From Roseiflexus sp. (lineage in GTDB: Bacteria; Chloroflexota; Chloroflexia; Chloroflexales; Roseiflexaceae), in assembly GCA_025062325.1 (NCBI GenBank), contig JANXAL010000019.1, positions 1 to 64,000 on the forward strand: a stretch of DNA of 64,000 bases, in the 5' to 3' direction. Under the pieces are notes generated by a model. It saw nothing but the letters and a program-made list of their open reading frames with translations, was not told the DNA's origin and did no database searches. Both the position numbers and the translations under genes were made by a program. Shown here piece by piece: positions 1 to 64,000 of this stretch (positions within the stretch are counted from its first letter, which is position 1; every line of letters begins with the position of its first letter).

Positions 1-3000
1 CGATCAGGGAGTAGACGCCCGGATAGAGATTGTCGAAGCGGTAGAAGCCGGTGATCGTCGTGGTCGTTGTCAGGAACACCGGGTTGCCCAGGTGGTCGGT
101 CCCTGACAGTGTGATGGTCACGCCGCCGATGCCGCTTTCGCTCCCTTCGAAGATGCCATTGTTGTTGGCATCGACGTAGACGAAGCCGCTCAGGCTGTTG
201 CTGCGGATGGTGAGCGTGTCGGACGACTCGACCGGCGTTTGCACCCGTTCGGTCGGATCATCGCCCGGCAGGGTGGTTGACTCCGACACACGCGCGGTGT
301 TGGTGATGGTCGTCCCCGCCGTCACCGTGCCGGTCAGGTTGACGCGGAAGGTAAAGGTCACTGTGGCGCCGACCGGGATCGGTCCGCCCTCGTAGCGCAC
401 GTCGCTGCCGGTGCGCGATGGAGTGAACGTTGCCGGGTAGTCGCTCCCCGCCGCGCCGAAGGTCGTGGTGGCAGCGTCGAACTCCGGCGGCAGCGTGTCG
501 GTGATGATCACGTCGAAGGCGTCGGCTGTGCCGGTATTCGTCACCGTCAGCGTGATTGTGATCGGATCGCCGGCATTCGCCAACGTCTGCACGATATTCT
601 TGTTGATCGTCAACCGCGGCTCGACGACGCGCACCGTCTCGGTATCGGTAAATGTGCGTGTGACGTTCGAGCCGTCGGTGTAGCGCATGGTCGCGGTATT
701 CGTCAGAACGGTCTGTCCCGGCGGGATCAGTCCGATCATCCCCGGCTCATCGAGCGCCCGCACCCGCGCCACAACCAGGAAGCGATTGTTTGCCGCGTTG
801 TTGTCGCCCGTCACCACAACGTCGCCGGTGAACGTAAAGGTGACGTCATCGCCGCTGCCCGCGCCGCCGGTGACGGTGATCGACGGCACAGTTCCGGCGA
901 AGTTCTGCGCCAGCAGCCCGCCGCTCTGCGCCGCGTCGGTGATGACGGTGAACCCTTCATAGTCGAGTCCCGCAGGCAGGTCATCGGTCAACACCAGGTT
1001 GCGGGTCGTGCCTTCCGGCAGATCGACGATCAGGGTGTAACTGATGACCTCGCCGATCGTGACGTCCGTGCCGCTCGTGTGCGCCGCGCTGGTGCTCAGG
1101 ATCGCTTTGCTGAACGCGCCCTGCCCGGTGGAGTGCGTGGCGCTGCTGCTGGCGTTGCGGCTGCGCTCGCGGTCGGTTCCGTCGCTGACGCCGGTCGCGT
1201 CCGGGCTGAGGTTCTGGTTCGGACCGGGCAGGCTGGTGGAGGTCAACACGGCAGTGTTCGTGATCACCTCGCCGGGCTGGACGCTCTGCCGCAGCACTCC
1301 GGTGATCGTCAGGGTGACGGTTGCGCCGCGTGTGAGCGTGAACGGTGTGGTGGTCGTGAGCGTGTTGCCCGCCACGCCGAAGTTGCCGGTGATGTCGCCG
1401 TCAACCGAATGCGTGGCGCTCACATTTGCGATGGTAACTGGCGCACTGAGCGATGAACCAATCGTCGCCGGCAGCGCATCGGTGATCGCCACGTCGAAGG
1501 CGTCCGCCAGGCTGCGCGCCGTATGGCTCAGGGTAATCGTGTAGGTCACCGGGTCGCCAGCATCGCCGGTCAACGGCGCCACCGATTTGTTAATCGCCAG
1601 TTCTGGCTCGACGACCGTGACAGTCGCGCCGTTCGGGTCGATCAGCAGGCTGACCGGCGGCAACGGCGTGGCGGGAATGTCGAACTGCCCGCTGTTGGTC
1701 AGCGTCGTCTGGCTGCCGCTGAAACCGGTGTTGCCCGCCACATCGAGCACGACGACCTGGTAGCGGATGAAGAATGTGTTGTTGCGCAGGTCGTTGTCGC
1801 CTGGCAGCGTGATCTGGTCGAACGCGAAACGGATGTCCGTTCCGTTCAGGAAACGCGCATCAACGATTGGCGTCACCGACGGATCGGTGGTGTCGCTGAA
1901 GACCCCGTTGAACGCCAGGTTGCCTGCGCCAGCCGGGTGCCCGCTGTTGAGCGGCGGGTCGCCAGCGGCGAGCGCGCCAGTGATGAGCGTCGCGCTGCCC
2001 GGCAAATACGCCATGCCAGCCGGCACGGTGTCGGTGATCACCAGCCCGCTCGTCACACCTTCCGGCAGACTGACCGCCAGACGGTAGGTGACGATCTCGC
2101 CGATGGTCACGTCTGTGCCAGGCGTCGAAGGCGCTACCCCTTCGACTACCGACTTCGATGCTGTGACCGGCGCAATGGCGGTGGTCGTCACCGACGAAAT
2201 GAGACCATAGTTGTTGAGTTGCGCATTGTCCAGGTTGCAGTCGCCGGGCAAACCGCTACACTCCGGCGGGTTGGGCACATCGGCGCCGGTGCGCTCATCC
2301 GGGTTGGTTCCGGGTGTGCTGCTCCAGAACATCGCCGCGCGGTTAGTGATGATCTGGTCGGTTGTCACCGTGCTCGCCAGGTCGCCGGTGAAGGTAATGA
2401 TCACCGTGGCGCCGAGCGGCAGGTCGATAGGCGCAACCGTGCGCAGGATGCGATTCGATCCGACGGTTGCCACCTCGAAGTCGGCAGCGTCCACGCCGGG
2501 TGCGCCGGTAACGCTGACCGCGACGATCGTCGGGTTGATCAGTTCAGGCGCAATCGTGTCGCTGATCACCACGTCGTAGGCGGTCATCTCGCTGCGCGGC
2601 GCGGTATTCTCGATGCGCAGCGTATAGGTGATCGGGTCGCCAGCATCGGCTGCCGCGCCGCTGACCGACTTCAGGATCGATGGCGTCGGCTCAACGACCG
2701 TCACGCGCGGCTCGGTCGGATCGCGCAGTTCGCGGTCGCTGCCGCTGTAGCCGTTCGTGTAGCGCAGCGCGCCGCCATTGTCGCGGGTGGCGCCGCTCTG
2801 GTTCGCCGCCGTGTTGGTGACGATCAGGCGGACGCGGATGATGAAGGCGTTGTTGTTCGGGTTGTTATCGGCGTCGACAGTGACGTTGCCAAAGGAGAAG
2901 AGCGCGTCCACGCCGTCCTGACCAAGCGTCCCCGTGCCGGAGACCGTCAGGGTCGGCACTGCGACCGCCGCCGGATTGCTGAAGGGTTGGGTGAGCAACC

Positions 3001-6000
3001 CGCCCGCCGTCGTCACGATCTGGTAGCCAAGACCGCCGTTGAACGCGGTATCGAAGCGCATCCCGGCGGGCACGGCATCGACGACGCGCAGGTTGTTCGT
3101 CGTCCCTTCGGGCAGGGTCACGAGCAGGTCGTAGAGCACCGCCTCGCCGACGGCGACGCTGGCGCCGGAGGTTCCCGGCACGCTGCTGTCGTCGTCAGAA
3201 ATGCTGCCGCCCTGGAACTGCTTGTCGAACGCTGGCGCTGCCAGGTGGTTCAGCGCAATTGCGCCAACGCTGTAATTGTTGAGAGGAGCATTGTTCGACG
3301 GCGGAGTGTTGTTGGTCGGGTTGGGCACATCCTGCCCGGTGCGTTCGCCGTTCTGCGTTCCCGCCGTGCCTGCGCTGACATCCGAGCCAGTCGGGTTGCC
3401 GAGGGTGCCGCGTGCTCCCGGCAGGCTGGTGTACTGCACCCGCGCCGTGTTCGTGATCTGCGCGCTGGCAGGCGTTCCCGGAACCACGCGCACCGTCGCG
3501 GTGATGACGACATCGTTCCTGCCGGAGGTAATGTCCTGCACCGAGTCGAGGCGATCCAGCGTGTAACTGATCACGCCGCCGACGCCAAGGGTCGAGCCGT
3601 TGGTCGCGGTTGTTCCGGCAGGCGTCTCGATCTGCACGCTGAGGAGTTCGAGCGACGGCGGGAGCTGGTCGAAGACCGTCACATCAAAGGCGGCGACCTG
3701 ATCGACTATCTCGAAGCTGGTTGTCGAATTGATCGGCGTACTGGTCGGCGCCGTCCGCACCGCGAACGTGCGTCCGGCATTGATCGTGCCGCCGGTGACA
3801 TAGACCAGCGTGCCGGTCACCACTTCCTGATGCGAGTCGAACTCCGGCACGCGCTCGATGGTCAGGGTCGTGCCGCTCAGATTGGTGACGCGATAGACGC
3901 CATTCTGGCTGGCAGTACTCTGGTTCTTCACCAGAATGCGCGTGCCAGCGGGGAAGTTGGTGGCGTTTACAGCGATTCCGTCGATGGACGTCGCTGTTGT
4001 GGTCAGCGTTCCGCGTCCAAATGTTCCGCCGCCAGGGGTGAATGTTCCACCTCCCAGATTTCCAGTCGTCGCCACGGCCACGGTCATTGCCGGCGCCACC
4101 TCGCGCCAGTTGAGCGCGCCTACGTTGAGCGCCGTCGGAACCGGCTCATCCAGGTAGTAGGTTCTGCCTGCCAGGGTGGCGCCTTCCTGGACGACCACGC
4201 GGTAGCCGAGCGCCAGTTCCGCCGTGCTGTCGAGGTCGGTCGCGCGGTCCCAGACGCGCGCGCCGGTGAACGGATCGATGAAGACCAGCGTGTAGACGCC
4301 GTTCTCCGCTGCGTTTGTCTGGCTGCGCACCAGGATGCGGTCGCCAACGTTCAGCGTCACGCCATCGACGGTGGCTGGCGCATTGGCGAACTGCCCGGTT
4401 CCGCCGAAACCGCCGGTGGCGTTGAAGCCAGTAATGTTCCCCGTGGTGGCGACGCGTACCGGAACCGCCGGGCTGGTGGGCCAGGCGACGCCATTGGCGA
4501 AGCGCAGCGTGTAGGTGAAGACATCCCCGGCATCGACCGGCGGCGCGCTGGCGATCGTCTTGCTCAGGTTGTTGATCTGCGGCTCGACGACAGTAACGCT
4601 GCTAATCGCGTTCTGTGCAGTAGAAGTCGAGCCTAACAGCGTGTTGCTTGTGTTGCCGTTGATCCGGTATTCAAAGGAATTGTTCCGCACAACGCCGCTC
4701 TGATTGCCAGGGTTGGATGTATTCAGCACTTGAGCGTTGAATTCAATGATGACGAACTCTAAATCGGGGTCGTTGTCGTTGTTAACGACGTTTCCCAGTT
4801 TGAAAAAGACATTATCGCCGTCACCGTATGAGTCATTGTTGCTGGTTTGATATCTGGACACATTGGCGTCGCCGGGAACAATGCCATTGCCACTCGACGG
4901 CAGCAGGCTGAACGAGGTCACATGATCCTCATTGCCCGCCAGGTTCAGCCCTGCGCCGCTCAATGCTGGAACGAGCGTGGAAGCGCCGCTGACGACGGCT
5001 GTGGATGTGATGCCGTTGGTCGAGACGAACGCGATGCGCGTTGTACCATCATTGAGGAAACGCAACCCGTTCGGGATGTCGTCGAGCAGGTGCATGTCCG
5101 GCGATGTTCCTTCAGGGATCGTCGTCACCAACCGGTAGCGCACGATCTCGCCCGGCGCCGCGATGTTGCCGAAGGCGATCACCGAGTCGATGTCGATGTC
5201 GAACTGTGATGTGCCGTTGTCGCCGCGGATTTCGAGCCGTGTGATGGTGCGCAGGTCAAGACCTGGCACTGTACCTGGGGCAAAGGGTGGGCTGCTCGGA
5301 CCGAGCAGGCTTAGCGGCACAAACGTGAAGGTCGAGTAGTTAAGGCTGACTGTGCTAAATCGCCAGCGCCAGTTGGTGCCGTCGGCGTCTTGCAGGTGAA
5401 CGTCGATGTTATCCGCGCCATTCCCGGCGACCAGGCGCGCAGAGAGCGCCAGCGCGGTGTGGTTCGACAGATCGACCGGCGTGGCGAAGGTGATGTATCC
5501 GCCGCCCTGCTCGGTTGCGCTTCCCGAAACGCGGATGAAGCTGGGATTGAGCGTCGTAGTGCCTGCATTCCAGGTTCCAGTCAGGAAGCCGGTGAACCCT
5601 GTCCCGCTGAAATCCGCCAGCACCAGCGGATCGGCGGTGTGCGCCTCGGATGTGGCGACGATCCGCTTTGCCATGGCTGGCAAAGTGATCGAGACGGTTG
5701 CGAAGTCGCTGCCAGCATAGTCATTGATGCCGCCGGAGCCGTTGCGCTCGCCGGTGGCGCTGCCGCTTGCTCCCGCGGTCGAGCCGAAGAACCCGCCGGT
5801 TCCAGCGCTCCCCGGCAGGCTGGTGTAAGTCAGGTTCGCAGTGTTGGTGATGACCTGCCCTGGAAAAACAGAGACATTCAGGGTCGCCTGGTAGGCGATG
5901 TTGACAATGCACCCTGGCGGCACCTGTCCGATCGTTACGTCCACCGTATTTCCGGCGCTATTGTTGATGACGCCGGTAGCGCAGCCGCCTGCAGATACCA

Positions 6001-9000
6001 CAGACACACTCGTTGTGATGAGAGTTGTGTCGGACGGCAGCGTATCGAGGACGCGCACATCGAAGGCATCGCTTACCGTCGCGCCAGTCGCGTTCACGAA
6101 GATAACCGCGTAGGTGATCGTGTCAAACGCATCGCCGCTTGCCGGGCCAGCATTCTTGTTGTTGGTCGCAGTACTGAATGGAATGTTCGGCTCGACGACC
6201 GTGACGTTCACCGGTGTTGAGGGAGCGGTCTCGAACGCGCCGAAGCCGGGCGGGCTCATGCGCGCAACCACCGTGTTGCTGCGGACGTCGCCAGCGTCGT
6301 TCGGGTCGACCGTGTTGTTATCGACGATCGCGTTGAACTCAACGACGATGAACTCGTCGCCCGTGTCGTTGTCGTTGTTCGTCAGGTTGCCGAAGCGGAA
6401 GAAGACGTCCGTGCCGCTGCCATAGACATCCTGGTTTGTTGTTTCGTCGCTAGAGATGTTGCTGTCCCCGAAGGTGCAGGAAATGCTCGACGAGGGCAGA
6501 GTAGCCGGGTTCAGCACGTCCGCCAGCGTCGTCACGCCGGGCGGATTGATCGCCGCGCAGGAGACCGGCGCGACGTCGTAAGCGCCTGCTGTCGTGATGT
6601 TGTTGTTGGCAATGAATGCGAAGCGCGCCGACCCGTCGTTGAGGAAGGTCAAGCCGGGCGGCAGTCGATCCACCAGTGAGAAGGCGTAGACCGAGGCTTC
6701 CGGTCCGCTAATCGCAATCCGGAACCGCACAATTTCGCCGATAGTGACATTGCTGCCGGACGTGTGCGCTTCGGAGGTGGCGACCAGCGCCTTGCCCGGC
6801 GTCACGACCGGGATGGTGAATGTGGCGGAACCGGTGGCGGCGTAGTCATTCAGCGCGCCGCCGGGTCCGTCGGCGCCGGTGCGCTCGGTCGAGGCGGCGG
6901 TGTATGTCGAGCGCTGCCCTGGATTGCCGTCGAGCGACGTCCAGCGCAGGAAGGCGGTATTGGTGATTGCGGCGCCCGGCGCCACGGCGCTGGAGAGCGT
7001 GCCGCGCACGACAATGCTGATGGTGCGCCCCGGCGCGATGTCGATCGGCGTCGGGTTGCTGAGAGTCCAGGAGGTTGCATTGCTGCCGGTCAGCGTGAAA
7101 TCGGCAGTCGTCAGCACACCGGCGCTGTCGGTGACGCTCAGCACCGTCGGCGCGAGAATGAGCGAACCGCTGCCGAACGGATCGATTGGCAGGGTATCGG
7201 TGATCACCGCATCATAGGCGTCAGTCTGGCTGCCCGTCGTGTGGCTGATGGTGATGGTGTAGTCGATGGTGTCGCCGGCATCGTACACACCAGGCGGCAG
7301 GGTCTTGGCCACCGCGAGGGTCGGCTCAATGATCGTGACGTTCCCGGCTTCGACCGGCGACAACGTGTATGAACTCTGCGCGGGAACGTTCCACGAGAAG
7401 ACGGCGCGGTTGTTGCGCTGCGCGCCGCTCTGGTTGGCGACGGTGTTCAGCGCCACGGCGCGGTAGGTGATGACAATCGTTTCGTCAACGGCATTGTTGC
7501 GGTCGCTGTTGGTGATCGCGCCGAAATTGAACACAATCGTCTGCCCGCCTGCGCCAATCGTCGTGTTGGCAGGCGTCGCGCCGATGGTCGGCAACCCGCC
7601 GCTGGCAAAACTGAGCGCCGGAGATGCCGTAACACCCGTCACATCAACGAACGCCAGCCCGGCGTCGAGGGTGTCGGTCAGGATCGCATTGGTGGTCACG
7701 CCCTCGGGAACAGTCAGAGTCAGCGTGTAGGTGACCAGTTCGCCGATCACGACCTGCTGGCGCGTATTTGTGGCATTCTCGATTTCCGTAGCGGTCAGGA
7801 CCTTAGCGATCGCCGGACGGCGAATGGTGACCTGCGCCGTGTCCGACGGATCGAGCAGATCATCAATGCCGCCGTCGGTCGTGGCGACGTTCGTCAGTGT
7901 GGCAGTGTTGATGATCTCCTGGTTCGGTGCGACGTTGTCGCCAAGCGTCACATCGTAGGTGATGATGACCGTATTTGAGCCATTCGTTACTTCAACAATG
8001 TTGCTGCGCGGACCGGACGCGCCGCGGCTGAGACCGCCGGGCCGGTCGTCGCGGGTCGGCGCGGTGGTGTTGCCTGCCGTGTAGTTATCCGCCAGCACAA
8101 CGCTGAATTCACCGGTCGATGGGTTATAGGTCGCATAGTAGTCGCTGACGCCAGCATTCGTCCAGGTGACCGGCGTCGTGTTGAGGGTGATCGGACCGGT
8201 CACGCTGAAGGCGCGGTTAGCGTTGCTGCTCAACCCGCCAAGCACTGCGACGCGGTAGCCGCCGGTCAGTTCGGCGTCGTCGTCAAAATCGCTGGCGCGG
8301 GTCAGGGTCGCCTGGTTGATGCCGGGGAAAACGGCAGTGACGACGTAGATGCCGTTCTGCGTCGGGCTGGTCTGATCCTTCACCAGCACCCGATCTCCCA
8401 CATTCAGCGTCACGCCGTCGATATTGCGTGGCGCATTCGTGAACTGACCATTATTCGGCGTCGGAGCAAACGTCGCGCCGGTCAGCGGTCCAGTAGTGGC
8501 AACCCGCACCGTGCCGCTGACGACATCACCGGTGAGCAGCGTGCCATCGCCGCGGCGGACGGCGAAGTTGGCGGCTGCCAGCGTCGCCGGGCGCACATAG
8601 GCGGCGGGGATGGAGTCGGTCACCGTCACGTCGTAGGCGTCGCCGCGCGCTTCGTTCTGGAGCACGATTGCGTAACGCACCCGGTCGCCGGCGTCGGAGA
8701 GGAGCAGCGAATCGGACGCGCCAATCGCCAGCGCCTGGGTGCGGGTGTAGACCGGCGTGCCGCCGAAGGATGTCGGACCGTCGGGCGGGTTAAACATCAC
8801 GCCGCCAAGGGTCAGACCAGTGTTGTTATAGCCGACGATACCCTTATTGATCGTCACATTCGGGCGAATGACCTCGAACATGACGATTTCATCGAAGTAC
8901 TGCGACCCGGCGTTGGTGGAGAACTCATTCACCCGCAGTTGATTGGTCAGGAACAGGTCCTCGGTGAACGCCGCATCAGCGACGCGCAGAGTCACCAGAA

Positions 9001-11641
9001 TATCGATGAGCGACGAGCGTCGTCCGCCCTCCACATCGTCATACCAGCCGAAGTTGAGGGTGAAACTGTTGCCAGCCGCATCGGTGGTGATGAACGGCGC
9101 CCAGGTGATGGCGTCAGTGTTGAAGGTGTTGAAATTCTGATTCGTCTGGCGGAAGTGCTGATTGGCGTTGGTAGCGCCTGCGGTCACACCGACGAGCGGT
9201 CCATTCGTCAGTTCGCGCGCGGTGTCGAAATCGGCGGCGCGACTCCAGACGCCGGTGGCGGCATTCACAACCACATAAACGCCATTCTGCCGCGCGTCGG
9301 TCTGATCCTTCACCAGCACGCGGTCGCCGTTCGCCAGCGCGACGCCGTCAATGGTCGTCGGTGCGCCGCTGAACGAGCCGATGCCAGCGGGATTGTAGCC
9401 GGAAATGTTCGCAGTCGTCGCCACGCGCACCGTCGTCGGCGGGTTGATCGTCGTCAGGTAGGTGTCGGACGGTCCGCGCGTGACCGTGTTGGCGCCGGGG
9501 ATCGTGCCAGGCGCGGCAGCCGCATCGAAGAACAGGCGCTCCGGCACGGGAAAGACCGGCAGCGGCGGGAAGTCGATGAACTGCACGTTCTCAAAACTGC
9601 TGATTGGCAGACGGTAGGTCAATCGATAGGTCACTAGATCGCCCGGTTGGACCGTTACCGGATCGCCAAGGTTGGTCGTCTGCCCATTGAGTGCATAAAT
9701 GGTCTTGCTGCGCTCACCGATTGGCAGTTCGACGCTGGCGGCGGTATCGTCGGTTGCCTGCCCGATGACCGTTGGGGTCGTGCTATTGATCGTGGTGGTG
9801 TTGATCTGCTCACCACGGATCAACGGCACGCGGTTGCGCAGAATGTCGAGCTGGTCGACTGATCGGTCGCCGGATGGAAAATCATCGCTGAACTCGTCTT
9901 TGACCTCGGTGTAGAACGTGATGCGCCCCCGCGTCGGACCGAAGAGGGGCGGGTTGTTGTTCTGCGGCGTGCCGCCAGCATTAGGAATATCGCCGCCAAC
10001 GAGCCGCCCGCTGACGCCGCGCGCGATCAGTTCCTGCGAGATGTTGAAACGAATATAGGTCGTGCCACTGATCGACGGCGCCGACGGGTTGATGACGAAC
10101 ACTGGACCGGACGGCGGGCTGGTCGGGTCGGAGAGCGGCGTGCCGCGGGTGGTGAAGCGCTCCTCATACACAATCGTTCCGGCGCCACTGAACGGTGCAG
10201 CCGCGATATTCACGCGGGTCGGCGAAGCGCCGGTAACATACGCATTCTCAACCTGAAGGGTTGGAACGGTCGAACTGCCGGTAGTGCGCACGAAGAGACG
10301 CTGCCCGTCAGAAATGATGTCTTCGAGATAGACGTTCTGAACCGCAAAATAGTCGGAGACCTGGAAATCGATATCGTAGCGCAGCAGCGTCTGACCGGGG
10401 ATGATTGCCCCGCCGGTTGGCGCAAGGGTGGTGCGATCAACAGGTGTCACTGATTTCTGGGTCGCCAGCGAGTGCTGCTGGAGGGTATGCGCATTCGGCG
10501 GCAGCGTGATGTTAACCAGCGTTGGCGCGTCCCGTGTGTCAATTGGCGTCCACGCCGCTGTCGAGCTGCCGGTATTGTTGGCGACGGTCGAGTCGGTTCC
10601 CTGCGGCACAGTTGGCGTGGCGGCGCTAGTGTCGCGCGGGATGTAGAACTCGAACTCGAACGACGCATCGACGCCGCGCACGCCGGTCTTGTCGCCAAAC
10701 GTATAGATCAGCGTCCCGCCAGGCGCTGCGGGCGTGGCAGTGCCGGAAAGGTTCGCCGGGGTGAAGACCTCGGTTGGGACGCCGGGCGAATTATAGAGAC
10801 GCGCACTCATCTGCGCGGCGGTGTTGCCGGTGATGCGCATGCTATTCGCCAGGATGTCGGTGATCTGCAAACCGGTAACCGGCTGGCCTTCAGCAATATC
10901 GACATCCAGGCGGTAGCGGCGCGGATAGTTGCGCCCGGTCGCGGTTTCGTCCTCCGGTCCCAGGTAGGTCTTGGTCAACCGCCACAGAATCGGCGTAACG
11001 TCGGCATCCGAAGGAGTCGTCTGGCGGATCGGCGGGTCGACGCCGGGGTTGTCGAGCGGGTCATTGCCGTAGCGGAACCCGGCGATCGCGGTGACCGGCA
11101 GCGGCGCGCCGAGGTCTGCCAGGTTGCTGATGCGCAGCGTCACACTGATCGGCGCTGGCGGCTGGGTGTTGGTAAAACTGCCGAACGGCAGCGTCAGAAC
11201 CGCAATCGTGTCGCCGTTCTGAAAGCGTGCGCCATAGCCAGGCACGCTGAGCGTCTGCCCGGTCAATGGATGGACATAGGTTGGTCCGCTAATGGTGATC
11301 AGATTCAGACCCGGCAGCGGCTGCCCCAGGTAGGTCGCACGCATGCCGGTCGTGATCAATCCATCGAACGACGGTGCGCCATCGGGACCGGTGGTATCCA
11401 GAAAGAGGTCGATATACGGACCATAGCCGGTCTGATCGCCTGTCCCGGTGCTGGCATTGTCGAAGGTGACCGTCAGGGTCACCGGTTCGCCCAGCAGACC
11501 GCTTGTGCTATTCACAGTCGCAACCGGCAACGGGTTGCCAGCGGCGAAGGCAATCGTTCCAAGCAGAAAACTACCGATGGTAAGAGCGACCACGAGCAGG
11601 GTGAGAAGCGGCGCGAGCCGCAGGGTTGGACGACGGCGCAT
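1..11641 (-). CDS. Giant secreted DUF11-repeat surface protein (3' end outside window)
   Basis: The minus strand reads open from an ATG at 11641 to the window edge, about 3880 residues, so the C terminus is missing. Residues 1-34 form a signal peptide (MRRR, then a hydrophobic stretch, ending AFA). The rest alternates two kinds of roughly 130-160-residue beta modules. One has the pattern DAGDxxTYTxxxxN ... AYDVxITDTLP ... ITNTA. The other has TSEAHTxGTDVTIGExVxYxL ... LPEGTxxxLxxxDxLPAGLxF. Both are typical of DUF11 / conserved-repeat proteins that form long cell-surface stalks. Four inserted modules (near 9.3, 8.3, 4.3 and 3.9 kb) carry the signature TxDGVxLxxGDRVLVKxQTxxxxNGVY. The last visible part (SGFVYVDANNNGIFEGSESGIGG) is an SdrD B-like / Cna_B-like domain. 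A purine-rich GGAAAGGGA lies upstream of the start. A role in adhesion, sheath or S-layer is inferred. Confidence 0.9.
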   Translation of the reverse strand, partial: MRRRPTLRLAPLLTLLVVALTIGSFLLGTIAFAAGNPLPVATVNSTSGLLGEPVTLTVTFDNASTGTGDQTGYGPYIDLFLDTTGPDGAPSFDGLITTGMRATYLGQPLPGLNLITISGPTYVHPLTGQTLSVPGYGARFQNGDTIAVLTLPFGSFTNTQPPAPISVTLRISNLADLGAPLPVTAIAGFRYGNDPLDNPGVDPPIRQTTPSDADVTPILWRLTKTYLGPEDETATGRNYPRRYRLDVDIAEGQPVTGLQITDILANSMRITGNTAAQMSARLYNSPGVPTEVFTPANLSGTATPAAPGGTLIYTFGDKTGVRGVDASFEFEFYIPRDTSAATPTVPQGTDSTVANNTGSSTAAWTPIDTRDAPTLVNITLPPNAHTLQQHSLATQKSVTPVDRTTLAPTGGAIIPGQTLLRYDIDFQVSDYFAVQNVYLEDIISDGQRLFVRTTGSSTVPTLQVENAYVTGASPTRVNIAAAPFSGAGTIVYEERFTTRGTPLSDPTSPPSGPVFVINPSAPSISGTTYIRFNISQELIARGVSGRLVGGDIPNAGGTPQNNNPPLFGPTRGRITFYTEVKDEFSDDFPSGDRSVDQLDILRNRVPLIRGEQINTTTINSTTPTVIGQATDDTAASVELPIGERSKTIYALNGQTTNLGDPVTVQPGDLVTYRLTYRLPISSFENVQFIDFPPLPVFPVPERLFFDAAAAPGTIPGANTVTRGPSDTYLTTINPPTTVRVATTANISGYNPAGIGSFSGAPTTIDGVALANGDRVLVKDQTDARQNGVYVVVNAATGVWSRAADFDTARELTNGPLVGVTAGATNANQHFRQTNQNFNTFNTDAITWAPFITTDAAGNSFTLNFGWYDDVEGGRRSSLIDILVTLRVADAAFTEDLFLTNQLRVNEFSTNAGSQYFDEIVMFEVIRPNVTINKGIVGYNNTGLTLGGVMFNPPDGPTSFGGTPVYTRTQALAIGASDSLLLSDAGDRVRYAIVLQNEARGDAYDVTVTDSIPAAYVRPATLAAANFAVRRGDGTLLTGDVVSGTVRVATTGPLTGATFAPTPNNGQFTNAPRNIDGVTLNVGDRVLVKDQTSPTQNGIYVVTAVFPGINQATLTRASDFDDDAELTGGYRVAVLGGLSSNANRAFSVTGPITLNTTPVTWTNAGVSDYYATYNPSTGEFSVVLADNYTAGNTTAPTRDDRPGGLSRGASGPRSNIVEVTNGSNTVIITYDVTLGDNVAPNQEIINTATLTNVATTDGGIDDLLDPSDTAQVTIRRPAIAKVLTATEIENATNTRQQVVIGELVTYTLTLTVPEGVTTNAILTDTLDAGLAFVDVTGVTASPALSFASGGLPTIGATPANTTIGAGGQTIVFNFGAITNSDRNNAVDETIVITYRAVALNTVANQSGAQRNNRAVFSWNVPAQSSYTLSPVEAGNVTIIEPTLAVAKTLPPGVYDAGDTIDYTITISHTTGSQTDAYDAVITDTLPIDPFGSGSLILAPTVLSVTDSAGVLTTADFTLTGSNATSWTLSNPTPIDIAPGRTISIVVRGTLSSAVAPGAAITNTAFLRWTSLDGNPGQRSTYTAASTERTGADGPGGALNDYAATGSATFTIPVVTPGKALVATSEAHTSGSNVTIGEIVRFRIAISGPEASVYAFSLVDRLPPGLTFLNDGSARFAFIANNNITTAGAYDVAPVSCAAINPPGVTTLADVLNPATLPSSSISCTFGDSNISSDETTNQDVYGSGTDVFFRFGNLTNNDNDTGDEFIVVEFNAIVDNNTVDPNDAGDVRSNTVVARMSPPGFGAFETAPSTPVNVTVVEPNIPFSTATNNKNAGPASGDAFDTITYAVIFVNATGATVSDAFDVRVLDTLPSDTTLITTSVSVVSAGGCATGVINNSAGNTVDVTIGQVPPGCIVNIAYQATLNVSVFPGQVITNTANLTYTSLPGSAGTGGFFGSTAGASGSATGERNGSGGINDYAGSDFATVSITLPAMAKRIVATSEAHTADPLVLADFSGTGFTGFLTGTWNAGTTTLNPSFIRVSGSATEQGGGYITFATPVDLSNHTALALSARLVAGNGADNIDVHLQDADGTNWRWRFSTVSLNYSTFTFVPLSLLGPSSPPFAPGTVPGLDLRTITRLEIRGDNGTSQFDIDIDSVIAFGNIAAPGEIVRYRLVTTIPEGTSPDMHLLDDIPNGLRFLNDGTTRIAFVSTNGITSTAVVSGASTLVPALSGAGLNLAGNEDHVTSFSLLPSSGNGIVPGDANVSRYQTSNNDSYGDGDNVFFKLGNVVNNDNDPDLEFVIIEFNAQVLNTSNPGNQSGVVRNNSFEYRINGNTSNTLLGSTSTAQNAISSVTVVEPQINNLSKTIASAPPVDAGDVFTYTLRFANGVAWPTSPAVPVRVATTGNITGFNATGGFGGTGQFANAPATVDGVTLNVGDRILVRSQTNAAENGVYTLVFIDPFTGARVWDRATDLDSTAELALGYRVVVQEGATLAGRTYYLDEPVPTALNVGALNWREVAPAMTVAVATTGNLGGGTFTPGGGTFGRGTLTTTATSIDGIAVNATNFPAGTRILVKNQSTASQNGVYRVTNLSGTTLTIERVPEFDSHQEVVTGTLVYVTGGTINAGRTFAVRTAPTSTPINSTTSFEIVDQVAAFDVTVFDQLPPSLELLSVQIETPAGTTATNGSTLGVGGVISYTLDRLDSVQDITSGRNDVVITATVRVVPGTPASAQITNTARVQYTSLPGARGTLGNPTGSDVSAGTAGTQNGERTGQDVPNPTNNTPPSNNAPLNNYSVGAIALNHLAAPAFDKQFQGGSISDDDSSVPGTSGASVAVGEAVLYDLLVTLPEGTTNNLRVVDAVPAGMRFDTAFNGGLGYQIVTTAGGLLTQPFSNPAAVAVPTLTVSGTGTLGQDGVDALFSFGNVTVDADNNPNNNAFIIRVRLIVTNTAANQSGATRDNGGALRYTNGYSGSDRELRDPTEPRVTVVEPTPSILKSVSGAAADAGDPITYTLRIENTAPRSEMTAYDVVISDTIAPELINPTIVAVSVTGAPGVDAADFEVATVGSNRILRTVAPIDLPLGATVIITFTGDLASTVTTDQIITNRAAMFWSSTPGTNPDERTGADVPNPPECSGLPGDCNLDNAQLNNYGLISSVTTTAIAPVTASKSVVEGVAPSTPGTDVTIGEIVTYRLAVSLPEGVTSGLVITDTVPAGMAYLPGSATLITGALAAGDPPLNSGHPAGAGNLAFNGVFSDTTDPSVTPIVDARFLNGTDIRFAFDQITLPGDNDLRNNTFFIRYQVVVLDVAGNTGFSGSQTTLTNSGQFDIPATPLPPVSLLIDPNGATVTVVEPELAINKSVAPLTGDAGDPVTYTITLSHTARSLADAFDVAITDALPATIGSSLSAPVTIANVSATHSVDGDITGNFGVAGNTLTTTTPFTLTRGATVTLTITGVLRQSVQPGEVITNTAVLTSTSLPGPNQNLSPDATGVSDGTDRERSRNASSSATHSTGQGAFSKAILSTSAAHTSGTDVTIGEVISYTLIVDLPEGTTRNLVLTDDLPAGLDYEGFTVITDAAQSGGLLAQNFAGTVPSITVTGGAGSGDDVTFTFTGDVVVTGDNNAANNRFLVVARVRALDEPGMIGLIPPGQTVLTNTATMRYTDGSNVTRTFTDTETVRVVEPRLTINKNIVQTLANAGDPITITLTVTNTGTADAFDVIITDTLPPEFDAATTTFGAAGSDYPATFTPSRTGSDVRYEGGPIPVGATVTFTFRVNLTGTVTAGTTITNTARVSESTTLPGDDPTERVQTPVESSDTLTIRSNSLSGFVYVDANNNGIFEGSESGIGGVTITLSGTDHLGNPVFLTTTTTITGFYRFDNLYPGVYSLI
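3700..4459 (-). repeat. Tandem phage-tail-like modules 3 and 4 in the giant surface protein
   Basis: Two copies in direct succession, with the border near 4092. The first has VRVATTGNITG, VDGVTLNVGDRILVRSQ, NGVYTLV and RATDLDSTAEL. The second has VAVATTGNLGG, IDGIAVN, GTRILVKNQ, NGVYRV, PEFDSHQEV and a shorter end. The flanking residues return to the DUF11 pattern on both sides. Confidence 0.6.
8150..8510 (-). repeat. Phage-tail-like inserted module 2 in the giant surface protein
   Basis: Second copy of the module. It starts VRVATTGPLTG, contains IDGVTLNVGDRVLVKDQ and NGIYVV, an RASDFDDDAELTGGYRVAV segment, and ends in PVTW. It resembles module 1 over its whole length but differs at many positions, so the duplication is not recent. 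Confidence 0.65.
9100..9430 (-). repeat. Phage-tail-like inserted module 1 in the giant surface protein
   Basis: About 110 residues starting VRVATTANISG, with IDGVALANGDRVLVKDQ and NGVYVV, then a W-S-R-A-x-D-F-D stretch and a final ITW. The same pattern occurs in many phage tail-fibre and structural proteins. It interrupts the DUF11 repeat series. Confidence 0.65.
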
Positions 11642-11690
11642 GGTCCTTACTATCCCTTTCCTGGTCATGTGACTGTGACTTGTGCAGGAG

Positions 11691-11705
11691 GTAACAGCTT
11701 GTTAC
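11691..11705. promoter_or_regulatory. Inverted repeat upstream of the giant surface gene
   Basis: GTAACAGCTTGTTAC is a perfect inverted repeat (GTAACA / TGTTAC, 3-nt spacer), 50-64 bases before the start codon. Single half-sites (GTGTTAC near 11716, GTGTAAC near 11761) lie further upstream. It could be an operator; the binding protein is unknown. Confidence 0.35.
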
Positions 11706-11914
11706 CCGATAGTGTGTTACTTTCAACCGAAAGAAAGTATAGGTATCGGGCATAACCAGAGTGTAACGAAATGGAGTCGGGATAGTAGCAGAATAGCTAA
11801 TGGGTGGGCGCCTCTCATCCCCCCGCCCTCTTCTCTCACCAGGGGAGAAGGAGGCAGGGAGCGCGTCCCTTATGCCCTTTTGCCCCCTCATCCCCCCGGC
11901 TCCCTTCTCCCGCC

Positions 11915-12090
11915 CTCTCAAGTGTAGGCTTTTTGGCGTGCGAAGCGGATTTGCCGCATCCTGACGCCCTTTTCTCCCCTCATCCCCCCACCCCCTTCTC
12001 CCACAAGGGGAGAAGGGGGTGGTAGGGCGGCCTATTGCCTGAAACGAGCGATGTAACCTGAGGACTTGCCAAAAAATCTACCCTCATGAG
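11915..12090. repeat. MITE-like dispersed element, copy A (full length)
   Basis: About 176 bases. The left end is CTCTCAAGTGTAGGC-TTTTT-GGC. The right end reads GCC-AAAAAA-TCTACCCTCATGAG, which is close to the reverse complement of the left. The interior carries the block TGCCGCATCCTGACGCCC, then a CCCCTTCTCCC / GGGGAGAAGGGGG palindrome, then GGCCTATTGCCTGAAAC. Three further copies lie in this window. Confidence 0.65.
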
Positions 12091-12160
12091 CCCTACCCCC
12101 TTCTCCCACCCTCCTTAAGCTCCCGCATGCGGGGGTTTGGGGGGAAAAGGGGGAGGTGGC

Positions 12161-12290
12161 GCGTCCTGACGCCCTTTTCTCCCCTCATCCCCCCGACCCC
12201 CTTCTCCCACAAGGGGAGAAGGGACGCATCCTAACGCTCAAAACGGGCGATGTAACCTGAGGGCTTGCCGAAAAAATCTACACGTGTGAG
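12161..12290. repeat. MITE-like dispersed element, copy B (lacks left end)
   Basis: This copy starts inside the element (GCGTCCTGACGCCC), keeps the central palindrome CCCTTCTCCCACAAGGGGAG and ends with GCTTGCCG-AAAAAA-TCTACACGTGTGAG. The left terminal repeat is replaced by other C-rich repeat sequence. Confidence 0.6.
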
Positions 12291-12379
12291 ATCCCCCTGC
12301 CCCCTTCTCCCGCGTGCGGGAGAAGAGGAGTGGGCGTCCTGATGCCTCAAACAGGCGACTCACTTGAGCGCCTGTGAGC

Positions 12380-12419
12380 ACACGGATTTACACGGACTAA
12401 GACGAATGGACACGGATCG
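12380..12419. repeat. Short dispersed ACACGGAT repeat, copy 1
   Basis: ACACGGATTTACACGGAC, then TAAGACGAATGGACACGGAT. Related copies sit at 17369-17404 and 23996-24034, always between genes. Confidence 0.5.
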
Positions 12420-12430
12420 GTTGCCTTCCA

Positions 12431-13144
12431 TCATCGGAGATGCCGATTGAAGAAGGCGATGATCCGCTGTCGTGCGTCGCGCGCCGAGGGTTCGTGATAT
12501 CCCATCCGGGTCACGCGCCATGCCACGCGCAGCAGTGCAGGAACCTCACGCGGGTCGTGGTCGTTGAGGAAGGCGTGTCCGGCGTCGGGGTATTCTTTCA
12601 CATCATGGTCCACGCCGAGCGCGGTCAATGCGCGTTCGAGGCGTCCAGCCGCGCCGCGCAGCGTCACGTCCTTCGCGCCATAGCTGGCGACGATCGGGCA
12701 GGCGCCAGCTACGGCGCGCTCGAAGTCGTCCGGCAGCACGCCGTAGTTGACGCTTGATGCTGCAAACCCGTGTCCCGGCGCCAGCAGCAGCGCAAACCCG
12801 CCACCCATGCAGAAGCCAATCACCCCAATTTTGCCGGTGCAATCGCTGCGTTGCGCCAGCCAGTCGCGGGTTGCTGCAATATGGCGAAACATCATCCCCT
12901 GCCACGTCTGATAGTCGCGGATGATCGAGCGCAGGCAGGTGATCACCGTGCCGCCGTCGAAGAGATCGGGGGCTGCCGCCAGGAACCCCTCGCTCGCCAG
13001 CCACTCCGACTGGCGGCGCGTGTCGCTGCGCATGCCGAGCGCATCATGAATAACGACGACGCCGGGCCAGGGACCCGCGCCGTCCGGCGTGGCGAGATAG
13101 GCGTTCAGTGCGCCGTCAGGTGCAGGAATGACGACATCTGCCAT
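12431..13144 (-). CDS. Dienelactone-hydrolase-family alpha/beta hydrolase
   Basis: 237 residues, beginning [20 protein letters not shown]. The fold markers are those of the dienelactone hydrolase family: [10 protein letters not shown] after the first strands, a cysteine nucleophile elbow G-F-C112-M-G-G, an aspartate near D159 (SYGAKDVTL) and the catalytic histidine in DAGH190AFLND. The size fits the family (230-250 residues). The start at 13144 is favoured over one 15 codons upstream because AGAAGGA lies just before it. The substrate cannot be told from sequence; relatives hydrolyse dienelactones or other small esters. It ends close to the repeat-filled gap and faces the next gene divergently. 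Confidence 0.88.
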
Positions 13145-13693
13145 TGGTGTGTCCTTCTGATAGAGAGGAAACGATTCCAATGGTATCATAGGTTTCGTTC
13201 AGGTGCGAGAGAGGCGAGAGGCAGGAGGCGAGAGGTGAGAGGGTGTGAAGGTTGCAGGTTGAAAGTGGAAGGTTTCGCATTGGACGTTGCACAGTAGAGA
13301 CGTTGCACCGCAACGTCTCCACCGGTTGCGCCGCAACGTCTCCGCCGGTTACGCCGCAACGTCTCCGCCGGTTGCAGGCGGGGATGTGGCCGTTGAACGT
13401 TGAACGCGGAAAATGTAGGGGCGCGCCACCGGCGCGCCCGTGCACACGGTGGCGCGCCCGTGCGCACGGTGGTGCGCCCATGTGGGAGGCGCCGGTGGCC
13501 CGTAGGCAGGTGGTCGGGGCGCGCCGCGGGCGCGCCCGCGCGCACGGCGAGCGCACTCGCACGGCGGCGCCCGTGGTTCGCGGGCACGTGGCAGGGTCCT
13601 GATGGGAAGGTTGTATGTGACAGGCGGGATTCTCTGTGTCCTCTGCGTCTCTGTGGTGAATCCACAGGTGTGAAGGGCTGAAGGGTTGAGAGC
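13145..13693. other. Gene-free region with GC-rich repeats
   Basis: About 550 bases between two divergent genes. It holds the 13297-13374 repeat and a dense run of GCGCGCC / GGCGCGC blocks at roughly 13420-13575 (GGCGCGCCCGTGCACACGG and variants). Both strands show long but compositionally odd reading frames rich in Ala, Arg and Pro, which I do not regard as genes. Promoters were not recognisable. Confidence 0.6.
13297..13374. repeat. REP-like palindrome and 23-bp tandem repeat
   Basis: A perfect hairpin GAGACGTTGC-ACC-GCAACGTCTC (13297-13319) runs into three 23-base units at 13306-13328, 13329-13351 and 13352-13374 (consensus CGCCGCAACGTCTCCGCCGG followed by TTG), which differ by only one to three bases. 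The right arm of the hairpin is contained in each unit. Confidence 0.75.
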
Positions 13694-14425
13694 GTGAAAC
13701 TGCCCCAACTTCGCACACTGGCATACGCGCTCCTGGCGCTGGCGGCGCTGGTGATGCTGGCAGGTCTGGCGACAGGCAACCGCGGCGATACGCGGAATCG
13801 CATTCCGCTGCCGCTACGGATGCTTTCATCGTTGCTGGTATGGTCCGCCGCGCTGCTGCTCTGGCGCGGCGCTGATCCTGGCGTGCGGCGACAGGCAGGA
13901 CTGGCAGCAGCGGGGATGGGGTGCGGGTTCCTGGGCGATCTGATCATGGCGTGGGTCATTCCGCTGCCAGAGCGCGTGATGTTCGGCATGCTCGCGTTTG
14001 GCGTCGGGCATGGATGCTACATTGGCGCAACTGCGAGCAATCTGGCGCAGCGGGGTGCGCTGAGATCGGCGGCTGCGCCATTGCTGGCAAGCTGGCTCAT
14101 CGGGATGATTGGCTGGTACGCTGTGGCGCGCAATCCAGCGAAACTGGGCGCGCTGAACTATGCAGCGCTGGCGTATGCACTGCTTCTTGCCTCGATGAGC
14201 GGTATGGGCGCGGCGCTGGCAATGCGCGATTCACGGTATCTCTCGCTTGCGCTTGGCGGTGCGCTCTTCTTCATCTCCGATCTCATTCTGGCGGGTGAAC
14301 TCTTCCGCGCCCTCTTCTTCCCGCATATCGGCGACGCCATCTGGCTGACCTATCTCACGGGGCAGGGGTTGATCGTTGAAGCGCTTGCGGGGAGTAGAGA
14401 ACGGGGAGTAGGGAATGGGGAGTAG
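13694..14425 (+). CDS. YhhN/TMEM86-family integral membrane protein
   Basis: 243 residues with about eight hydrophobic segments. The family marks of YhhN proteins are present: a G-F-L-G-D-L motif at the end of one segment, followed by F-G-M-L-A-F-G-V-G-H-G-C-Y-I, and a later FFISDLILA. Animal TMEM86 members are lysoplasmalogenases; bacterial members are mostly uncharacterised, so an activity on lysolipids is only inferred. It begins with GTG (13694), with a weak purine-rich sequence upstream. The gene is alone: it is divergent from the hydrolase and convergent with nadE, and only about 90 bases separate the two stop codons. Confidence 0.78.
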   Translation: MKLPQLRTLAYALLALAALVMLAGLATGNRGDTRNRIPLPLRMLSSLLVWSAALLLWRGADPGVRRQAGLAAAGMGCGFLGDLIMAWVIPLPERVMFGMLAFGVGHGCYIGATASNLAQRGALRSAAAPLLASWLIGMIGWYAVARNPAKLGALNYAALAYALLLASMSGMGAALAMRDSRYLSLALGGALFFISDLILAGELFRALFFPHIGDAIWLTYLTGQGLIVEALAGSRERGVGNGE

Positions 14426-14514
14426 GGAGACGACGACGTCTTTAGCGCTTGCTCTCTCGGTGAGCGCTGGCTGAGACTGTCGAAGCCAACGCTCACCGCT
14501 GAGCAGTTTGCGGT

Positions 14515-16596
14515 TCAAGCAGTATGAGGGTTGCTGGAGACACGTTCCGGCACATTCCGGCGCAACTCTTCGATCCACACGTCCGCCTCGGCATCGCTTG
14601 GCGCGCGCCAGTCGCCGCGCGGCGAGAGCGAGCCGCCAGAGCCGACTTTGGGACCGTTCGGCAGCGCCGAACGTTTGAACTGGCTGAGTTTGAAGAAGCG
14701 CCATAGAAACACCTCGAGCCAGCGCCGGATGGTCGCCAGATCGTACTGGCGGCGCTCGTCGCCGGGCAGCCCGGCGGGCCACTCGCCGCGGGTGGCATCG
14801 CTCCAGGCGTTCCAGGCGAGAAATGCGACTTTGCTGGGGCGAAAACCGTAGCGCGTAATGTAAAAGAGGTTGAAGTCTTGCAACTCATAAGGACCGATGA
14901 TCGCCTGCGTGCTCTGTGCGGGGCGCGAACGATCAGCGCTGTCGTGCGGCACCAGTTCGGGTGAAATCTCGGTGCTCAGGATGGAACGCAGGATAGCGCT
15001 CGTTGCGTCATCGAACTGGCCCGAGTCGGCGACCCAGCGGATAAGATGCTGAATGAGGGTTTTCGGCACGGAAGCGTTGACGTTGTAGTGCGACATGTGA
15101 TCGCCGACGCCGTAGGTCGCCCAGCCGAGCGCCAATTCGCTCAGGTCGCCGGTGCCGACGACGAGCGCATTGTGCATGTTTGCCAGGCGGAAGAGGTGCG
15201 ACGCGCGGTCGCCTGCCTGAACATTCTCGAATGTGACGTCGTATACTGGCTCGCCGCGCGCAAATGGATGCCCGATGTCGCGCAGCATCTGCATGCACGA
15301 CGGTCGAATATCGATTTCGCCCGCGCTGACGCCAAGCGCGCGCATTAGATTGCGCGCGTTCGTTAGGGTGACCTCGCTAGTGGCGAATCCCGGCATGGTA
15401 TAGGCGAGAATATTCGTGCGCGGCAGGTCGAGCCGGTCCATCGTGCGCGCTGCGACGATCAACGCCTGGGTTGAGTCCAGCCCGCCGGAAACGCCGATTA
15501 CGACTTTTTCGATGCCGGTGCTGACCAGTCGCTTCATCAGTCCGTGAACCTGGATGTTGTATGCCTCGTAGCAGCGTTCGTCACGGCGAACAGGATCGCC
15601 GGGAACGTAGGGGAAGCGGGCAATCGCGCGTTGCAGCGGCACTTCGCCAGAGGGGACCTCAAACGTGAATGGGATGTGCCGCATAGCGCGCAGGCGCTCG
15701 TGGTGATCGCGAGCACAGTCGGCGAAACTCGTGGTGCGCATCCGTTCCTGCACGATCCGCTCAATATCAATATCGGCAGTGATCATCTGCTCATCGCGCG
15801 CAAAGCGCTCACTCTCCGCCAGCCGTTCGCCGAGTTCGTAGATCAGCGCATGCCCATCCCATGCCAAGTCAGTGGTTGACTCGCCGGGACCGGCGGCGGA
15901 GTAGAGGTAGGCAGCCAGGCAGACGCCGGATTGAGCGGCGCACAGCATGCGCCGGTAATCCGCCTTGCCGATGGTGATGTTGCTGGCAGAGAGGTTGGCA
16001 AGGATCGTCGCGCCTGCCAGTGCTGCAAACGTGCTCGGCGGCGCGGGAACCCACACGTCCTCGCAGATCTCGACATGCAGGGCAAAGCCAGGAACGTTCT
16101 CCGCTGTAAAGATCAGATCGTTGCCGAACGGCACGGTATCGCCTGCCAGCGAGACCGTCTGCCGAATAGCGTCGCGTGCGGCGCTGAACTGTCGTTTCTC
16201 GTAGAATTCACGGTAGTTCGGGATGTAACTCTTCGGCGTCACTCCCAGCACGCGCCCGCGGTAGATGACGACTGCGCAGTTGTATAACCTCCCGTCGATG
16301 CGTAATGGCGCACCGACCAGTAGCACTGGCGTCAGGGTGCGGCTGGCCTCGACGAGGCGCGCCAGTGCGTGCAATACGCCTTCGAGCAGCGCGTCCTGCT
16401 GAAACAGGTCATCGCAGGTATACGCCGAAAGACCAAGTTCGGGGAAGAGCGCAACAGCGGCATTGGCGGCGCTGGCGCGTTCAGCGAGCGCGATGGTGCG
16501 CGCAACATTATAGTTCGGTTCGGCGACGCGCAGCGACGGGACGCAGACCGCAACGCGGATGAAGCCGTGGGTGTAGATTGAGTTAAAGGGTCGCAT
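14515..16596 (-). CDS. nadE: Glutamine-hydrolysing NAD+ synthetase
   Basis: 693 residues, the usual length of the two-domain enzyme. The N-terminal half is a carbon-nitrogen hydrolase (glutaminase) with the triad E53 ([13 protein letters not shown]), K122 ([16 protein letters not shown]) and C178 (VEICEDVW). It makes ammonia, which passes to the C-terminal synthetase domain. That domain has the ATP-binding P-loop motif SGGLDS (about residue 370) and the conserved [25 protein letters not shown]-type region. The product amidates nicotinic acid adenine dinucleotide to NAD+ in the cytoplasm, the last step of NAD synthesis. The start at 16596 is preceded by AAAGGGA, and a possible -10 (TATACT) lies on the minus strand at 16647-16642. 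It appears monocistronic. Confidence 0.95.
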
Positions 16597-16819
16597 AGGT
16601 GTTCCCTTTTGCTACCAGCTCAGGGTCAACGAGTTGGTGTCAGTATAACACTTTCTTGACAATTACGGAAGAAGTTGCGTCCTTACGTCTTGAAACGGTC
16701 AATGAACAGGGAAGCGAATAAACGAATGGGGTCGCCGAATGAAGGCGTATGTCCTGCCGCTTGCCCCCCACCTCACGCCTCGCTCCTCTCGTCTTCTGCC
16801 TTTTGCCTCGCGCCTCTCC

Positions 16820-16827
16820 GGTATAAT
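16820..16827 (+). promoter_or_regulatory. Probable -10 element (GGTATAAT) of the phosphoesterase gene
   Basis: A perfect TATAAT preceded by GG lies 35 bases before the start codon. No convincing -35 was found at 17 bases. Confidence 0.5.
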
Positions 16828-16861
16828 ACCTGCGCAGCCATGCGAATGGAGAGGAGGAACT

Positions 16862-17350
16862 ATGCGCATTGCTATCGTCTCGGACATTCACGACCACATT
16901 TCGCGCCTGGCGACGGCGCTGGAGCGCGTGCGCGGCGCAGACGCGCTGATCTGCTGCGGCGATCTCTGTTCGCCGTTCATTATGCGGCAGTTAGGCGAGG
17001 GGTTTTCTGGCCCAATCCACATTGTGTTCGGCAACAACGACGGCGATCTGTTCCGATTGACGACGACCGCAGCGCGGTTTCCGGCAATCACGCTCCACGG
17101 CGCGTTCGCCGATCTCGATCTGAACGGGTTGCGCGTAGCAGTGACGCATTACCCGGAGATCGCCATGCCATTGCTCGAGAGCGGGCGCTACGGTCTGATC
17201 TGCTGCGGGCACAACCATCAATACACTGTGGTGCAACGCGGCGCTGTGACGCTCGTGAATCCCGGCGAGGTGATGGGCGAACTGTACGGCGCCGCCACCT
17301 GCGCAGTGTACGACAGCGAAACCGGCGAGGTGACGCGGCACGATCTGTAG
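16862..17350 (+). CDS. YfcE/MJ0936-type metallophosphoesterase
   Basis: 162 residues, the compact form of the calcineurin-like phosphoesterase fold. All metal-site motifs are visible in order: D-x-H (SDIHDH near residue 7), GD (CCGDLCSP), GNND (VFGNNDGD), a histidine in VTHYPE and GHNH (CCGHNHQY). Known relatives hydrolyse phosphodiesters with Mn2+ or similar metals; the natural substrate is generally unclear. The start at 16862 is chosen because GGAGAGGAGG sits just upstream and the protein then begins MRIAIVSDIHDH, as in relatives; the frame extends further upstream but through repeat sequence. It stands alone, convergent with the glycosyltransferase operon. Confidence 0.9.
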   Translation: MRIAIVSDIHDHISRLATALERVRGADALICCGDLCSPFIMRQLGEGFSGPIHIVFGNNDGDLFRLTTTAARFPAITLHGAFADLDLNGLRVAVTHYPEIAMPLLESGRYGLICCGHNHQYTVVQRGAVTLVNPGEVMGELYGAATCAVYDSETGEVTRHDL

Positions 17351-17368
17351 CGGTTTCCTGTCGTAGGA

Positions 17369-17404
17369 CACGGATATGCACGGATCAAGACGAATTCTTA
17401 CGGG
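17369..17404. repeat. Short dispersed ACACGGAT repeat, copy 2
   Basis: ACACGGATATGCACGGATC followed by AAGACGAAT, matching the copies at 12380 and 23996. It lies between convergent genes. Confidence 0.5.
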
Positions 17405-17441
17405 TAATGTCTCAGGCAAGAGCCAGCGGAGAGCGCCGATG

Positions 17442-20400
17442 TCACGCGCTGTGCGCTCTGCGAGCCTTGGCTTCGGCAACCGCTCGCTCGACCAGGTCCA
17501 GAAAGTCATCGTCGTAGCGTTGCCGGGTGAACGACAGGGCGCGCGCAACGCCGCGCTGCGCCAGGCGCGCATACAGCGGACGGGGACGGCTGAAACGGGC
17601 GATGCTCTCCTCGATGCGCGGCAGCAACCGGCTCCAGGCATAGCGTTCGAGCACGTAGGCTTTTCCTCGTTCGCCGAGCGCCACACTCGCTGCCTTGTCC
17701 GCCAGCAGCGCATCCACTGCTGCGCGAAACTCCTCGTAGGATCCGATGGCATATCCTCCGCCGCTCCGTTCAACGTGCCCGCGGGTCACAGCGCAATCCG
17801 AATGGACAATGACCGGGCGACCCTGAAGCCACGACTCCATCAGGACTAGCGAAAAGCTCTCATTCAGCGAAAGCTGACAGAGCGCCAATGCGCTGGCGTA
17901 AGCGTCGGTAAGGTCTTCGCGTGAGAGCATCCCTAGTCCGACAATGTCACTGCGTACCGGCAGGGGAACGTTGCCGGTTCCGCTCAGCGCCAGCGTCAAT
18001 GGGCCGGGACGTTCCGCCTTGTAGCGCACAAAATAATCGATCAGGAGCGGCACGTTCTTCCCCAGTTCCAGGCGCCCGGCGTAGAGCAACATTGGACCTG
18101 TGATCCCGGTTCGCTGGCGGAAGCGCAGCGGATCGCCCTGCTCAGGATGGTCGGGAAAGCCAAAGCCGAGGCATGCGCGGTACGGGTTGATCACGCCGAG
18201 CGTGCGGGTGGCGAAATCACTCTCTTCCTCTGAGTTGAAAAAGAGCGCGGATGCTTTTTCAAGCATCATGCGCACAATGCTGAGTCGCGCCATTGGTTCA
18301 TCGTGCAAACAGGGTATGAGGATCGAGCGATCTGGCGCCTTCTGAATCGTCCAGTAACTGGTTCCGTACAGATACGGCGTCACGAGCAGACAGGCATATT
18401 CTCCAGCGTGTTCAGCGATGAAGCGTTCGAGATCGAAACTTCGCAGATTGCCCTCCATGAAGCGTTCTTCTTCGCCGAAGCGCGGACGCTCGCCACAATC
18501 AACCTTCAGTCGCAGCGCGTGGAACGGTCGATCATCCACGCTGGACGTACTAAACCGACGAACAGTGACGCCATTGAGATATTCTACGCCAGGAGGGGTA
18601 TGGTCTCCCCAGGCGGCCATATCGAGCGTTGTCGTGGTCAATGCCTCGACGGTGTAGCCACGAGCCGCCAGTTGTTCCGCCCATCCACGGATGCCGCTCT
18701 CGGCGCCTCCCACTATCTCAACACCGTAGCGCGGCGTTACAATGCCGATTTTGCTGCGACGCAGCCTGGCGAAATCGTCTTCAGCGGCAGGTGCGAGACG
18801 CATAACTGCCAGCGGGTCGCGATGGTCGCCAGGCGGCGGCAGTTCATCGAGCAACCGACATATCTGATCAGCTAGACCTGCCGTATCGTCGGGATCGAAC
18901 AGTAGTCCAGCATCGCCAACGATTTCGGGCAGCGCCGTCACACGAGCGGCAACAACAGGACGACCGCGTGCCATTGCTTCGGCGACTGGCATGCAGAAAC
19001 CTTCGTGGATGCTGGCAGTGACAAAGAGCGCGCAGGCGCGGTACAACTGGTCGAGCGTCTCATCATCGACCTGACCGGTAAACCGCACATGCGCCGCAAC
19101 GCCCAACTCGCGCGCGCGCGCTTCCGCCTCGCGGACATACTGCTGGTAGACGGGAGGGCGATAGTCGCCAACCAGCATCAGGAGCGTTTCTGGATAGCGT
19201 GCGATGATGGCAGGCAGCGCCTCAATCAGCATATGGACGCGCTTGTTGCGCGCTATGCGTCCGACATAGAGAAGAACGTGTTTATTGTGTAGATCGAACC
19301 GTCTGACGATCTGTGGATCAGGAGCGCCAGCGAGTGCTGGAAGAGCAGCAATCGGGCAAGGAATCTGCACCACCCGTTCGGGGTCGATCAGGCTGGTGGC
19401 AATCAACTCAGCGCAGGTAAAGCGGCTGTGTCCCAGCGCATAATCTGCATATTGCACCAGCGAGAGCATTGCGATGCCGCGAACGAGGCAGTTGTAGTAG
19501 TCGAATGACTCAACGCCCCAGGCTTCGGGGGGGGTGATGCCGTGGTAATCGAAAATAATCGCAGCGTGACTAACATCGCGGATCAATTCAACCAAAGCAT
19601 AGTAAACGGGGTAATGAACAATCGCCAGCACAGAGCGCCGTACATGCTCAAACACGGCGGGATACTCATGCAACCTCTCACGACTGGTCGTTACCACCGA
19701 GAGCAGCACATCTGCTGGCAATCGCTCATCGATGTGTTCAGCCAGGATAAGGACGCGATAGCCCACTGCGCGAAGAGTCTGAAGCTGGGCAAGGATATTG
19801 CTGCCAAGCGCATCATGAGCTGCGACGCTGCCGCTTAGAATGATGGCGCGCGGTGTCGGGTCGATAACATAGTCAATGTCCAGGTCCAGCGGTTGAACTC
19901 CATACGTGCTGAAACTGTCAATGTATTCTTCAACCAATCCGATCTGCAGGCGCCATCTGCCCGGTGCAGGCGGCGGCTCGATGCGCAACGTGCAACAATC
20001 GCTATCGCCAGGGTGAACTGACCGGGAAAGAGCAGCCCGTTGACGGCCTGCCAGGGTCGCGCCAGACTGGTCAATCCACCAATAGCCCAGTCGAACAGGA
20101 TGCGCTCCAGTGGCATGCCAGGAAACGCTCCCGATGTTCTGCACTTCGACTGCAATCTCCCAGAACTGGCTCCAATCCAGGCGCGTTGGCGGTTGACCAA
20201 TCACTGTGTACCGCGCAGCAAACCCCTCTACAGGGTCGTCTTTCAGATGGTCAATGTCTTCCGCCTGCACGACAAGGCGCCGGTGCACGCACTGATTCAC
20301 CGTGTGCAGGAACGCGAAGATCAGCGTCCGTAACCTGATCAGCGCATCAGAAGGCGGATCTGGATCAATTTCGCGTCGAGTGCGCAGAATGTCTGACAAC

Positions 20401-21248
20401 GTTGTAAGCGCTCTGTCGTATGCCCAACGCAGTGCGCGTTCTTCGGAGAAGCGAACCAGTCGTTCGATCAAGATGCGTTCCGCCTCTGCGAAAGGTCCGG
20501 TAATCTCATCAAAGGGATATGTTTTGCATACAAAGCGGAGGCGTCCGTAATGAAACAGCGCGCTGTGCGCCAGGCGATCCCGTTGCGATGTCGCTTCTCG
20601 ATGGATCAGAGTCGCTCGCGGCTCGTAGCGAATGCGATAGCCAGCCCGTCGCAGACGCACACAGAGATCGGCATCCTCGAAATAGGCGGGATGGTACCCC
20701 TCATCGAACAGTCCGACACGTTCCAGCGCCTGGCGTCGCAGTGCAACAGCAGCGAAGGTGATGAACTTGACGTCGCGCGGCGCGTCATACTGCCCGCGAT
20801 CCGGTTCATATCTCCCGATATGGCGCGAAAGCGCCAGGGGCCAGTCGAGGGTGAGACCGGCGTGCTGAATCGTTCCGTCAGGGTAGCGGATTTTGCATCC
20901 CACTGCACCAACACCAGGATCGGCGAATGGGACGGTTATCGCGCCAAGCCATTCCCGATCAACCAGCGTATCCTGATTGAGCAGCACAATGATGTCCGGC
21001 GGCGGATCGTGCGCCAGCAATGCGCGGATTCCAACGTTCATACCGCCAGCGAATCCCAGGTTGCGTGAATTTCTGATGAGGGTGAAAGCGGGAAACAGGG
21101 CAGCGATCTGATCCGGCGTCCCGTCATGGGAGTCATTGTCCACCACCAGAACAACGTCCGGCGCCGGATCGAGCTGGCGCACCCGTTGCAGACAGGCAAT
21201 CGCTTCGGCGCCACCGTTCCAGGTAAGCACGAGCACTGCGCTTCTCAT
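17442..21248 (-). CDS. Multidomain glycosyltransferase: GT2 + Ig-like domain + two GT4 domains
   Basis: 1268 residues with three catalytic parts. Residues 1-270 are a GT2 (rhamnosyltransferase-like) domain: VLTWNGG, VVDNDSHDGT, NLGFAGGMN and an acidic NQDT site at 91-94. Residues about 330-460 look like an immunoglobulin-type binding domain (WEIAVEVQNIGSVSWHA ... LRIEPPPAPGRWRLQIGLVEE). Residues about 470-840 are a GT4 domain with LLYVGRIARNKRVHMLIEAL and the E-x7-E motif HEGFCMPVAEAMA. Residues about 850-1245 form a second GT4 domain (GGAESGIRGWAEQLA, LLYAGRLELGKN, NESFSLVLMESWLQG). It probably adds several sugars in sequence to a surface glycan at the cytoplasmic face of the membrane. The start overlaps the upstream GT4 gene by four bases (ATGA), so the two are translationally coupled. 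Confidence 0.92.
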   Translation of the reverse strand: MRSAVLVLTWNGGAEAIACLQRVRQLDPAPDVVLVVDNDSHDGTPDQIAALFPAFTLIRNSRNLGFAGGMNVGIRALLAHDPPPDIIVLLNQDTLVDREWLGAITVPFADPGVGAVGCKIRYPDGTIQHAGLTLDWPLALSRHIGRYEPDRGQYDAPRDVKFITFAAVALRRQALERVGLFDEGYHPAYFEDADLCVRLRRAGYRIRYEPRATLIHREATSQRDRLAHSALFHYGRLRFVCKTYPFDEITGPFAEAERILIERLVRFSEERALRWAYDRALTTLSDILRTRREIDPDPPSDALIRLRTLIFAFLHTVNQCVHRRLVVQAEDIDHLKDDPVEGFAARYTVIGQPPTRLDWSQFWEIAVEVQNIGSVSWHATGAHPVRLGYWWIDQSGATLAGRQRAALSRSVHPGDSDCCTLRIEPPPAPGRWRLQIGLVEEYIDSFSTYGVQPLDLDIDYVIDPTPRAIILSGSVAAHDALGSNILAQLQTLRAVGYRVLILAEHIDERLPADVLLSVVTTSRERLHEYPAVFEHVRRSVLAIVHYPVYYALVELIRDVSHAAIIFDYHGITPPEAWGVESFDYYNCLVRGIAMLSLVQYADYALGHSRFTCAELIATSLIDPERVVQIPCPIAALPALAGAPDPQIVRRFDLHNKHVLLYVGRIARNKRVHMLIEALPAIIARYPETLLMLVGDYRPPVYQQYVREAEARARELGVAAHVRFTGQVDDETLDQLYRACALFVTASIHEGFCMPVAEAMARGRPVVAARVTALPEIVGDAGLLFDPDDTAGLADQICRLLDELPPPGDHRDPLAVMRLAPAAEDDFARLRRSKIGIVTPRYGVEIVGGAESGIRGWAEQLAARGYTVEALTTTTLDMAAWGDHTPPGVEYLNGVTVRRFSTSSVDDRPFHALRLKVDCGERPRFGEEERFMEGNLRSFDLERFIAEHAGEYACLLVTPYLYGTSYWTIQKAPDRSILIPCLHDEPMARLSIVRMMLEKASALFFNSEEESDFATRTLGVINPYRACLGFGFPDHPEQGDPLRFRQRTGITGPMLLYAGRLELGKNVPLLIDYFVRYKAERPGPLTLALSGTGNVPLPVRSDIVGLGMLSREDLTDAYASALALCQLSLNESFSLVLMESWLQGRPVIVHSDCAVTRGHVERSGGGYAIGSYEEFRAAVDALLADKAASVALGERGKAYVLERYAWSRLLPRIEESIARFSRPRPLYARLAQRGVARALSFTRQRYDDDFLDLVERAVAEAKARRAHSA

Positions 21249-22942
21249 TGGGCTGCTCCGTCGCTGTCGAGGCCGTCGATGACCGCCGTTGGCGGAATGG
21301 TGCGCGGCGGCGGCGGCGAGTCGCCGTGGAGTGCAGCGCGCAGGTGCTGATCTGCCTCGTGAAGTGCAGCAATCTGTTCTGCAATGTCGCGCGTCTGGCG
21401 GGAGAGCAGGCGGACGGCGGCGATGATGCGGGTGAGATCGTTCGAGAGGTGGTCCTGATACTCGGCGGCGGCATAGGCAGCGCGGATCACGGCGGCGTTG
21501 TGATCGCGCTGGCGGGCGATCAGAGGCGCGAGCAGGGGCCAGACGATGCGATCCAGGACGAAATTGCGCGCTTTGCCAGGCAACTCCTGCGCCGGGGGGG
21601 TCAACTGGTCGAGACGCCAGGTTGCCTCGAGCGCCTGCAATGCGCTGTTGCGCTGCGCCTGCAGCGCCTGGCGTCGATCAGGCTGTGGCGTTTCCACCAG
21701 TTGCGCTGCATCGGTCTTCTCACGCCGGATGGCGGAACGCAGCTTCGTTGTTGGCGCAGCAGCGAGAAAGGCAACAAGTGGCTGCGCCACAGCGGACCAC
21801 GTGTAGCGGGGCGCCAGCGCGCGCGCCCTGGCGGCAAGCTCGTGACGCTTCGCCTCATCAGTCAGCAGGGTGATGATTGCATGAGCAACCACGTCCACAT
21901 CTTCCGGGGGAGTCACGAGCGCAAACCCGTGTTCGCGCGCCAGCGCAGCCGCCGGATCGCCATCGCTGAGGACGGTTGGCAGACCAGCCCACAGGTAATC
22001 GAGCACCCGCGAGCGGATGGCGGCATACGCCATTTCGAGGTGCTGACGGTGGAGCGAGACGGCGATGGTCGCGTCGAGGAGCGGATTGGCACGATCAGCA
22101 TACGGAACCCATGTCTCATAAAAGAAGACATGACGGTTGAGCAGGTGCAGATCGGACGCCAGGGCGCGCGCCGCATCGGGCATGTGCATTGGCGTCGCGC
22201 CGCCGGGATGTTTGCCAGCCATAAAGACTAGCCGTGCATGGGGAACGCGGGCAACGACCTGCGGCATCGCCCGAATGAGCGTCAGCGGGTCCAGCCAGTC
22301 CCACAGGCCGCTGTTCCAGAGAATGATGGGATCGGTATCGCCGATGCCGGGGATGACGCCCCGGATGCCGGGACCGGTGCGCATAGGCGGCGAGGCGGGC
22401 AATCCGAATGGGACGACAGCGACCAGGTTGCGCAGCAGCGGATCGGCATCAACACGCTCAGGAGTAATGCGTCCGGCAGCCATCAGCGCGCCGAGGTAGA
22501 GATCGCGTTGGCGCTCGGTGGCGCAGAGGAACAGATCACCAGCCGCGAGTTGCCGGTTGAGCAGTGCAATGTCGCGTCGGGTGCGATCCTGGCGTTCGGG
22601 AAGCGAGGCGTGGCGGAACCGTTCGATGTTCTCCAACAACGTCGGGTCGTAGAGATCCAGAATCAACGGTTGTCGCACGTCTGCCAGTTCCGGGTGCGGC
22701 TCGAGCAGAAATCCGTTTGCCAGAATAACATCAGCCTGGCGTATGAACTCTGCCAGCGAGGCGCTATCGCCCATAGCGACGTGACCGGTGCGTATCCCAG
22801 GCGCAGCCAGATCGATGGGTTGCGGCGCCAGTAGAGTCACCTCGGCATGGATCGACAACACCCGCGCCAGTTCCCAGGCGCGGATGCCCGGACCTGCCAT
22901 CCGCTGACCTACCACATCATGGCTGATAACCAACAGGCGCAT
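21245..22942 (-). CDS. GT4-type glycosyltransferase with C-terminal coiled extension
   Basis: 565 residues. The N-terminal part shows a GT-B fold (MRLLVISHDVVGQRMAGPGIRAWELARVL; GGxxGP-type loop), and the second Rossmann half has ILWNSGLWDWLDPLTLIRAMPQV and LVFMAGKHPGG, followed by DYLWAGLPTVLSDGD. The classic E-x7-E is not clear, so the active site differs from the neighbour's. From about residue 390 the chain is helical and charged (KTDAAQLVETPQPDRRQALQ; later LSRQTRDIAEQIAALHEADQ), probably a coiled coil. It ends at the coupled GT gene and starts 16 bases after the methyltransferase stop, so all three form one operon for surface glycan synthesis. Confidence 0.85.
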   Translation of the reverse strand: MRLLVISHDVVGQRMAGPGIRAWELARVLSIHAEVTLLAPQPIDLAAPGIRTGHVAMGDSASLAEFIRQADVILANGFLLEPHPELADVRQPLILDLYDPTLLENIERFRHASLPERQDRTRRDIALLNRQLAAGDLFLCATERQRDLYLGALMAAGRITPERVDADPLLRNLVAVVPFGLPASPPMRTGPGIRGVIPGIGDTDPIILWNSGLWDWLDPLTLIRAMPQVVARVPHARLVFMAGKHPGGATPMHMPDAARALASDLHLLNRHVFFYETWVPYADRANPLLDATIAVSLHRQHLEMAYAAIRSRVLDYLWAGLPTVLSDGDPAAALAREHGFALVTPPEDVDVVAHAIITLLTDEAKRHELAARARALAPRYTWSAVAQPLVAFLAAAPTTKLRSAIRREKTDAAQLVETPQPDRRQALQAQRNSALQALEATWRLDQLTPPAQELPGKARNFVLDRIVWPLLAPLIARQRDHNAAVIRAAYAAAEYQDHLSNDLTRIIAAVRLLSRQTRDIAEQIAALHEADQHLRAALHGDSPPPPRTIPPTAVIDGLDSDGAAQ

Positions 22943-22958
22943 AAGCCGTCCAAACCCT

Positions 22959-23855
22959 TCAGTTTCGGCGTCTGCCCGTTAGCAGACGCAGGAGGCGCAT
23001 CACATGGCCGTGTTCAAGACGGTGAATGAGTCGTTCGAGCGACAGGATATGCTCGTTCTTTCTGGCAATCTCAGCTTCGAGGCGTAGAGCGTAGGCGCGA
23101 CGTTCTTCGGCGAGATGTTCGGCGTTCTCGCGCGCAGCGGCTGCCTGCGCCAGATGAGTGCGCTGATCGATTGCCAGTTCTCGAAGTTGCACGTTTGCGT
23201 TCCACAGCTCCCAGAAGCGACGCTCATAATCACGCACGATCCGGTGAAACGGCTCGTTGCGACGCCGGAAGCGCACTGCCCAGGGTGTGATAAACGATGC
23301 ATCGAAATCGACGTCGCGGAAGAAACCGTGACGTGCGAATCGTTCCGCCCAGTATTCTGGCGGATGGACGTTGAGATGGGTCGCTTCCCTATGGTCATAC
23401 GGCGATGAAGAAAAGAGAATATCATCGCTCCAGGCGCACATGTTGGCAATCGCCGCCTCTGCATCAGCGCGCGGCATATGTTCCAGCACTTCGATGCACA
23501 CAATCAGATCGTAGCGGCGATTGAATGGTTCCGTGATCGAACCGACTCGCACATAGGGGCGCACAGACTCGTCGGCCTGGGCAATGGCGTATTCGGAAAT
23601 GTCGACTCCTTCCGCATCGACGCCTCTGGCGCGCAATTGCTCGACGAGCATGCCCAGCGCGCAACCTGCATCCATCACCGAGCGCGGCGCGATCTCAGCA
23701 ATAATGCGATCAGCGAGCTTGCCGAAGATGCCGAGCCAGTGGTCGTTGCGCTGATACGGCGAACCGCATCCGGTCTGATAGTACCAGGCATCGAATAATC
23801 CGCCGGAACTCATCACGTGTGCGTTATCCATACTCTGGCGCGACGGATCGCTCAT
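22959..23855 (-). CDS. SAM-dependent methyltransferase of the glycan operon
   Basis: 298 residues if started at 23855 (MSDPSRQSMDNAH). Class I methyltransferase features: motif I VMDAGCALGMLVEQL, an acidic end of strand 2 in VEGVDISEYAI, and YDLIVCIEVLEHMPRADAEAAI. After the fold comes a long helical tail (about residues 210-290) with a heptad-like pattern, similar to tails in glycosyltransferase-associated methyltransferases. The open frame extends 77 codons upstream through repeat-like sequence. I chose the inner start because a -10-like TACAAT on the minus strand (23888-23883) lies only about 28 bases before it. It is probably the first gene of the operon and may methylate a sugar or a chain end. 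Confidence 0.82.
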   Translation of the reverse strand: MSDPSRQSMDNAHVMSSGGLFDAWYYQTGCGSPYQRNDHWLGIFGKLADRIIAEIAPRSVMDAGCALGMLVEQLRARGVDAEGVDISEYAIAQADESVRPYVRVGSITEPFNRRYDLIVCIEVLEHMPRADAEAAIANMCAWSDDILFSSSPYDHREATHLNVHPPEYWAERFARHGFFRDVDFDASFITPWAVRFRRRNEPFHRIVRDYERRFWELWNANVQLRELAIDQRTHLAQAAAARENAEHLAEERRAYALRLEAEIARKNEHILSLERLIHRLEHGHVMRLLRLLTGRRRN

Positions 23856-24200
23856 TGCGGGGCGCGACGCGCAGCGCCTGGTATTGTACCAAAAGTTGCG
23901 GGGCGCGCTGCTGTGGGCTTGCTGCGTTCTCTTTTCGGTTTCTGGTTCTCTGTTCTCATTTCTGCTCTCTCCTGTGAGCACAGCCTGTGATGGAACACGG
24001 ATGCGCACGGATTGAGACGGATGTGTACGGATTGGTTTACGCTCCGCCATCCTCTCGGTTCTCAGCTCCCGGTTCTCGGTTCTCACTGGTTAGAAATCGG
24101 TTACAGGCGGCGTGTATACTTCAGAGTGTTGTTGCGCAGGTCGTTGCGCCTGAAGCGGGACGATGTCCAGACGAGCGGTATTGTAGTGTGAGGGCAAATC
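23856..24200. other. Divergent intergenic region
   Basis: 345 bases between the methyltransferase (minus) and the AAA+ ATPase (plus). It contains a possible minus-strand -10 (TACAAT, 23888-23883), low-complexity runs of TTCTCGGTTCTC type and a copy of the ACACGGAT repeat at 23996-24034. No gene is seen. Confidence 0.5.
23996..24034. repeat. Short dispersed ACACGGAT repeat, copy 3
   Basis: ACACGGATGCGCACGGATTG followed by AGACGGATGTGTACGGATTGG. Same motif order as the copies near 12.4 and 17.4 kb. Confidence 0.5.
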
Positions 24201-25817
24201 ATGCGCTATCTTCTCGACCAGCGTTCCTATGACGAAATGCTGAAGCAGCCATACCATCCGCGTGACTGTTATGTGCGGGGCAATGAGTACTGCCATCATC
24301 TATACATCGATGGCGTCAAGTACACGGTAGCGCGCGCCGTCTACGCCTGTATGAAAGAAGCGCAGGCAAAGAACGACGTCGACGCCATGCTTCATCTTCA
24401 GATGCATATCTCGGACCTGGAACGACTGATCAGCGCGGCGCGGGCGCGCGGCGAGAATGTTCAGGCGCTGCGGTTGCTCGGCGATCCGCCGCCGAGCGAT
24501 GAGGAGGCGCGACCACAACTCGACAATTCGTTCGTGCCGAAGGCGCCGCAAACGATTGAGGAAACCGGTCTCAATCGCACGTTCCTGACGGAACACTTTC
24601 TGCGCATTCTCTACAACAAAGGACGTGCCACCGGGCGCGAAATTGCGGCGACCATGGGGGTCGTATACCAGATCATCGAGCCCATCATCACCGACCTGCG
24701 CAACGTCGAGCAGATTGACATCATTGGTCAGCGCGGGTACGGCGACATCAACTACGAATATGTGCTAACAATCCGCGGGCACGAAGCAGCGCGGGCAGCG
24801 ATGGACAAGACGCAGTACGTCGGACCGTGCCCCGTCATCCTGGACGACTGGATCGCGTCGGTCAAAGCGCAGACGGTGCGCAACGTGAAGGTGACCCGGC
24901 GCAATATCCGCGACGCTTTTGAGGGGCTGGTTATTGACGAGTCCATCCTCAACATGGTCGGTCCGGCCGTCAACTCCGGTTCATCGGTCATGCTCTTCGG
25001 CTACCCCGGCAATGGCAAGACAACCATCGCCGAACGTATCACGCACTTGATGGGCGACGACATCTTCATCCCTTACACGGTGTATGCGGATGGCGCGATT
25101 ATCAAGTTTTACGACGCTGTCATTCACGAACCGCCGCGTCGTCCCTGGAACGAGGAGATCGAGTACGACCGACGTTGGGTGCGCATCAGCCGTCCGGTGG
25201 TGATTGTTGGCGGCGAGCTGACCCTCGAGCAGTTGAACCTGATCTACAACGAGACGTCGAAAATCTATGAAGCGCCATTCCAGATGAAGGCGAACTGCGG
25301 CGTTTTCCTCATCGACGACTTCGGGCGACAGCAAGTGCGCGTGTTCGATCTGCTCAATCGCTGGATTGTGCCGCTCGAAAAGCGCTACGACTACCTGAAC
25401 ACGGTTACGGGGCAGAAGATTCAGATTCCCTTTGATCAACTGATCATGTTCAGCACGAACCTCGACCCTAAGGACCTTGGCGACGAGGCCTTACTGCGAC
25501 GCATCAAGTTTAAGATTGAAATCATTGACCCGACCGAAGAGCAGTGGCGTGAAATCTGGAAGATTATGTGCAAGGCGCGCAAAATTCCCTATGATGATCG
25601 CAGCATCGATTACCTGGTCGCCAAATGGTTCCGCGCCGAGGGGCGTCCGTTCCGCATGTGCCAGCCGCGCGACATCCTCGACCAGCTCATCTCGATTGCG
25701 CGCTACAATATGGAAACGCCGCTGCTGACGGCGGATCTGCTGGATGCGGCGTGTCTGTCGTATTTCCCCAGCAAAGAAAAGAAGAACTTTGGCGCAAAAG
25801 TGCGGCTTGATCTCTAG
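24201..25817 (+). CDS. AAA+ ATPase with internal winged-helix-like domain, function unknown
   Basis: 538 residues. Residues 1-95 are a helical N-terminal region. Residues about 125-200 resemble a winged helix (LTEHFLRILYNKGRATGREIAATMGVVYQIIEPIITDL). Residues about 250-500 form an AAA+ module: Walker A G267-Y-P-G-N-G-K-T-T, Walker B F-L-I-D-D (371-373), a sensor-1-like IMFSTNLDP and an arginine-finger-like LLRRIKFK. It is not a FtsH, RuvB or MoxR protein by eye. Similar 'predicted ATPase' proteins occur in several phyla without a settled role. It has no operon partner: repeat-filled gaps lie on both sides. A regulatory or remodelling role is only inferred from the domain pair. Confidence 0.75.
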   Translation: MRYLLDQRSYDEMLKQPYHPRDCYVRGNEYCHHLYIDGVKYTVARAVYACMKEAQAKNDVDAMLHLQMHISDLERLISAARARGENVQALRLLGDPPPSDEEARPQLDNSFVPKAPQTIEETGLNRTFLTEHFLRILYNKGRATGREIAATMGVVYQIIEPIITDLRNVEQIDIIGQRGYGDINYEYVLTIRGHEAARAAMDKTQYVGPCPVILDDWIASVKAQTVRNVKVTRRNIRDAFEGLVIDESILNMVGPAVNSGSSVMLFGYPGNGKTTIAERITHLMGDDIFIPYTVYADGAIIKFYDAVIHEPPRRPWNEEIEYDRRWVRISRPVVIVGGELTLEQLNLIYNETSKIYEAPFQMKANCGVFLIDDFGRQQVRVFDLLNRWIVPLEKRYDYLNTVTGQKIQIPFDQLIMFSTNLDPKDLGDEALLRRIKFKIEIIDPTEEQWREIWKIMCKARKIPYDDRSIDYLVAKWFRAEGRPFRMCQPRDILDQLISIARYNMETPLLTADLLDAACLSYFPSKEKKNFGAKVRLDL

Positions 25818-25940
25818 GGCGTTGCACACTGGCGCAAGGGCGCAAAGACGCAAAGGTATCGCGGATCGGATGCTTTCAGGAGTTGATAGCGAGTGGTCGC
25901 ATTTGCTGCCGCTCGGCTCGTCACTCTAGTCACGGACACC

Positions 25941-25969
25941 GAAAGGGCGGGTCTCAGACTCGCCCTTTC
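25941..25969. repeat. Near-perfect 29-base palindrome after the AAA+ gene
   Basis: GAAAGGGCGGGTCT / AGACTCGCCCTTTC around a single central C, with one G-T wobble. It lies 124 bases after the stop. No T-run follows, so it is not a classical terminator. Confidence 0.6.
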
Positions 25970-26253
25970 GCGCGATGACCTCGTGGATGATTAGATGAAT
26001 AGGCACGGCATATGCATAGCACGCGCGCGTCTCAGATCCACCCTTCTCGCAAGTGTAGAGTTTTTGGGGTGCGATGGATGTTTTCCGCATCCTGACGCCC
26101 TTTGTCCCCTCATCCCCCCTACCCCCCTTCTCCCACAAGGGGAGGAGGGGGAGTTGAGGCGTCGCATCGCTCAAAACGGTCAACGCAGCGTAAGGGCTTG
26201 CTGGAAAAAATCTACACCTCTGAAGACCCGCCCTTGCGCGCGATGACCTCGTG
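25956..26253. repeat. 30-base direct repeats bracketing a dispersed element
   Basis: AGACTCGCCCTTTCGCGCGA plus TGACCTCGTG (25956-25985) returns as AGACCCGCCCTTGCGCGCGA plus TGACCTCGTG (26224-26253). Between them lies copy C of the inverted-repeat-bounded element (26046-26223). Confidence 0.6.
26046..26223. repeat. MITE-like dispersed element, copy C (full length)
   Basis: 178 bases. The left end is CTCGCAAGTGTAGAGTTTTTG. The right end is GGCTTGCTGG-AAAAAA-TCTACACCTCTGA. The interior has TTCCGCATCCTGACGCCC and the CCCCCTTCTCCCACAAGGGG palindrome. Confidence 0.65.
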
Positions 26254-26436
26254 AGTGCGCCCGGCATGAAAGGCATCCTCAGTCACGCACGCTAGGTCGC
26301 TCTGTGGCATCGCGTGGCGACGACCTAGCACGGGATGCGCTGCAATGATTGTTATTGTGATGGGCGAACCGGAGCCGCGATTGCAACGTAATGTTCATAG
26401 GAGCGGCAGACGATGCTATTGAGAGGAGCACAGGCA

Positions 26437-26841
26437 ATGACGACCACCCCGTTCGCCCCGCTTACCGGTCATCAGTATATGAATCTGACGACATTCCGCA
26501 AAAATGGACAACCAGTGCCGACGCCGGTCTGGTTTGCACAGGAAGGAGACCGGATCTATGTGGTAACGCTTGCCACATCGGGCAAAGCAAAGCGCATTCG
26601 CGCCAATCCGCGGGTGCAACTGACGCCAAGCGACGCTCGTGGGAAACCGCTCGGCGAAACGATCGAAGCGCGTGCGCGGATCCTTGATCCATCCGAGCAG
26701 GACGTTGGACACCGAGCGCTGGCAAAGAAGTACGGCGTCATGTACTGGATGTTTGCCAGCTTCTGGAAACTCCGGCGCCTGAAACCGGTCTTTCTCGAAA
26801 TCACGCCAGCAATGCCGGGCATTGAAGCATCGGTGTCGTAA
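26437..26841 (+). CDS. PPOX-class (FMN/F420-type) flavin-binding oxidoreductase
   Basis: 134 residues, a small split-barrel protein of the pyridoxamine-5'-phosphate-oxidase superfamily. The pattern FAPLTGHQYMNLTTFRKNG, then VPTPVWFAQEGDRIYVVT and SGKAKRIRANPRVQLTPSDARGKPLG, matches the subgroup often described as F420-dependent or heme/F420-binding PPOX proteins. It probably reduces a small organic substrate with a deazaflavin or flavin cofactor in the cytoplasm; the substrate is unknown. The start at 26437 follows GAGAGGAG with an 8-base gap; an ATG eight codons upstream lacks this. It is probably monocistronic, since a separate promoter is seen before the next gene. Confidence 0.85.
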   Translation: MTTTPFAPLTGHQYMNLTTFRKNGQPVPTPVWFAQEGDRIYVVTLATSGKAKRIRANPRVQLTPSDARGKPLGETIEARARILDPSEQDVGHRALAKKYGVMYWMFASFWKLRRLKPVFLEITPAMPGIEASVS

Positions 26842-26908
26842 GCAGACGCTTTTTCGCCAGAATCGATGCGCCAATGGCGCGGTGAGGCTGCGCTATCGGT
26901 GCATACTA

Positions 26909-26917
26909 TGGTATAAT
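26909..26917 (+). promoter_or_regulatory. Extended -10 promoter of the complex-I-like cluster
   Basis: TGGTATAAT combines an extended -10 (TGn) with a perfect TATAAT. It lies 36 bases before the GTG start of the first gene of the six-gene cluster. A -35 is not obvious, as is common with extended -10 promoters. Confidence 0.6.
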
Positions 26918-26952
26918 GCGCGCCCGATGCATACGAAGAAGCGAGATCTGGC

Positions 26953-28029
26953 GTGTCATACTCTCTGGCATTGGGACCCTTTCACCCCGCGTGGCTCGGT
27001 CCGCAGCGCTTCATCCTGCGAGTTGCTGGCGATCGTGTGATCGATGTCGAATATCAGAGCGGGTTCAATGAGCGTGGTTGCGCTGAGCGTCTCCTGCGAC
27101 TGCCTCTTCCTGATGCGCTGCATCTAGTTGCCCGGATCTGCGGTGAATGCTCCTTCGCCCACTCACTGGCATTTTGCCAAGCGCTGGAGCGTTTGTGCAA
27201 TCGCACCGTCGGCGCACGCGCCGCACTGATCCGGACCGCGGCGGCGGAACTGGAGCGGGCCTCCGCACACCTGCGCGCTGCTGGCGCTGTGTTGTATGCC
27301 ATCGGAATGGATCGGCATGGTGCGCGCCTCGAAACTCTCTCCTGCCAATTCCGCGATATGCTGGCGCAGGTGACGGGCGGGCGCATTCCGCCGCCAGTCT
27401 GTGTGCCGGGTGGATTGCTACGTGATCTATCGTCGAGCGACCGAAACGATCTGCTGGCGCTGCTGCCGGGAATATGCGCCGATCTCTACCGCTTCATTGA
27501 TCGCCTGATCGATCAGCGTCTCTTGATGGCGCGCACATGTGAGGTGGGTGTTCTGCCGCGCATAGCGGCAGAGCAATATGGTGTGCGCGGACCGATGGCG
27601 CGTGCATCCGGCATTCATTGTGATGTCCGCGCCGATCAGCCGTATGCGGCATACCCGATGCTCGCCTTCCAGCCAATCGTCCAGGAAGGCGGCGATGTAC
27701 ACGCCCGCCTGCTGATGCTCCTGCTGGAAGCATACGAAAGCGTCAAACTTGTTGAAGCTGCGCTTCAGCGTCTCCCGGATGAAGATCCGGTGGCGGGATT
27801 ACCGGAGGATCTGCCGCACGGTCAGGCATCTGGGATGGTCGAAGGACCCAGAGGGGCGATTCGCTACACGATCGAGAGTGATGGGCTGCGTCTGACCCGC
27901 ATTGAGATCGACACGCCGCGTCAGTGTGATCGGTTGCTGGCGCGCACCCTGCTCAGCCGAGCGCAACTGGACGATGTGATGGCAATTATAGCGTCGATTG
28001 CTGTCTGCGTCGCCTGTGCCGAACAGTAG
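26953..28029 (+). CDS. Complex-I 49-kDa / group 4 [NiFe]-hydrogenase-like large subunit
   Basis: 358 residues. It begins SYSLALGPFHPAWLGPQRF, like NuoD and hydrogenase large subunits (LGPxHP). The first metal motif is complete: R61-I-C63-G-E-C66-S-F-A-H70 fits R-x-C-G-x-C-x3-H of [NiFe] hydrogenases. The second is partial: the chain ends V-C352-V-A-C355-A-E-Q-stop, keeping C-x2-C but lacking the D-P before it and the final R/H. The stop falls exactly where maturation would leave the C terminus of a processed hydrogenase. NuoD proteins lack these cysteines, so the protein is nearer to hydrogenases or Ehr-type relatives. There is no NuoC-like N-terminal domain. It probably sits at the membrane-facing cytoplasmic arm of a complex made by the next five genes. 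GTG start. Confidence 0.85.
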   Translation: MSYSLALGPFHPAWLGPQRFILRVAGDRVIDVEYQSGFNERGCAERLLRLPLPDALHLVARICGECSFAHSLAFCQALERLCNRTVGARAALIRTAAAELERASAHLRAAGAVLYAIGMDRHGARLETLSCQFRDMLAQVTGGRIPPPVCVPGGLLRDLSSSDRNDLLALLPGICADLYRFIDRLIDQRLLMARTCEVGVLPRIAAEQYGVRGPMARASGIHCDVRADQPYAAYPMLAFQPIVQEGGDVHARLLMLLLEAYESVKLVEAALQRLPDEDPVAGLPEDLPHGQASGMVEGPRGAIRYTIESDGLRLTRIEIDTPRQCDRLLARTLLSRAQLDDVMAIIASIAVCVACAEQ

Positions 28030-28032
28030 CAT

Positions 28033-29757
28033 ATGATCTTTCTGGCTTTCATGTTGCCACTGGCAAGCGTTGTTGTCTGTCTAGCGCTGGATCGTTTTGC
28101 CGCATCGCGCCTGATCGGTTTGGGCGCCGCGGTCACACTTCTCCTTAGCGCAATCCTGCTAATAGTCGGACGTCTGACCCAGGCATTGCCACTGATCGTT
28201 GTCGAAAGCGTCTGGTTAGAGTGGCGCATCATATCGTGGCATGTGACATTGATGATCGATCCGCTGGGATGGTCAATGGCACTAATTGCATATGGCGGCG
28301 GCGCTCTTGGTTTACTGGGCTTGGCGCTGGCGCTCCCTTCCAATCTGCGCGGTTTCAGCGGATTGTTTGCGGCATTGCTGCTCGCGCTCTTCGGAGCGGC
28401 AGTTGGCGCGTGCAGCCCGACGCTGCCAGCACTGGCGCTCACGCCCGTGATCATAGGCGTTGCGTGGTTCGCTGCGCTCCGCATGAGTGGTGCGCTACCG
28501 GGATCGGACGCGCCGCTTGTGCTGATGGTCACCAGTGGCGTTGCGGCGCTGACACTGCTAGCAGTGCTCCTGATCCCACGCGCTGACTCGCCGGGAGCGT
28601 CACCGATCCTGATTGTGGCAGGGGTGCTGGCATCCGCCTGGATGTTATGCGGTCTTCCTCCGCTGCACGCATCGCTTGCGGCAGCGCATCTGGCGCCTGC
28701 CGCTCTGAGCGCCGTAGCGCCCCTCGGTCTGCCGCTCATCGGAGTTGTCGCGTTGCTGCGACTGTTGCCGGATTATCTGACGTTGCCAGAGCAGACAGGT
28801 TTTGCTGTCCTAACGGTTACAGGCGTACTGGCATTCGTTATCGCGGCAGCGCGCGCGGTATGGTCGAATTCGCTGCGGCAGATTGTAGCAGCGCAGTTGA
28901 GCGCCCAGGTTGCGCTCATTATTGTTTGCGCCGGATGTGGTGGCAAGGATATGGAAGCAATCGCCCCCCCGCTGGCAGTGAATGCACTGATCTCAACGCT
29001 GTCGCTGGCGTTAGGAGTCGCAGCGCTTGAGCGACGGAGCGGCAGCGATGATGTGACCGCACCGACCCATCACCCCGAGAGTGCGCTGCACGTAACAACC
29101 TTTGGGATGATTCTGGCAGCGTCATCTGCTGTCGGTATTCCCGGAACTTGGGGATTCTGGCCGCGACTCTGGTTGTTCGATGCGGTGCAGCGATCAGCGC
29201 CCTGGGCGATAGCGCCGTTGCTGGCGGGCAGCAGTCTGCTGGCGCTAGCGATGGTTGCGCCGCTGGTGCGTTTCTGGCGTGCGTCTGCGCCCGCACCTTC
29301 TTCGCCGCAAAGGATGCATCCGGGAGAACTCTTGCCGTTTGGCGTTGCTCTGCTGCTGGTCGTGATGGGCGTCGTTCCAGAGGCTGTATGGCGCCTTGTG
29401 CATGTCGCCTCGTCAGACAGTGCGCTGCGCTTTCCAGACCTCGCAGGAACCATCGTGTCTGTTATTGCAGCGTTGCTGGTGATCGCGGCGCCGGTCGCCC
29501 TGCGCCATGCCCGCGAACGCCGTGCGCTACCGCCGGACGAACGCCTTGCATCCGTCCTGACTCCTGATACAATCGGCGCGTCATTGTACGGCCTCGTGTG
29601 GCTGGCGGCGCCTGCGCTTTCAGAAGCGCTTCATTCCGGTCTTGCGCAGATCGCGCTGCGGATCAGGCAAGGGCTGGCAGTGCTCGGACGCCGCTACTAT
29701 CTGGCTGCGGTCCTCTTTGCGTTGATTGTGGTGATCCTCGTGTTTGCAGCAGTGTAG
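28033..29757 (+). CDS. Antiporter-like membrane subunit (NuoL/HyfB type), degenerate channel residues
   Basis: 574 residues with about 14 membrane segments and a C-terminal amphipathic stretch ending in one more segment, as in the long proton-pumping subunits of complex I and group 4 hydrogenases. The central signature is weak: LPPLHASLAAAHLAPAALSAV stands where NuoL/M/N have PxHxWLPxAxxxAPxxVSAL. The lysine before this motif and the glutamate of TM5 are not seen, and the DxKR of TM8 is replaced by NSLRQ. It therefore looks like a structural or altered ion-path subunit. It starts three bases after the large-subunit stop and two bases before the next gene, so the genes are tightly packed. Confidence 0.78.
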   Translation: MIFLAFMLPLASVVVCLALDRFAASRLIGLGAAVTLLLSAILLIVGRLTQALPLIVVESVWLEWRIISWHVTLMIDPLGWSMALIAYGGGALGLLGLALALPSNLRGFSGLFAALLLALFGAAVGACSPTLPALALTPVIIGVAWFAALRMSGALPGSDAPLVLMVTSGVAALTLLAVLLIPRADSPGASPILIVAGVLASAWMLCGLPPLHASLAAAHLAPAALSAVAPLGLPLIGVVALLRLLPDYLTLPEQTGFAVLTVTGVLAFVIAAARAVWSNSLRQIVAAQLSAQVALIIVCAGCGGKDMEAIAPPLAVNALISTLSLALGVAALERRSGSDDVTAPTHHPESALHVTTFGMILAASSAVGIPGTWGFWPRLWLFDAVQRSAPWAIAPLLAGSSLLALAMVAPLVRFWRASAPAPSSPQRMHPGELLPFGVALLLVVMGVVPEAVWRLVHVASSDSALRFPDLAGTIVSVIAALLVIAAPVALRHARERRALPPDERLASVLTPDTIGASLYGLVWLAAPALSEALHSGLAQIALRIRQGLAVLGRRYYLAAVLFALIVVILVFAAV

Positions 29758-29760
29758 CTA

Positions 29761-30480
29761 ATGTTGGATATGCACCTCAACTGGACCATCGTCAGCTTGA
29801 CCGTCTCTAGCGGAGTCGTGCTTCTGCTGCGTGACTGGCGGTTGACCGTGCCGGCATTGTCCATCAACTACCTGAGTGTCGCGTGGTTCCTGGCACAGCA
29901 ACAGTTTATCGAACCCGATTTGGCGATTGGCAATCTCGCGCTCAGTACAACCATTGTGGTCAAGGTGATCACTGGTTTGGCTGCCAGTGCCATCCTGGGG
30001 ATTACCGCAATCACGTTTTCACGCGAGTACAATCTGGAAGATCTCGATGAATTTTCGCTGGCGGAACTGCGCCGGGCCGCACGGCGCGCCCAACGGCAGC
30101 GCGCCAGTGAACCGTTCCGCTTTTCAGACTATGTGGTTCCGTTCTGGGCGCTGGTGCTAGCGGCGCTTGCGAGCCTCACGTTACCGCGCCTCTACCCTAT
30201 TGGCGGTCAGACGGTCGATTTCGCCTGGTACTGGTTGGGGCTGACTGGTCTCTTCACGGTTGTTATCGCTGGTGATACGCTGAAGATTGGGCTAGGGCTG
30301 CTCCTGGTCGTCAGCAGCATCGATCTGGTCTATACGGCGATTGCCAGCACTGTCCAGGTGTTTCCCCTGGCCTTGTTGAGCCTAACGACTATCGTGCTGT
30401 CACTGTCGATTGCCTATCTGAGCGGCTTGATGTACGGTCGACTCAAAACGCTCGATCTTGGCGCTCTGTACAAACGCTAA
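29761..30480 (+). CDS. HyfE/NuoK-like membrane subunit of the complex
   Basis: 239 residues with about six or seven hydrophobic segments and a charged middle loop (EYNLEDLDEFSLAELRRAARRAQRQRASEPF). The C-terminal half (GDTLKIGLGLLLVVSSIDLVYTAIAS) resembles the NuoK/HyfE pattern. The N-terminal half is less recognisable. The length matches HyfE (about 215 residues) better than NuoK (about 100). The identification relies on position between two antiporter-like genes plus topology, so confidence is moderate. It probably lies in the membrane arm and helps form the ion path. Confidence 0.62.
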   Translation: MLDMHLNWTIVSLTVSSGVVLLLRDWRLTVPALSINYLSVAWFLAQQQFIEPDLAIGNLALSTTIVVKVITGLAASAILGITAITFSREYNLEDLDEFSLAELRRAARRAQRQRASEPFRFSDYVVPFWALVLAALASLTLPRLYPIGGQTVDFAWYWLGLTGLFTVVIAGDTLKIGLGLLLVVSSIDLVYTAIASTVQVFPLALLSLTTIVLSLSIAYLSGLMYGRLKTLDLGALYKR

Positions 30481-30510
30481 GACGGTTTCACGTCTGCGCT
30501 GCCTCCGGCA

Positions 30511-31989
30511 GTGGCGCATTTTGGCAAGATCATGGCCTACGTGCTTCTCACGGCCTTTCCTGTTGTCCTCGGCGCGAGTTGTTTTCTGCTCCGAAAGGAG
30601 ACGCACCTGGTCGTTGGGTTGTCGGTTGCGGCGCTGATGGTCCAGCTTGCCCTGGTGCTGTTCATGCCGGTTGATCGACCAGTGCGGTTGCTGGGTCTCA
30701 CTCTTAATCTCGATCCGCTCGGACGACTGTTCCTGGCCGGCTTCCCAGCGGTGACAGCATTGATGGTTCTGACAACGCAACGCTTGCCGCATGGTGAACA
30801 TTTCGTCTCAATTGCGCTTGTCATCATCGGTGTTGCCTCAGCGATTGTCCTGCTCCTGCAGGAACCCTTCGTCGTTGCGTTGCTGCTGGTCAGTGCCGGA
30901 TTGCTTTCCATTCTCGCAATTGTCGATCTTCCGACTGGTGCGCCAACCCTGATCGCACCCAGGCTCATTGCTTCGGCGCTCAAGTATCTGGTGCTGATGG
31001 CATTCGCCGGAGCGCTGGCATATATGGGATTTGTCCTTATCAATGTTTACCGCCCCGGCGTTTTCCTGGATCAAATCGCGCCGCGGATTGTGCTGGCGCT
31101 AATGGTCGTGGCATTCGGCGTCCGCATCGGGCTTGTGCCGTTTCATTCCTGGTTGCCCGATCTCGTGGAAGACGCCTCGCCGCTGGCGTCGGCGCTGATT
31201 ATCGTGGTATTGAACACAACAGGACTGCTATTTCTGATCAGCGTGTTCCAGTTTTTTCCAGCGTTAGTGTCGGAAAATGAACGCGGCCTGCAGTTGCTGA
31301 CGTGGCTGGGAGCGCTGGCGGCGCTAGCCGGTTCCTGTCTGGCGCTGGTGCAGGATTGCCCGCGGCGAATCATCGGGTATCTGGTCGTTTATAATGCCGG
31401 TATGATCCTGTTTGGATTGGCGACGACCACATCTATCGGCCTGGCAGGCGCTGTGTTTGAGGCACTTAATCAAATGCTAGCAGTCCCGCTGCTGATGGTC
31501 TCACTAGCGTTCCTGGAACAACCGAATGGACATTCGTTGAAGACAGAGCGACGCGATGTGCTCTGGCGATGGCCTCTTGCGGGAAGTGGCCTGTTGGGGA
31601 GCGGCGCGGCGCTGGTTGGATTGCCGCCATCGAGCGGATTTGCGAGCAAGATGCTTTTGTATGAAGTTGCAGCGCGCCGTGGAGCCTTCTTGCTGATCCT
31701 GCTCATAAGCTCATCGGTGCTGGCGATGCTAGCGCTTGCCCGCATTGCCCGCGACTGGCTGATTAGCGCACCGGGGGATCAACCTGGTTCTGCAACGCCG
31801 TTGCTGCTCGGAGCGACCGAACTCGATCTGCCGTCACGGCGTTCTCTGACGCCTGAACCATTGATCGCTGCATTCGTGGTGCTGACCTTCCTGGGAGGGA
31901 TCCTGGCAATCGGACTGTATCCGCAACCGCTGCTCGCAACGATTGCTGATGTCATTCGCGGGTTGACGTTTGTCAGGGGGGAGGGTTGA
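30511..31989 (+). CDS. Antiporter-like membrane subunit (NuoN/HyfF type)
   Basis: 492 residues, about 14 membrane segments. The signature region is clearer than in the partner subunit: GVRIGLVPFHSWLPDLVEDASPLASALI. The usual lysine before PFHxWLP is an arginine here. The TM8 part reads DCPRRIIGYLVVYNAGMILFG, and the distal GLPPSSGFASKMLLYEVA keeps a lysine. The TM5 glutamate is not evident. It would be one of the ion-translocating modules of the complex. The start is uncertain: GTG at 30511 or ATG at 30532 (seven codons later); neither has a strong ribosome site. Confidence 0.8.
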   Translation: MAHFGKIMAYVLLTAFPVVLGASCFLLRKETHLVVGLSVAALMVQLALVLFMPVDRPVRLLGLTLNLDPLGRLFLAGFPAVTALMVLTTQRLPHGEHFVSIALVIIGVASAIVLLLQEPFVVALLLVSAGLLSILAIVDLPTGAPTLIAPRLIASALKYLVLMAFAGALAYMGFVLINVYRPGVFLDQIAPRIVLALMVVAFGVRIGLVPFHSWLPDLVEDASPLASALIIVVLNTTGLLFLISVFQFFPALVSENERGLQLLTWLGALAALAGSCLALVQDCPRRIIGYLVVYNAGMILFGLATTTSIGLAGAVFEALNQMLAVPLLMVSLAFLEQPNGHSLKTERRDVLWRWPLAGSGLLGSGAALVGLPPSSGFASKMLLYEVAARRGAFLLILLISSSVLAMLALARIARDWLISAPGDQPGSATPLLLGATELDLPSRRSLTPEPLIAAFVVLTFLGGILAIGLYPQPLLATIADVIRGLTFVRGEG

Positions 31990-32088
31990 AGGGGGAAGGT
32001 TGAAGGCGTCGGGGAAGGCGTTGAACGTTGAACGTTGAGTGTCTGTCACGTCGTTCTCGGTTCGCAGTTCTTTGCTCTTGGCTCTCGC

Positions 32089-32457
32089 ATGAAGCGTAGT
32101 ATCCAAGTCTATCGGTTCAACACCGGCTCGTGCGGCGGTTGCGATCTCGAAATTGGTGCGGCGATCAGCGCCGTTACTGATATTGGCTGGGCGGCAACGC
32201 CACAGGAGGCGAACGTATTGTTGATCACCGGTCCGCTGACACCCGGCGCGAAAGCAGCACTGGTGGCGCTGATGCGCGACTCCGGCAATCATGCACCGAT
32301 CCTAGCTGTTGGACGGTGCGCTATCGATGGACGTCCGTTTGGTCGAGGAGGAGTCACCGGCACTTCCGAGCTGATAGTTCACTCCTCGCTCGATGGCTGC
32401 CCGCCAACGCCATCCCAAATCATTGAAGCCATCCGTCGTGTCGCCGCGGGTGACTGA
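32089..32457 (+). CDS. NuoB/hydrogenase-small-subunit-like [4Fe-4S] protein
   Basis: 122 residues, similar in size to the small subunits of group 4 hydrogenases. It begins MKRSIQVYRFNTGSCGGCDLEI, the classic GSCxGCD motif. Two further cysteines follow in VGRCAIDG and LDGCPPTPSQIIEAI. The four cysteines match the ligands of the proximal (N2-type) [4Fe-4S] cluster next to the large subunit. It therefore should pass electrons to or from the large subunit. The start at 32089 is chosen because homologous proteins begin this way; the frame upstream runs through repeated GTTGAACGTTGAACGTTGA sequence. It is fifth in the cluster. Confidence 0.87.
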   Translation: MKRSIQVYRFNTGSCGGCDLEIGAAISAVTDIGWAATPQEANVLLITGPLTPGAKAALVALMRDSGNHAPILAVGRCAIDGRPFGRGGVTGTSELIVHSSLDGCPPTPSQIIEAIRRVAAGD

Positions 32458-32489
32458 GGAGCGATGCAGCGCGGGGATGAAACCAGGAT

Positions 32490-33314
32490 ATGATAGATGT
32501 CTTTGTGGCAGTGGCGCTGGCAGCGGCGCTGGCATCCGGTCTAGGCATACTCGTCGCGCAGACGATGACCGAGGTTGGCATCTGGACGTTACCATCGGCG
32601 CGTCGCCTGCCGCAGAGTATCGATGGATGGGCAGCGGTAGCGTGTATTGTGTTGGTGATCCTGGCATTTGCTGCGCTGCCCTGGCCTCTGCATCCGGCAA
32701 GCGATCATGGCTGGGTGGGAAATCCGGCGCTGTTATGGGCGCTCATCGAAGGCGCATTTCTAGCGCCGGTTTTTACCGGTCTCCTGGCGCCTTCACCGCT
32801 GGCGGCGCGCGCCGCAATGCGCGAAGCGCAGGTGAATGCAGCGGGACGACTGGCGCTCTGGGTGGCGGCAGGGAGTTCGCTATGGGGCAGCGCAGGATGG
32901 ACCGGGCTTGAAGTGCTGGGGCGAATCGTTCTGTTTGTTGTGGGTGGAGCAACAGTTGTTGCTGCCGCTGGTCTGGGACCGTTCGCACCGGATACCAGCC
33001 TCTCCCCGTCTGGCGCCGAGGAAGGTCTCGATGCAGATGAACGCTGGCTGGCGCATGTGGCGCGTCATATGCGAGCCGGACTGATGCTGGCGTTCTTTGT
33101 GGTCAGCGTCGTACCTGGACAGGAAGTGGTTCAGCCGGGCATCGCCTCGATGATCGCAATTGCACTCCTTGCTATACTTATTACCGGGTTGCGTTGGGTC
33201 CAGCGAACGTTGCCGCGTCTAACTCTGCACGCAACTGTGCAGTGGTGTCTCCGGCGTATGCTGCCAGTCGCGCTGGTTGCAAGCGTGTATCTGGAGTTGG
33301 TGGCGAGGAGTTAG
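32490..33314 (+). CDS. NuoH/HyfC-like membrane-anchor subunit
   Basis: 274 residues with about seven or eight membrane segments. The arrangement MIDVFVAVALAAALASGLGILVAQTMTEVG, a cytoplasmic loop with AREAQVNAAGR, and a later charged loop SGAEEGLDADERWLAHVARHMRAGLMLAFFVVSVV is reminiscent of NuoH/HyfC, where acidic loops face the quinone or cluster site. It is shorter than E. coli NuoH (325) and close to group 4 anchor subunits. It is the last gene of the six-gene set. Assignment rests on topology and synteny rather than strong motifs. Confidence 0.68.
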   Translation: MIDVFVAVALAAALASGLGILVAQTMTEVGIWTLPSARRLPQSIDGWAAVACIVLVILAFAALPWPLHPASDHGWVGNPALLWALIEGAFLAPVFTGLLAPSPLAARAAMREAQVNAAGRLALWVAAGSSLWGSAGWTGLEVLGRIVLFVVGGATVVAAAGLGPFAPDTSLSPSGAEEGLDADERWLAHVARHMRAGLMLAFFVVSVVPGQEVVQPGIASMIAIALLAILITGLRWVQRTLPRLTLHATVQWCLRRMLPVALVASVYLELVARS

Positions 33315-33399
33315 GAGTTTGGGGTGAGGGGTTAGAGCAATGAGATCAAATATTGAACATAACCCTTAACGCCTAACCACTGACTCTTCCGGTTCTCCT

Positions 33400-34425
33400 A
33401 TGGATGTCATCGAACTCGACGAAGTGCACAAATCCTATGACGGCATTCCTGTGTTACGCGGGGTGTCGCTGCGCGTGCCTCAAGGCATCGTGTACGGCAT
33501 GCTCGGCCCGCACGGCGCGGGCAAAACGACGCTGATCCATCTTCTGCTCGGCTTTCTACGACCAGACCGCGGCGTTATTCGCATGTTCGGGAGCAACAAC
33601 CTGCACCAGGTTGATGGGCGTGTCGGCTACGTGCCGGAGCGGTTACGCTATCACAACCGCTACACGGTGCGTGAGTATTTGTGGTATCTAGGACGGTTCA
33701 GCGGTCTTTCCGGCGCAACGCTGCGTCGGCGAGTCGATGCTGAGATCAGCGCGTGTGGTTTGACCAGCGTTGCTAATCGACCGATGAGCGCACTCTCCCG
33801 CGGAATGGTGCAACGCGTCGGGATCGCACAGGCGCTGCTGAGCGAGCCGGATCTCTTGCTGATCGACGAACCGACGGCCAGCCTCGATCCAGAGGGACAG
33901 CAAGATGTTATTGAACTACTTGCTGCTGTGCGTCGACGGGGATGCACTATCTTGATGGCAACGCACTTTCTTGATGAAGCGGATCTCCTGTGCGATCGCA
34001 TCGGCATCCTGCACGGCGGGCGCATCATTGCAGAGGCGGACACCTGCACTCTCCAGCGACCGGCTGGCAGTGTTGTTATCACTGTGGCAGACATGCCAGC
34101 AGCAGCAAAGTCTGCTCTGACCGCGCTTTCGCCTGCTGTGCAGTGTAATCGACACGAGATCACGCTAACCCCAAACACGCCGGAATTGCAGGCGCAGGTC
34201 GTGCGTCTGCTCCTCGATCATGGCGTCACAATCATGACCCTTGCGCCCCAACGCCATCCGATAGAGGAATTCTACCTCGCGGCGGTGAGTGGTCATGCGA
34301 AGCGTGACAGGTCATCTGAGGCGCCAACCTCTCGTTTGCAGGGTTCAGAAGATGTGTTGCTCCACGAACTGCTGCGCCAGGAGGAACAGCAGACGTCCGA
34401 GGATCAACGGTCTAAACACCTATGA
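33400..34425 (+). CDS. ABC transporter ATP-binding subunit
   Basis: 341 residues. Walker A is GPHGAGKTT (36-44), the Q-loop region is YVPERLRYHNRYTVREYL, the signature is LSRGMVQRVGIAQAL, Walker B is LLLIDEPTASLDPEG and the H-loop is ATHFLDEA. A C-terminal domain of about 110 residues follows, as in ABC-2-type exporters (drug, Na+ or polysaccharide families). It works with the next gene, which it overlaps by four bases. It follows the complex-I-like cluster by 85 bases on the same strand and could be co-transcribed. The substrate is unknown. Confidence 0.9.
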   Translation: MDVIELDEVHKSYDGIPVLRGVSLRVPQGIVYGMLGPHGAGKTTLIHLLLGFLRPDRGVIRMFGSNNLHQVDGRVGYVPERLRYHNRYTVREYLWYLGRFSGLSGATLRRRVDAEISACGLTSVANRPMSALSRGMVQRVGIAQALLSEPDLLLIDEPTASLDPEGQQDVIELLAAVRRRGCTILMATHFLDEADLLCDRIGILHGGRIIAEADTCTLQRPAGSVVITVADMPAAAKSALTALSPAVQCNRHEITLTPNTPELQAQVVRLLLDHGVTIMTLAPQRHPIEEFYLAAVSGHAKRDRSSEAPTSRLQGSEDVLLHELLRQEEQQTSEDQRSKHL

Positions 34426-35183
34426 ACGCTCTTGTCCGAACATTCTGGTTTGCTGTCTTCACACTGGATGAGTATCTGCGTTCTGGGCGGATCATGGTTG
34501 AGCTGGCGGCCACGGCGGTGGCGTATTATCTCTTCTTTCGCCGCTGGACGACGCCAATGACGCCGGACTATTTTTTCTCAACGGCTGGCCTGTTCATGCT
34601 GGGGTTGACAGTGTATACCGGCTCGTCCATCCTTGCGCTTGGCGATCGGCCAGCGGGGTATGTGGCGCTGGCGCGGCGTTTAGGTCGCGGTCCGTACTTG
34701 ATGGGCCTGTATCTTGCGGTGCTGGCAGTGTCGTGGGGAATGTACGGCGCCGTCTGTCTGCTGGTCGCGTTTACGAACCCGCTGAGAAGCCTTGACTTCA
34801 TTGGTTGGGTGCTGGGCACGATCCCGCTGCTGCTGAACCTGGCGCTGCTGGCGGCGTTTTTGGCGCTGCTTACGCCTATGGTGCTGCCCGCGCCGTGGCG
34901 TCTCGCGGTACTGGCGCTGGTAGCATTGGCTTTCTCCGGGAGTCTGATTGGCGGCGCTACTATGTCATCACTGCCAGAGTCGGTTGCTATCGCGCTGGAC
35001 GTGATGCGCACCATCCTGAGCGCGCCATTGCTGCCGGCTTTCACTGGTTTTGCGATCTCGGTCAGTCGAGATTACAGCGGCGCATCGGCAGTTGTTCCTG
35101 TGGCGCAGTTGTTTCTGGTGATCGGGCTTCTGGCGTTTGCTGTATATTCATTCGCAAAGCGCGAAATCGTCTTTTCTGGCTAG
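34422..35183 (+). CDS. ABC-2-type transporter permease
   Basis: 253 residues with about six membrane segments and short loops, as expected for an ABC-2 permease. It starts MNALVRTFWFAVFTLDEYLRSGRIMVELAATAVAYYLFF, with the usual interface helix before the first segment, and ends in a cytoplasmic FAKREIVFSG. It overlaps the ATPase gene by four bases (ATGA), indicating translational coupling. Two copies of each subunit would make the exporter. The exported compound cannot be inferred. Confidence 0.82.
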   Translation: MNALVRTFWFAVFTLDEYLRSGRIMVELAATAVAYYLFFRRWTTPMTPDYFFSTAGLFMLGLTVYTGSSILALGDRPAGYVALARRLGRGPYLMGLYLAVLAVSWGMYGAVCLLVAFTNPLRSLDFIGWVLGTIPLLLNLALLAAFLALLTPMVLPAPWRLAVLALVALAFSGSLIGGATMSSLPESVAIALDVMRTILSAPLLPAFTGFAISVSRDYSGASAVVPVAQLFLVIGLLAFAVYSFAKREIVFSG

Positions 35184-35201
35184 TCATCGGTGTGCCAGTG
35201 C

Positions 35202-35209
35202 GGTATAAT
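35202..35209 (+). promoter_or_regulatory. Probable -10 element (GGTATAAT) of the small-gene pair
   Basis: A perfect TATAAT preceded by GG lies between the permease stop and the GTG at 35231, suggesting the following small genes are transcribed separately. Confidence 0.5.
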
Positions 35210-35230
35210 GGTCGATAATGGAATGGCTCA

Positions 35231-35461
35231 GTGAAGACCACGCAATACTTTGCCAACAGCGTTCTATCTCGGCGTCCCTATCTCAAACAGGAATGGATTG
35301 AGCACGTGTTGCGTAATCCCATACGCACGGAAACGCAAGAAAATGGGCGTGTCCGTCATTGGGCGTTCATTGCAGAGGCGGGTAAATATTTGCGGGTTGT
35401 GATCGAACCAGACGGCGAAACGGTGCATAATGCATTTTTCGACCGACGGTTCAAGCCATGA
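35231..35461 (+). CDS. Small DUF4258-like protein
   Basis: 76 residues, MKTTQYFANSVLSRRPYLKQ then WIEHVLRNPIRTETQENGR, RHWAFIAEAGKYLRVV and a final VHNAFFDRR. The layout (helix with an E-x-V-L-x-N-P turn, then beta strands ending in a conserved F-D-R) fits small DUF4258-type proteins, some of which act as toxin-like partners of DUF2283 proteins. The next gene is such a partner, 27 bases downstream. GTG start, without a strong ribosome site. The toxin idea is inference. Confidence 0.6.
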   Translation: MKTTQYFANSVLSRRPYLKQEWIEHVLRNPIRTETQENGRVRHWAFIAEAGKYLRVVIEPDGETVHNAFFDRRFKP

Positions 35462-35488
35462 GACATAGGGCATAGGAGGACAAAAACA

Positions 35489-35725
35489 ATGGTGTTTCAG
35501 TACTACCCGGATACAGATATGCTGTACATCAAGCTGGTGGACGGAGTGAGTACGGATTCGGAAGAAGTGGCTCCTGGCGTTGTGCTGGACTTCGATGAAA
35601 AGAATCGGGTCATCGGTATTGAGATAGAAGATGCGAGCACGTTTGTTGATCTGTCGCGCCTGGAAGTGCTGGCGTTACCTGTTGTGAATCTGATTGTGAG
35701 TGAACGAGAGCCGGTAAGAGCATAG
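35489..35725 (+). CDS. DUF2283-family small protein
   Basis: 78 residues. The opening FQYYPDTDMLYIKLVDGVSTDSEEVAPGVVLDFDEKNRVIGIEIEDAS is the standard DUF2283 fold: a beta sheet with an acidic VLDFDxxxxVIGIEIxxAS core. A perfect AGGAGGA lies eight bases before the ATG. It pairs with the preceding gene, an arrangement found repeatedly in Chloroflexota and Cyanobacteria and sometimes classed as toxin-antitoxin-like. The biochemical role is unknown. Confidence 0.85.
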   Translation: MVFQYYPDTDMLYIKLVDGVSTDSEEVAPGVVLDFDEKNRVIGIEIEDASTFVDLSRLEVLALPVVNLIVSEREPVRA

Positions 35726-35768
35726 CCTTGCGTATGTGCGGATGTACAGTGTGGCAGAGAGGTCTGCC

Positions 35769-36071
35769 ATGGCCTCAGAGTCGCTGTCAGATGATGACCG
35801 GTTGATCTCAGTATGCCGGGCGCTGGCGCATCCGGTTCGCCTGGCAATTGTGCGCTATGTGCAGCGTCATCCGCGCTGCATCGGCAACCAGATACAGTTG
35901 CATCTGCCAGCGCCGCTGGCACGCGCTCAGTCAACGCTTTCACAACATTTGAAGATTCTGTGCGCCTCTGGCGTGCTCCGCGCTGAGTCCGAAGGACCGG
36001 CGACCTGCTATGTAATCAATCAGGCGCAACTGGACTGGCTCTGTCAGCAGATCGGGGGGTTGCGCGACTGA
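35769..36071 (+). CDS. ArsR-family winged-helix transcriptional regulator
   Basis: 100 residues, one winged-helix domain: LISVCRALAHPVRLAIVRYVQ, then STLSQHLKILCASGVLRAESEGPATCYVIN. The STLSQHLKIL recognition helix and the LxHPxRLAIV start are diagnostic for ArsR/SmtB proteins. No CxCxD-type metal site is visible, although single cysteines occur, so the signal may not be a metal. The start at 35769 is supported by GCAGAGAGG six bases upstream; an in-frame GTG 11 codons earlier is less likely. It lies 43 bases after the DUF2283 gene and may regulate this small cluster. Confidence 0.85.
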   Translation: MASESLSDDDRLISVCRALAHPVRLAIVRYVQRHPRCIGNQIQLHLPAPLARAQSTLSQHLKILCASGVLRAESEGPATCYVINQAQLDWLCQQIGGLRD

Positions 36072-36107
36072 ACAACGGCTGTTAGCGCCAATCCGCTACT
36101 CGCCGCT

Positions 36108-37634
36108 ATGTCCCATGCCCGATGCTACGCGTTTCTGACAATTGCCACGGCAATCATCGCCCTCGTGACAGTCACGGTCGCTTACCAGGCGCTGCCTGGT
36201 CGCGCCTTTGCTGCCGATGATTTTCAGTGGCTGCTAAATGTGCAGGATCGACCATTGTCAGCAGTTGCGGTGCGTGCATTCGACGTGCGCGCCGAGTCGC
36301 ACTTTTTTCGCCCTCTCGTCTGGCTGCTGTTGTGGAGTGAGTGGCGACTGTTTGGTTTCGACGCCAGCGCCTTTCACTCTGTATCGCTGGCGCTTCACGT
36401 GCTTAACACCGCGCTCATTGGCTGGTTGACCTCCCGCACGATCTGGACGCAATCATTTCTGGCGCCGATCATTGGGGGTACCGTAGCGGCGCTGGTTGCG
36501 GCGCTGCATCCAGCGCCGTTCGAGGCAGTGGTGTGGGTATCGGCGCAGAGTGAACTGCTGGCCGCCCTCTTTCTCTTGCTGACGCTGCACTTCTGGTGGA
36601 GCGCCTGCTTTTCTCGTGGACTGTGGCGCCCGATCTGGCATGTTGCCGCCGCCGCAACGCTGGCGCTCGCACTGCTAACTAAAGAGAGCGCCGTTGTCGG
36701 GTTGCCGCTGATCATGCTGATTGAATGGGAAGCGTCCCGCGTGGCGCAACGACGCATCGCGCTCATGCCCCTCGTTCTGCCAGTTCTGGTCACGGCGGCG
36801 TATCTCGCTTTTGCGCTCGATGTTGCGTCGCGCAATACCCTGGTGCGCGAGAGCGGCTACGGTTTTGGCGCGCAGGTCGCGCTCAACCCGCTGCGGAGCC
36901 TGGGATTGATTGCGGCGCCGCTGCCGGGCGTGGAGTATGGCAGAGAGGCATGGTTGCCGCTGGTAGGCGCAGGAGTGGCGCTGGCGGGCAAAATCGCCCT
37001 GGTTATCGTGTGGCGATACGGGAAGGGCGCTGCGTCGCTCCTGACTGGCATGCTGGCGCTGATCGTCACCCTTGCGCCAACCGCACCCTTCGACTCAGCG
37101 CCAGACTCACGGTATCTCTATCTGCCGGTGATGGTGATTGCCCTGATGGCTGGCAGGTGGTCGTCCATTTTTACCGATTGGGTCATGTCGGTAGAATCGC
37201 ATAGCCATAGGAGACTCGCCACAGTGGTAGGGGGCGATAACGAGAGGTCAGAACCCGGCACACGCGCCTGCCTTCGTGTCAGGCGCCTAATGGTTGGCGT
37301 TTGTGCACTATCGGTCGCTCTGGTGCTCGGCGTTTTGGCGGTGAACGAAGTCCGTGGGCGGGAAGCTCGGTTTGCGGCTGGCGCGCGCCCTGGCGAGGAG
37401 TTGCGCTTGTTCGCAGCGGCAGAGTGTGCAACCGGGCGCCTGGATCGAATACTCGTCGTGGAACCGCCGATCGCAGCGCCGCATGTTGAGGCGATTATCC
37501 GTTTGAGTTGCAGTTCCAACCCGCAGACGCTGGTCATTGGTTCAGGCGACATCGAGCGCGAACTGCGCCCCCATACGCTGGTTGTTGTCTTCAAGGGCGG
37601 CTTTCCGCATGCTCTCATACGTACTTCATTGTGA
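36108..37634 (+). CDS. Polytopic membrane protein, GT-C/PMT-like glycosyltransferase
   Basis: 508 residues with about ten membrane segments. A short N-terminal segment leads to the acidic AADDFQWL in the first outer loop, then SHFFRPLVWLLLWSEWRLFGFD and FHSVSLALHVLNTALIGWL. This is the pattern of O-mannosyl- or ArnT-like GT-C enzymes that use lipid-linked sugars, where the acidic pair in loop 1 is catalytic. The last 120 residues are a soluble tail with LRLFAAAECATGRLDRILVVEPP. Transfer of a sugar to an exported acceptor is inferred. It follows the ArsR gene by 36 bases and precedes the cyclase gene, which has its own promoter. Confidence 0.68.
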   Translation: MSHARCYAFLTIATAIIALVTVTVAYQALPGRAFAADDFQWLLNVQDRPLSAVAVRAFDVRAESHFFRPLVWLLLWSEWRLFGFDASAFHSVSLALHVLNTALIGWLTSRTIWTQSFLAPIIGGTVAALVAALHPAPFEAVVWVSAQSELLAALFLLLTLHFWWSACFSRGLWRPIWHVAAAATLALALLTKESAVVGLPLIMLIEWEASRVAQRRIALMPLVLPVLVTAAYLAFALDVASRNTLVRESGYGFGAQVALNPLRSLGLIAAPLPGVEYGREAWLPLVGAGVALAGKIALVIVWRYGKGAASLLTGMLALIVTLAPTAPFDSAPDSRYLYLPVMVIALMAGRWSSIFTDWVMSVESHSHRRLATVVGGDNERSEPGTRACLRVRRLMVGVCALSVALVLGVLAVNEVRGREARFAAGARPGEELRLFAAAECATGRLDRILVVEPPIAAPHVEAIIRLSCSSNPQTLVIGSGDIERELRPHTLVVVFKGGFPHALIRTSL

Positions 37635-37664
37635 TGCGGGTCAAGCAGTTCATGCCATCGATAA

Positions 37665-37672
37665 GGTATAAT
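37665..37672 (+). promoter_or_regulatory. Probable -10 element (GGTATAAT) of the cyclase gene
   Basis: A perfect TATAAT preceded by GG lies 70 bases before the chosen ATG. It makes the GTG at 37685 unlikely as start, because it would leave almost no leader. Confidence 0.5.
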
Positions 37673-37741
37673 GCGTGATGTAATTTGGTCCTCATCGCTT
37701 TCTTACCAGAGTGTATGGTGCTGCATCAAAAGGCGGATAAT

Positions 37742-40700
37742 ATGTCCGACCCGGCGGATATTAGCAGAGTGGCGCCCGACCGACTGGCGCGCTATCTGCC
37801 GGTCGATATGTCTAATCGTCTGCGTCACGCCTCCGAGATTGCCGACATCTCTGCGATCCAGCGTCATCTTGCGGCAGTGCGTGCTACCATCGCAACCTAC
37901 CTGCCGCGTCGGGTCGTCCAGTGGGCGCTGCATCGACGTTGCGTGCCTCCCTGGCTGGAGTGGGTGGAGGGATCACTCCTTTTTGCCGACCTTTCTGGCT
38001 CAACAGCGCTGGCAGAACGACTCAGCGCGCTGGGTCGAGAGGGAACGGAACTCGTCACCGACTTCCTCAACGGCATCTTCGCCCGCATGATCGATATTGT
38101 TCATGCGTATGGCGGCGACCTGATTTCGTTTGGCGGCGATGCGCTCCTGGTCTTGTTCGATGATGTCGACCATCCTCGAACTGCTGCATGTGCAGCGCTT
38201 GAATTGCAGCACGCGCTGAACGGTTATGTCTGCCGCGTCGCTGGGGTGGGCGATTTTCCGATGCATCTCCACGTTGGCGTCGAGAGCGGTCAGGTAGCGC
38301 TGATCAGCGCAGGTCACGCCGACATCTGGCACTATGCGGCGCTTGGCGCCGTGGTCAACGGCGTCGCGCGCGCTGAGGCGCTCGCCGGACCAGGCGAGAT
38401 CGTGCTTGGACGCCGCACCTGTGAGATGCTTCCTGACGTAGCTGGGGAGCCTCTCCATGGCGGCTTCTTTCGCCTTCACGCTCTTGCTTACACCATTATG
38501 CCGTCGGGTCTCAGGCAGAGCTGGCTGGAAGGCGCTGCCGCTGTCGAGACGCTGGCTAATCTTCTCGATGATCTGGACCGCATTAGTCCCTACATCCCTC
38601 CAGCGCTGCTGAGTCGCATCATTGCCATACCCGATAAACCGCAGATCGAAGCTGACCTGCGACCAGTCACCGCGTTATTTGCTCAAGTCATCGGTCTTGA
38701 GGCGCTGGCCGAAGTGCTGCCATCGGCGCAGTCGGCGCGCATCTTTGAACAATACATGATCGCCATGCAATCCGCCATTGCGCGCTATGGCGGGGTGATT
38801 AATAAGCTCGATGTCGCGGAAGAGGGAGTCAAGCTGCTGGCAATCTTCGGCGCACCGACGGCGTATGAGGATCATCCCGAGCGAGGCGCGCGCGCTGCGC
38901 TGGCGATGCAATCGGCGCTGAGTCGCGTGAATGCGGAGATCGAGGTGCAACTGTACAGCGCCGACGACTCCAACGCTCAATCGGTGACGCCTTCAGTATC
39001 GCTTCTGCGCCAGCGAATCGGGCTGAACCCTGGCGTCGTTTTTGCTGGAAATGTTGGCGGCGCCACTCGCAAAGAGTACACCGTGATGGGCGATGCGGTC
39101 AACATCGCCGCACGTGTGATGAGTGCAGCGCCCTGGGGCGATATCTGGTGCAGTCGGGCGCTGGCTGAGACGACGGCCCGTATAGTGTGCGAGCCGCAGG
39201 GCATCATACCACTCAAGGGAAAATCAGAACCGCTCGAAATTTGTCGGATTGCTGGCGAACGCGAGAGCAGCGAAGTGATGCTGTTGTTTCAAGGCGTTCT
39301 GACGCCTCTCGTTGATCGGGAATATGAAATGGCGTGGCTAAGAGACAACCTTGAAGCCGCGCTCGCTGGCTCGGGTCGGGCGGTACGGTTGGTTGGCGAG
39401 GCAGGCGTCGGGAAAAGCCGACTGCTCGCTGCGCTGATTGAGATGGCGCGTGAACGCGGGATGCGCGTCGTGTCGGCGGTATGTCTATCCTACACTGCGA
39501 GCATTCCGTACGCTGCCTGGGGTGAGCTGCTGAAATCGCTCTGCGGCATGGTCGCGGGCGAGAGCGATGAGGTGCGTGCAGGGAAAATCGCTGCCCATCT
39601 GTCGGCGCTCGGTCCTGGCATGGACGAGTGGCTCCCGCTGCTTGGCGATCTGGTGCGGCTTGATATTCCCGATAATCGACTGACGCGAGGTCTTGATCCG
39701 CAGTTGCGGCAGGAACGCCGGTTCGACCTGCTCGAGCGCTTGTTGCTGCATGCTGCCGCGCAGGGATCGGTATTGGTCGTCTTCGAGGACCTGCATTGGG
39801 CAGACCCGGTATCACTCGAACTCTGGCGTCGCGTTGTACAGACGATCCGCGAGCACCCGATTCTGCTGGTAGGGGCGCACCGACCGACTGATGCCCTGTC
39901 AGACAATGATCATGCTGCAGTGCTCGAAGTGCGGGAACTTCCAGCAGACGATAGTGACCGCCTGGTGACCATTCTGGCAGGAGATGTGGAGTTGCCCGAG
40001 ACGTTGCGTCGTCAAATTGCAGCGCGAGCGGCAGGCAACCCGCTCTTTCTGGCGGAACTGCTGCGAGCAGTTTTGGCTCAATCCAACCAGACGCTCCTGA
40101 ACAGCATCGATAATCTTCCCGATAGCTTGAACGGCCTGCTCCTGGCGCGCATCGATCGCCTCGACGAACAGGCGCGGAATGTGTTGCGCGTGGCGTCGGT
40201 CATTGGGCAGCGCATTCCGTTTGGCGTCCTACAGGCGATTCAGAGTATTGATCGTATCGCGCTGCTGCGCCAGTTGACCCACCTGGACGAGCAGGAAATC
40301 ACGATGCTCGAACGGCTCGAGCCGGAACGGGTGCACATGTTCCGCCATGCACTGTTGCAGGAAGTGGCGTATCAGAGCATGCTGTATGCCCGGCGACGCG
40401 AATTGCACGGTCGGATCGGCGAGTACCTGGAACAGCGCTATGCCGATGATCTGGACGACTACTACGGCTTGCTGGCGCATCATTACCGTCTCAGCAACCG
40501 GCGCGACAAAGCGATTCACTATTTGCTGAAAGCCGGTCATGCAGCGCGTGCCGTCTTTGCTAATGAAGAGGCGCTGCAATACTACTCCTGGGCGCTCGAA
40601 GCGCTGGCGGGTGATGAGCATGATCCCCGCGGTTGGGAAACGCACCTGGCCATCGCTGACGTTGAAGCGACACTTGGTCGCTACGACCGGGCGCTGGATC

Positions 40701-42004
40701 ATATTGCGCGCGTGCTTGGATCGCCTGGCATTTCGCCCGATGTGGCGCAGCAGGCGTACCATCGGCGCGGCGCCGTGCTTGAAAAGCAGGGGATGTACGC
40801 TGCGGCGCTCGAAGCGCTCGAGCAGGCAATGGGGGTTGTGCGTGCGCATCCGGCGGAGGTTTCGCCACTGGCGGCGGCGCGCATCTGCGCAGACATCGCG
40901 CTCGTGCGACGGCGGCGCGGCGAGTACGATCTGGCGCTGGCAGCCTGCGAAGAAGGGCTGGCGATGCTGCGCCGCGATCATCGTAGCCCTGAGGACGAGC
41001 AGATCGAAGCGCGCCTGCACGCCGAGAGCGGTTCGGTGTTGACCCTGCGCGGCGAATATGCCCGCGCTCGCGAATTTTTCGAGCGCAGCCTGCAGGCGCG
41101 AGAGGCGATTGATGACCTGCCGGGCATGATTGCATCGCATAACAACATCGGCTACCTCTGGCAATTGCAGAATAATCACCAGCGCGCCCTCGAACACTAT
41201 CGCCTGGCTGAGACGCTGGCGCGTAAGATCGGTTTGCGGTACGCCATCACCTATGCCCTGGGGAATATCGCCTACTCACTGACGGTGCTTGGTCAGTACG
41301 CCGAAGCCGAAGCGCATTGCCGGGAGGCGCTGGAATTGTCGCGCCAGCTGCGTGCGCAACTGGAAACCGCGCAATTGCTCAATACCCTCGGCATCATCTA
41401 CTATCGTCGCGGCGATTACGCACAGGCGCATCAGGCGTATGAGGAGGCGTTGAACCTGCACCGCACCCTGGGCAGCACCGATCAGGAAGCGAACGCCCTC
41501 GTTCATCTTGCGCAAACCTACAGCGCGCAGGGCGACCATGCACGGGCGGCGGAACTTGCTCGTCAGGCGCTGGCGACGGCTGAGACGCTTCAGGCGCCGT
41601 CCCTCCAGACTGAGGCGCTCAATGCGCTGGTTGAGGCGCTGATTGAACTGGGTAACCTGGAAGACGCAGCCGCGTATGCGGAGCAGGCGGTCGAATTGAG
41701 CCGTGCTCTGGGCGCCGACGATCTGATGGCGATTGCGCTGCGGTTGCGCGGCGCAGCGACCGTAGCGCAAGGGCGATCCTGGCAGGAAGACTTGGTGGCC
41801 AGCGCGGCGCTGTGCGAAGCAGTGCAGGATCGCTTCGAACTGGCGCGCACCTGGTGCGCTTATGGCGCGTCGTTGCTGAAAACCGGAAACCTGAACGAAG
41901 GAACTGCGTATCTAAAACGAGCATACGATACGTTCATTGTATTGAGCGCCAGCGGAGAAGCATCCCGCATACGCGTTGCGTATCAGGATTTGCTCGCAGT
42001 GTAG
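37742..42004 (+). CDS. sAC-like protein: two class III cyclase domains, NTPase and TPR repeats
   Basis: 1420 residues from ATG 37742 (AAGGCGGA upstream). Cyclase domain 1 (about 75-231) keeps both metal aspartates (LLFAD83LSGST; GGD133ALLVLF) and N206-x3-R210, but has Ser where the substrate-selecting Lys usually stands. Cyclase domain 2 (about 306-496) has lost both metal aspartates (ALFAQVIG; VAEEGVKLL) yet keeps GDAVN454IAAR458. A P-loop NTPase follows (GEAGVGKS, 552-559; LVVFEDLHWAD). From about 960 onward there are many TPR repeats. The order and the asymmetry match mammalian soluble adenylyl cyclase and its bacterial relatives, including one from Chloroflexus. One active site per domain pair is expected, making cAMP, perhaps in response to bicarbonate or Ca2+. 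The small gene at 42035 follows by 30 bases. Confidence 0.88.
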   Translation: MSDPADISRVAPDRLARYLPVDMSNRLRHASEIADISAIQRHLAAVRATIATYLPRRVVQWALHRRCVPPWLEWVEGSLLFADLSGSTALAERLSALGREGTELVTDFLNGIFARMIDIVHAYGGDLISFGGDALLVLFDDVDHPRTAACAALELQHALNGYVCRVAGVGDFPMHLHVGVESGQVALISAGHADIWHYAALGAVVNGVARAEALAGPGEIVLGRRTCEMLPDVAGEPLHGGFFRLHALAYTIMPSGLRQSWLEGAAAVETLANLLDDLDRISPYIPPALLSRIIAIPDKPQIEADLRPVTALFAQVIGLEALAEVLPSAQSARIFEQYMIAMQSAIARYGGVINKLDVAEEGVKLLAIFGAPTAYEDHPERGARAALAMQSALSRVNAEIEVQLYSADDSNAQSVTPSVSLLRQRIGLNPGVVFAGNVGGATRKEYTVMGDAVNIAARVMSAAPWGDIWCSRALAETTARIVCEPQGIIPLKGKSEPLEICRIAGERESSEVMLLFQGVLTPLVDREYEMAWLRDNLEAALAGSGRAVRLVGEAGVGKSRLLAALIEMARERGMRVVSAVCLSYTASIPYAAWGELLKSLCGMVAGESDEVRAGKIAAHLSALGPGMDEWLPLLGDLVRLDIPDNRLTRGLDPQLRQERRFDLLERLLLHAAAQGSVLVVFEDLHWADPVSLELWRRVVQTIREHPILLVGAHRPTDALSDNDHAAVLEVRELPADDSDRLVTILAGDVELPETLRRQIAARAAGNPLFLAELLRAVLAQSNQTLLNSIDNLPDSLNGLLLARIDRLDEQARNVLRVASVIGQRIPFGVLQAIQSIDRIALLRQLTHLDEQEITMLERLEPERVHMFRHALLQEVAYQSMLYARRRELHGRIGEYLEQRYADDLDDYYGLLAHHYRLSNRRDKAIHYLLKAGHAARAVFANEEALQYYSWALEALAGDEHDPRGWETHLAIADVEATLGRYDRALDHIARVLGSPGISPDVAQQAYHRRGAVLEKQGMYAAALEALEQAMGVVRAHPAEVSPLAAARICADIALVRRRRGEYDLALAACEEGLAMLRRDHRSPEDEQIEARLHAESGSVLTLRGEYARAREFFERSLQAREAIDDLPGMIASHNNIGYLWQLQNNHQRALEHYRLAETLARKIGLRYAITYALGNIAYSLTVLGQYAEAEAHCREALELSRQLRAQLETAQLLNTLGIIYYRRGDYAQAHQAYEEALNLHRTLGSTDQEANALVHLAQTYSAQGDHARAAELARQALATAETLQAPSLQTEALNALVEALIELGNLEDAAAYAEQAVELSRALGADDLMAIALRLRGAATVAQGRSWQEDLVASAALCEAVQDRFELARTWCAYGASLLKTGNLNEGTAYLKRAYDTFIVLSASGEASRIRVAYQDLLAV

Positions 42005-42034
42005 TGCGTCAGTCCTTCAGAAAGGAGCGATGCC

Positions 42035-42253
42035 ATGTCTCAGTCGGAGGTCGAGCGGGTGATTGGGCGCGCAGTAACCGATCCAGAGTTCCGCCAGGCG
42101 TTGATCAACAATGCGCGCGAGGCATGCAAGGAGTACGACTTGACCGAAGACGAACTCGACGCCCTCGAAAAACTCGATAGCGCCAGCCTCCAGGCGTTTG
42201 CGATGACCCTCGATCAGCGGTTGTCGAAGCGCGGCGGCACAGGGTTGATGTGA
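42035..42253 (+). CDS. Franean1_4349-type RiPP-precursor-like small protein
   Basis: 72 residues: MSQSEVERVIGRAVTDPEFR, then QALINNAREACKEYDLTEDE and LDALEKLDSASLQAF. The helical 'VERxIGRAxxDxxFRxxLxxN...EYxLTxxExxAL' leader is that of a family of putative ribosomal peptide precursors described from Frankia and common in Chloroflexota (recalled, not searched). The end (QRLSKRGGTGLM) is short, with no Cys, Ser or Thr cluster, and no modifying enzyme lies nearby, so it may be a stand-alone regulatory protein using this fold. AGAAAGGAGCG gives a strong ribosome site. It is probably co-transcribed with the cyclase gene. Confidence 0.65.
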   Translation: MSQSEVERVIGRAVTDPEFRQALINNAREACKEYDLTEDELDALEKLDSASLQAFAMTLDQRLSKRGGTGLM

Positions 42254-42365
42254 GACGCGGCGCGAGACGCTAGGCGCGAGGTGCGCGGGGTTGAAGTCAG
42301 GAATGCGTGCGGCGTCGGGCAGAGATGTTGGAATGTAACGTCTCGCCAGCGGTCGTTGTTACGTT

Positions 42366-42388
42366 GAGGCGATGCACAGCATCGCCTC
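42366..42388. repeat. REP-like perfect palindrome
   Basis: GAGGCGATGC-ACA-GCATCGCCTC, a 10-base-pair perfect hairpin between converging genes. The layout and many bases match the 13297-13319 hairpin. It could end transcription from both sides, but no T-run follows. Confidence 0.6.
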
Positions 42389-42468
42389 TATATAACACCA
42401 AATTCAGAACTGTGTAGTTGCAGTTGAAGGCGGGGTATTTATGAAGGATTGCCCTGCTGTTTCTTTTG

Positions 42469-43089
42469 CTATTTCCGTTCCTCAACAATTGAGTCCAGAA
42501 TGCTGAACGGCTCGTCAGAGAACGGAGGTTGTAGAGGCCAGGTTATGCGAATCAACGTGGCGAGGAGATACTGTCGTTGATCCGGTTTATACTTGCGCGA
42601 TCTGGTTCTTGGCAGATCAGCATTCTTCGCAAACGCAAATTTCCATTTCTTTTCAAACTGGAAGATGTTGACTGCCAGCAGGTCAAATCCTCCAACAACC
42701 AGACAGGTGGTCTCTATCTCCTGACCATCCGGTAATGTGACGCGACGTTTATCACTTGCGTCGCATTGAAACACGCCTTCGAGTCCTGAGGCCGTTTGAC
42801 GTATGGAATTCGTCTGAAGCGATTTGACCTGAACGCTTATTGTCTCTTGTTTGTATATGAAACCGAAGTCTCCCAAACTTGTACGATCATGGTTGTCATA
42901 TCTAATCAGATCGGAGATTCGCTCATCCTTGAACCAAAATTGAGAAAGTTTATACTCAGCTATAAAACCCATGAGAATGCCCCTGAGACTAGGGCGAGTC
43001 GCAAGGATTTCATCGAGTTCTTCTAGAGTAATATCCCAATTCTTAAGAATTCCCACTCGAAGCTCCTTTTCTTCGCGGATTTCTCCCAT
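42469..43089 (-). CDS. Putative type II restriction endonuclease (PD-(D/E)XK type)
   Basis: 206 residues, not recognised as a named enzyme. A PD-(D/E)XK nuclease core can be read: E45 ([12 protein letters not shown]), D74 in SLGDFGFIY and Q87-V-K89 in [10 protein letters not shown]. These are spaced as in many restriction enzymes, with Q replacing the usual E. Its gene overlaps the end of the methyltransferase gene, the classical tight layout of a type II system. The ATG at 43089 is used here; a GTG at 43056 with AAAAGGAG six bases upstream is a good alternative and would shorten the overlap from 47 to 14 bases. Base composition is clearly AT-richer than the surroundings. Confidence 0.72.
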
Positions 43090-43804
43090 CCGTCTTTATG
43101 AATACCAAAAAGTAGGAGTGGTTTTTTCTGGCGTGTTCTTGCCTCTTGATACGGCTCACTGCTGGCTTGTTGGGTCGGACGAGAACAAAAAGGTCCTTCG
43201 CATAGAATCCAAGAGACTGATAGTGAACGATAATTTCGACATGCGTCAGGTGTTGGATATTCGCACTGACTTCATCCTGACACTTGACAATCAGTATTCC
43301 GTATGGGCGCAATACACGGTGAGCCTCTCTACCCGCCTTGAAGTAGAGATCGAGAACTGCTTCGTGATATTTCGGTCCCTCAGTCGTCGGTTCTCCGTTT
43401 GAATACGTCGCACGAAAAGCGACATACGTTCCAGCGCCCGCCAGATGGCTCTCTGATCGGCGAAAGAGACCTTCCATGTAAGGCGGATCGAGGACGACGC
43501 AGTCAATAGAACCCGTATCGTACGGCAGACTGCGACAATCAACGCCATTCTCTATATCCGTAGCCAGAACCCTGTATTTATCTTTCGGAACGTTTTTCCA
43601 GAAAATACCCTTGCCATACGTAACGTCTGCCACTAATGAGCCTGGCGGAACGTGAAGATCCAGGATTTGTGGGAACAGCTCCTCATTCGTACCGACATGA
43701 GCGGTACAGATCAAGTTACTCGTCGTAATTCCATCGGGAGATTTACGTTTGCGTTCGTCATCGGGCTTCGGAAACAACATCAGTTGCTCTTCACGATTGC
43801 TCAT
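43043..43804 (-). CDS. DNA methyltransferase (DPPY type)
   Basis: 253 residues from ATG 43804. The SAM-binding motif is [13 protein letters not shown] (about 58-69) and the catalytic motif is [10 protein letters not shown] (D106-P-P-Y109), so it should methylate the amino group of adenine or cytosine. The order of motifs, SAM site first, suggests a gamma-like or small D12-unrelated class. AAAGGAT is placed well before the start; the frame runs 54 codons further upstream, but into the promoter region. It forms a restriction-modification pair with the overlapping endonuclease gene. The recognition site cannot be read from sequence. Confidence 0.86.
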
Positions 43805-43853
43805 TGCAGATCCTTTACCACTCGGACTGACGCCCTTGCTCAGTGCAGCGCAT

Positions 43854-43882
43854 ATTATACAGAACTGCCGTTCTGCTGTAAA
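43854..43882 (-). promoter_or_regulatory. Restriction-modification promoter with palindromic operator candidates
   Basis: On the minus strand TTTACA (43882-43877), 17 bases, TATAAT (43859-43854) give a near-consensus promoter 50 bases before the methyltransferase start. The spacer holds a perfect inverted repeat CAGAAC-TGCC-GTTCTG (43860-43875). A second one, CTGCT-GTAA-AGCAG (43873-43886), covers the -35. Both sit where a repressor would block polymerase. Confidence 0.65.
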
Positions 43883-43923
43883 GCAGCCGATACACACGCG
43901 GCTCGATGTCTTCTCGTACATGA

Positions 43924-46077
43924 CTACAATCTTTTTCCTTCGGCAACCGGCGTCACCGCCGCCCAATCGATGATCACGCCTAACCGCCGTCCATCAGCGG
44001 CTGTGAATGTTGGGCTGCGCACTTCGACGAGCATGGGTACGCTGCGCGGCTCGACCACCAGGGTGTAGGTGCGCCACCCGGCATTCGCTTCGACCTGTCG
44101 GCATGTTCTTTCGACACAAATATGCACTGGGATGGCTGAGCGATCCGGGTGGGGCGCTGCCAGCCGGAGTGTTAGCAGAGTCGGAGTACCTGCTTCAACA
44201 CCCCCCAGTCGCAGCAATGCGCGCCCTGCGCTCCAGCGCGCCCGTCTGCCCAGCAGTTCCTCGGCAGGGTAGACCCCGCCAGCATACCCGAAATCAAGAC
44301 CATCACCAATGTCCAGCGACAACGGCGGATTCTGTCCAAGCATCCGCCACGACCAGTCCAGCACCCGCTGTTCGTCGGCATACGCTCCGGCGAACGCGCG
44401 TCGCGCCTCGTCCAGGTTGCCGAGCGCCCGCTCAAGATCACCGAGGTGCGCACTGGCGATGTAGTAGAGGCGGCTCGCGTCCCATGCCGCACGGTAGGCG
44501 ACCCGCGCCCGCTCGATGTCGCCGCGTGCCAGGTGCGCCGCTCCCAGTCGCAACCATCCATCCGGGGTGGCTTTTGCTTCAAGCGCGCTGAGGTAAGCGT
44601 GCGCCGCCCGATCCGACGCACCGAGCGCCATCCAGACATCCCCCGCCAGCGCACGACTGCCGCGCGCCAGGTTTTCGCCCGCCCAACCCCACGGGTATGC
44701 AGTCAGCACTGTCCAGAGGAAGACCCCGATCAGCGGCGCGATCCCGATCATTCGCCGACGATCGAAGCAGGCAGCGCGTTGCATCAGCACAGTGAATGTC
44801 CACGCTGCGTATGGGATAAGCACTGGAAACACAAAGTGTCGGTAGCGCGCTTCGCCGTGCGTCAGCAGCATGGTCGCAATCGCATAGCCGACCCAGATCA
44901 AACAGAGTACGGCGGGAACAACCGGCAGATGACAGACTGGATGGGATCGGAGTGTGTTCTGATTCCGCAGGCGCACTGCATGCGCCAGACCGACAATCGC
45001 CCCAAGAGCGATCAGGACGTAGAGCAGGTCATCGAAGATCAACGCCGCAACGAAGAGCGGGAGATCGACGTCGGCGTAGTAACTTTCCATCAGAAATCGA
45101 TCCTGGATCGGCTTGATGCGCACTAGGAAAACCCAGTTGGGCCAAAGTTTGCGCGCGATAATCAGCGGGTCTTCACGCAGACGCTCCAGCCCACGTTCGG
45201 CGGCGTAGTTCGCCCGCTCGACCGGGTTACTGATAGTTTCAAGGACCCGATGAATGGTTTCACGGTCTTCGCGCGGTTCGTTAAACACCCACAGGTTGTA
45301 CGAGAGTCCGGTTTCGATCAGAATGAAGCCGCCATACGCCTGGTAGTTGCGGATCGTCCAGGGTGCAATGACCGCTCCGGCACTCGCCAGGCAGACGACT
45401 GCCGCCATGATCGGCGTCGCCAGGCGGGAGCGAAGAGCGCTGCCGTTCAGTTGCCGGTCCAGGTGAAATGCCAGCCAGCCCGCAGCCACTGGTATGAACA
45501 GGAGCGCCAGTGATCGGGTGAGCGCCGCCAAACCCAGCGCTGCACCTGCTGCGACAATTAGCAGCCAGCGTTTCGCCGTTGATCGTTGCCTATTGACCTG
45601 AACCAGCGCGAGCAGACCTGCTTGGAACAGCACAGTGAAGAGCGTCTCTGCCATGTACAGGCTGGCAAAGGTGGCGTGCGTCCAGAGCACAGCGGTCATC
45701 AGCGCTGCCAGTAGCGCCGCCTGTCGATTCACCAGCCGGATTGTGAGCGCATACGTCAGGTAGACGCTGAGAACGCTCAATGCAATGTTTGGCAGCGCAG
45801 CCAGGTGGAGCGCGCGCGTGGCGCGGGGCCAGCCGTCGTCGCCTGCCAGCCCCCACGAGGCTGCCAGAAAGAGCGGATAGAGCGGCGCGCGCAGCCAGTG
45901 ATACCGGTCGTAGAACGACCAGCCGCGCCCTTCGAGCAGGTCGCGTGCAACGGTGATATACTCAACCTCATCATTGGCAGGCTCGTGGAGCGGTTGGCTC
46001 CAGAGCAGAAGACGAAGACCAAGCGCCAGCGCAAGGATCAGGAAGAGAAGAAGTCGTTCCCTCGTCACACTGTTCAT
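43924..46077 (-). CDS. GT-C/PMT-like glycosyltransferase with TPR and C-terminal beta module (paralogue 3)
   Basis: 717 residues. About ten to twelve membrane segments occupy residues 1-460. Loop 1 has the acidic [19 protein letters not shown], then [16 protein letters not shown], as in ArnT-like enzymes using polyprenyl-phosphate sugars, and a later [12 protein letters not shown]. Residues about 490-580 are TPR-like ([35 protein letters not shown]). The last 130 residues form a beta-rich module starting [20 protein letters not shown]. It is the last of three tandem paralogues, 18 bases after its neighbour, and ends just upstream of the restriction-modification promoter. It probably decorates surface glycans or proteins outside the membrane. 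Confidence 0.82.
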
Positions 46078-46095
46078 CGAACCGGGAACCCCAAT

Positions 46096-48156
46096 TTAGG
46101 GCGCGTCTACGACCCGCGCCTCGTCGATAGCGACTCCGAGCGGGCGATTGTCGGGACTCGTCCGGTCGAGGCTGCGCGGACGGTAGGTTGTGCTCTGGAT
46201 GCTCACCAGAATCTGGCCATCGTCGGCAGCGCCAGGCGGCAGCGGCAGCCGCACCGTGTGCCAGCTCTGCGGCACGATGATCCGACCGACTTCAATGCCA
46301 TCGATGTGGACAGTGACCTCTGGAGGCGGCGCCCCCGGCAATCGGTCGCCGTTGAGCCGCAGTTCGAGCATGCTGCCAGACTGCGCCGCCAGCAGAATCT
46401 CGGCATGATCGGTCGTCCAGCGGAAGCCGTTCTCTGCAAAATGAAACCCACGCACATATCCGAGATCGAGACGACCGATATCCAGAGACTCCTGCGGCGG
46501 CGCAATCGGGCGGAACACGTCCCACGCCCAGCGTTGCAGATCCTCGAGCGACGCCGTTTCGTACTTCAGGTCTCTGAGCGCGGCTCGATCATTCCCCCGC
46601 AGGCGATAGATAGCGCCGCGGAGCAGGTGCGCATAGGGGTGATTAGGGATGGCAGTCAGGGCTTGATTGAGATAGTCGAGCGCTGCGTCGGCATCGCCGT
46701 GCATCAGGGCGACGCGCGCCAGAACGACGCGCGCGAGCGCCGAGCGTTCATCCAGGCGAAGCGCCGCCTCGGCTGCGGTGCGTGCAGCGTTGCTATCACC
46801 TCGAGCGAGTGCGCGTTCCGCCTGCCAGAGCCGGGCGTGTTTCTGGGCCAGCATCAATGTTTCCGACAGATAGGGGCGATGTCCGAGTGTAACGGCGATA
46901 AGCGCGACGCATGTCAGCACGGCAGCCACGACTGCCAGCATACGGCGCTTCGCTGGCGTCCGCCACGCGCTCAAGCGCATCAATACCCATGCAGCGTATG
47001 GGACGAGCGCTGGATAGATTGGGAGTCGGTAGCGCGGTTCAACATGGAAGATCAGCATCGTTAACACGATGTAGATCGTCCAGGGCGCGGCGATCACGAG
47101 CGTCCAGCGACGCGCCGGCGCCAGCCAGAGTCCCGCCGCACCGCCAATCAGGATGGTCAGCCAGAGACCATCGCCAAGGATCAGGCGCAGCCAGACCTGC
47201 AACGGCGGGACCCAGATTGCCGGACGGTTGCGCATATCGTCGAAGAACTGGAGCGCAGCGAAAAGGCGCGCTTCACGCCAGACCTTGGCGGCGACGTGAT
47301 CGGGGTTGGCGAGCATGACAGCGATCCCGCGTTCGATTGCCAGACGCTGTCGCGCTGCCATGTCGTCGCCAAGCGCGTACAACTGGCGCTTGACCGCTTC
47401 GCGACCGGCGGGATCGTTGTCGAGCCACAGGTTTTCCGCGCCGGTCGTGTCGATGATAATGAGTGCATGGTAGGTCAGGTAGTTGCGCAGCGTCCATGGT
47501 GCAATAACCAGGATGGCGGCAAGCGCGAAGGTTGCTGCGGCGCGCTTGCCTGCGTTCATCATCAGCCAGAGCGCTCCCAGCGCTAGCAGCGGCAGCGCAA
47601 CAGAACGCAAAAGCGCCAGCATTCCCAGAGAGATCCCGGCGAGAAGCGGTGACCATCGAGAGATGGACGTGCTGTGCGACAGCAGCGCAAAAATGACAGC
47701 CAGCCCGAAGAGGAAGAGGGTTTCGGTCAGCAGTTCGGTTGCAGTAAACGCCAGCGTATAGTTCAACGCTGTCAGCAGCCCGGCGACGATAGCAATGCGC
47801 CGGTCGCCGAACAGGCGCAGCGCCAGGACGTAGAGCAGCGCCACGGTCAACGCACTGATGAGTGCCTGCACTAGGCGCAGGTTCTGGATCAGCAGATCGA
47901 ATGCGACGATGCACGCTGCCAGAAATACGGCATAGAGCGGCGGGCGCATCAGGCGCAGCTCGACATACTGCCGCGTACGCAATAGCGTCAGCGCCTGATT
48001 CAGGTATTCCTGTTCGTCGCCGCCCAGCGGGTACAGCTCGTGCCAGCGCCACACCAGCAGCCGCAATACCAGCGCAAGCGCGATCAACCCGATGATTGCC
48101 GGGACATGTGCGATGCATGAACGATCTCGTTGTATAAGGCGTCTTATCGGTGCCAT
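46096..48156 (-). CDS. GT-C/PMT-like glycosyltransferase with TPR and C-terminal beta module (paralogue 2)
   Basis: 686 residues with the same build as its neighbours. The membrane part (to about 435) has loop 1 GGDEQEYLNQALTLLRTRQY and LRLMRPPLYAVFLAAC, then FTATELLTETLFLFGLA. A TPR-like part follows (ALARGDSNAARTAAEAALRLDE; GDADAALDYLNQALTAIPNHP). The C-terminal module begins LDIGRLDLGYVRGFHFAENG and ends with RPLGVAIDEARVV. The catalytic acidic pair in loop 1 is conserved. A gap of about 430 bases with dispersed repeats separates it from paralogue 1 upstream, so it may have its own transcript. Confidence 0.82.
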   Translation of the reverse strand: MAPIRRLIQRDRSCIAHVPAIIGLIALALVLRLLVWRWHELYPLGGDEQEYLNQALTLLRTRQYVELRLMRPPLYAVFLAACIVAFDLLIQNLRLVQALISALTVALLYVLALRLFGDRRIAIVAGLLTALNYTLAFTATELLTETLFLFGLAVIFALLSHSTSISRWSPLLAGISLGMLALLRSVALPLLALGALWLMMNAGKRAAATFALAAILVIAPWTLRNYLTYHALIIIDTTGAENLWLDNDPAGREAVKRQLYALGDDMAARQRLAIERGIAVMLANPDHVAAKVWREARLFAALQFFDDMRNRPAIWVPPLQVWLRLILGDGLWLTILIGGAAGLWLAPARRWTLVIAAPWTIYIVLTMLIFHVEPRYRLPIYPALVPYAAWVLMRLSAWRTPAKRRMLAVVAAVLTCVALIAVTLGHRPYLSETLMLAQKHARLWQAERALARGDSNAARTAAEAALRLDERSALARVVLARVALMHGDADAALDYLNQALTAIPNHPYAHLLRGAIYRLRGNDRAALRDLKYETASLEDLQRWAWDVFRPIAPPQESLDIGRLDLGYVRGFHFAENGFRWTTDHAEILLAAQSGSMLELRLNGDRLPGAPPPEVTVHIDGIEVGRIIVPQSWHTVRLPLPPGAADDGQILVSIQSTTYRPRSLDRTSPDNRPLGVAIDEARVVDAP

Positions 48157-48290
48157 CGTATCGATTAGGGGTAGGAGTCAGGGATTTAAGGGTTGGGGGT
48201 TAGGAGTTAGGGGTTAGAAGCAATGCCATTGAAGAATCCCCTGAGTCTAACCCTTACCCTCGATGCCTCCCACTCCCTACTCCCTGCCTT

Positions 48291-48380
48291 TCACGTGTAG
48301 AGCTTTTCAGACACCAAGGATGTTTTCCACGTTCCGACGCCTGTTTTCCCCTCATCCCCCTGCCCTGTTCTCCCACCCCC
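48291..48380. repeat. MITE-like element, half copy D1
   Basis: Left half only: TCACGTGTAGAGC-TTTT, then TTTTCCACGTTCCGACGCC and CCTCATCCCCCTGCCC. It is directly followed by full copy D2, as if one copy had inserted in or next to another. Confidence 0.5.
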
Positions 48381-48388
48381 TGCATCCC

Positions 48389-48571
48389 CTCTCAAGGGTA
48401 GGCTTTTTGGCGTGCGAAGCGGATTTGCCGCATCCCGACGCCCTTTGTCCCCTCATCCCCCTACCCCTGCATGCGGGGAGTTGGGGGGGAGAAGGGGGAG
48501 TTAGGGCGGCCTGTTGCCTGAAACAGGCGATACGACGGAAGGGCTTGCCGGAAAAAATCTACCCTTGTGAG
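48389..48571. repeat. MITE-like dispersed element, copy D2 (full length)
   Basis: 183 bases with clear terminal inverted repeats: left CTCTCAAGGGTAGGC-TTTTT-GGC; right GCCGG-AAAAAA-TCTACCCTTGTGAG. The interior (TTGCCGCATCCCGACGCCC; GGCCTGTTGCCTGAAACAGG) matches copy A closely. Confidence 0.7.
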
Positions 48572-48585
48572 CCGCTCCCTGCTCC

Positions 48586-50928
48586 CTATTTTCCGATCTC
48601 AACCCGATCCAACCGCACCATCAACCGATGCACCTGACCAACCGCCTCTGCACCCTGCTGGCTCAGGTAGCGCGCTGCGTCGGGAACGAATGTAGGACCG
48701 CGCAGTTCAATGACAACATCGGCGCTCTCTGGCAACGGCGGCAGGGTGACCTCAAAGGTGCGCACGCCATTGGGATTGGCGGGAAATGCGCCAATCTCAT
48801 TCCCCGCAAGCAATACCCGCACTGGCGATGCCGGACGCAGATCGACCGGCCATCCGCGTCCATCGACCGTAAACACCAAGCGTTGCGGATATGCGCGTCC
48901 AGCGCCAGGGAAGCGCAGAAGTGCGCCATCGGTGCACCAGCGATAGGTCCTCCGTTCGGCAGCGTCGCCTTCGCCCAGATAGCAACCGCGAATGTATCCC
49001 AGGTCGAGATTCCCGCCTAAATCGATGATGCGGGTTGGCGCAGGACGCAGCCAGTCCCATGCCCAGACGATCGGGTTGGCCGCATCGACATACTGTGGCG
49101 TAAATGCCGCGCGTGCGCCTGCCTCGTCGCCGATGCTGCGCAACAGATCGCCGCGCAGTACACTGCCCGGCACATCCCCCATGGCGACGAGCGTATCGGA
49201 CGGCGGCAGCAGCGCCAACGCCTCGCGGTACCGACCCTGATGTGCGGCGATCAGCGCAGCGCCCAATCGCGCTGTATCGCGGCCCGGCGTCCCATGACGC
49301 AGAATGGACTCAGCAGCGGCAAAATCGCCGGCACGCAATGCCGCCAGAAAACGTGCATCGTCCTGTGCGAACGGGCGTGCTGCGATGGCCATGCCGGTGA
49401 TCGCCAGACTCGATGGGTACGGTCCTAGGTACGACGCCCACTGCGAGTCGCTGCCCGGCGGGCGCGGCTCCAGATAGGCATAAGGAGAGGCGGCAATCAG
49501 GGTCAGCGCTCCGGCGAGCACGCCGCAGGCAAGGCCGTAGCCCGTGCGTAAGGTGTCAACGAGGAGATCACGGCGACGAAAGAGCGCGTTGATTGCTGCC
49601 GCTGCCAGAATAAAGAGAAATGGCAAGAGTGGTATGCGAAACCGGTTGATAGCGAACAACAGCGGCGCCAGCAGGATATTAAAGACCAGCCAAATCCCGA
49701 CGAGCACTGCCGACATCCCAGAGCCAGGCGGGAAACGACGAATGACTGCCCATCCGAGGACTGCTAGCGGCAGGGTAAGGACATACAGCGTATCGTCGAG
49801 CAGAAACGTCATCAGAAGGTACCAGACCGGCAGGCGGCCCGTCGAGAATCCGTCGGTCAGGCGTTCAGCGCCCGTATAGTTGATGCGGAACAGGTCCACG
49901 AGTTCGATCAGCGACTTTCGGATAAATGCCAGCGGACGATCCGCAATCAGACAGAGACCTTCGCGGATCATAGCCATCTGGCGCGCTGCCTGATGTGGTT
50001 GAGGTCCGGGGTGAGGCAGGCAGGTATCGGCAGGCGGCGCTACACGCTGATCGGGAAACAGCGCCAGGACAAAATCGCGTATCGGCGCATCGCGTCGCTC
50101 GCCGTTGTGCGCTGACCACGCGCCGATGAGCAGATTGAACGCACCGCTGGTATCCACTGGAATCAGTCCGCCATAGATCCGCGAGTTGTATACTGTCCAT
50201 GGCGTCACGACGAGCGCCGCAACCGCCAGGAATACCAGCGCACGCCACAGGCTGCGCCGCCCGGCAAACGCCGCCCATCCAGCGATCACCGGCAGCGCCA
50301 GGAGCGTCTGGCTGCGGGTAAGCGTCGCCAGCCCAAACAATACACCGGCAACGATGATCCCAACAAGCGACTGGCGGATGTGCCAGCGGTACGCGTTGTC
50401 CGCGCGTCGTGACTCGTTAGGAGGCGTATGCTCCGCTAATCTCGCGCTATGAGCAAGCGCCAGCACGCCGCCCAGCACAAGACAGATATACAGCGTCTCA
50501 GAGAGGATCAGTTGCGGGTAAATGACGAAAGGAAAGTAGATGCCAGCGAGCGCAGTCGCAATCAAAGGCGTCGCTTGCAGAGCGGGCGGCGCGATCTGTC
50601 GGGCAAGCGCGTAGATCAGGGCGAGGTTGATCAGACTCAGCAGGGTTTGTGTTGCGACGAGAGCAGCGGGATGATCGCCGAAAACGTACACATGCGCCGC
50701 CAGGAACAGCGGATAGAGCGGTGCGCGCGTCCACAGATATCCCTGGTGCCAGTCGAAACCGCGTCCATATGCCAGCCACCAGGCGGCCGAAAGATATTCG
50801 CCTTCGTCAGATATCAGCCCCTGTCGGGGGAGCGATCCCCAAAGTGCGACACGGAAAATCGCCGCTGCCGTCAGGAGCGTCAGAAAGGGCAGGTGCACTG
50901 CGCGGCAATGTCGGGACGACCGTTTCAT
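48586..50928 (-). CDS. GT-C/PMT-like glycosyltransferase with TPR-like and C-terminal beta module (paralogue 1)
   Basis: 780 residues, the longest of the three. Loop 1 has ISDEGEYLSAAWWLAYGRGF and [15 protein letters not shown], then QLILSETLYICLV. An outer loop of about 60 residues with cysteines (ADTCLPHPGPQPHQ ... EGLCLIADRPLAFIRKS) resembles the substrate loop of similar enzymes. A helical repeat part covers about 560-630. The C-terminal module starts IIDLGGNLDLGYIRGCYLGEG and ends RLMVRLDRVEIGK. It starts 62 bases after the kinase stop on the same strand and may follow it in one transcript. Confidence 0.82.
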   Translation of the reverse strand: MKRSSRHCRAVHLPFLTLLTAAAIFRVALWGSLPRQGLISDEGEYLSAAWWLAYGRGFDWHQGYLWTRAPLYPLFLAAHVYVFGDHPAALVATQTLLSLINLALIYALARQIAPPALQATPLIATALAGIYFPFVIYPQLILSETLYICLVLGGVLALAHSARLAEHTPPNESRRADNAYRWHIRQSLVGIIVAGVLFGLATLTRSQTLLALPVIAGWAAFAGRRSLWRALVFLAVAALVVTPWTVYNSRIYGGLIPVDTSGAFNLLIGAWSAHNGERRDAPIRDFVLALFPDQRVAPPADTCLPHPGPQPHQAARQMAMIREGLCLIADRPLAFIRKSLIELVDLFRINYTGAERLTDGFSTGRLPVWYLLMTFLLDDTLYVLTLPLAVLGWAVIRRFPPGSGMSAVLVGIWLVFNILLAPLLFAINRFRIPLLPFLFILAAAAINALFRRRDLLVDTLRTGYGLACGVLAGALTLIAASPYAYLEPRPPGSDSQWASYLGPYPSSLAITGMAIAARPFAQDDARFLAALRAGDFAAAESILRHGTPGRDTARLGAALIAAHQGRYREALALLPPSDTLVAMGDVPGSVLRGDLLRSIGDEAGARAAFTPQYVDAANPIVWAWDWLRPAPTRIIDLGGNLDLGYIRGCYLGEGDAAERRTYRWCTDGALLRFPGAGRAYPQRLVFTVDGRGWPVDLRPASPVRVLLAGNEIGAFPANPNGVRTFEVTLPPLPESADVVIELRGPTFVPDAARYLSQQGAEAVGQVHRLMVRLDRVEIGK

Positions 50929-50990
50929 AGATGTCGGGATTATACCCGACAGAGACGTGTCTGCTGCAAATCTTCTTCGGTGAGTTGCGC

Positions 50991-53474
50991 TCAGATTGCC
51001 GCCAGCGCGTAATCGACGGCATCGCGCAATTCTTGCGAGGTGAATGGCTTTTGCAGAAAACCGTTCAGACCCAGCGCAGAGAAGCGTCGAACAGCAATAT
51101 CCTCAGTATAGCCGCTCATCAGAACGATTGGAATATCGGGACATATCTGACGGAAATCCCTGACAGTCCGATGGAGATCGCGGTCGGGGATTGTTGCGTC
51201 GAGCAGGATGCATGCCAGATGTTGCCGGTGTTGTCGAGCGAGGATGACAGCCGTTTCAGCGTTGCCGGTTGTGAGCACAGGATGCCCCATCCACTCCAGC
51301 ATCCGCGCTGCAACGGCGCGCACGCTCTCTTCATCATCAACGACCAGAAAGATTTTTTGATAATCCGGGTATGCTGCCACGTGCGTTTGAGAAGGCGAGC
51401 CGGTGCGTACGAGCCGTTGGTGCACCAGCGGAAGAAAGACGGTGATAGTCGTTCCTTCGCCCGGCGCACTGGCGACATGAATAGCGCCGCCATGTCCGCG
51501 CACGATGCCCAGCGTCGCCGGCAGCCCCAGACCGCGCCCGATGAATTTGGTGCTGAAGAAGGGGTCGAAGATCCGTTCGAGCGTCGCGGCATCCATGCCA
51601 CATCCATTATCGCTCACAGAGAGCGCTGCATATGTTCCGTCAGGCAGATCGGGTGTGCCGACCGTCATCGCCAGGAACGCACGATCAACGAAGCGCACAT
51701 CGGTCGAGACTACAACTTCACCAGGTTGATCACCAATCGCCTCTGCGGCATTGATCGTCAGGTTGAGGAGCACCTGTCGCAACTGCGCCGCATCGCCTTC
51801 AACCAGAGGATTGTGGTCGCTCAGGCGATAGACCAGCGAGACGTTCTTCGTGATCGACGCCTGGAGCAGTTCCGCCATTTCTCTAATCAACTCGTTGAGG
51901 CTCAGGAGTGAGGTCTGCAGCGGACTATGCCCCACATACGTCAACATCTGACGTGTGATTGCTGCTGCGCGCCGACCGGCGCAGGTAATGGCTTCGATCG
52001 ACAGACGTTCCGGCGACTGCGGAGGAAGCGCGGTTAGAGCGAGTTCGGCGTTGCTCAATATAATGCCGAGCAGATTATTGAACTCGTGAGCAATGCCCTG
52101 CGCCATAACCCCCATGCTTTCGAGTTTCTGACGGTGCTGCAGGACAAGTTCGTGTTTCCGGCGTTCGGTCACATCCCGAGAAATGGCCAGTAAAGACTCA
52201 ACGTTGCCGTCGGGGCCAAGTTCGGGCACGATGCGCGACTCGTAGAAGCGGTATCCCGACGGCATCAGCATCTCAAATTCCGCTGTTTGAACTGATCGGG
52301 TCTCAATAGCAGCCTGGAAACAGGAATCCCACAATTGAGCGATGTGTTCAGGCACGCCGCGTTCACGCTGCGTTTTTCCAATGACGTCCGCACTGGTCAG
52401 CCCGGTTGCCCGTTCGAATGCCGGATTGACATACAGGTAGCGACCCTGAAGGTCGTACCGCGAAATGATATCGGGCGCGTTTTCGGCGATGGCTTTAAAC
52501 TGGCGCTCGCTGCGGAACAGTTGTTCTTCGACACGCTTGCGTTCGGTAATGTCGCGCCCGACCAACTGATACCCGACCAGGCGACTGCCGTCATAGAGAG
52601 CACGGTTGGTCCATCGTTGCCAGCGCACCTCCCCATTTGGAAGAATAGCTCGACATTCTATCGTTCCTACTGGCGATTCAGGGGTGAGCGACTCTAGATG
52701 ACGATTAAGATGCGGAATATCATCGGGATGGATGAACCGTCGCAGATCACTGCCGATAAGCTCATCGCGTTTCAATCCCCAGTAGCGGCAACCGGCTTCA
52801 TTGACCAGTGTTACGATGCCATCGGGTCGCGCGCGGCAGATTATGTCGGTCTGTTCCTCGACGACAGAGCGGTACCGCGCTTCACTATCATGCAGTGCGG
52901 CATTAGCAGCTTCGAGGCGCGCCAGCGTAGCGTGGAGACGGGCGCCGAAGCGCCAGAGCAGCGCCGCCAGTAACAGAACAGCCCCAACCAGCGCTGTAAT
53001 GCGAAGCGCAGGCGCGAGCGGCTCCCGCGAGGTGAACCACGGTCGCGCCACTTCGCTGCCGATGGCAAGGACGACTGCAACAAGACTGGTGAAGAAGATC
53101 AGCGGTCCAACCTCGTGGCTATGGAGGTGCTGAAGCGTACTGATCAGGATCAGCGGCGGAATCAGTACGGCCACCGGTACGCTGGCCGGTTCGATCCACA
53201 CCACGGCAATTGCGCCAAGCGAGAGTGTTATGGCGAAAAGCATCACTGCCGTGTGGCGGCGCCGTTGCAGCGCCAGGCGTCGCGCTAGCGCGAGCAGCAG
53301 TCCGGCAGTGGCAGCAATGACGGCGATCGCGGCGCCTGTCAGATCGTTGCTTGCAAGAAAGAGACCAATGTTGACGATGGCTAGGGTCAGGGCAAACCCC
53401 AGCATGAGCATGATCAGCGAAGCAAGAGTTGAGGGATCATACGACCGGTCTTTCGCCCATTCTGGCTCGCTCAT
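50991..53474 (-). CDS. Hybrid sensor histidine kinase with two PAS domains and a receiver
   Basis: 827 residues from ATG 53474 (MSEPEWAKD); the longer frame adds 23 residues without support. Six membrane segments (about 20-180) form an integral sensor. Two PAS domains follow (about 195-310, RYRSVVEEQTDIICRARPDG; about 320-440, FKAIAENAPDIISRYDLQG). The dimerisation box has H463 in GIAHEFNNLLGIILSNAE, and the ATPase domain shows LNLTINAAEAIGD, VSDNGCGMD and RGLGLPATLGIVRGHGG. A C-terminal receiver has VVDDEES, phospho-acceptor D759 (LLDATIP) and K in LQKPF. There is no output domain, so it signals to a partner or works as a phosphorelay. It is next to the GT-C genes, possibly controlling surface glycosylation. 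Confidence 0.92.
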   Translation of the reverse strand: MSEPEWAKDRSYDPSTLASLIMLMLGFALTLAIVNIGLFLASNDLTGAAIAVIAATAGLLLALARRLALQRRRHTAVMLFAITLSLGAIAVVWIEPASVPVAVLIPPLILISTLQHLHSHEVGPLIFFTSLVAVVLAIGSEVARPWFTSREPLAPALRITALVGAVLLLAALLWRFGARLHATLARLEAANAALHDSEARYRSVVEEQTDIICRARPDGIVTLVNEAGCRYWGLKRDELIGSDLRRFIHPDDIPHLNRHLESLTPESPVGTIECRAILPNGEVRWQRWTNRALYDGSRLVGYQLVGRDITERKRVEEQLFRSERQFKAIAENAPDIISRYDLQGRYLYVNPAFERATGLTSADVIGKTQRERGVPEHIAQLWDSCFQAAIETRSVQTAEFEMLMPSGYRFYESRIVPELGPDGNVESLLAISRDVTERRKHELVLQHRQKLESMGVMAQGIAHEFNNLLGIILSNAELALTALPPQSPERLSIEAITCAGRRAAAITRQMLTYVGHSPLQTSLLSLNELIREMAELLQASITKNVSLVYRLSDHNPLVEGDAAQLRQVLLNLTINAAEAIGDQPGEVVVSTDVRFVDRAFLAMTVGTPDLPDGTYAALSVSDNGCGMDAATLERIFDPFFSTKFIGRGLGLPATLGIVRGHGGAIHVASAPGEGTTITVFLPLVHQRLVRTGSPSQTHVAAYPDYQKIFLVVDDEESVRAVAARMLEWMGHPVLTTGNAETAVILARQHRQHLACILLDATIPDRDLHRTVRDFRQICPDIPIVLMSGYTEDIAVRRFSALGLNGFLQKPFTSQELRDAVDYALAAI

Positions 53475-53757
53475 AGTTCTCACTTTCGTGGTGAGGAGTT
53501 CACCATGCCTGACCCGCGTCGTTGCGGCGCGATGGCGCCTCATCTATCAGCATGCATCTTTGGATGCCGATTATTCTCATAGCACAACCACTTCCTCCTC
53601 GACCAGCTCCGGTCGAGCGGCGTGTCCTCGCGTTTCAGCGGTTCGTTGCTGAAAGGTTTTCCTAAACGGGGATGGCAGCAGCTACGGTATGCGGTTATTT
53701 GTTGATGACAGAAGATCACTCTCTATTCTAGCACGTCTGCCCGGTGGTGCAACAGGA
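53475..53757. other. Intergenic region between kinase and acetyltransferase genes
   Basis: 283 bases. It contains the hairpin CTCGACC-AGCTCC-GGTCGAG (53598-53617) but no recognised promoter and no gene. Confidence 0.4.
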
Positions 53758-54447
53758 TCAGGGAACTGAATCGTTCCAGAAAAGGTGTGACTCCAGTGTT
53801 GGATACGATGGGGGTGTCGCTTCAACGCTGTCCAGCGCCTTTTCCATCACCACGCTAGGCCACGAGAGCATGGCGCGCCAGCCGGACGACCGCCAGATTT
53901 CCACGTATCCTCGGCGAGCATAGAAACGCTGTGCCGCCGTATTCCACGCCAGCACTTGCAAACGAGCGCGAGCATGCCGATGTGAGCGAATTGTGTGCTC
54001 CAGGTGATCCATCAGCACGGCGCCCGCACCCCTGCCGCGCTCGCGCGCTGTGACGACCACGCTGTGAATCAAGGCGCTCTGCGGGTCGCTGTGGCGGTAG
54101 ACGCCGAATAGGGCGCGTACCGCAGCGCCGAGCAATCGCGTAGCGCGCAGCGCTCCCAACGTGCGAACTGCCGCTGCAACGGTTCCGTCCGGGGCGCGAT
54201 CAAAGCGTTCGTCACCAGGAAATTCAATCATGCCCGTGCCAATAATTGCACCATAATCGTCGCATAGCACATACCGATGGTACAACGCTTTATCGCCGTT
54301 GGCCTCCAGCGTGAAGCGCAATAGTTCAGCCTGTTTCTCGACAGGACCGGTCAGGACGCCGGGCAGTTCCGATTGATAGAGCTCGACGATCAAATGCGCC
54401 AGAGCGGGGAGGTCGGCTCGTGTCGCAGGACGCACAGTGAGCGCCAT
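53758..54447 (-). CDS. GNAT-family N-acetyltransferase
   Basis: 229 residues. It opens ALTVRPATRADLPALAHLIVELYQ, the usual start of the GNAT fold. The acetyl-CoA site is visible in HSVVVTARERGRGAGAVLMDHLEHTIRS (R/Q-x-x-G-x-G/A pattern), followed by RARLQVLAWNTAAQRFYARRGYVE, the conserved final helix and strand. The protein is longer than the minimal domain because of an insert around residues 55-110. The acceptor amine is unknown. The start at 54447 is supported by AGGAG eight bases upstream; an ATG 13 codons earlier lacks a ribosome site. It is divergent from the glycosidase gene. Confidence 0.9.
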   Translation of the reverse strand: MALTVRPATRADLPALAHLIVELYQSELPGVLTGPVEKQAELLRFTLEANGDKALYHRYVLCDDYGAIIGTGMIEFPGDERFDRAPDGTVAAAVRTLGALRATRLLGAAVRALFGVYRHSDPQSALIHSVVVTARERGRGAGAVLMDHLEHTIRSHRHARARLQVLAWNTAAQRFYARRGYVEIWRSSGWRAMLSWPSVVMEKALDSVEATPPSYPTLESHLFWNDSVP

Positions 54448-54650
54448 GGTCAGATCTCCTGTGACGGAACGGCGTTTCGTTTTCATGATGCCACGATTTA
54501 CCGACGACCGCCTCCGTTGGGATGGCCTTCTATCACGTGCGTTCGTGTATCAGTAGCAATGCCCTGCGTCTAGTGGCGTAGATGCACTTCCGTTCACCAG
54601 AACTCACACGACGCTCTGCCGCGTGCCTCTCGCCTTGCACTTTGATTCAG

Positions 54651-54679
54651 TTGACGCTTCCCCACGATCCCGCTATACT
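54651..54679 (+). promoter_or_regulatory. Sigma70-type promoter of the glycosidase gene
   Basis: TTGACG, 17 bases, TATACT. Transcription would begin near 54686, leaving a leader of about 20 bases before the ATG at 54705, which supports that start. Confidence 0.7.
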
Positions 54680-54704
54680 CCCTGCCGGTTGGCGAGGAAA
54701 GTGC

Positions 54705-56357
54705 ATGGTTCGATTGGTTGCGTATGCAGCAGTCGTGGGACTGTTGGCCGCCGCACTTGCTGCGTTTACGTGGTTCGACAATGAGATCAACCGCGGCGTC
54801 ACCTATTCGCCGCCCGATACGCCGATCCCATGGGCTGAGGTTCCACAGATTGGCGTGAATGCGTACAATCTGCAGTTTGAACCCGACGCCGCCCATGTCA
54901 CCCGCACCCTCGAACTGGCGCGCGCGATGGGCGCGCATTTTGTGCGCATCCAGATGCCCTGGGACGACGTCGAGATCCACGGCAAAGGCGATTTTGTTGA
55001 TCGCCGTAATCCCGAGCAGGTGCGCAGCGCGTGGGAGAAGTACGATTTCATTGTGGCCGAAGCGCAACGCCTGGGGCTGGAGCTGATCGTGCGCATCGAC
55101 CGGGCGCCGCAGTGGGCGCGCCCAAATGACGACGCCGACCCGCGTTTTCGAGCCGGGTTGCTCGAAAATGCCAATTCGACCGGACCGCCGGAGAACTATG
55201 CCGACTATGCCGACTTTGTGGCGACGGTCGCAACTCGCTATCGCGGGAAGGTGCGGTTCATTCAGATCTGGAACGAGCCGAACCTGGCGTATGAGTGGAG
55301 TTGGCGATCACCAGAGCCTGAACGCTTCGTCGAGTTGCTGCGCGCCGCTGCAACCGCTGCACGCGCCGCCAATCCCAATGCGGTCATCCTGTTCCCCAGT
55401 CTGGCGCCGACCGATGGCAAAGAGCCGCGCATTGCGCCGATGAGCGAACTGGACTACCTTGATCGAGTGTACCGCGCCGGAGGTGCGCCGTACTTCGATA
55501 TTATGTCGGCGCAAGCGTATGGGTTGGGGCAACCGCCCAACGAGAACCGCTATATCCGATTACGCTGGCGACCAGACGCGCCTTTCCGCGATCTTGATCG
55601 CCCGATCGACGCTCGCATTGACGTGTCGCGCATCGTGCTGCTGCGCGAAGTGATGGAACGGCACGGCGACAGTGGCAAGGCGGTGTGGATCAGCGAGTTC
55701 GGCTATAATAGCGCCCCCGACTCTATCCCCGAGCCAGCGCGCAGCACCTGGGGACCGCCGGTTTCTGAAGAAATGAAGGGCGCGTATCTGGTCGGTCAGT
55801 TAGAGCGCGCCCGTCGCGAGTGGCCCTGGGTGGGGGTCATGAACATCTGGTTTCTGCGCTGGGGCGGTTACCGTGAGCCAGACCCCGCCGACCCGACACC
55901 GTATTTCGCATTGGTTGATCGCAATTTTCAGCCGCTGCCCGCCTACGAAGCAGTACGCGCCTATGCTGCGGATGGCATGATTGCCGGGGCAGGCGCGCAT
56001 TCCTGGCGTCATCCGGCTGTCAAAACGATCGAAGAGGGAAGGTGGCGCGTGCGCTTCACGGGTCAATCTATCGCTCTTCGCCTCCATGCGCCTGCGGAAG
56101 TCAGCATTGATGGCGGTGCGATGCGACAGATCGCTCCGTCAGGCGGCAATAGGCCGGTCCGTATTGCTTCGGGATTGTCCGATACCGTGCATACATTGGA
56201 GATCCGGAGCGCCATAGCGCCCGAGCACTTCATGGTGGAGCGTGAACAACCGCTGCCATGGGTATGGACGCTAACGCCAGCGCTGATCACGCTGGCGCTG
56301 GCATATGTTGGGGTGCGCACCATGGTGGAGATCGGGCGATGGGTCTCGCGAAGGTGA
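54705..56357 (+). CDS. Membrane-anchored clan GH-A glycoside hydrolase
   Basis: 550 residues. An N-terminal hydrophobic segment (LVAYAAVVGLLAAALAAFTW) is followed by a TIM-barrel domain. The acid/base is E191 in FIQIWNEPNLAYEW, and the nucleophile is probably E331 in AVWISEFGYNSAPD; this pair is typical of clan GH-A families such as GH5 and GH39. A small beta domain (about 435-505) and a C-terminal membrane segment (LTPALITLALAYVGV) follow, so the enzyme is tethered at both ends with the barrel outside. It may trim surface or environmental polysaccharide. The start is set by GAGGAAA and by the promoter; the open frame reaches 41 codons further upstream. The O-antigen-ligase-like gene follows. 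Confidence 0.87.
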   Translation: MVRLVAYAAVVGLLAAALAAFTWFDNEINRGVTYSPPDTPIPWAEVPQIGVNAYNLQFEPDAAHVTRTLELARAMGAHFVRIQMPWDDVEIHGKGDFVDRRNPEQVRSAWEKYDFIVAEAQRLGLELIVRIDRAPQWARPNDDADPRFRAGLLENANSTGPPENYADYADFVATVATRYRGKVRFIQIWNEPNLAYEWSWRSPEPERFVELLRAAATAARAANPNAVILFPSLAPTDGKEPRIAPMSELDYLDRVYRAGGAPYFDIMSAQAYGLGQPPNENRYIRLRWRPDAPFRDLDRPIDARIDVSRIVLLREVMERHGDSGKAVWISEFGYNSAPDSIPEPARSTWGPPVSEEMKGAYLVGQLERARREWPWVGVMNIWFLRWGGYREPDPADPTPYFALVDRNFQPLPAYEAVRAYAADGMIAGAGAHSWRHPAVKTIEEGRWRVRFTGQSIALRLHAPAEVSIDGGAMRQIAPSGGNRPVRIASGLSDTVHTLEIRSAIAPEHFMVEREQPLPWVWTLTPALITLALAYVGVRTMVEIGRWVSRR

Positions 56358-56425
56358 CGGCCGGACGAGATTCATGTGACGGCGTCCGCCGTAGGCTAGC
56401 GCGGGGACCTGACCATTCCGGGTGT

Positions 56426-56447
56426 GGGCAGGCATGGGGGCCTGCCC
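56426..56447. repeat. Hairpin GGGCAGGC / GCCTGCCC
   Basis: A perfect 8-base-pair stem with loop ATGGGG between two genes of the same direction. No T-run follows. Confidence 0.45.
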
Positions 56448-56569
56448 CGACATCAGCGGCGTTCGTGGGAGGGGTGCTCTAGTGAATAGGCACGAAAGAC
56501 AGCCTCTTCGCCTTTGCGCGTTTGTGCGAGATTTACTCAGGAGCAGCGAGCGTTGAAAGCGTTCCGTTC

Positions 56570-58165
56570 ATGTCGGTTGTGAACCTTCCCCAACGCCTAA
56601 CGCACCTGGCGCCCGTGTCAGTTGCTGCGATAATGGCGCTGAGCCTGGCATGCGTCTATGCCAGTGCGTTGCCGCTCCCACTTCGCCTGGCAGGTCTGGC
56701 GCTCTTCGCCCTGCTGACGCTCATCCAGCCGGTTGGCGGTCTGGTCTGCACAGCGCTTGCAGCGCCGCTCTATTTGATGCCGACGTCGATTGATGCTGCC
56801 GGGCGCAGATGGCTCTTTCCGCTGCACGAAATCGCATTGCTGGTCACGACTGCCGTCATGGCGGGGCAATGGGCGATTCAACGGATACAGCGCCGGAGTT
56901 TGCCTGATCCGCAGGCATTGGCGCCACACATACGCCTGGCAGGCGTCACGTATGCGCCACACGCGCTGCTAGTGCTGGCAGGCGTTATCGGTGTAGCGCT
57001 GGCGGTTCCCGAAGGGCGCAGTGCAGCGCTGCGCGAATTTCGCTGGCTGATCGTCGAACCATTGCTGTTCTATGGGCTTGTCCATGCCACCAGAATGCCG
57101 CGTATGCTTCTGGCTGGCGCGCTGGCATTGAGTGGCGCGTGGGCGGCAACTATTGGAGTGCTACAGTTTGTCGGACTGGACCTGGCGCCATTGATTGGCG
57201 AGAAACGCGCGTTCAGTGAGAATATTATCGTCGTGGACGGCGTGCGGCGGGTGACATCGGTCTATGGCCATCCCAACAACCTGGGTCTCTTTCTCGAACG
57301 GGTCTGGCCTCTGGCTGCGGCGCTCGCACTCGGCTTGTGGGGAGAGAAGCGCTCCACGCCAATGACTGACTCGCAAGGCGTCGCATATGCGAAAGTATGT
57401 CTCGAAAAGATTGAGGCGAAGGCACAGGGGCGCACAGTTGCGCAATCACTGCCATCTGCCTTGACGCCTTCGCACCCTTGTGTCAGCCTTTCTAAGGAAT
57501 CCTCCAGAGCGGCGCCGCTTTTCTTCGCTACCTGCGCATGCCTTGCTCTGGCAGGAGTAGCGGTGTCCTTTTCGCGTGGCGCGTGGCTGGCGAGCGTCGT
57601 CGCGGCAACTATAATCGGCGCCAGTTGGCGCCTCTTGCGGACGCAGGAGCGGCGCGCGCTGCGCTGGTTGGCGCTGGCGCTCGCTGGCGTGATGATTGCA
57701 GCGGTTGCCAGTCTGGCGTTGACGCTGCGCGGCGGCCCTGGCGGAGGGAGCGTCGATGCGCGTTTGCTCCTCTGGCGCGAGTCGCTCTCCTATCTCCAGG
57801 ATCACCCGCTTGGATTGGGACTCGACCAGTTCTACTACTACCACAACCCGGCATTCGGGCGCAGCCGGATCGATCCATCGCTGCTCGGTACGAGCGAGGA
57901 ATATGCCGCTCATCCGCATAACCTGCTGCTTGATGCCTGGATCAACGTCGGCCCAATCGGCGCGCTGGCGTTCGGTTGGCTGTTGCTGCGTTTCTATTGG
58001 AACGCCTTCAGCAGCATCCGTGAGCGTCGCGATCTGCTGGCATGGGGCGCGCTGGCGGCAATGACCGCCGCGCTTGTCCATGGACTGGCGGATCGCTTCT
58101 ATTTTGTGCCGGACCTGGCGATCGCATTTTGGGCGCTGATAGCGATTGTAGAGCGCGAGCGCTGA
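56570..58165 (+). CDS. O-antigen ligase / Wzy_C-family membrane protein
   Basis: 531 residues with about eleven membrane segments. The large outer loop near residues 405-450 contains the family pattern RLLLWRESLSYLQDHPLGLGLDQFYYYHNPAF and, after it, HPHNLLLDAWINVGPIGALAF, with the paired R and H residues needed by the O-antigen-ligase superfamily. It would join lipid-linked glycan to an acceptor at the outer face of the membrane. A hydrophilic stretch at about 265-320 (KVCLEKIEAKAQGRTVAQ ... HPCVSLSKESSR) is unusually polar for the family and looks like an insert. The start at 56570 has no strong ribosome site. It lies in the same direction as the glycosidase gene, 212 bases downstream. Confidence 0.85.
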   Translation: MSVVNLPQRLTHLAPVSVAAIMALSLACVYASALPLPLRLAGLALFALLTLIQPVGGLVCTALAAPLYLMPTSIDAAGRRWLFPLHEIALLVTTAVMAGQWAIQRIQRRSLPDPQALAPHIRLAGVTYAPHALLVLAGVIGVALAVPEGRSAALREFRWLIVEPLLFYGLVHATRMPRMLLAGALALSGAWAATIGVLQFVGLDLAPLIGEKRAFSENIIVVDGVRRVTSVYGHPNNLGLFLERVWPLAAALALGLWGEKRSTPMTDSQGVAYAKVCLEKIEAKAQGRTVAQSLPSALTPSHPCVSLSKESSRAAPLFFATCACLALAGVAVSFSRGAWLASVVAATIIGASWRLLRTQERRALRWLALALAGVMIAAVASLALTLRGGPGGGSVDARLLLWRESLSYLQDHPLGLGLDQFYYYHNPAFGRSRIDPSLLGTSEEYAAHPHNLLLDAWINVGPIGALAFGWLLLRFYWNAFSSIRERRDLLAWGALAAMTAALVHGLADRFYFVPDLAIAFWALIAIVERER

Positions 58166-58179
58166 CATCCTGAAGCGTT

Positions 58180-58209
58180 TTGACAGACTCGTGATGATCT
58201 AGATACAAT
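58180..58209 (+). promoter_or_regulatory. Strong promoter of the Mop gene
   Basis: A perfect TTGACA (58180-58185), 18 bases, TACAAT (58204-58209). Initiation near 58216 leaves a leader of about 120 bases before the molbindin start. Confidence 0.72.
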
Positions 58210-58215
58210 AGCTCA

Positions 58216-58337
58216 ACTCGTGCAGAGGTCATAAGAACCGGGTAGGCAGGCCGGTGGTTGATGTCCCTTCATCACGGTGCGGCTCCGCCCGACTCGAACC
58301 CGCTGGCAACCTGCATAGTTCTTCAAGGAGAACATCA
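58216..58337 (+). promoter_or_regulatory. Long structured 5' leader of the Mop gene (candidate riboswitch)
   Basis: Four hairpins follow one another: ACCGG (58237-58241) with CCGGT (58251-58255); TGATG (58259-58263) with CATCA (58270-58274); GCGG-CT-CCGC (58279-58288); and GTTCT (58318-58322) with AGAAC (58329-58333). The last encloses the ribosome site AAGGAG (58325-58330). Such a layout suits control of translation by a ligand. I could not match it to the known Moco RNA motif. Confidence 0.5.
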
Positions 58338-58556
58338 ATGCGACTGAGTGCGCGCAATCAGTTGGCTGGCACCATTCAGAGCATCAAGGAAGGCGCCGTT
58401 CTTGCCGAGGTTGTCGTCAGACTAGCTGGAGGTGATGAAATCGTCTCGGTGATCACGGTTGAGTCTGTCAGAAGTCTGGATCTCAAAGTGGGAGACCAAG
58501 TTAAGGCGATTATTAAGTCGACCGATGTTATGATCGGTCTTGACACCGACCAATAA
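58338..58556 (+). CDS. Molbindin (Mop/TOBE-domain molybdate-binding protein)
   Basis: 72 residues, the size of single-domain Mop proteins. The sequence MRLSARNQLAGTIQSIKEGA, with the later DEIVSVITVESVRSLDLKVG and KAIIKSTDVMIGL, is a near-textbook Mop domain (SARNQLxGxxxxIKxGAVxAEV). These proteins form hexamers that store molybdate or tungstate in the cytoplasm and buffer it for molybdenum cofactor synthesis. The start is fixed by AAGGAG seven bases upstream; the frame upstream is leader. It comes before a TSUP permease gene on the same strand. Confidence 0.93.
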   Translation: MRLSARNQLAGTIQSIKEGAVLAEVVVRLAGGDEIVSVITVESVRSLDLKVGDQVKAIIKSTDVMIGLDTDQ

Positions 58557-58692
58557 ACGGCATCGGAGAGGAGAGCCGAATACATTATGGTACGGCTGCT
58601 GCCAGATGATAGCAATCCGCACCAGGCATGCGGATGGACTCCACGTGGCGACCTCTGGTCACATCTCACATAGACTGCGAGAAAACACGAAG

Positions 58693-59553
58693 ATGCCCGA
58701 TGTGGAAGAAGGTACCGGCGCCCCCATCAGGGTGCGCACCCAAGGTCGTCCCTGGTATGCCTTCGGAGTTGCAATTCCCATCGGAACGTTAGGCGGGCTA
58801 ATCGGGCTAGGCGGAGCCGAGTTTCGTCTGCCGGTTCTGGCGGGACCGCTTGGCTACCCAGCGCGGCGGGCAGTAGCGCTGAACGTCGCTATCAGCCTGA
58901 TTACCGTCCTCGCCTCGCTCGCCATTCGGAGCGGAACGCTCACCCTGGCGCCGATCATGTCCTTGCTGCTCCCAATAGCGGCAATGATCGCCGGAGCGAT
59001 GATCACGGCATTCGTAGGCACAGCGTTAGTGGGTCGTCTCTCGAATGAACGGCTGGAACGGGTGATTCTGGTCTTTCTGACCCTGATTGGCAGCCTGTTA
59101 ATCATCGAAGGATTTCTCCCGACGCAATTCCCGGCATTGATCCCTGACGATCCGTTCTGGCAGGTTGTATCGGGCAGTCTCTTCGGATTGGTGATCGGTC
59201 TGGTTAGCAGTATGCTTGGCGTTGCGGGGGGTGAGCTTATCATTCCGACCCTGATCTTCGCCTATGGCGCTGAGATCAAGGCTGCTGGCTCTGCAAGCCT
59301 GTTGATCAGCCTGCCTACCGTGCTGATCGGGGTTGTTCGTTACCTGGGTCAGGGCGCGTATCAGGGGCAGCGCGATCTGAACGAGACCATTGCACCGATG
59401 GGGATCGGCTCGGTTATCGGCGCGGTCATTGGCGGTCTGCTGGTCGGCATTGTTCCATCAGCAGTCCTGAAAGTCGGGTTAGGGATCATCCTGATCTGGT
59501 CGGCAAGCCGCATTTTTTACCACCGTCGGGATCATCCGCCTGTCCCGCTGTAA
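58693..59553 (+). CDS. TSUP (TauE/SafE) family anion permease
   Basis: 286 residues, about eight or nine membrane segments. Two repeated halves are visible, each with a glycine-rich loop: GTLGGLIGLGGAEFRLPVL and GLVSSMLGVAGGELIIPTL. These are diagnostic for the TauE/SafE superfamily, whose members move sulfite, sulfonates or related anions. The start at ATG 58693 gives a short cytoplasmic N terminus; the frame goes back to 58540 and would overlap the Mop gene, which seems less likely, but no ribosome site decides it. The pairing with Mop suggests an oxyanion such as molybdate, tungstate or sulfate as substrate; this is inference. Confidence 0.88.
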   Translation: MPDVEEGTGAPIRVRTQGRPWYAFGVAIPIGTLGGLIGLGGAEFRLPVLAGPLGYPARRAVALNVAISLITVLASLAIRSGTLTLAPIMSLLLPIAAMIAGAMITAFVGTALVGRLSNERLERVILVFLTLIGSLLIIEGFLPTQFPALIPDDPFWQVVSGSLFGLVIGLVSSMLGVAGGELIIPTLIFAYGAEIKAAGSASLLISLPTVLIGVVRYLGQGAYQGQRDLNETIAPMGIGSVIGAVIGGLLVGIVPSAVLKVGLGIILIWSASRIFYHRRDHPPVPL

Positions 59554-59837
59554 TAAGCCGCTTATACGACATTAGCGTTCATCAGCGCGTCCATCAAACG
59601 AGAAACCAACGATCAGGCAAGCACCCGAAGAAGGGACAAGCGACCATCGACGGATCACATTCACGGAAATGCGGTCATGATTATTTTTCAGGAACTGCCG
59701 TCACACTGCACTGAAGCTCTCGCTGAAGACGTTGGCAGCCCCGCCGGCGCTTGACTGACCTGAGCCAGGGCTTATGAAGATAATAAATCCGGGTAGACTC
59801 GCGCTGCCAGGTCATGCGTTCTCTAAGCTGCGGGTTC

Positions 59838-59896
59838 AAGCCCTTGCTCAGGACGTGAAAGCCCCAAAGGGGCTTTCGCGACCTCAGCTAGGGCTT
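59838..59896. repeat. Long imperfect hairpin (REP-like) with a perfect core
   Basis: The core is GAAAGCCCC-AAA-GGGGCTTTC (59857-59877, 9 perfect pairs plus three more with one wobble). The outer arms AAGCCCTTGCTCAGG and CCTCAGCTAGGGCTT pair at 13 of 15 positions, giving an approximately 60-base stem. There is no following T-run. Confidence 0.65.
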
Positions 59897-60057
59897 CAGC
59901 TTTCCAGCGCCCAGGAAGACCAAACTCATTTTCTTCATCCGCAGCAGCCTGCTGTGTCGGCGCGCCGCCCGACAATTCATGCCCAGACCAGATGCTGGGA
60001 GTCTTTGTGCGCCCTCAGTGTCGCCCCTCGCCCTTCTCCCCTTGGCTCTCGTCCAGG

Positions 60058-60086
60058 TTGCTATCATTGTGCGTTAGTACTACAAT
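60058..60086 (+). promoter_or_regulatory. Promoter of the phosphomannomutase gene
   Basis: TTGCTA, 17 bases, TACAAT. The start codon at 60135 is 48 bases downstream. Confidence 0.55.
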
Positions 60087-60134
60087 ACGAGCGCTAGAGT
60101 CTGGCAATTGCCGGATCGTATGAGGAGCGCCTTG

Positions 60135-61517
60135 ATGACGAACGTTCATCCTTCCATCTTTCGCGCATACGATATTCGCGGCGTTGTTGATCGCGATCTC
60201 TCTGAAGAGGTGTATCGAACGCTAGGACGCGCCAGCGGCACGTTTTTCCGTCGGCACGAGCGGCGCCGGATCGTGGTGGCGCGGGACGCACGCCTGACTT
60301 CGCCAGCGTATGCGGCAGCATTGATCGATGGTCTGCGCCGCAGCGGATGCGACGTCATCGATATTGGGATGGCGCCAACGCCATTGATGTATTTTGCCGT
60401 GTCCTTCCTGCACGCCGATGGCGGCGCCGTTGTCACGGCAAGCCACAATCCGCCGCATTTCAACGGCTTGAAATTGCGTCTTTCCGATCCGGTCTACGGC
60501 GGCACGCCGCTCAGCAGCGATCAGATTCAGGAGGTAGGGCAAATTGCAATCAGCGGTGCGTTTGTCGCCGGTGATGGCGCCTATGAGAAGTATGACGCCG
60601 CAGAAGACTATGTGCACGACGTAACCCGCCATATTTCGCTCAAACGCAAGCCAAAGGTCGTGCTCGACGGCGGGAACGGGGTTGCCGGTCCGCTTGGCGT
60701 GCGCACTCTAGAGGCGATTGGGTGCGAGGTCGTTCCATTGTTCATCGAACCTGATGGCACGTTTCCTAACCATCATCCTGATCCGCTCAAAGAGGAGAAC
60801 GTGCAGGACCTCATTCGCGTCGTGCGTGAAACTGGCGCTGACATGGGAATCGGACTCGACGGCGATGGCGACCGGCTGGGCGTTGTTGACGGGAATGGCG
60901 AGATCGTCCTTGCTGACCGTTATCTGATTGTGCTGGCGCGGCAGGCGCTGGCGCGCGGACCGGCGCCGATCGTGTTTGATGTGAAATGCAGCGTGGCGTT
61001 GATCGATGCCATCCGTGCCTTCGGCGGCACGCCGGTGATGTGGAAGACCGGTTACTCGAATCTCTCGGCGAAGATGCGTGAAGTGAACGCACCACTGGCA
61101 GGTGAGTTGAGCGGTCATGTGTTTGGCGCTGTCGAGCACCATTGTCACGATGATGGCATCTTTGCCGGTTGCATGCTGCTCGATGCGCTAGAGAAGAGCG
61201 GGCAGACTCTTGCTGAGGCGCTGGCGCCGTTTCCGCCGCTGCCGTCGCTCCCAGAAGGTCGCCTGCCGTTTGATGACGAGATGAAGTTTAGAGCGATTGA
61301 ATTCGTGCGCGACTACTTTGCTGCACGATACCCGGTGATCGACGTTGATGGCGTGCGCGTCGACTTTGGCGATGGGTGGGGCATTTTGCGCGCATCGAAC
61401 ACCGAACCGGCGATCACCACCCGATTCGAGGCGCGCACGCCAGAGCGCTTGTACGAAATCCGCGACCTTATGATTGGCAAGTTGCACGAGTTCGCACCAG
61501 CCAAGGCATGGCAGTAA
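60135..61517 (+). CDS. Phosphomannomutase/phosphoglucomutase
   Basis: 460 residues, standard alpha-D-phosphohexomutase length. The four domains show their key motifs: start loop FRAYDIRG, catalytic phosphoserine S103 in TASHNP (101-106), metal loop D242-G-D-G-D246-R, sugar-binding GELSGHVFG with the following HDDGIFAG, and the phosphate-binding loop SNTEPAITTRFEA in domain 4. It interconverts the 1- and 6-phosphates of mannose and/or glucose, feeding nucleotide-sugar synthesis for the glycans made elsewhere in the window. The start at 60135 follows GAGGAG; nine codons upstream is an alternative ATG without such a site. It is first in a three-gene operon. Confidence 0.94.
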   Translation: MTNVHPSIFRAYDIRGVVDRDLSEEVYRTLGRASGTFFRRHERRRIVVARDARLTSPAYAAALIDGLRRSGCDVIDIGMAPTPLMYFAVSFLHADGGAVVTASHNPPHFNGLKLRLSDPVYGGTPLSSDQIQEVGQIAISGAFVAGDGAYEKYDAAEDYVHDVTRHISLKRKPKVVLDGGNGVAGPLGVRTLEAIGCEVVPLFIEPDGTFPNHHPDPLKEENVQDLIRVVRETGADMGIGLDGDGDRLGVVDGNGEIVLADRYLIVLARQALARGPAPIVFDVKCSVALIDAIRAFGGTPVMWKTGYSNLSAKMREVNAPLAGELSGHVFGAVEHHCHDDGIFAGCMLLDALEKSGQTLAEALAPFPPLPSLPEGRLPFDDEMKFRAIEFVRDYFAARYPVIDVDGVRVDFGDGWGILRASNTEPAITTRFEARTPERLYEIRDLMIGKLHEFAPAKAWQ

Positions 61518-61526
61518 GGCTGCGCG

Positions 61527-62678
61527 GTGAGTGGGGACGAAACAACGCATGTGACCTGTCTGTTTCCGCATATGCAAACCGTGCGATACACCTACTGTTG
61601 GGAAGGCACTATTGCTGCAGATTTTACGCTCGACGCAGTGCGTCGCCGATATGTGACGCTTGCCGATCTGCTCCATGCGCGCGGCTGGAGTTGCCTGGTT
61701 GCGTATGATACTCGCTTTCTTTCAGCGCCCATTGCTGCCGATTGCTACCAGGGGTTACGTGCGCTTGGCGCGCGCGTCATGCTCAGTTCTACGCCGCTGC
61801 CGCGTCCAGCCATCGATGTTGCGCTCGATCACGGCGTCGCCGATTGTGCGGTGATGGTGTCCGCCAGTAATCGGGATTATTGGCTCAATGGGTTGATCGT
61901 CATCGCTCCGGCGCCGGGTTTGAGCCCGTTCATCGACGGTCATCCGCCGCGCGAATGTTTCCCATTTCCCGCGGAAACGTCCAACGCCAGCACCATCGAC
62001 GTGCGTCGGGCGTACATCGAGAGTCTGCGTCGGGAGATAGACGTCGATCTGGCGCGTCAGACGTCGTTGACCATTTTTGTGGATGTAATGAATGGCACAA
62101 CGGGCGGCATTATCCCAGCAGTGTTGGGTGATGGCGCACAAACGAAAACGATCGAGATCAACCGTGAGCCAGACGCCTGGTTTGGCCGTCAGGCGCCACA
62201 CCCGCATACCGCACCGCTTCTGCGTCTACGTAAACTTGTGCGCGAAAGCGACTCGCACCTGGGGGTCGCGCTGTCGGCCGACGGTCGCGCACTGGGGGTA
62301 GTGGACAACGACGGCGAACTAGCGCCACATCTCGATATCGCTCTGCTCCTGGCGCAGTATCTCAATCGTCAGTATCGTCAACGTGGGCTGGTAATCGCTC
62401 CTGCTTCAGCGGCGTCGGCAACGTGGGTGCGCGCCTGGGAAGCGCAAACCGGGTTAAGTGTTGAGTTTGCAGCACAGCCAGCAGCGCGCATCGTTGAAGC
62501 GCGCGCGGCGAATCAGTTGCTGGTCGGTGTCACAGAAGACGGGCAACCAACTATCGGGCGTAGCGGCGGGATTGGCGATGCCCCGCTAGCAGCGCTCCTG
62601 CTCGTCGAACTAGTGGCGCGTCGTAACGTCAAGCTGCGCGTGCTACGCGACAAGCTGCGTCAATCACAGGGGGCGTGA
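61527..62678 (+). CDS. Degraded phosphohexomutase paralogue (probable pseudoenzyme)
   Basis: 383 residues. It aligns with the preceding enzyme: FLFP...YCWEGTIAADFTLDAVRRRY at the start, VMVSASNRDYWLNGL where TASHNPxxFNGLK stands, and GVALSADGRALGVVDNDGE where GIGLDGDGDRLGVVDGNGE stands. The serine is kept (S112 or S114), but the next His is Asn and two of the three metal aspartates are Ser and Arg. The sugar-binding GExSGH and the whole domain 4 are missing. Catalysis is therefore unlikely; a regulatory or structural role is inferred. The frame is open over its full length with normal codon use, so it is not a decaying gene. It starts ten bases after the mutase stop (GTG). Confidence 0.78.
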   Translation: MSGDETTHVTCLFPHMQTVRYTYCWEGTIAADFTLDAVRRRYVTLADLLHARGWSCLVAYDTRFLSAPIAADCYQGLRALGARVMLSSTPLPRPAIDVALDHGVADCAVMVSASNRDYWLNGLIVIAPAPGLSPFIDGHPPRECFPFPAETSNASTIDVRRAYIESLRREIDVDLARQTSLTIFVDVMNGTTGGIIPAVLGDGAQTKTIEINREPDAWFGRQAPHPHTAPLLRLRKLVRESDSHLGVALSADGRALGVVDNDGELAPHLDIALLLAQYLNRQYRQRGLVIAPASAASATWVRAWEAQTGLSVEFAAQPAARIVEARAANQLLVGVTEDGQPTIGRSGGIGDAPLAALLLVELVARRNVKLRVLRDKLRQSQGA

Positions 62679-62705
62679 TTCGCCATTCAAGAGCGCAAAA
62701 TCGAT

Positions 62706-63896
62706 ATGCAACGCGTTGTGCAACGCCTGAGTTCGCTTCGGCGCCTGATCCGTCCGCTGGCGCTAACGTTTCTCGGCATCGTCTTCCTTTCGCTTGGTGT
62801 TGCGTACTTCTTCATCTTCCTCTACCGCACGGCGACGCTGCCGCCGATCTTTTCGTTCATCACGCTCCAGTTCATGCCGCTATGGGCGCGCGGATTAGTA
62901 TTCGCCGCCCTGGGATTGATGACGCTCGCTGTTGGCATCTGGCAGCTCAGCGGCGTGGCGGTCATCCCGCTCAACACTCAGGTCGATACCAGCGGCGAGC
63001 TGGTGCTTGCCTACCAGCGCGACCAGACGCCTCCCCGGATGACCGTGATTTCGGGAGGCGCCGGTCTGCTGATCACCGCCAGCCTCGGTCGCTCGGTGCA
63101 ACGGTTGACCTGTATCACTCCAGTGCAGGATCCGGTCGAGTACTACTATCGAGCGTCGAGCCTGTTCAACTTCGAGAATGTCGTCTTCGTTGTACCGACC
63201 CCTGAACCATACGAAGTCTTCGTTGAACTCGACGACGGGCAGCGTTTCAATGTCAAACACAATATCGCCCATGATGAACGTTTGGCGGAGCGACATGTCG
63301 TCAACATCTACATCGGCGATGAGCGGGGACCAATTACCGCACCATTGCCGGTGACTCAGGTGGCGCTTGACGCCATTGCATCCGCCGATGTGATTGTGTT
63401 TGGTCCCGGCAGCCTCTACGAAAGCATTTTGCCGAACCTGCTCATTCCCGACTTGCGTGATGCCATTCGCCGCAGTAAAGCGTGCAAAATCTACATTTGC
63501 AGTCTGATGACGGAGCCTGGCATGACGACCGGCTACAGTGTTGGGGATCATGTCCGTCAGATTGTGCGCTTTGGCGGATTTACCCCTGATTATGTGCTGG
63601 TGAATACGCCGCGTATCGATGCAGAGGTGCGCCGAATCTATGCAGCAGCCCGGCAGGCGCCGGTCGTTCTCTCTCCCGAAGAGTACGAAGAAACCGCCGT
63701 CAGCGCGACTGATCGAATTACCACGCGCGACATTCTGATTGAGGGCGCCAAAGTTATCGAGGCGGATCTAGCGACCGCAGTGGTGCAGTTGACGGCGTCG
63801 CTCGACCATCCCGGCGAAGGGCGCACGGTGCGTGTGTTGCGACACGACCCCGAAAAACTGGCGACCGCGATCCTGGAGGTCTGGAAACGCAGGTAA
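62706..63896 (+). CDS. Membrane-anchored, degraded YvcK/CofD-like protein
   Basis: 396 residues. Two membrane segments (about 15-38 and 58-82) precede a cytoplasmic domain. The C-terminal part is clearly YvcK-like: SADVIVFGPGSLYESILPNLLIPDLRDAI, then KIYICSLMTEPGMTTGYSVGDHVRQI and DYVLVNTPRID. The nucleotide-binding front differs: MTVISGGAGLLITASL stands for the usual VxIGGGTGL, and QDPVEYYYRAS stands where DDGGSSG is expected, with the middle section shorter than in YvcK. YvcK proteins bind UDP-sugars and affect cell-wall growth and central carbon use; this version may keep binding but is anchored to the membrane. It starts 27 bases after the mutase paralogue and closes the operon. Confidence 0.8.
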   Translation: MQRVVQRLSSLRRLIRPLALTFLGIVFLSLGVAYFFIFLYRTATLPPIFSFITLQFMPLWARGLVFAALGLMTLAVGIWQLSGVAVIPLNTQVDTSGELVLAYQRDQTPPRMTVISGGAGLLITASLGRSVQRLTCITPVQDPVEYYYRASSLFNFENVVFVVPTPEPYEVFVELDDGQRFNVKHNIAHDERLAERHVVNIYIGDERGPITAPLPVTQVALDAIASADVIVFGPGSLYESILPNLLIPDLRDAIRRSKACKIYICSLMTEPGMTTGYSVGDHVRQIVRFGGFTPDYVLVNTPRIDAEVRRIYAAARQAPVVLSPEEYEETAVSATDRITTRDILIEGAKVIEADLATAVVQLTASLDHPGEGRTVRVLRHDPEKLATAILEVWKRR

Positions 63897-64000
63897 ATCT
63901 GCTGTCTATCCGCATACCCCGAGCTGCCTCGTTGTGAGGAGCGCCAGCGATGATGCAAGCGACCGTTCCTCTCGGTTATTTATTCAAGCTATGACAAGGG
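63897..64000. other. Window end, no gene recognised
   Basis: A ribosome-site-like GAGGAGCG precedes ATGATG at 63951, but the frame stops after 14 codons. The next gene must lie outside the window. Confidence 0.4.

Follow-up and report, generated by a model that had tools for sequence, protein, structure and literature searches.

An eight-gene, complex-I-like operon of Chloroflexales, probably derived from group 4 hydrogenases and linked with an ABC-2-type transporter

Complex I and the hydrogenases related to it are regarded as ion pumps driven by redox reactions. Among the group-4-like complexes, the energy-converting hydrogenase-related (Ehr) ones are defined as those without the residues coordinating Ni and Fe (PMC6349859, PMC12342949), and they are suspected of coupling redox to charge translocation (PMC6349859). 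Here, we analysed a 64,000-nucleotide stretch of a Roseiflexus sp. contig (JANXAL010000019.1; hereafter the window), which carries an operon related to these systems. Two published lists of Chloroflexus complex I genes, one of which also covers hydrogenases, do not include this operon in their accessible parts.

Gene content of the locus

Six open reading frames in the order D-B1-E-F-N-H lie nearly gapless on the + strand at positions 26953-33314, just as an earlier note on this DNA had placed them. The six genes of that note are confirmed, but it missed an ABC transporter pair: the unit runs on past H into an ATPase (X1) and a permease (X2), and the module consists of eight genes.

The group-4-hydrogenase/NuoD-like large subunit D (26953..28029; 358 aa) was assigned by Pfam (Complex1_49kDa, 3e-39), by its best PDB matches, MbhL and HycE, which align over the full length, and by a residue table and a tree. 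In the tree, the D proteins form a clade of their own with 100/100 support, this clade joins group 4 sequences, and the NuoD rows split off, also with 100/100, which identifies D by sequence as a group 4 hydrogenase relative and not NuoD. The distinct Chloroflexota branch on the group 4 hydrogenase/Ehr side proposed earlier is thus borne out, and the ordinary complex I, tried as a candidate, was rejected by the tree together with the gene content.

B1 (28033..29757; 574 aa), a HyfB/NuoL-type antiporter-like subunit, has no Pfam match and was recognised by HHalign to HyfB (99.7%) and by comparison of pump residues, while F (30511..31989; 492 aa), of the HyfF/NuoM type, was assigned by Pfam (Proton_antipo_M, 4e-21) and residue comparison; judged from relatives, F probably starts at 30532. 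The NuoH/HyfC-like anchor H (32490..33314; 274 aa) has no Pfam match above the cut-off, and it was identified by HHalign to HyfC (97.9%) and by an AlphaFold prediction (pLDDT 85) whose fold matches NuoH in Foldseek (TM 0.62-0.75). E (29761..30480; 239 aa) is called HyfE-like solely from its place in the operon and a colinear alignment, the HHalign probability to HyfE being only 5.8%; a clear HyfE by profile was not retained. E is orthologous to the E genes in other Chloroflexota B-E-F modules (99.9%), and no other of the six proteins shares as much amino-acid identity with its counterpart in the same-genus relative. Sequence-profile searches of the PDB with E and H gave nothing significant. 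The NuoB/HyfI-like [4Fe-4S] small subunit N (32089..32457; 122 aa) was assigned by Pfam (Oxidored_q6, 2e-11) and cysteine comparison.

X1 (33400..34425, +; 341 aa) is an ABC transporter ATPase by Pfam, alignment and synteny. X2 (34422..35183, +; 253 aa), whose start overlaps the end of X1 by 4 bp, is an ABC-2-type permease by synteny and a weak NosY-like fold.

Neither the window operon nor its immediate surroundings contain NuoC, a ferredoxin or an NADH module, as the earlier note had said. The ferredoxin-like and NuoC-like electron-input subunits are missing from the window operon, and the gene order is constant in relatives. Two ordinary complex I clusters exist in the window's genome, separate from the D-H operon, and a standard complex completed from elsewhere in the genome was not what we found. 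An upstream F420-type PPOX gene was considered as electron partner and rejected, being matched only in the same-genus relative. There are no other conserved neighbours in the direction of the operon. One convergent lipoprotein-like gene is seen at Chloroflexaceae-type loci.

Metal-ligand and pump residues

In order to judge the active site, 60 D proteins of the family were compared with 18 controls. The window D has the four former NiFe cysteines (RICGEC..., CVACAE); all four are kept in 42 of the 60 proteins, 16 have three and two have none. For example, D of G214/N1_22 has 0 of the 4. The L0 proton-gate Glu is found in none of the 60 D proteins versus 17 of 18 controls, and the L1 Glu/Asp before R-x-C-G-x-x-C in none versus 18 of 18. 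The window D is without both glutamates, and the Asp of DPC is gone too. By this comparison, D is not a working hydrogenase.

HypD searches were negative in G142, in about 12 other Roseiflexaceae-like genomes with four cysteines in D, and in Herpetosiphon and G150, and a search for another NiFe hydrogenase in G142, Herpetosiphon and G150 was negative. Since D retains its four-cysteine site in genomes in which no HypD turned up, this site is unlikely to be a NiFe centre assembled by Hyp proteins.

In the window and in other Roseiflexaceae, N keeps all four Fe-S cysteines, so that the Roseiflexaceae, including the window's genome, retain all eight metal-ligand cysteines of D and N, and a metal or Fe-S role of the two subunits may exist there. 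In most Chloroflexaceae, N is absent genome-wide, including the single-contig genomes G118, G134 and G238; its relocation elsewhere was rejected, as nothing but ordinary NuoB scores there. Herpetosiphon has an N without any Fe-S cysteine, which is still constrained after the loss (dN/dS 0.04-0.09 between Herpetosiphonaceae). A loss of N and H in Herpetosiphon was considered too, but both genes lie there in a second locus, N-H-X1-X2.

In all 72-73 members, neither antiporter-like subunit has the canonical pump residues TM5 Glu, TM7 Lys or TM8 Lys. In B1 they occur in 0 of 72 members, the window included; in F, TM5 Glu occurs in 0 of 73 and TM7 Lys is replaced by Arg in 73 of 73. The conserved acidic residues of NuoH are lost or replaced in H, as in E146, which is Arg in 65 of 65 proteins, and the window H is no exception. 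The earlier note had proposed a redox step coupled to ion transport. This is not supported: no member has the residues of the canonical pump path in F, B1 or H, and N is absent in most Chloroflexaceae and cysteine-free in Herpetosiphon. Judged by these residues, the complex is unlikely to pump ions in the canonical way. Some ion path may nevertheless exist, as F retains a conserved Arg and His, and E, whose invariants also include a charged loop (LDEF..LAELRRAAR), has the invariant membrane charges K68 and K175.

The ABC pair, distribution and selection

In the window, Walker A, the signature (LSRGM), Walker B and the H-loop of X1 are all intact. The fold of X2 is nearest to NosY (TM 0.50-0.64), a weak match with a Foldseek E of 0.007 or worse. 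X1 and X2 together thus show what defines an ABC-2 transporter, ATPase motifs and an ABC-2-fold permease, with the weakness of the fold match noted above. Among relatives the pair stands after H almost everywhere, and in Herpetosiphon, where the operon is split in two, X1-X2 remain next to N-H. The X2 family occurs once in each of 4 tested genomes with the complex (4/4) and in none of 6 without it. Gene order, and co-occurrence in this small sample, suggest that D-H and X1-X2 are linked. In the G142-like and G214 lineages X1 looks degenerate, and for these an ATP-driven role is less convincing.

All 30 sampled Chloroflexales genomes, those of phototrophs and of non-phototrophs, have the complex, and most of the other sampled Chloroflexia gave no match. 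With such order-wide conservation, the operon is not a product of chance. Gene order is constant, the frames are open nearly throughout, and dN/dS values of 0.08-0.25 indicate that selection still preserves the genes.

Candidate explanations and known systems

On balance we lean towards an Ehr-like relative that has turned non-redox and non-pumping and works with an ABC-2 transporter as an eight-gene, group-4-hydrogenase-derived module. The redox sites are decaying, the pump residues are gone and an ABC transporter is nearly always present, so the function is probably something other than energy conversion. The order-wide module D-B1-E-F-N-H plus X1 and X2 would have descended from a group 4 energy-converting hydrogenase and abandoned energy conversion, and the catalytic acidic residues of D, the acidic residues of NuoH and the antiporter Glu/Lys are gone in all members. 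In whole lineages the Fe-S subunit is missing or has no ligands left, while purifying selection maintains the membrane subunits and the ABC pair. B1-E-F-H may then be a membrane scaffold or conduit, and D and N a cytoplasmic cap with a structural or sensory use. In Roseiflexaceae, D would probably bind a metal (e.g. Zn or Fe) and N an Fe-S cluster, and the work would be supplied by ATP hydrolysis of X1 acting on X2, not by electron transfer. The four cysteines kept in most D proteins count against a non-redox reading, as many lineages still keep these ligands under selection, and so does the HypD of the window's genome, though it lies beside a separate hydrogenase. More tentatively, and with considerable doubt, this would be the first complex-I-superfamily assembly without redox chemistry or canonical proton pumping that is powered by an ABC ATPase. 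In it, the architecture of hydrogenases and complex I would have been exapted for an ATP-driven machine of the envelope or of transport that characterises the whole order.

Other explanations were weighed against this one. We regard as unlikely an Ehr-type redox-driven ion pump, in which a donor would reduce the Fe-S cluster of N, electrons would pass to the D site and the membrane arm would move H+ or Na+. The eight cysteines kept in Roseiflexaceae, the invariant Lys and Asp of E and a subunit set resembling Ehr complexes, themselves suspected of redox-charge translocation coupling (PMC6349859), agree with such a pump, but the Glu and Lys residues are gone from B1 and F and the acidic residues from H, in the window as elsewhere, orthologous complexes do without N or with a cysteine-free one, and the operon has no donor-binding subunit. 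Far less probable is a group 4 [NiFe] hydrogenase that is functional in Roseiflexus, with soluble ferredoxin as its direct electron partner, and has lost its activity in relatives. Although the four NiFe cysteines, the Fe-S small subunit, the full-length alignment with MbhL and HycE and a HypD in the genome speak for it, a working hydrogenase was rejected because the L0 and L1 residues are lost (as is the Asp of DPC) and relatives in which no HypD was found keep the same four cysteines; the Hyp genes of the window's genome may be explained by other hydrogenases, one together with HypD at C85 and another at C97.

Catalytic residues, N and, in places, the motifs of the ABC ATPase have been lost many times independently, as would be expected of a decaying, functionless relic, a pseudo-operon on its way out. 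Such a relic is quite improbable given its presence in every sampled Chloroflexales genome with open frames nearly throughout, the low dN/dS with constant gene order, and the constraint on Herpetosiphon N despite its cysteine loss. Improbable, too, is a part in the envelope or in the gliding machinery that marks these filamentous bacteria, where the complex would act on the cell surface as a membrane assembly powered by the ABC pair or gated by the PMF. The distribution matches the order, which includes Chloroflexus aggregans and Herpetosiphon aurantiacus, both of which glide (PMC13104615), but it is confounded with common descent; X1 matches GldA, but among many ABC ATPases, a similarity generic to such proteins; and pili have already been proposed as the basis of this motility (PMC7332563).

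A whole order has thus kept the complex I architecture, although the pump residues have already disappeared and the redox sites are eroding. Natural variants, with or without the Fe-S subunit and with 4, 3 or 0 active-site cysteines, separate scaffold from function and make the role of the complex I membrane arm without electrons directly testable. Such operons in Chloroflexus, Roseiflexus and Herpetosiphon should not be annotated as hydrogenases or complex I.

Compared with Ehr complexes, including Mbx/MBS of P. furiosus, the operon likewise has a group-4-type large subunit, NuoB- and NuoH-like proteins and antiporter-like subunits and is not a hydrogenase. The Ehr class proposed in the earlier note holds as far as D is group-4-like and not NuoD; under the strict definition it does not, as the Ni/Fe ligands, missing in part or whole only in the 3- and 0-cysteine proteins elsewhere, are all present in the window D. 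Also unlike Ehr, the antiporter-like subunits are present but without the canonical charge-translocation Glu/Lys, H is without the NuoH acidic residues, the operon is linked to an ABC transporter, and sister lineages do without N or have a cysteine-free one. With formate hydrogenlyase and hydrogenase-4 of E. coli (HycE, HyfB-C-E-F-G-I) it shares a Hyf counterpart for every subunit, by profile or position, and HycE and MbhL are the nearest PDB matches to D; unlike the E. coli systems, it has no HyfA/HyfH ferredoxins, NuoC domain or formate dehydrogenase, and catalytic and pump residues are missing. The architecture of the membrane arm, with the NuoH fold of H, is that of respiratory complex I (NuoB, D, H, L/M/N, K), but D lies outside the NuoD clade and NuoA/C/E/F/G/I/J are not there. 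X1-X2, finally, resemble the ABC-2 exporters NosFY, PmtCD and TarGH in pairing an ATPase with a 6-TM-like permease, NosY being the best, though weak, structural match; unlike those exporters, no NosD-like partner was seen, and the pair is locked to a complex-I-like operon.

Gene content and distribution of the module

Six complex-I-like ORFs lie almost gapless on the plus strand at 26953–33314, as the earlier note had placed them, namely D (NuoD/NiFe-hydrogenase-like), B1 (HyfB-like), E (HyfE-like), F (HyfF-like), N (NuoB/HyfI-like) and H (NuoH/HyfC-like). In Pfam, D matched Complex1_49kDa (3e-39), F Proton_antipo_M (4e-21) and N Oxidored_q6 (2e-11), and B1, E and H gave nothing above cut-off. 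Profile comparison linked B1 with HyfB (99.7%), N with HyfI (99.7%) and H with HyfC (97.9%); E resembles HyfE only weakly by profile (5.8%) and is therefore named from its position and colinear length. NuoH chains of complex I are the nearest solved structures to the H model (pLDDT 84.7; TM about 0.62–0.75). F probably starts at 30532, because F of relatives opens with MAYLLL. The F–N gap (31990–32088) holds a short repeated sequence, GTTGAACGTTGAACGTTGAG, which looks repetitive between other genes of the window too.

The module extends beyond six genes and is order-wide in Chloroflexales. Among 301 Chloroflexota genomes examined, E is present in all Chloroflexales (30 of 30). When about 85,000 species genomes were scanned with the E alignment, 57 loci came up; of those whose names are informative, nearly all belong to Chloroflexales (Roseiflexus, Chloroflexus, Oscillochloris, Viridilinea, Chloroploca and Herpetosiphon); two MAG records, L082 and L093, bear unrelated organism names. 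Across loci the gene order is D-B1-E-F-(N)-H-X1-X2, where X1 is an ABC ATPase (33400–34425) and X2 an ABC permease (34422–35183).

This ABC-2 transporter is a near-constant companion of the complex. The X2 family has one copy in each of four tested genomes with the complex, and was found in none of six searched genomes without it. An exception to the linkage is locus L050 of genome G150, where X2 lies elsewhere in the genome. In Herpetosiphon aurantiacus (CP000875) the operon is broken into two separate loci, D-B1-E-F and N-H-X1-X2, so the ABC pair keeps with complex subunits through rearrangement. Walker A, signature, Walker B and H-loop are all intact in the window's X1, and some of them are altered in the G142-like and G214 lineages. 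The X2 model (pLDDT 81.6) has an ABC-2 fold, with NosY weakly nearest.

Just upstream of D lie two genes that, of the loci tested, only the same-genus relative matched: an AAA ATPase of MoxR-like look (24201–25817), 96% identical between the two with dN/dS 0.026, and an F420-type PPOX oxidoreductase (26413–26841). In 13 loci, mostly Chloroflexaceae, the module has near it a gene for a lipoprotein-like protein of about 600 aa; at L045:13620–15419 this gene is convergent to the module, directly after X2.

Hydrogenase ancestry and loss of redox residues

The window's D aligned along its whole length with MbhL (4e-39), and the D family profile matched HycE best (241 bits) and MbhL next. In a tree of 41 sequences, Chloroflexales D forms a single clade (100/100), joined by the outgroup loci L051 and L175; the whole set groups with group 4 hydrogenases, and NuoD separates (100/100). 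By sequence, D is assigned to the hydrogenase side, not to NuoD. Two further, ordinary complex I clusters exist in the window's genome.

Residue loss is evident when 60 D proteins are aligned with 18 controls. The catalytic L0 Glu is found in 0 of 60 D versus 17 of 18 controls, the sole control without it (L182) grouping with NuoD in the tree, and the acidic residue that precedes the first CxxC in 0 of 60 versus 18 of 18. Four metal cysteines are kept in 42 of 60 D, three in 16 and none in 2; where the second cysteine is replaced, Asp is the most frequent substitute (7 of 13), and His occurs once.

HypD is required for the Fe(CN)2CO group. No HypD was found in G142 or about 12 further Roseiflexaceae-like genomes with four-cysteine D, nor in Herpetosiphon and G150, and no other NiFe hydrogenase was found in G142, Herpetosiphon and G150. 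Although several of the HypD-negative assemblies are incomplete, there are too many of them for absence by chance to be likely. The window's genome has HypD on contig C85, clustered with a separate hydrogenase.

Genome-wide searches found N absent from most Chloroflexaceae, including the single-contig G118, G134 and G238, where ordinary NuoB alone scores. In Herpetosiphonaceae, N retains none of the four Fe-S cysteines (NAGSTG, GRAS, DGDPP), despite which its dN/dS is 0.04–0.09; G214 shows the opposite, with four cysteines in N and none in D. The redox parts of the complex are eroding.

Pump residues and related modules

The canonical pump parts of the complex are gone. In F, the TM5 Glu is found in 0 of 73 proteins, the TM7 Lys is replaced by Arg in 73 of 73 and the TM8 Lys is absent; in B1 all three are missing (0 of 72 each). 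The majority of group 4 references from E. coli and Chloroflexota have the TM5 Glu and TM7 Lys; among these references the TM8 residue is variable (Asn in HyfF). H has lost positions that are acidic in 8–9 of 9 references: the equivalent of HyfC E146 is Arg (65 of 65), that of E210 mostly Ser/Ala and that of E218 Gly (62 of 65). The window's own F, B1 and H share these losses. E keeps the invariant charges K68 and K175, which leaves room for an ion path through this subunit.

In other Chloroflexota classes, the modules at loci L052–L066 (e.g. L060:6657–10560 and L053:5427–9707) are shorter: they contain one HyfE-like and one HyfF-like gene, and several have a HyfB-like gene too; D was not found nearby, and many F-type subunits are without pump residues. 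A related cluster, L175:4114–9469 (G084), consists of D, a metallo-beta-lactamase-fold gene, one antiporter-like gene, N and H; in its D, the first CxxC lacks its second cysteine (CGSA). The outgroup copy L051:6190–11871 (G288; D-B1-E-F-N) has N without any Fe-S cysteine and D with four cysteines and L0 Glu; a second, Hyf-like cluster of G288, L166, has a non-canonical first cysteine motif (NCAACT).

Interpretation and comparison with known complexes

All eight genes are maintained despite the lost redox and pump residues (dN/dS 0.08–0.25, window versus same-genus relative G166). The earlier note had proposed Ehr-like redox-coupled ion transport; the pattern is consistent with a descendant of a group 4 hydrogenase that carries out its conserved function without electrons and without the known pump path. 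From gene order and co-occurrence, the complex might be driven by the ABC pair. All eight ligands of D and N are kept in Roseiflexaceae, the window's family, so D there probably holds a metal site and N an Fe-S cluster, perhaps with a role in structure or sensing; this is what speaks most against reading the window's copy as fully non-redox.

Two complex I clusters are reported for the Chloroflexus aurantiacus genome (PMC3150298), and for C. aggregans two sets of complex I genes together with two NiFe hydrogenases (PMC8004040). The D–H operon is not among the Chloroflexus complex I and hydrogenase genes given in the portions of these two papers covered here; coverage of the literature is partial, and an earlier description is possible. 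The literature describes Ehr complexes as group 4-like and without Ni/Fe ligands, with a function that is unknown or suspected to be redox-coupled translocation (PMC6349859; PMC12342949).
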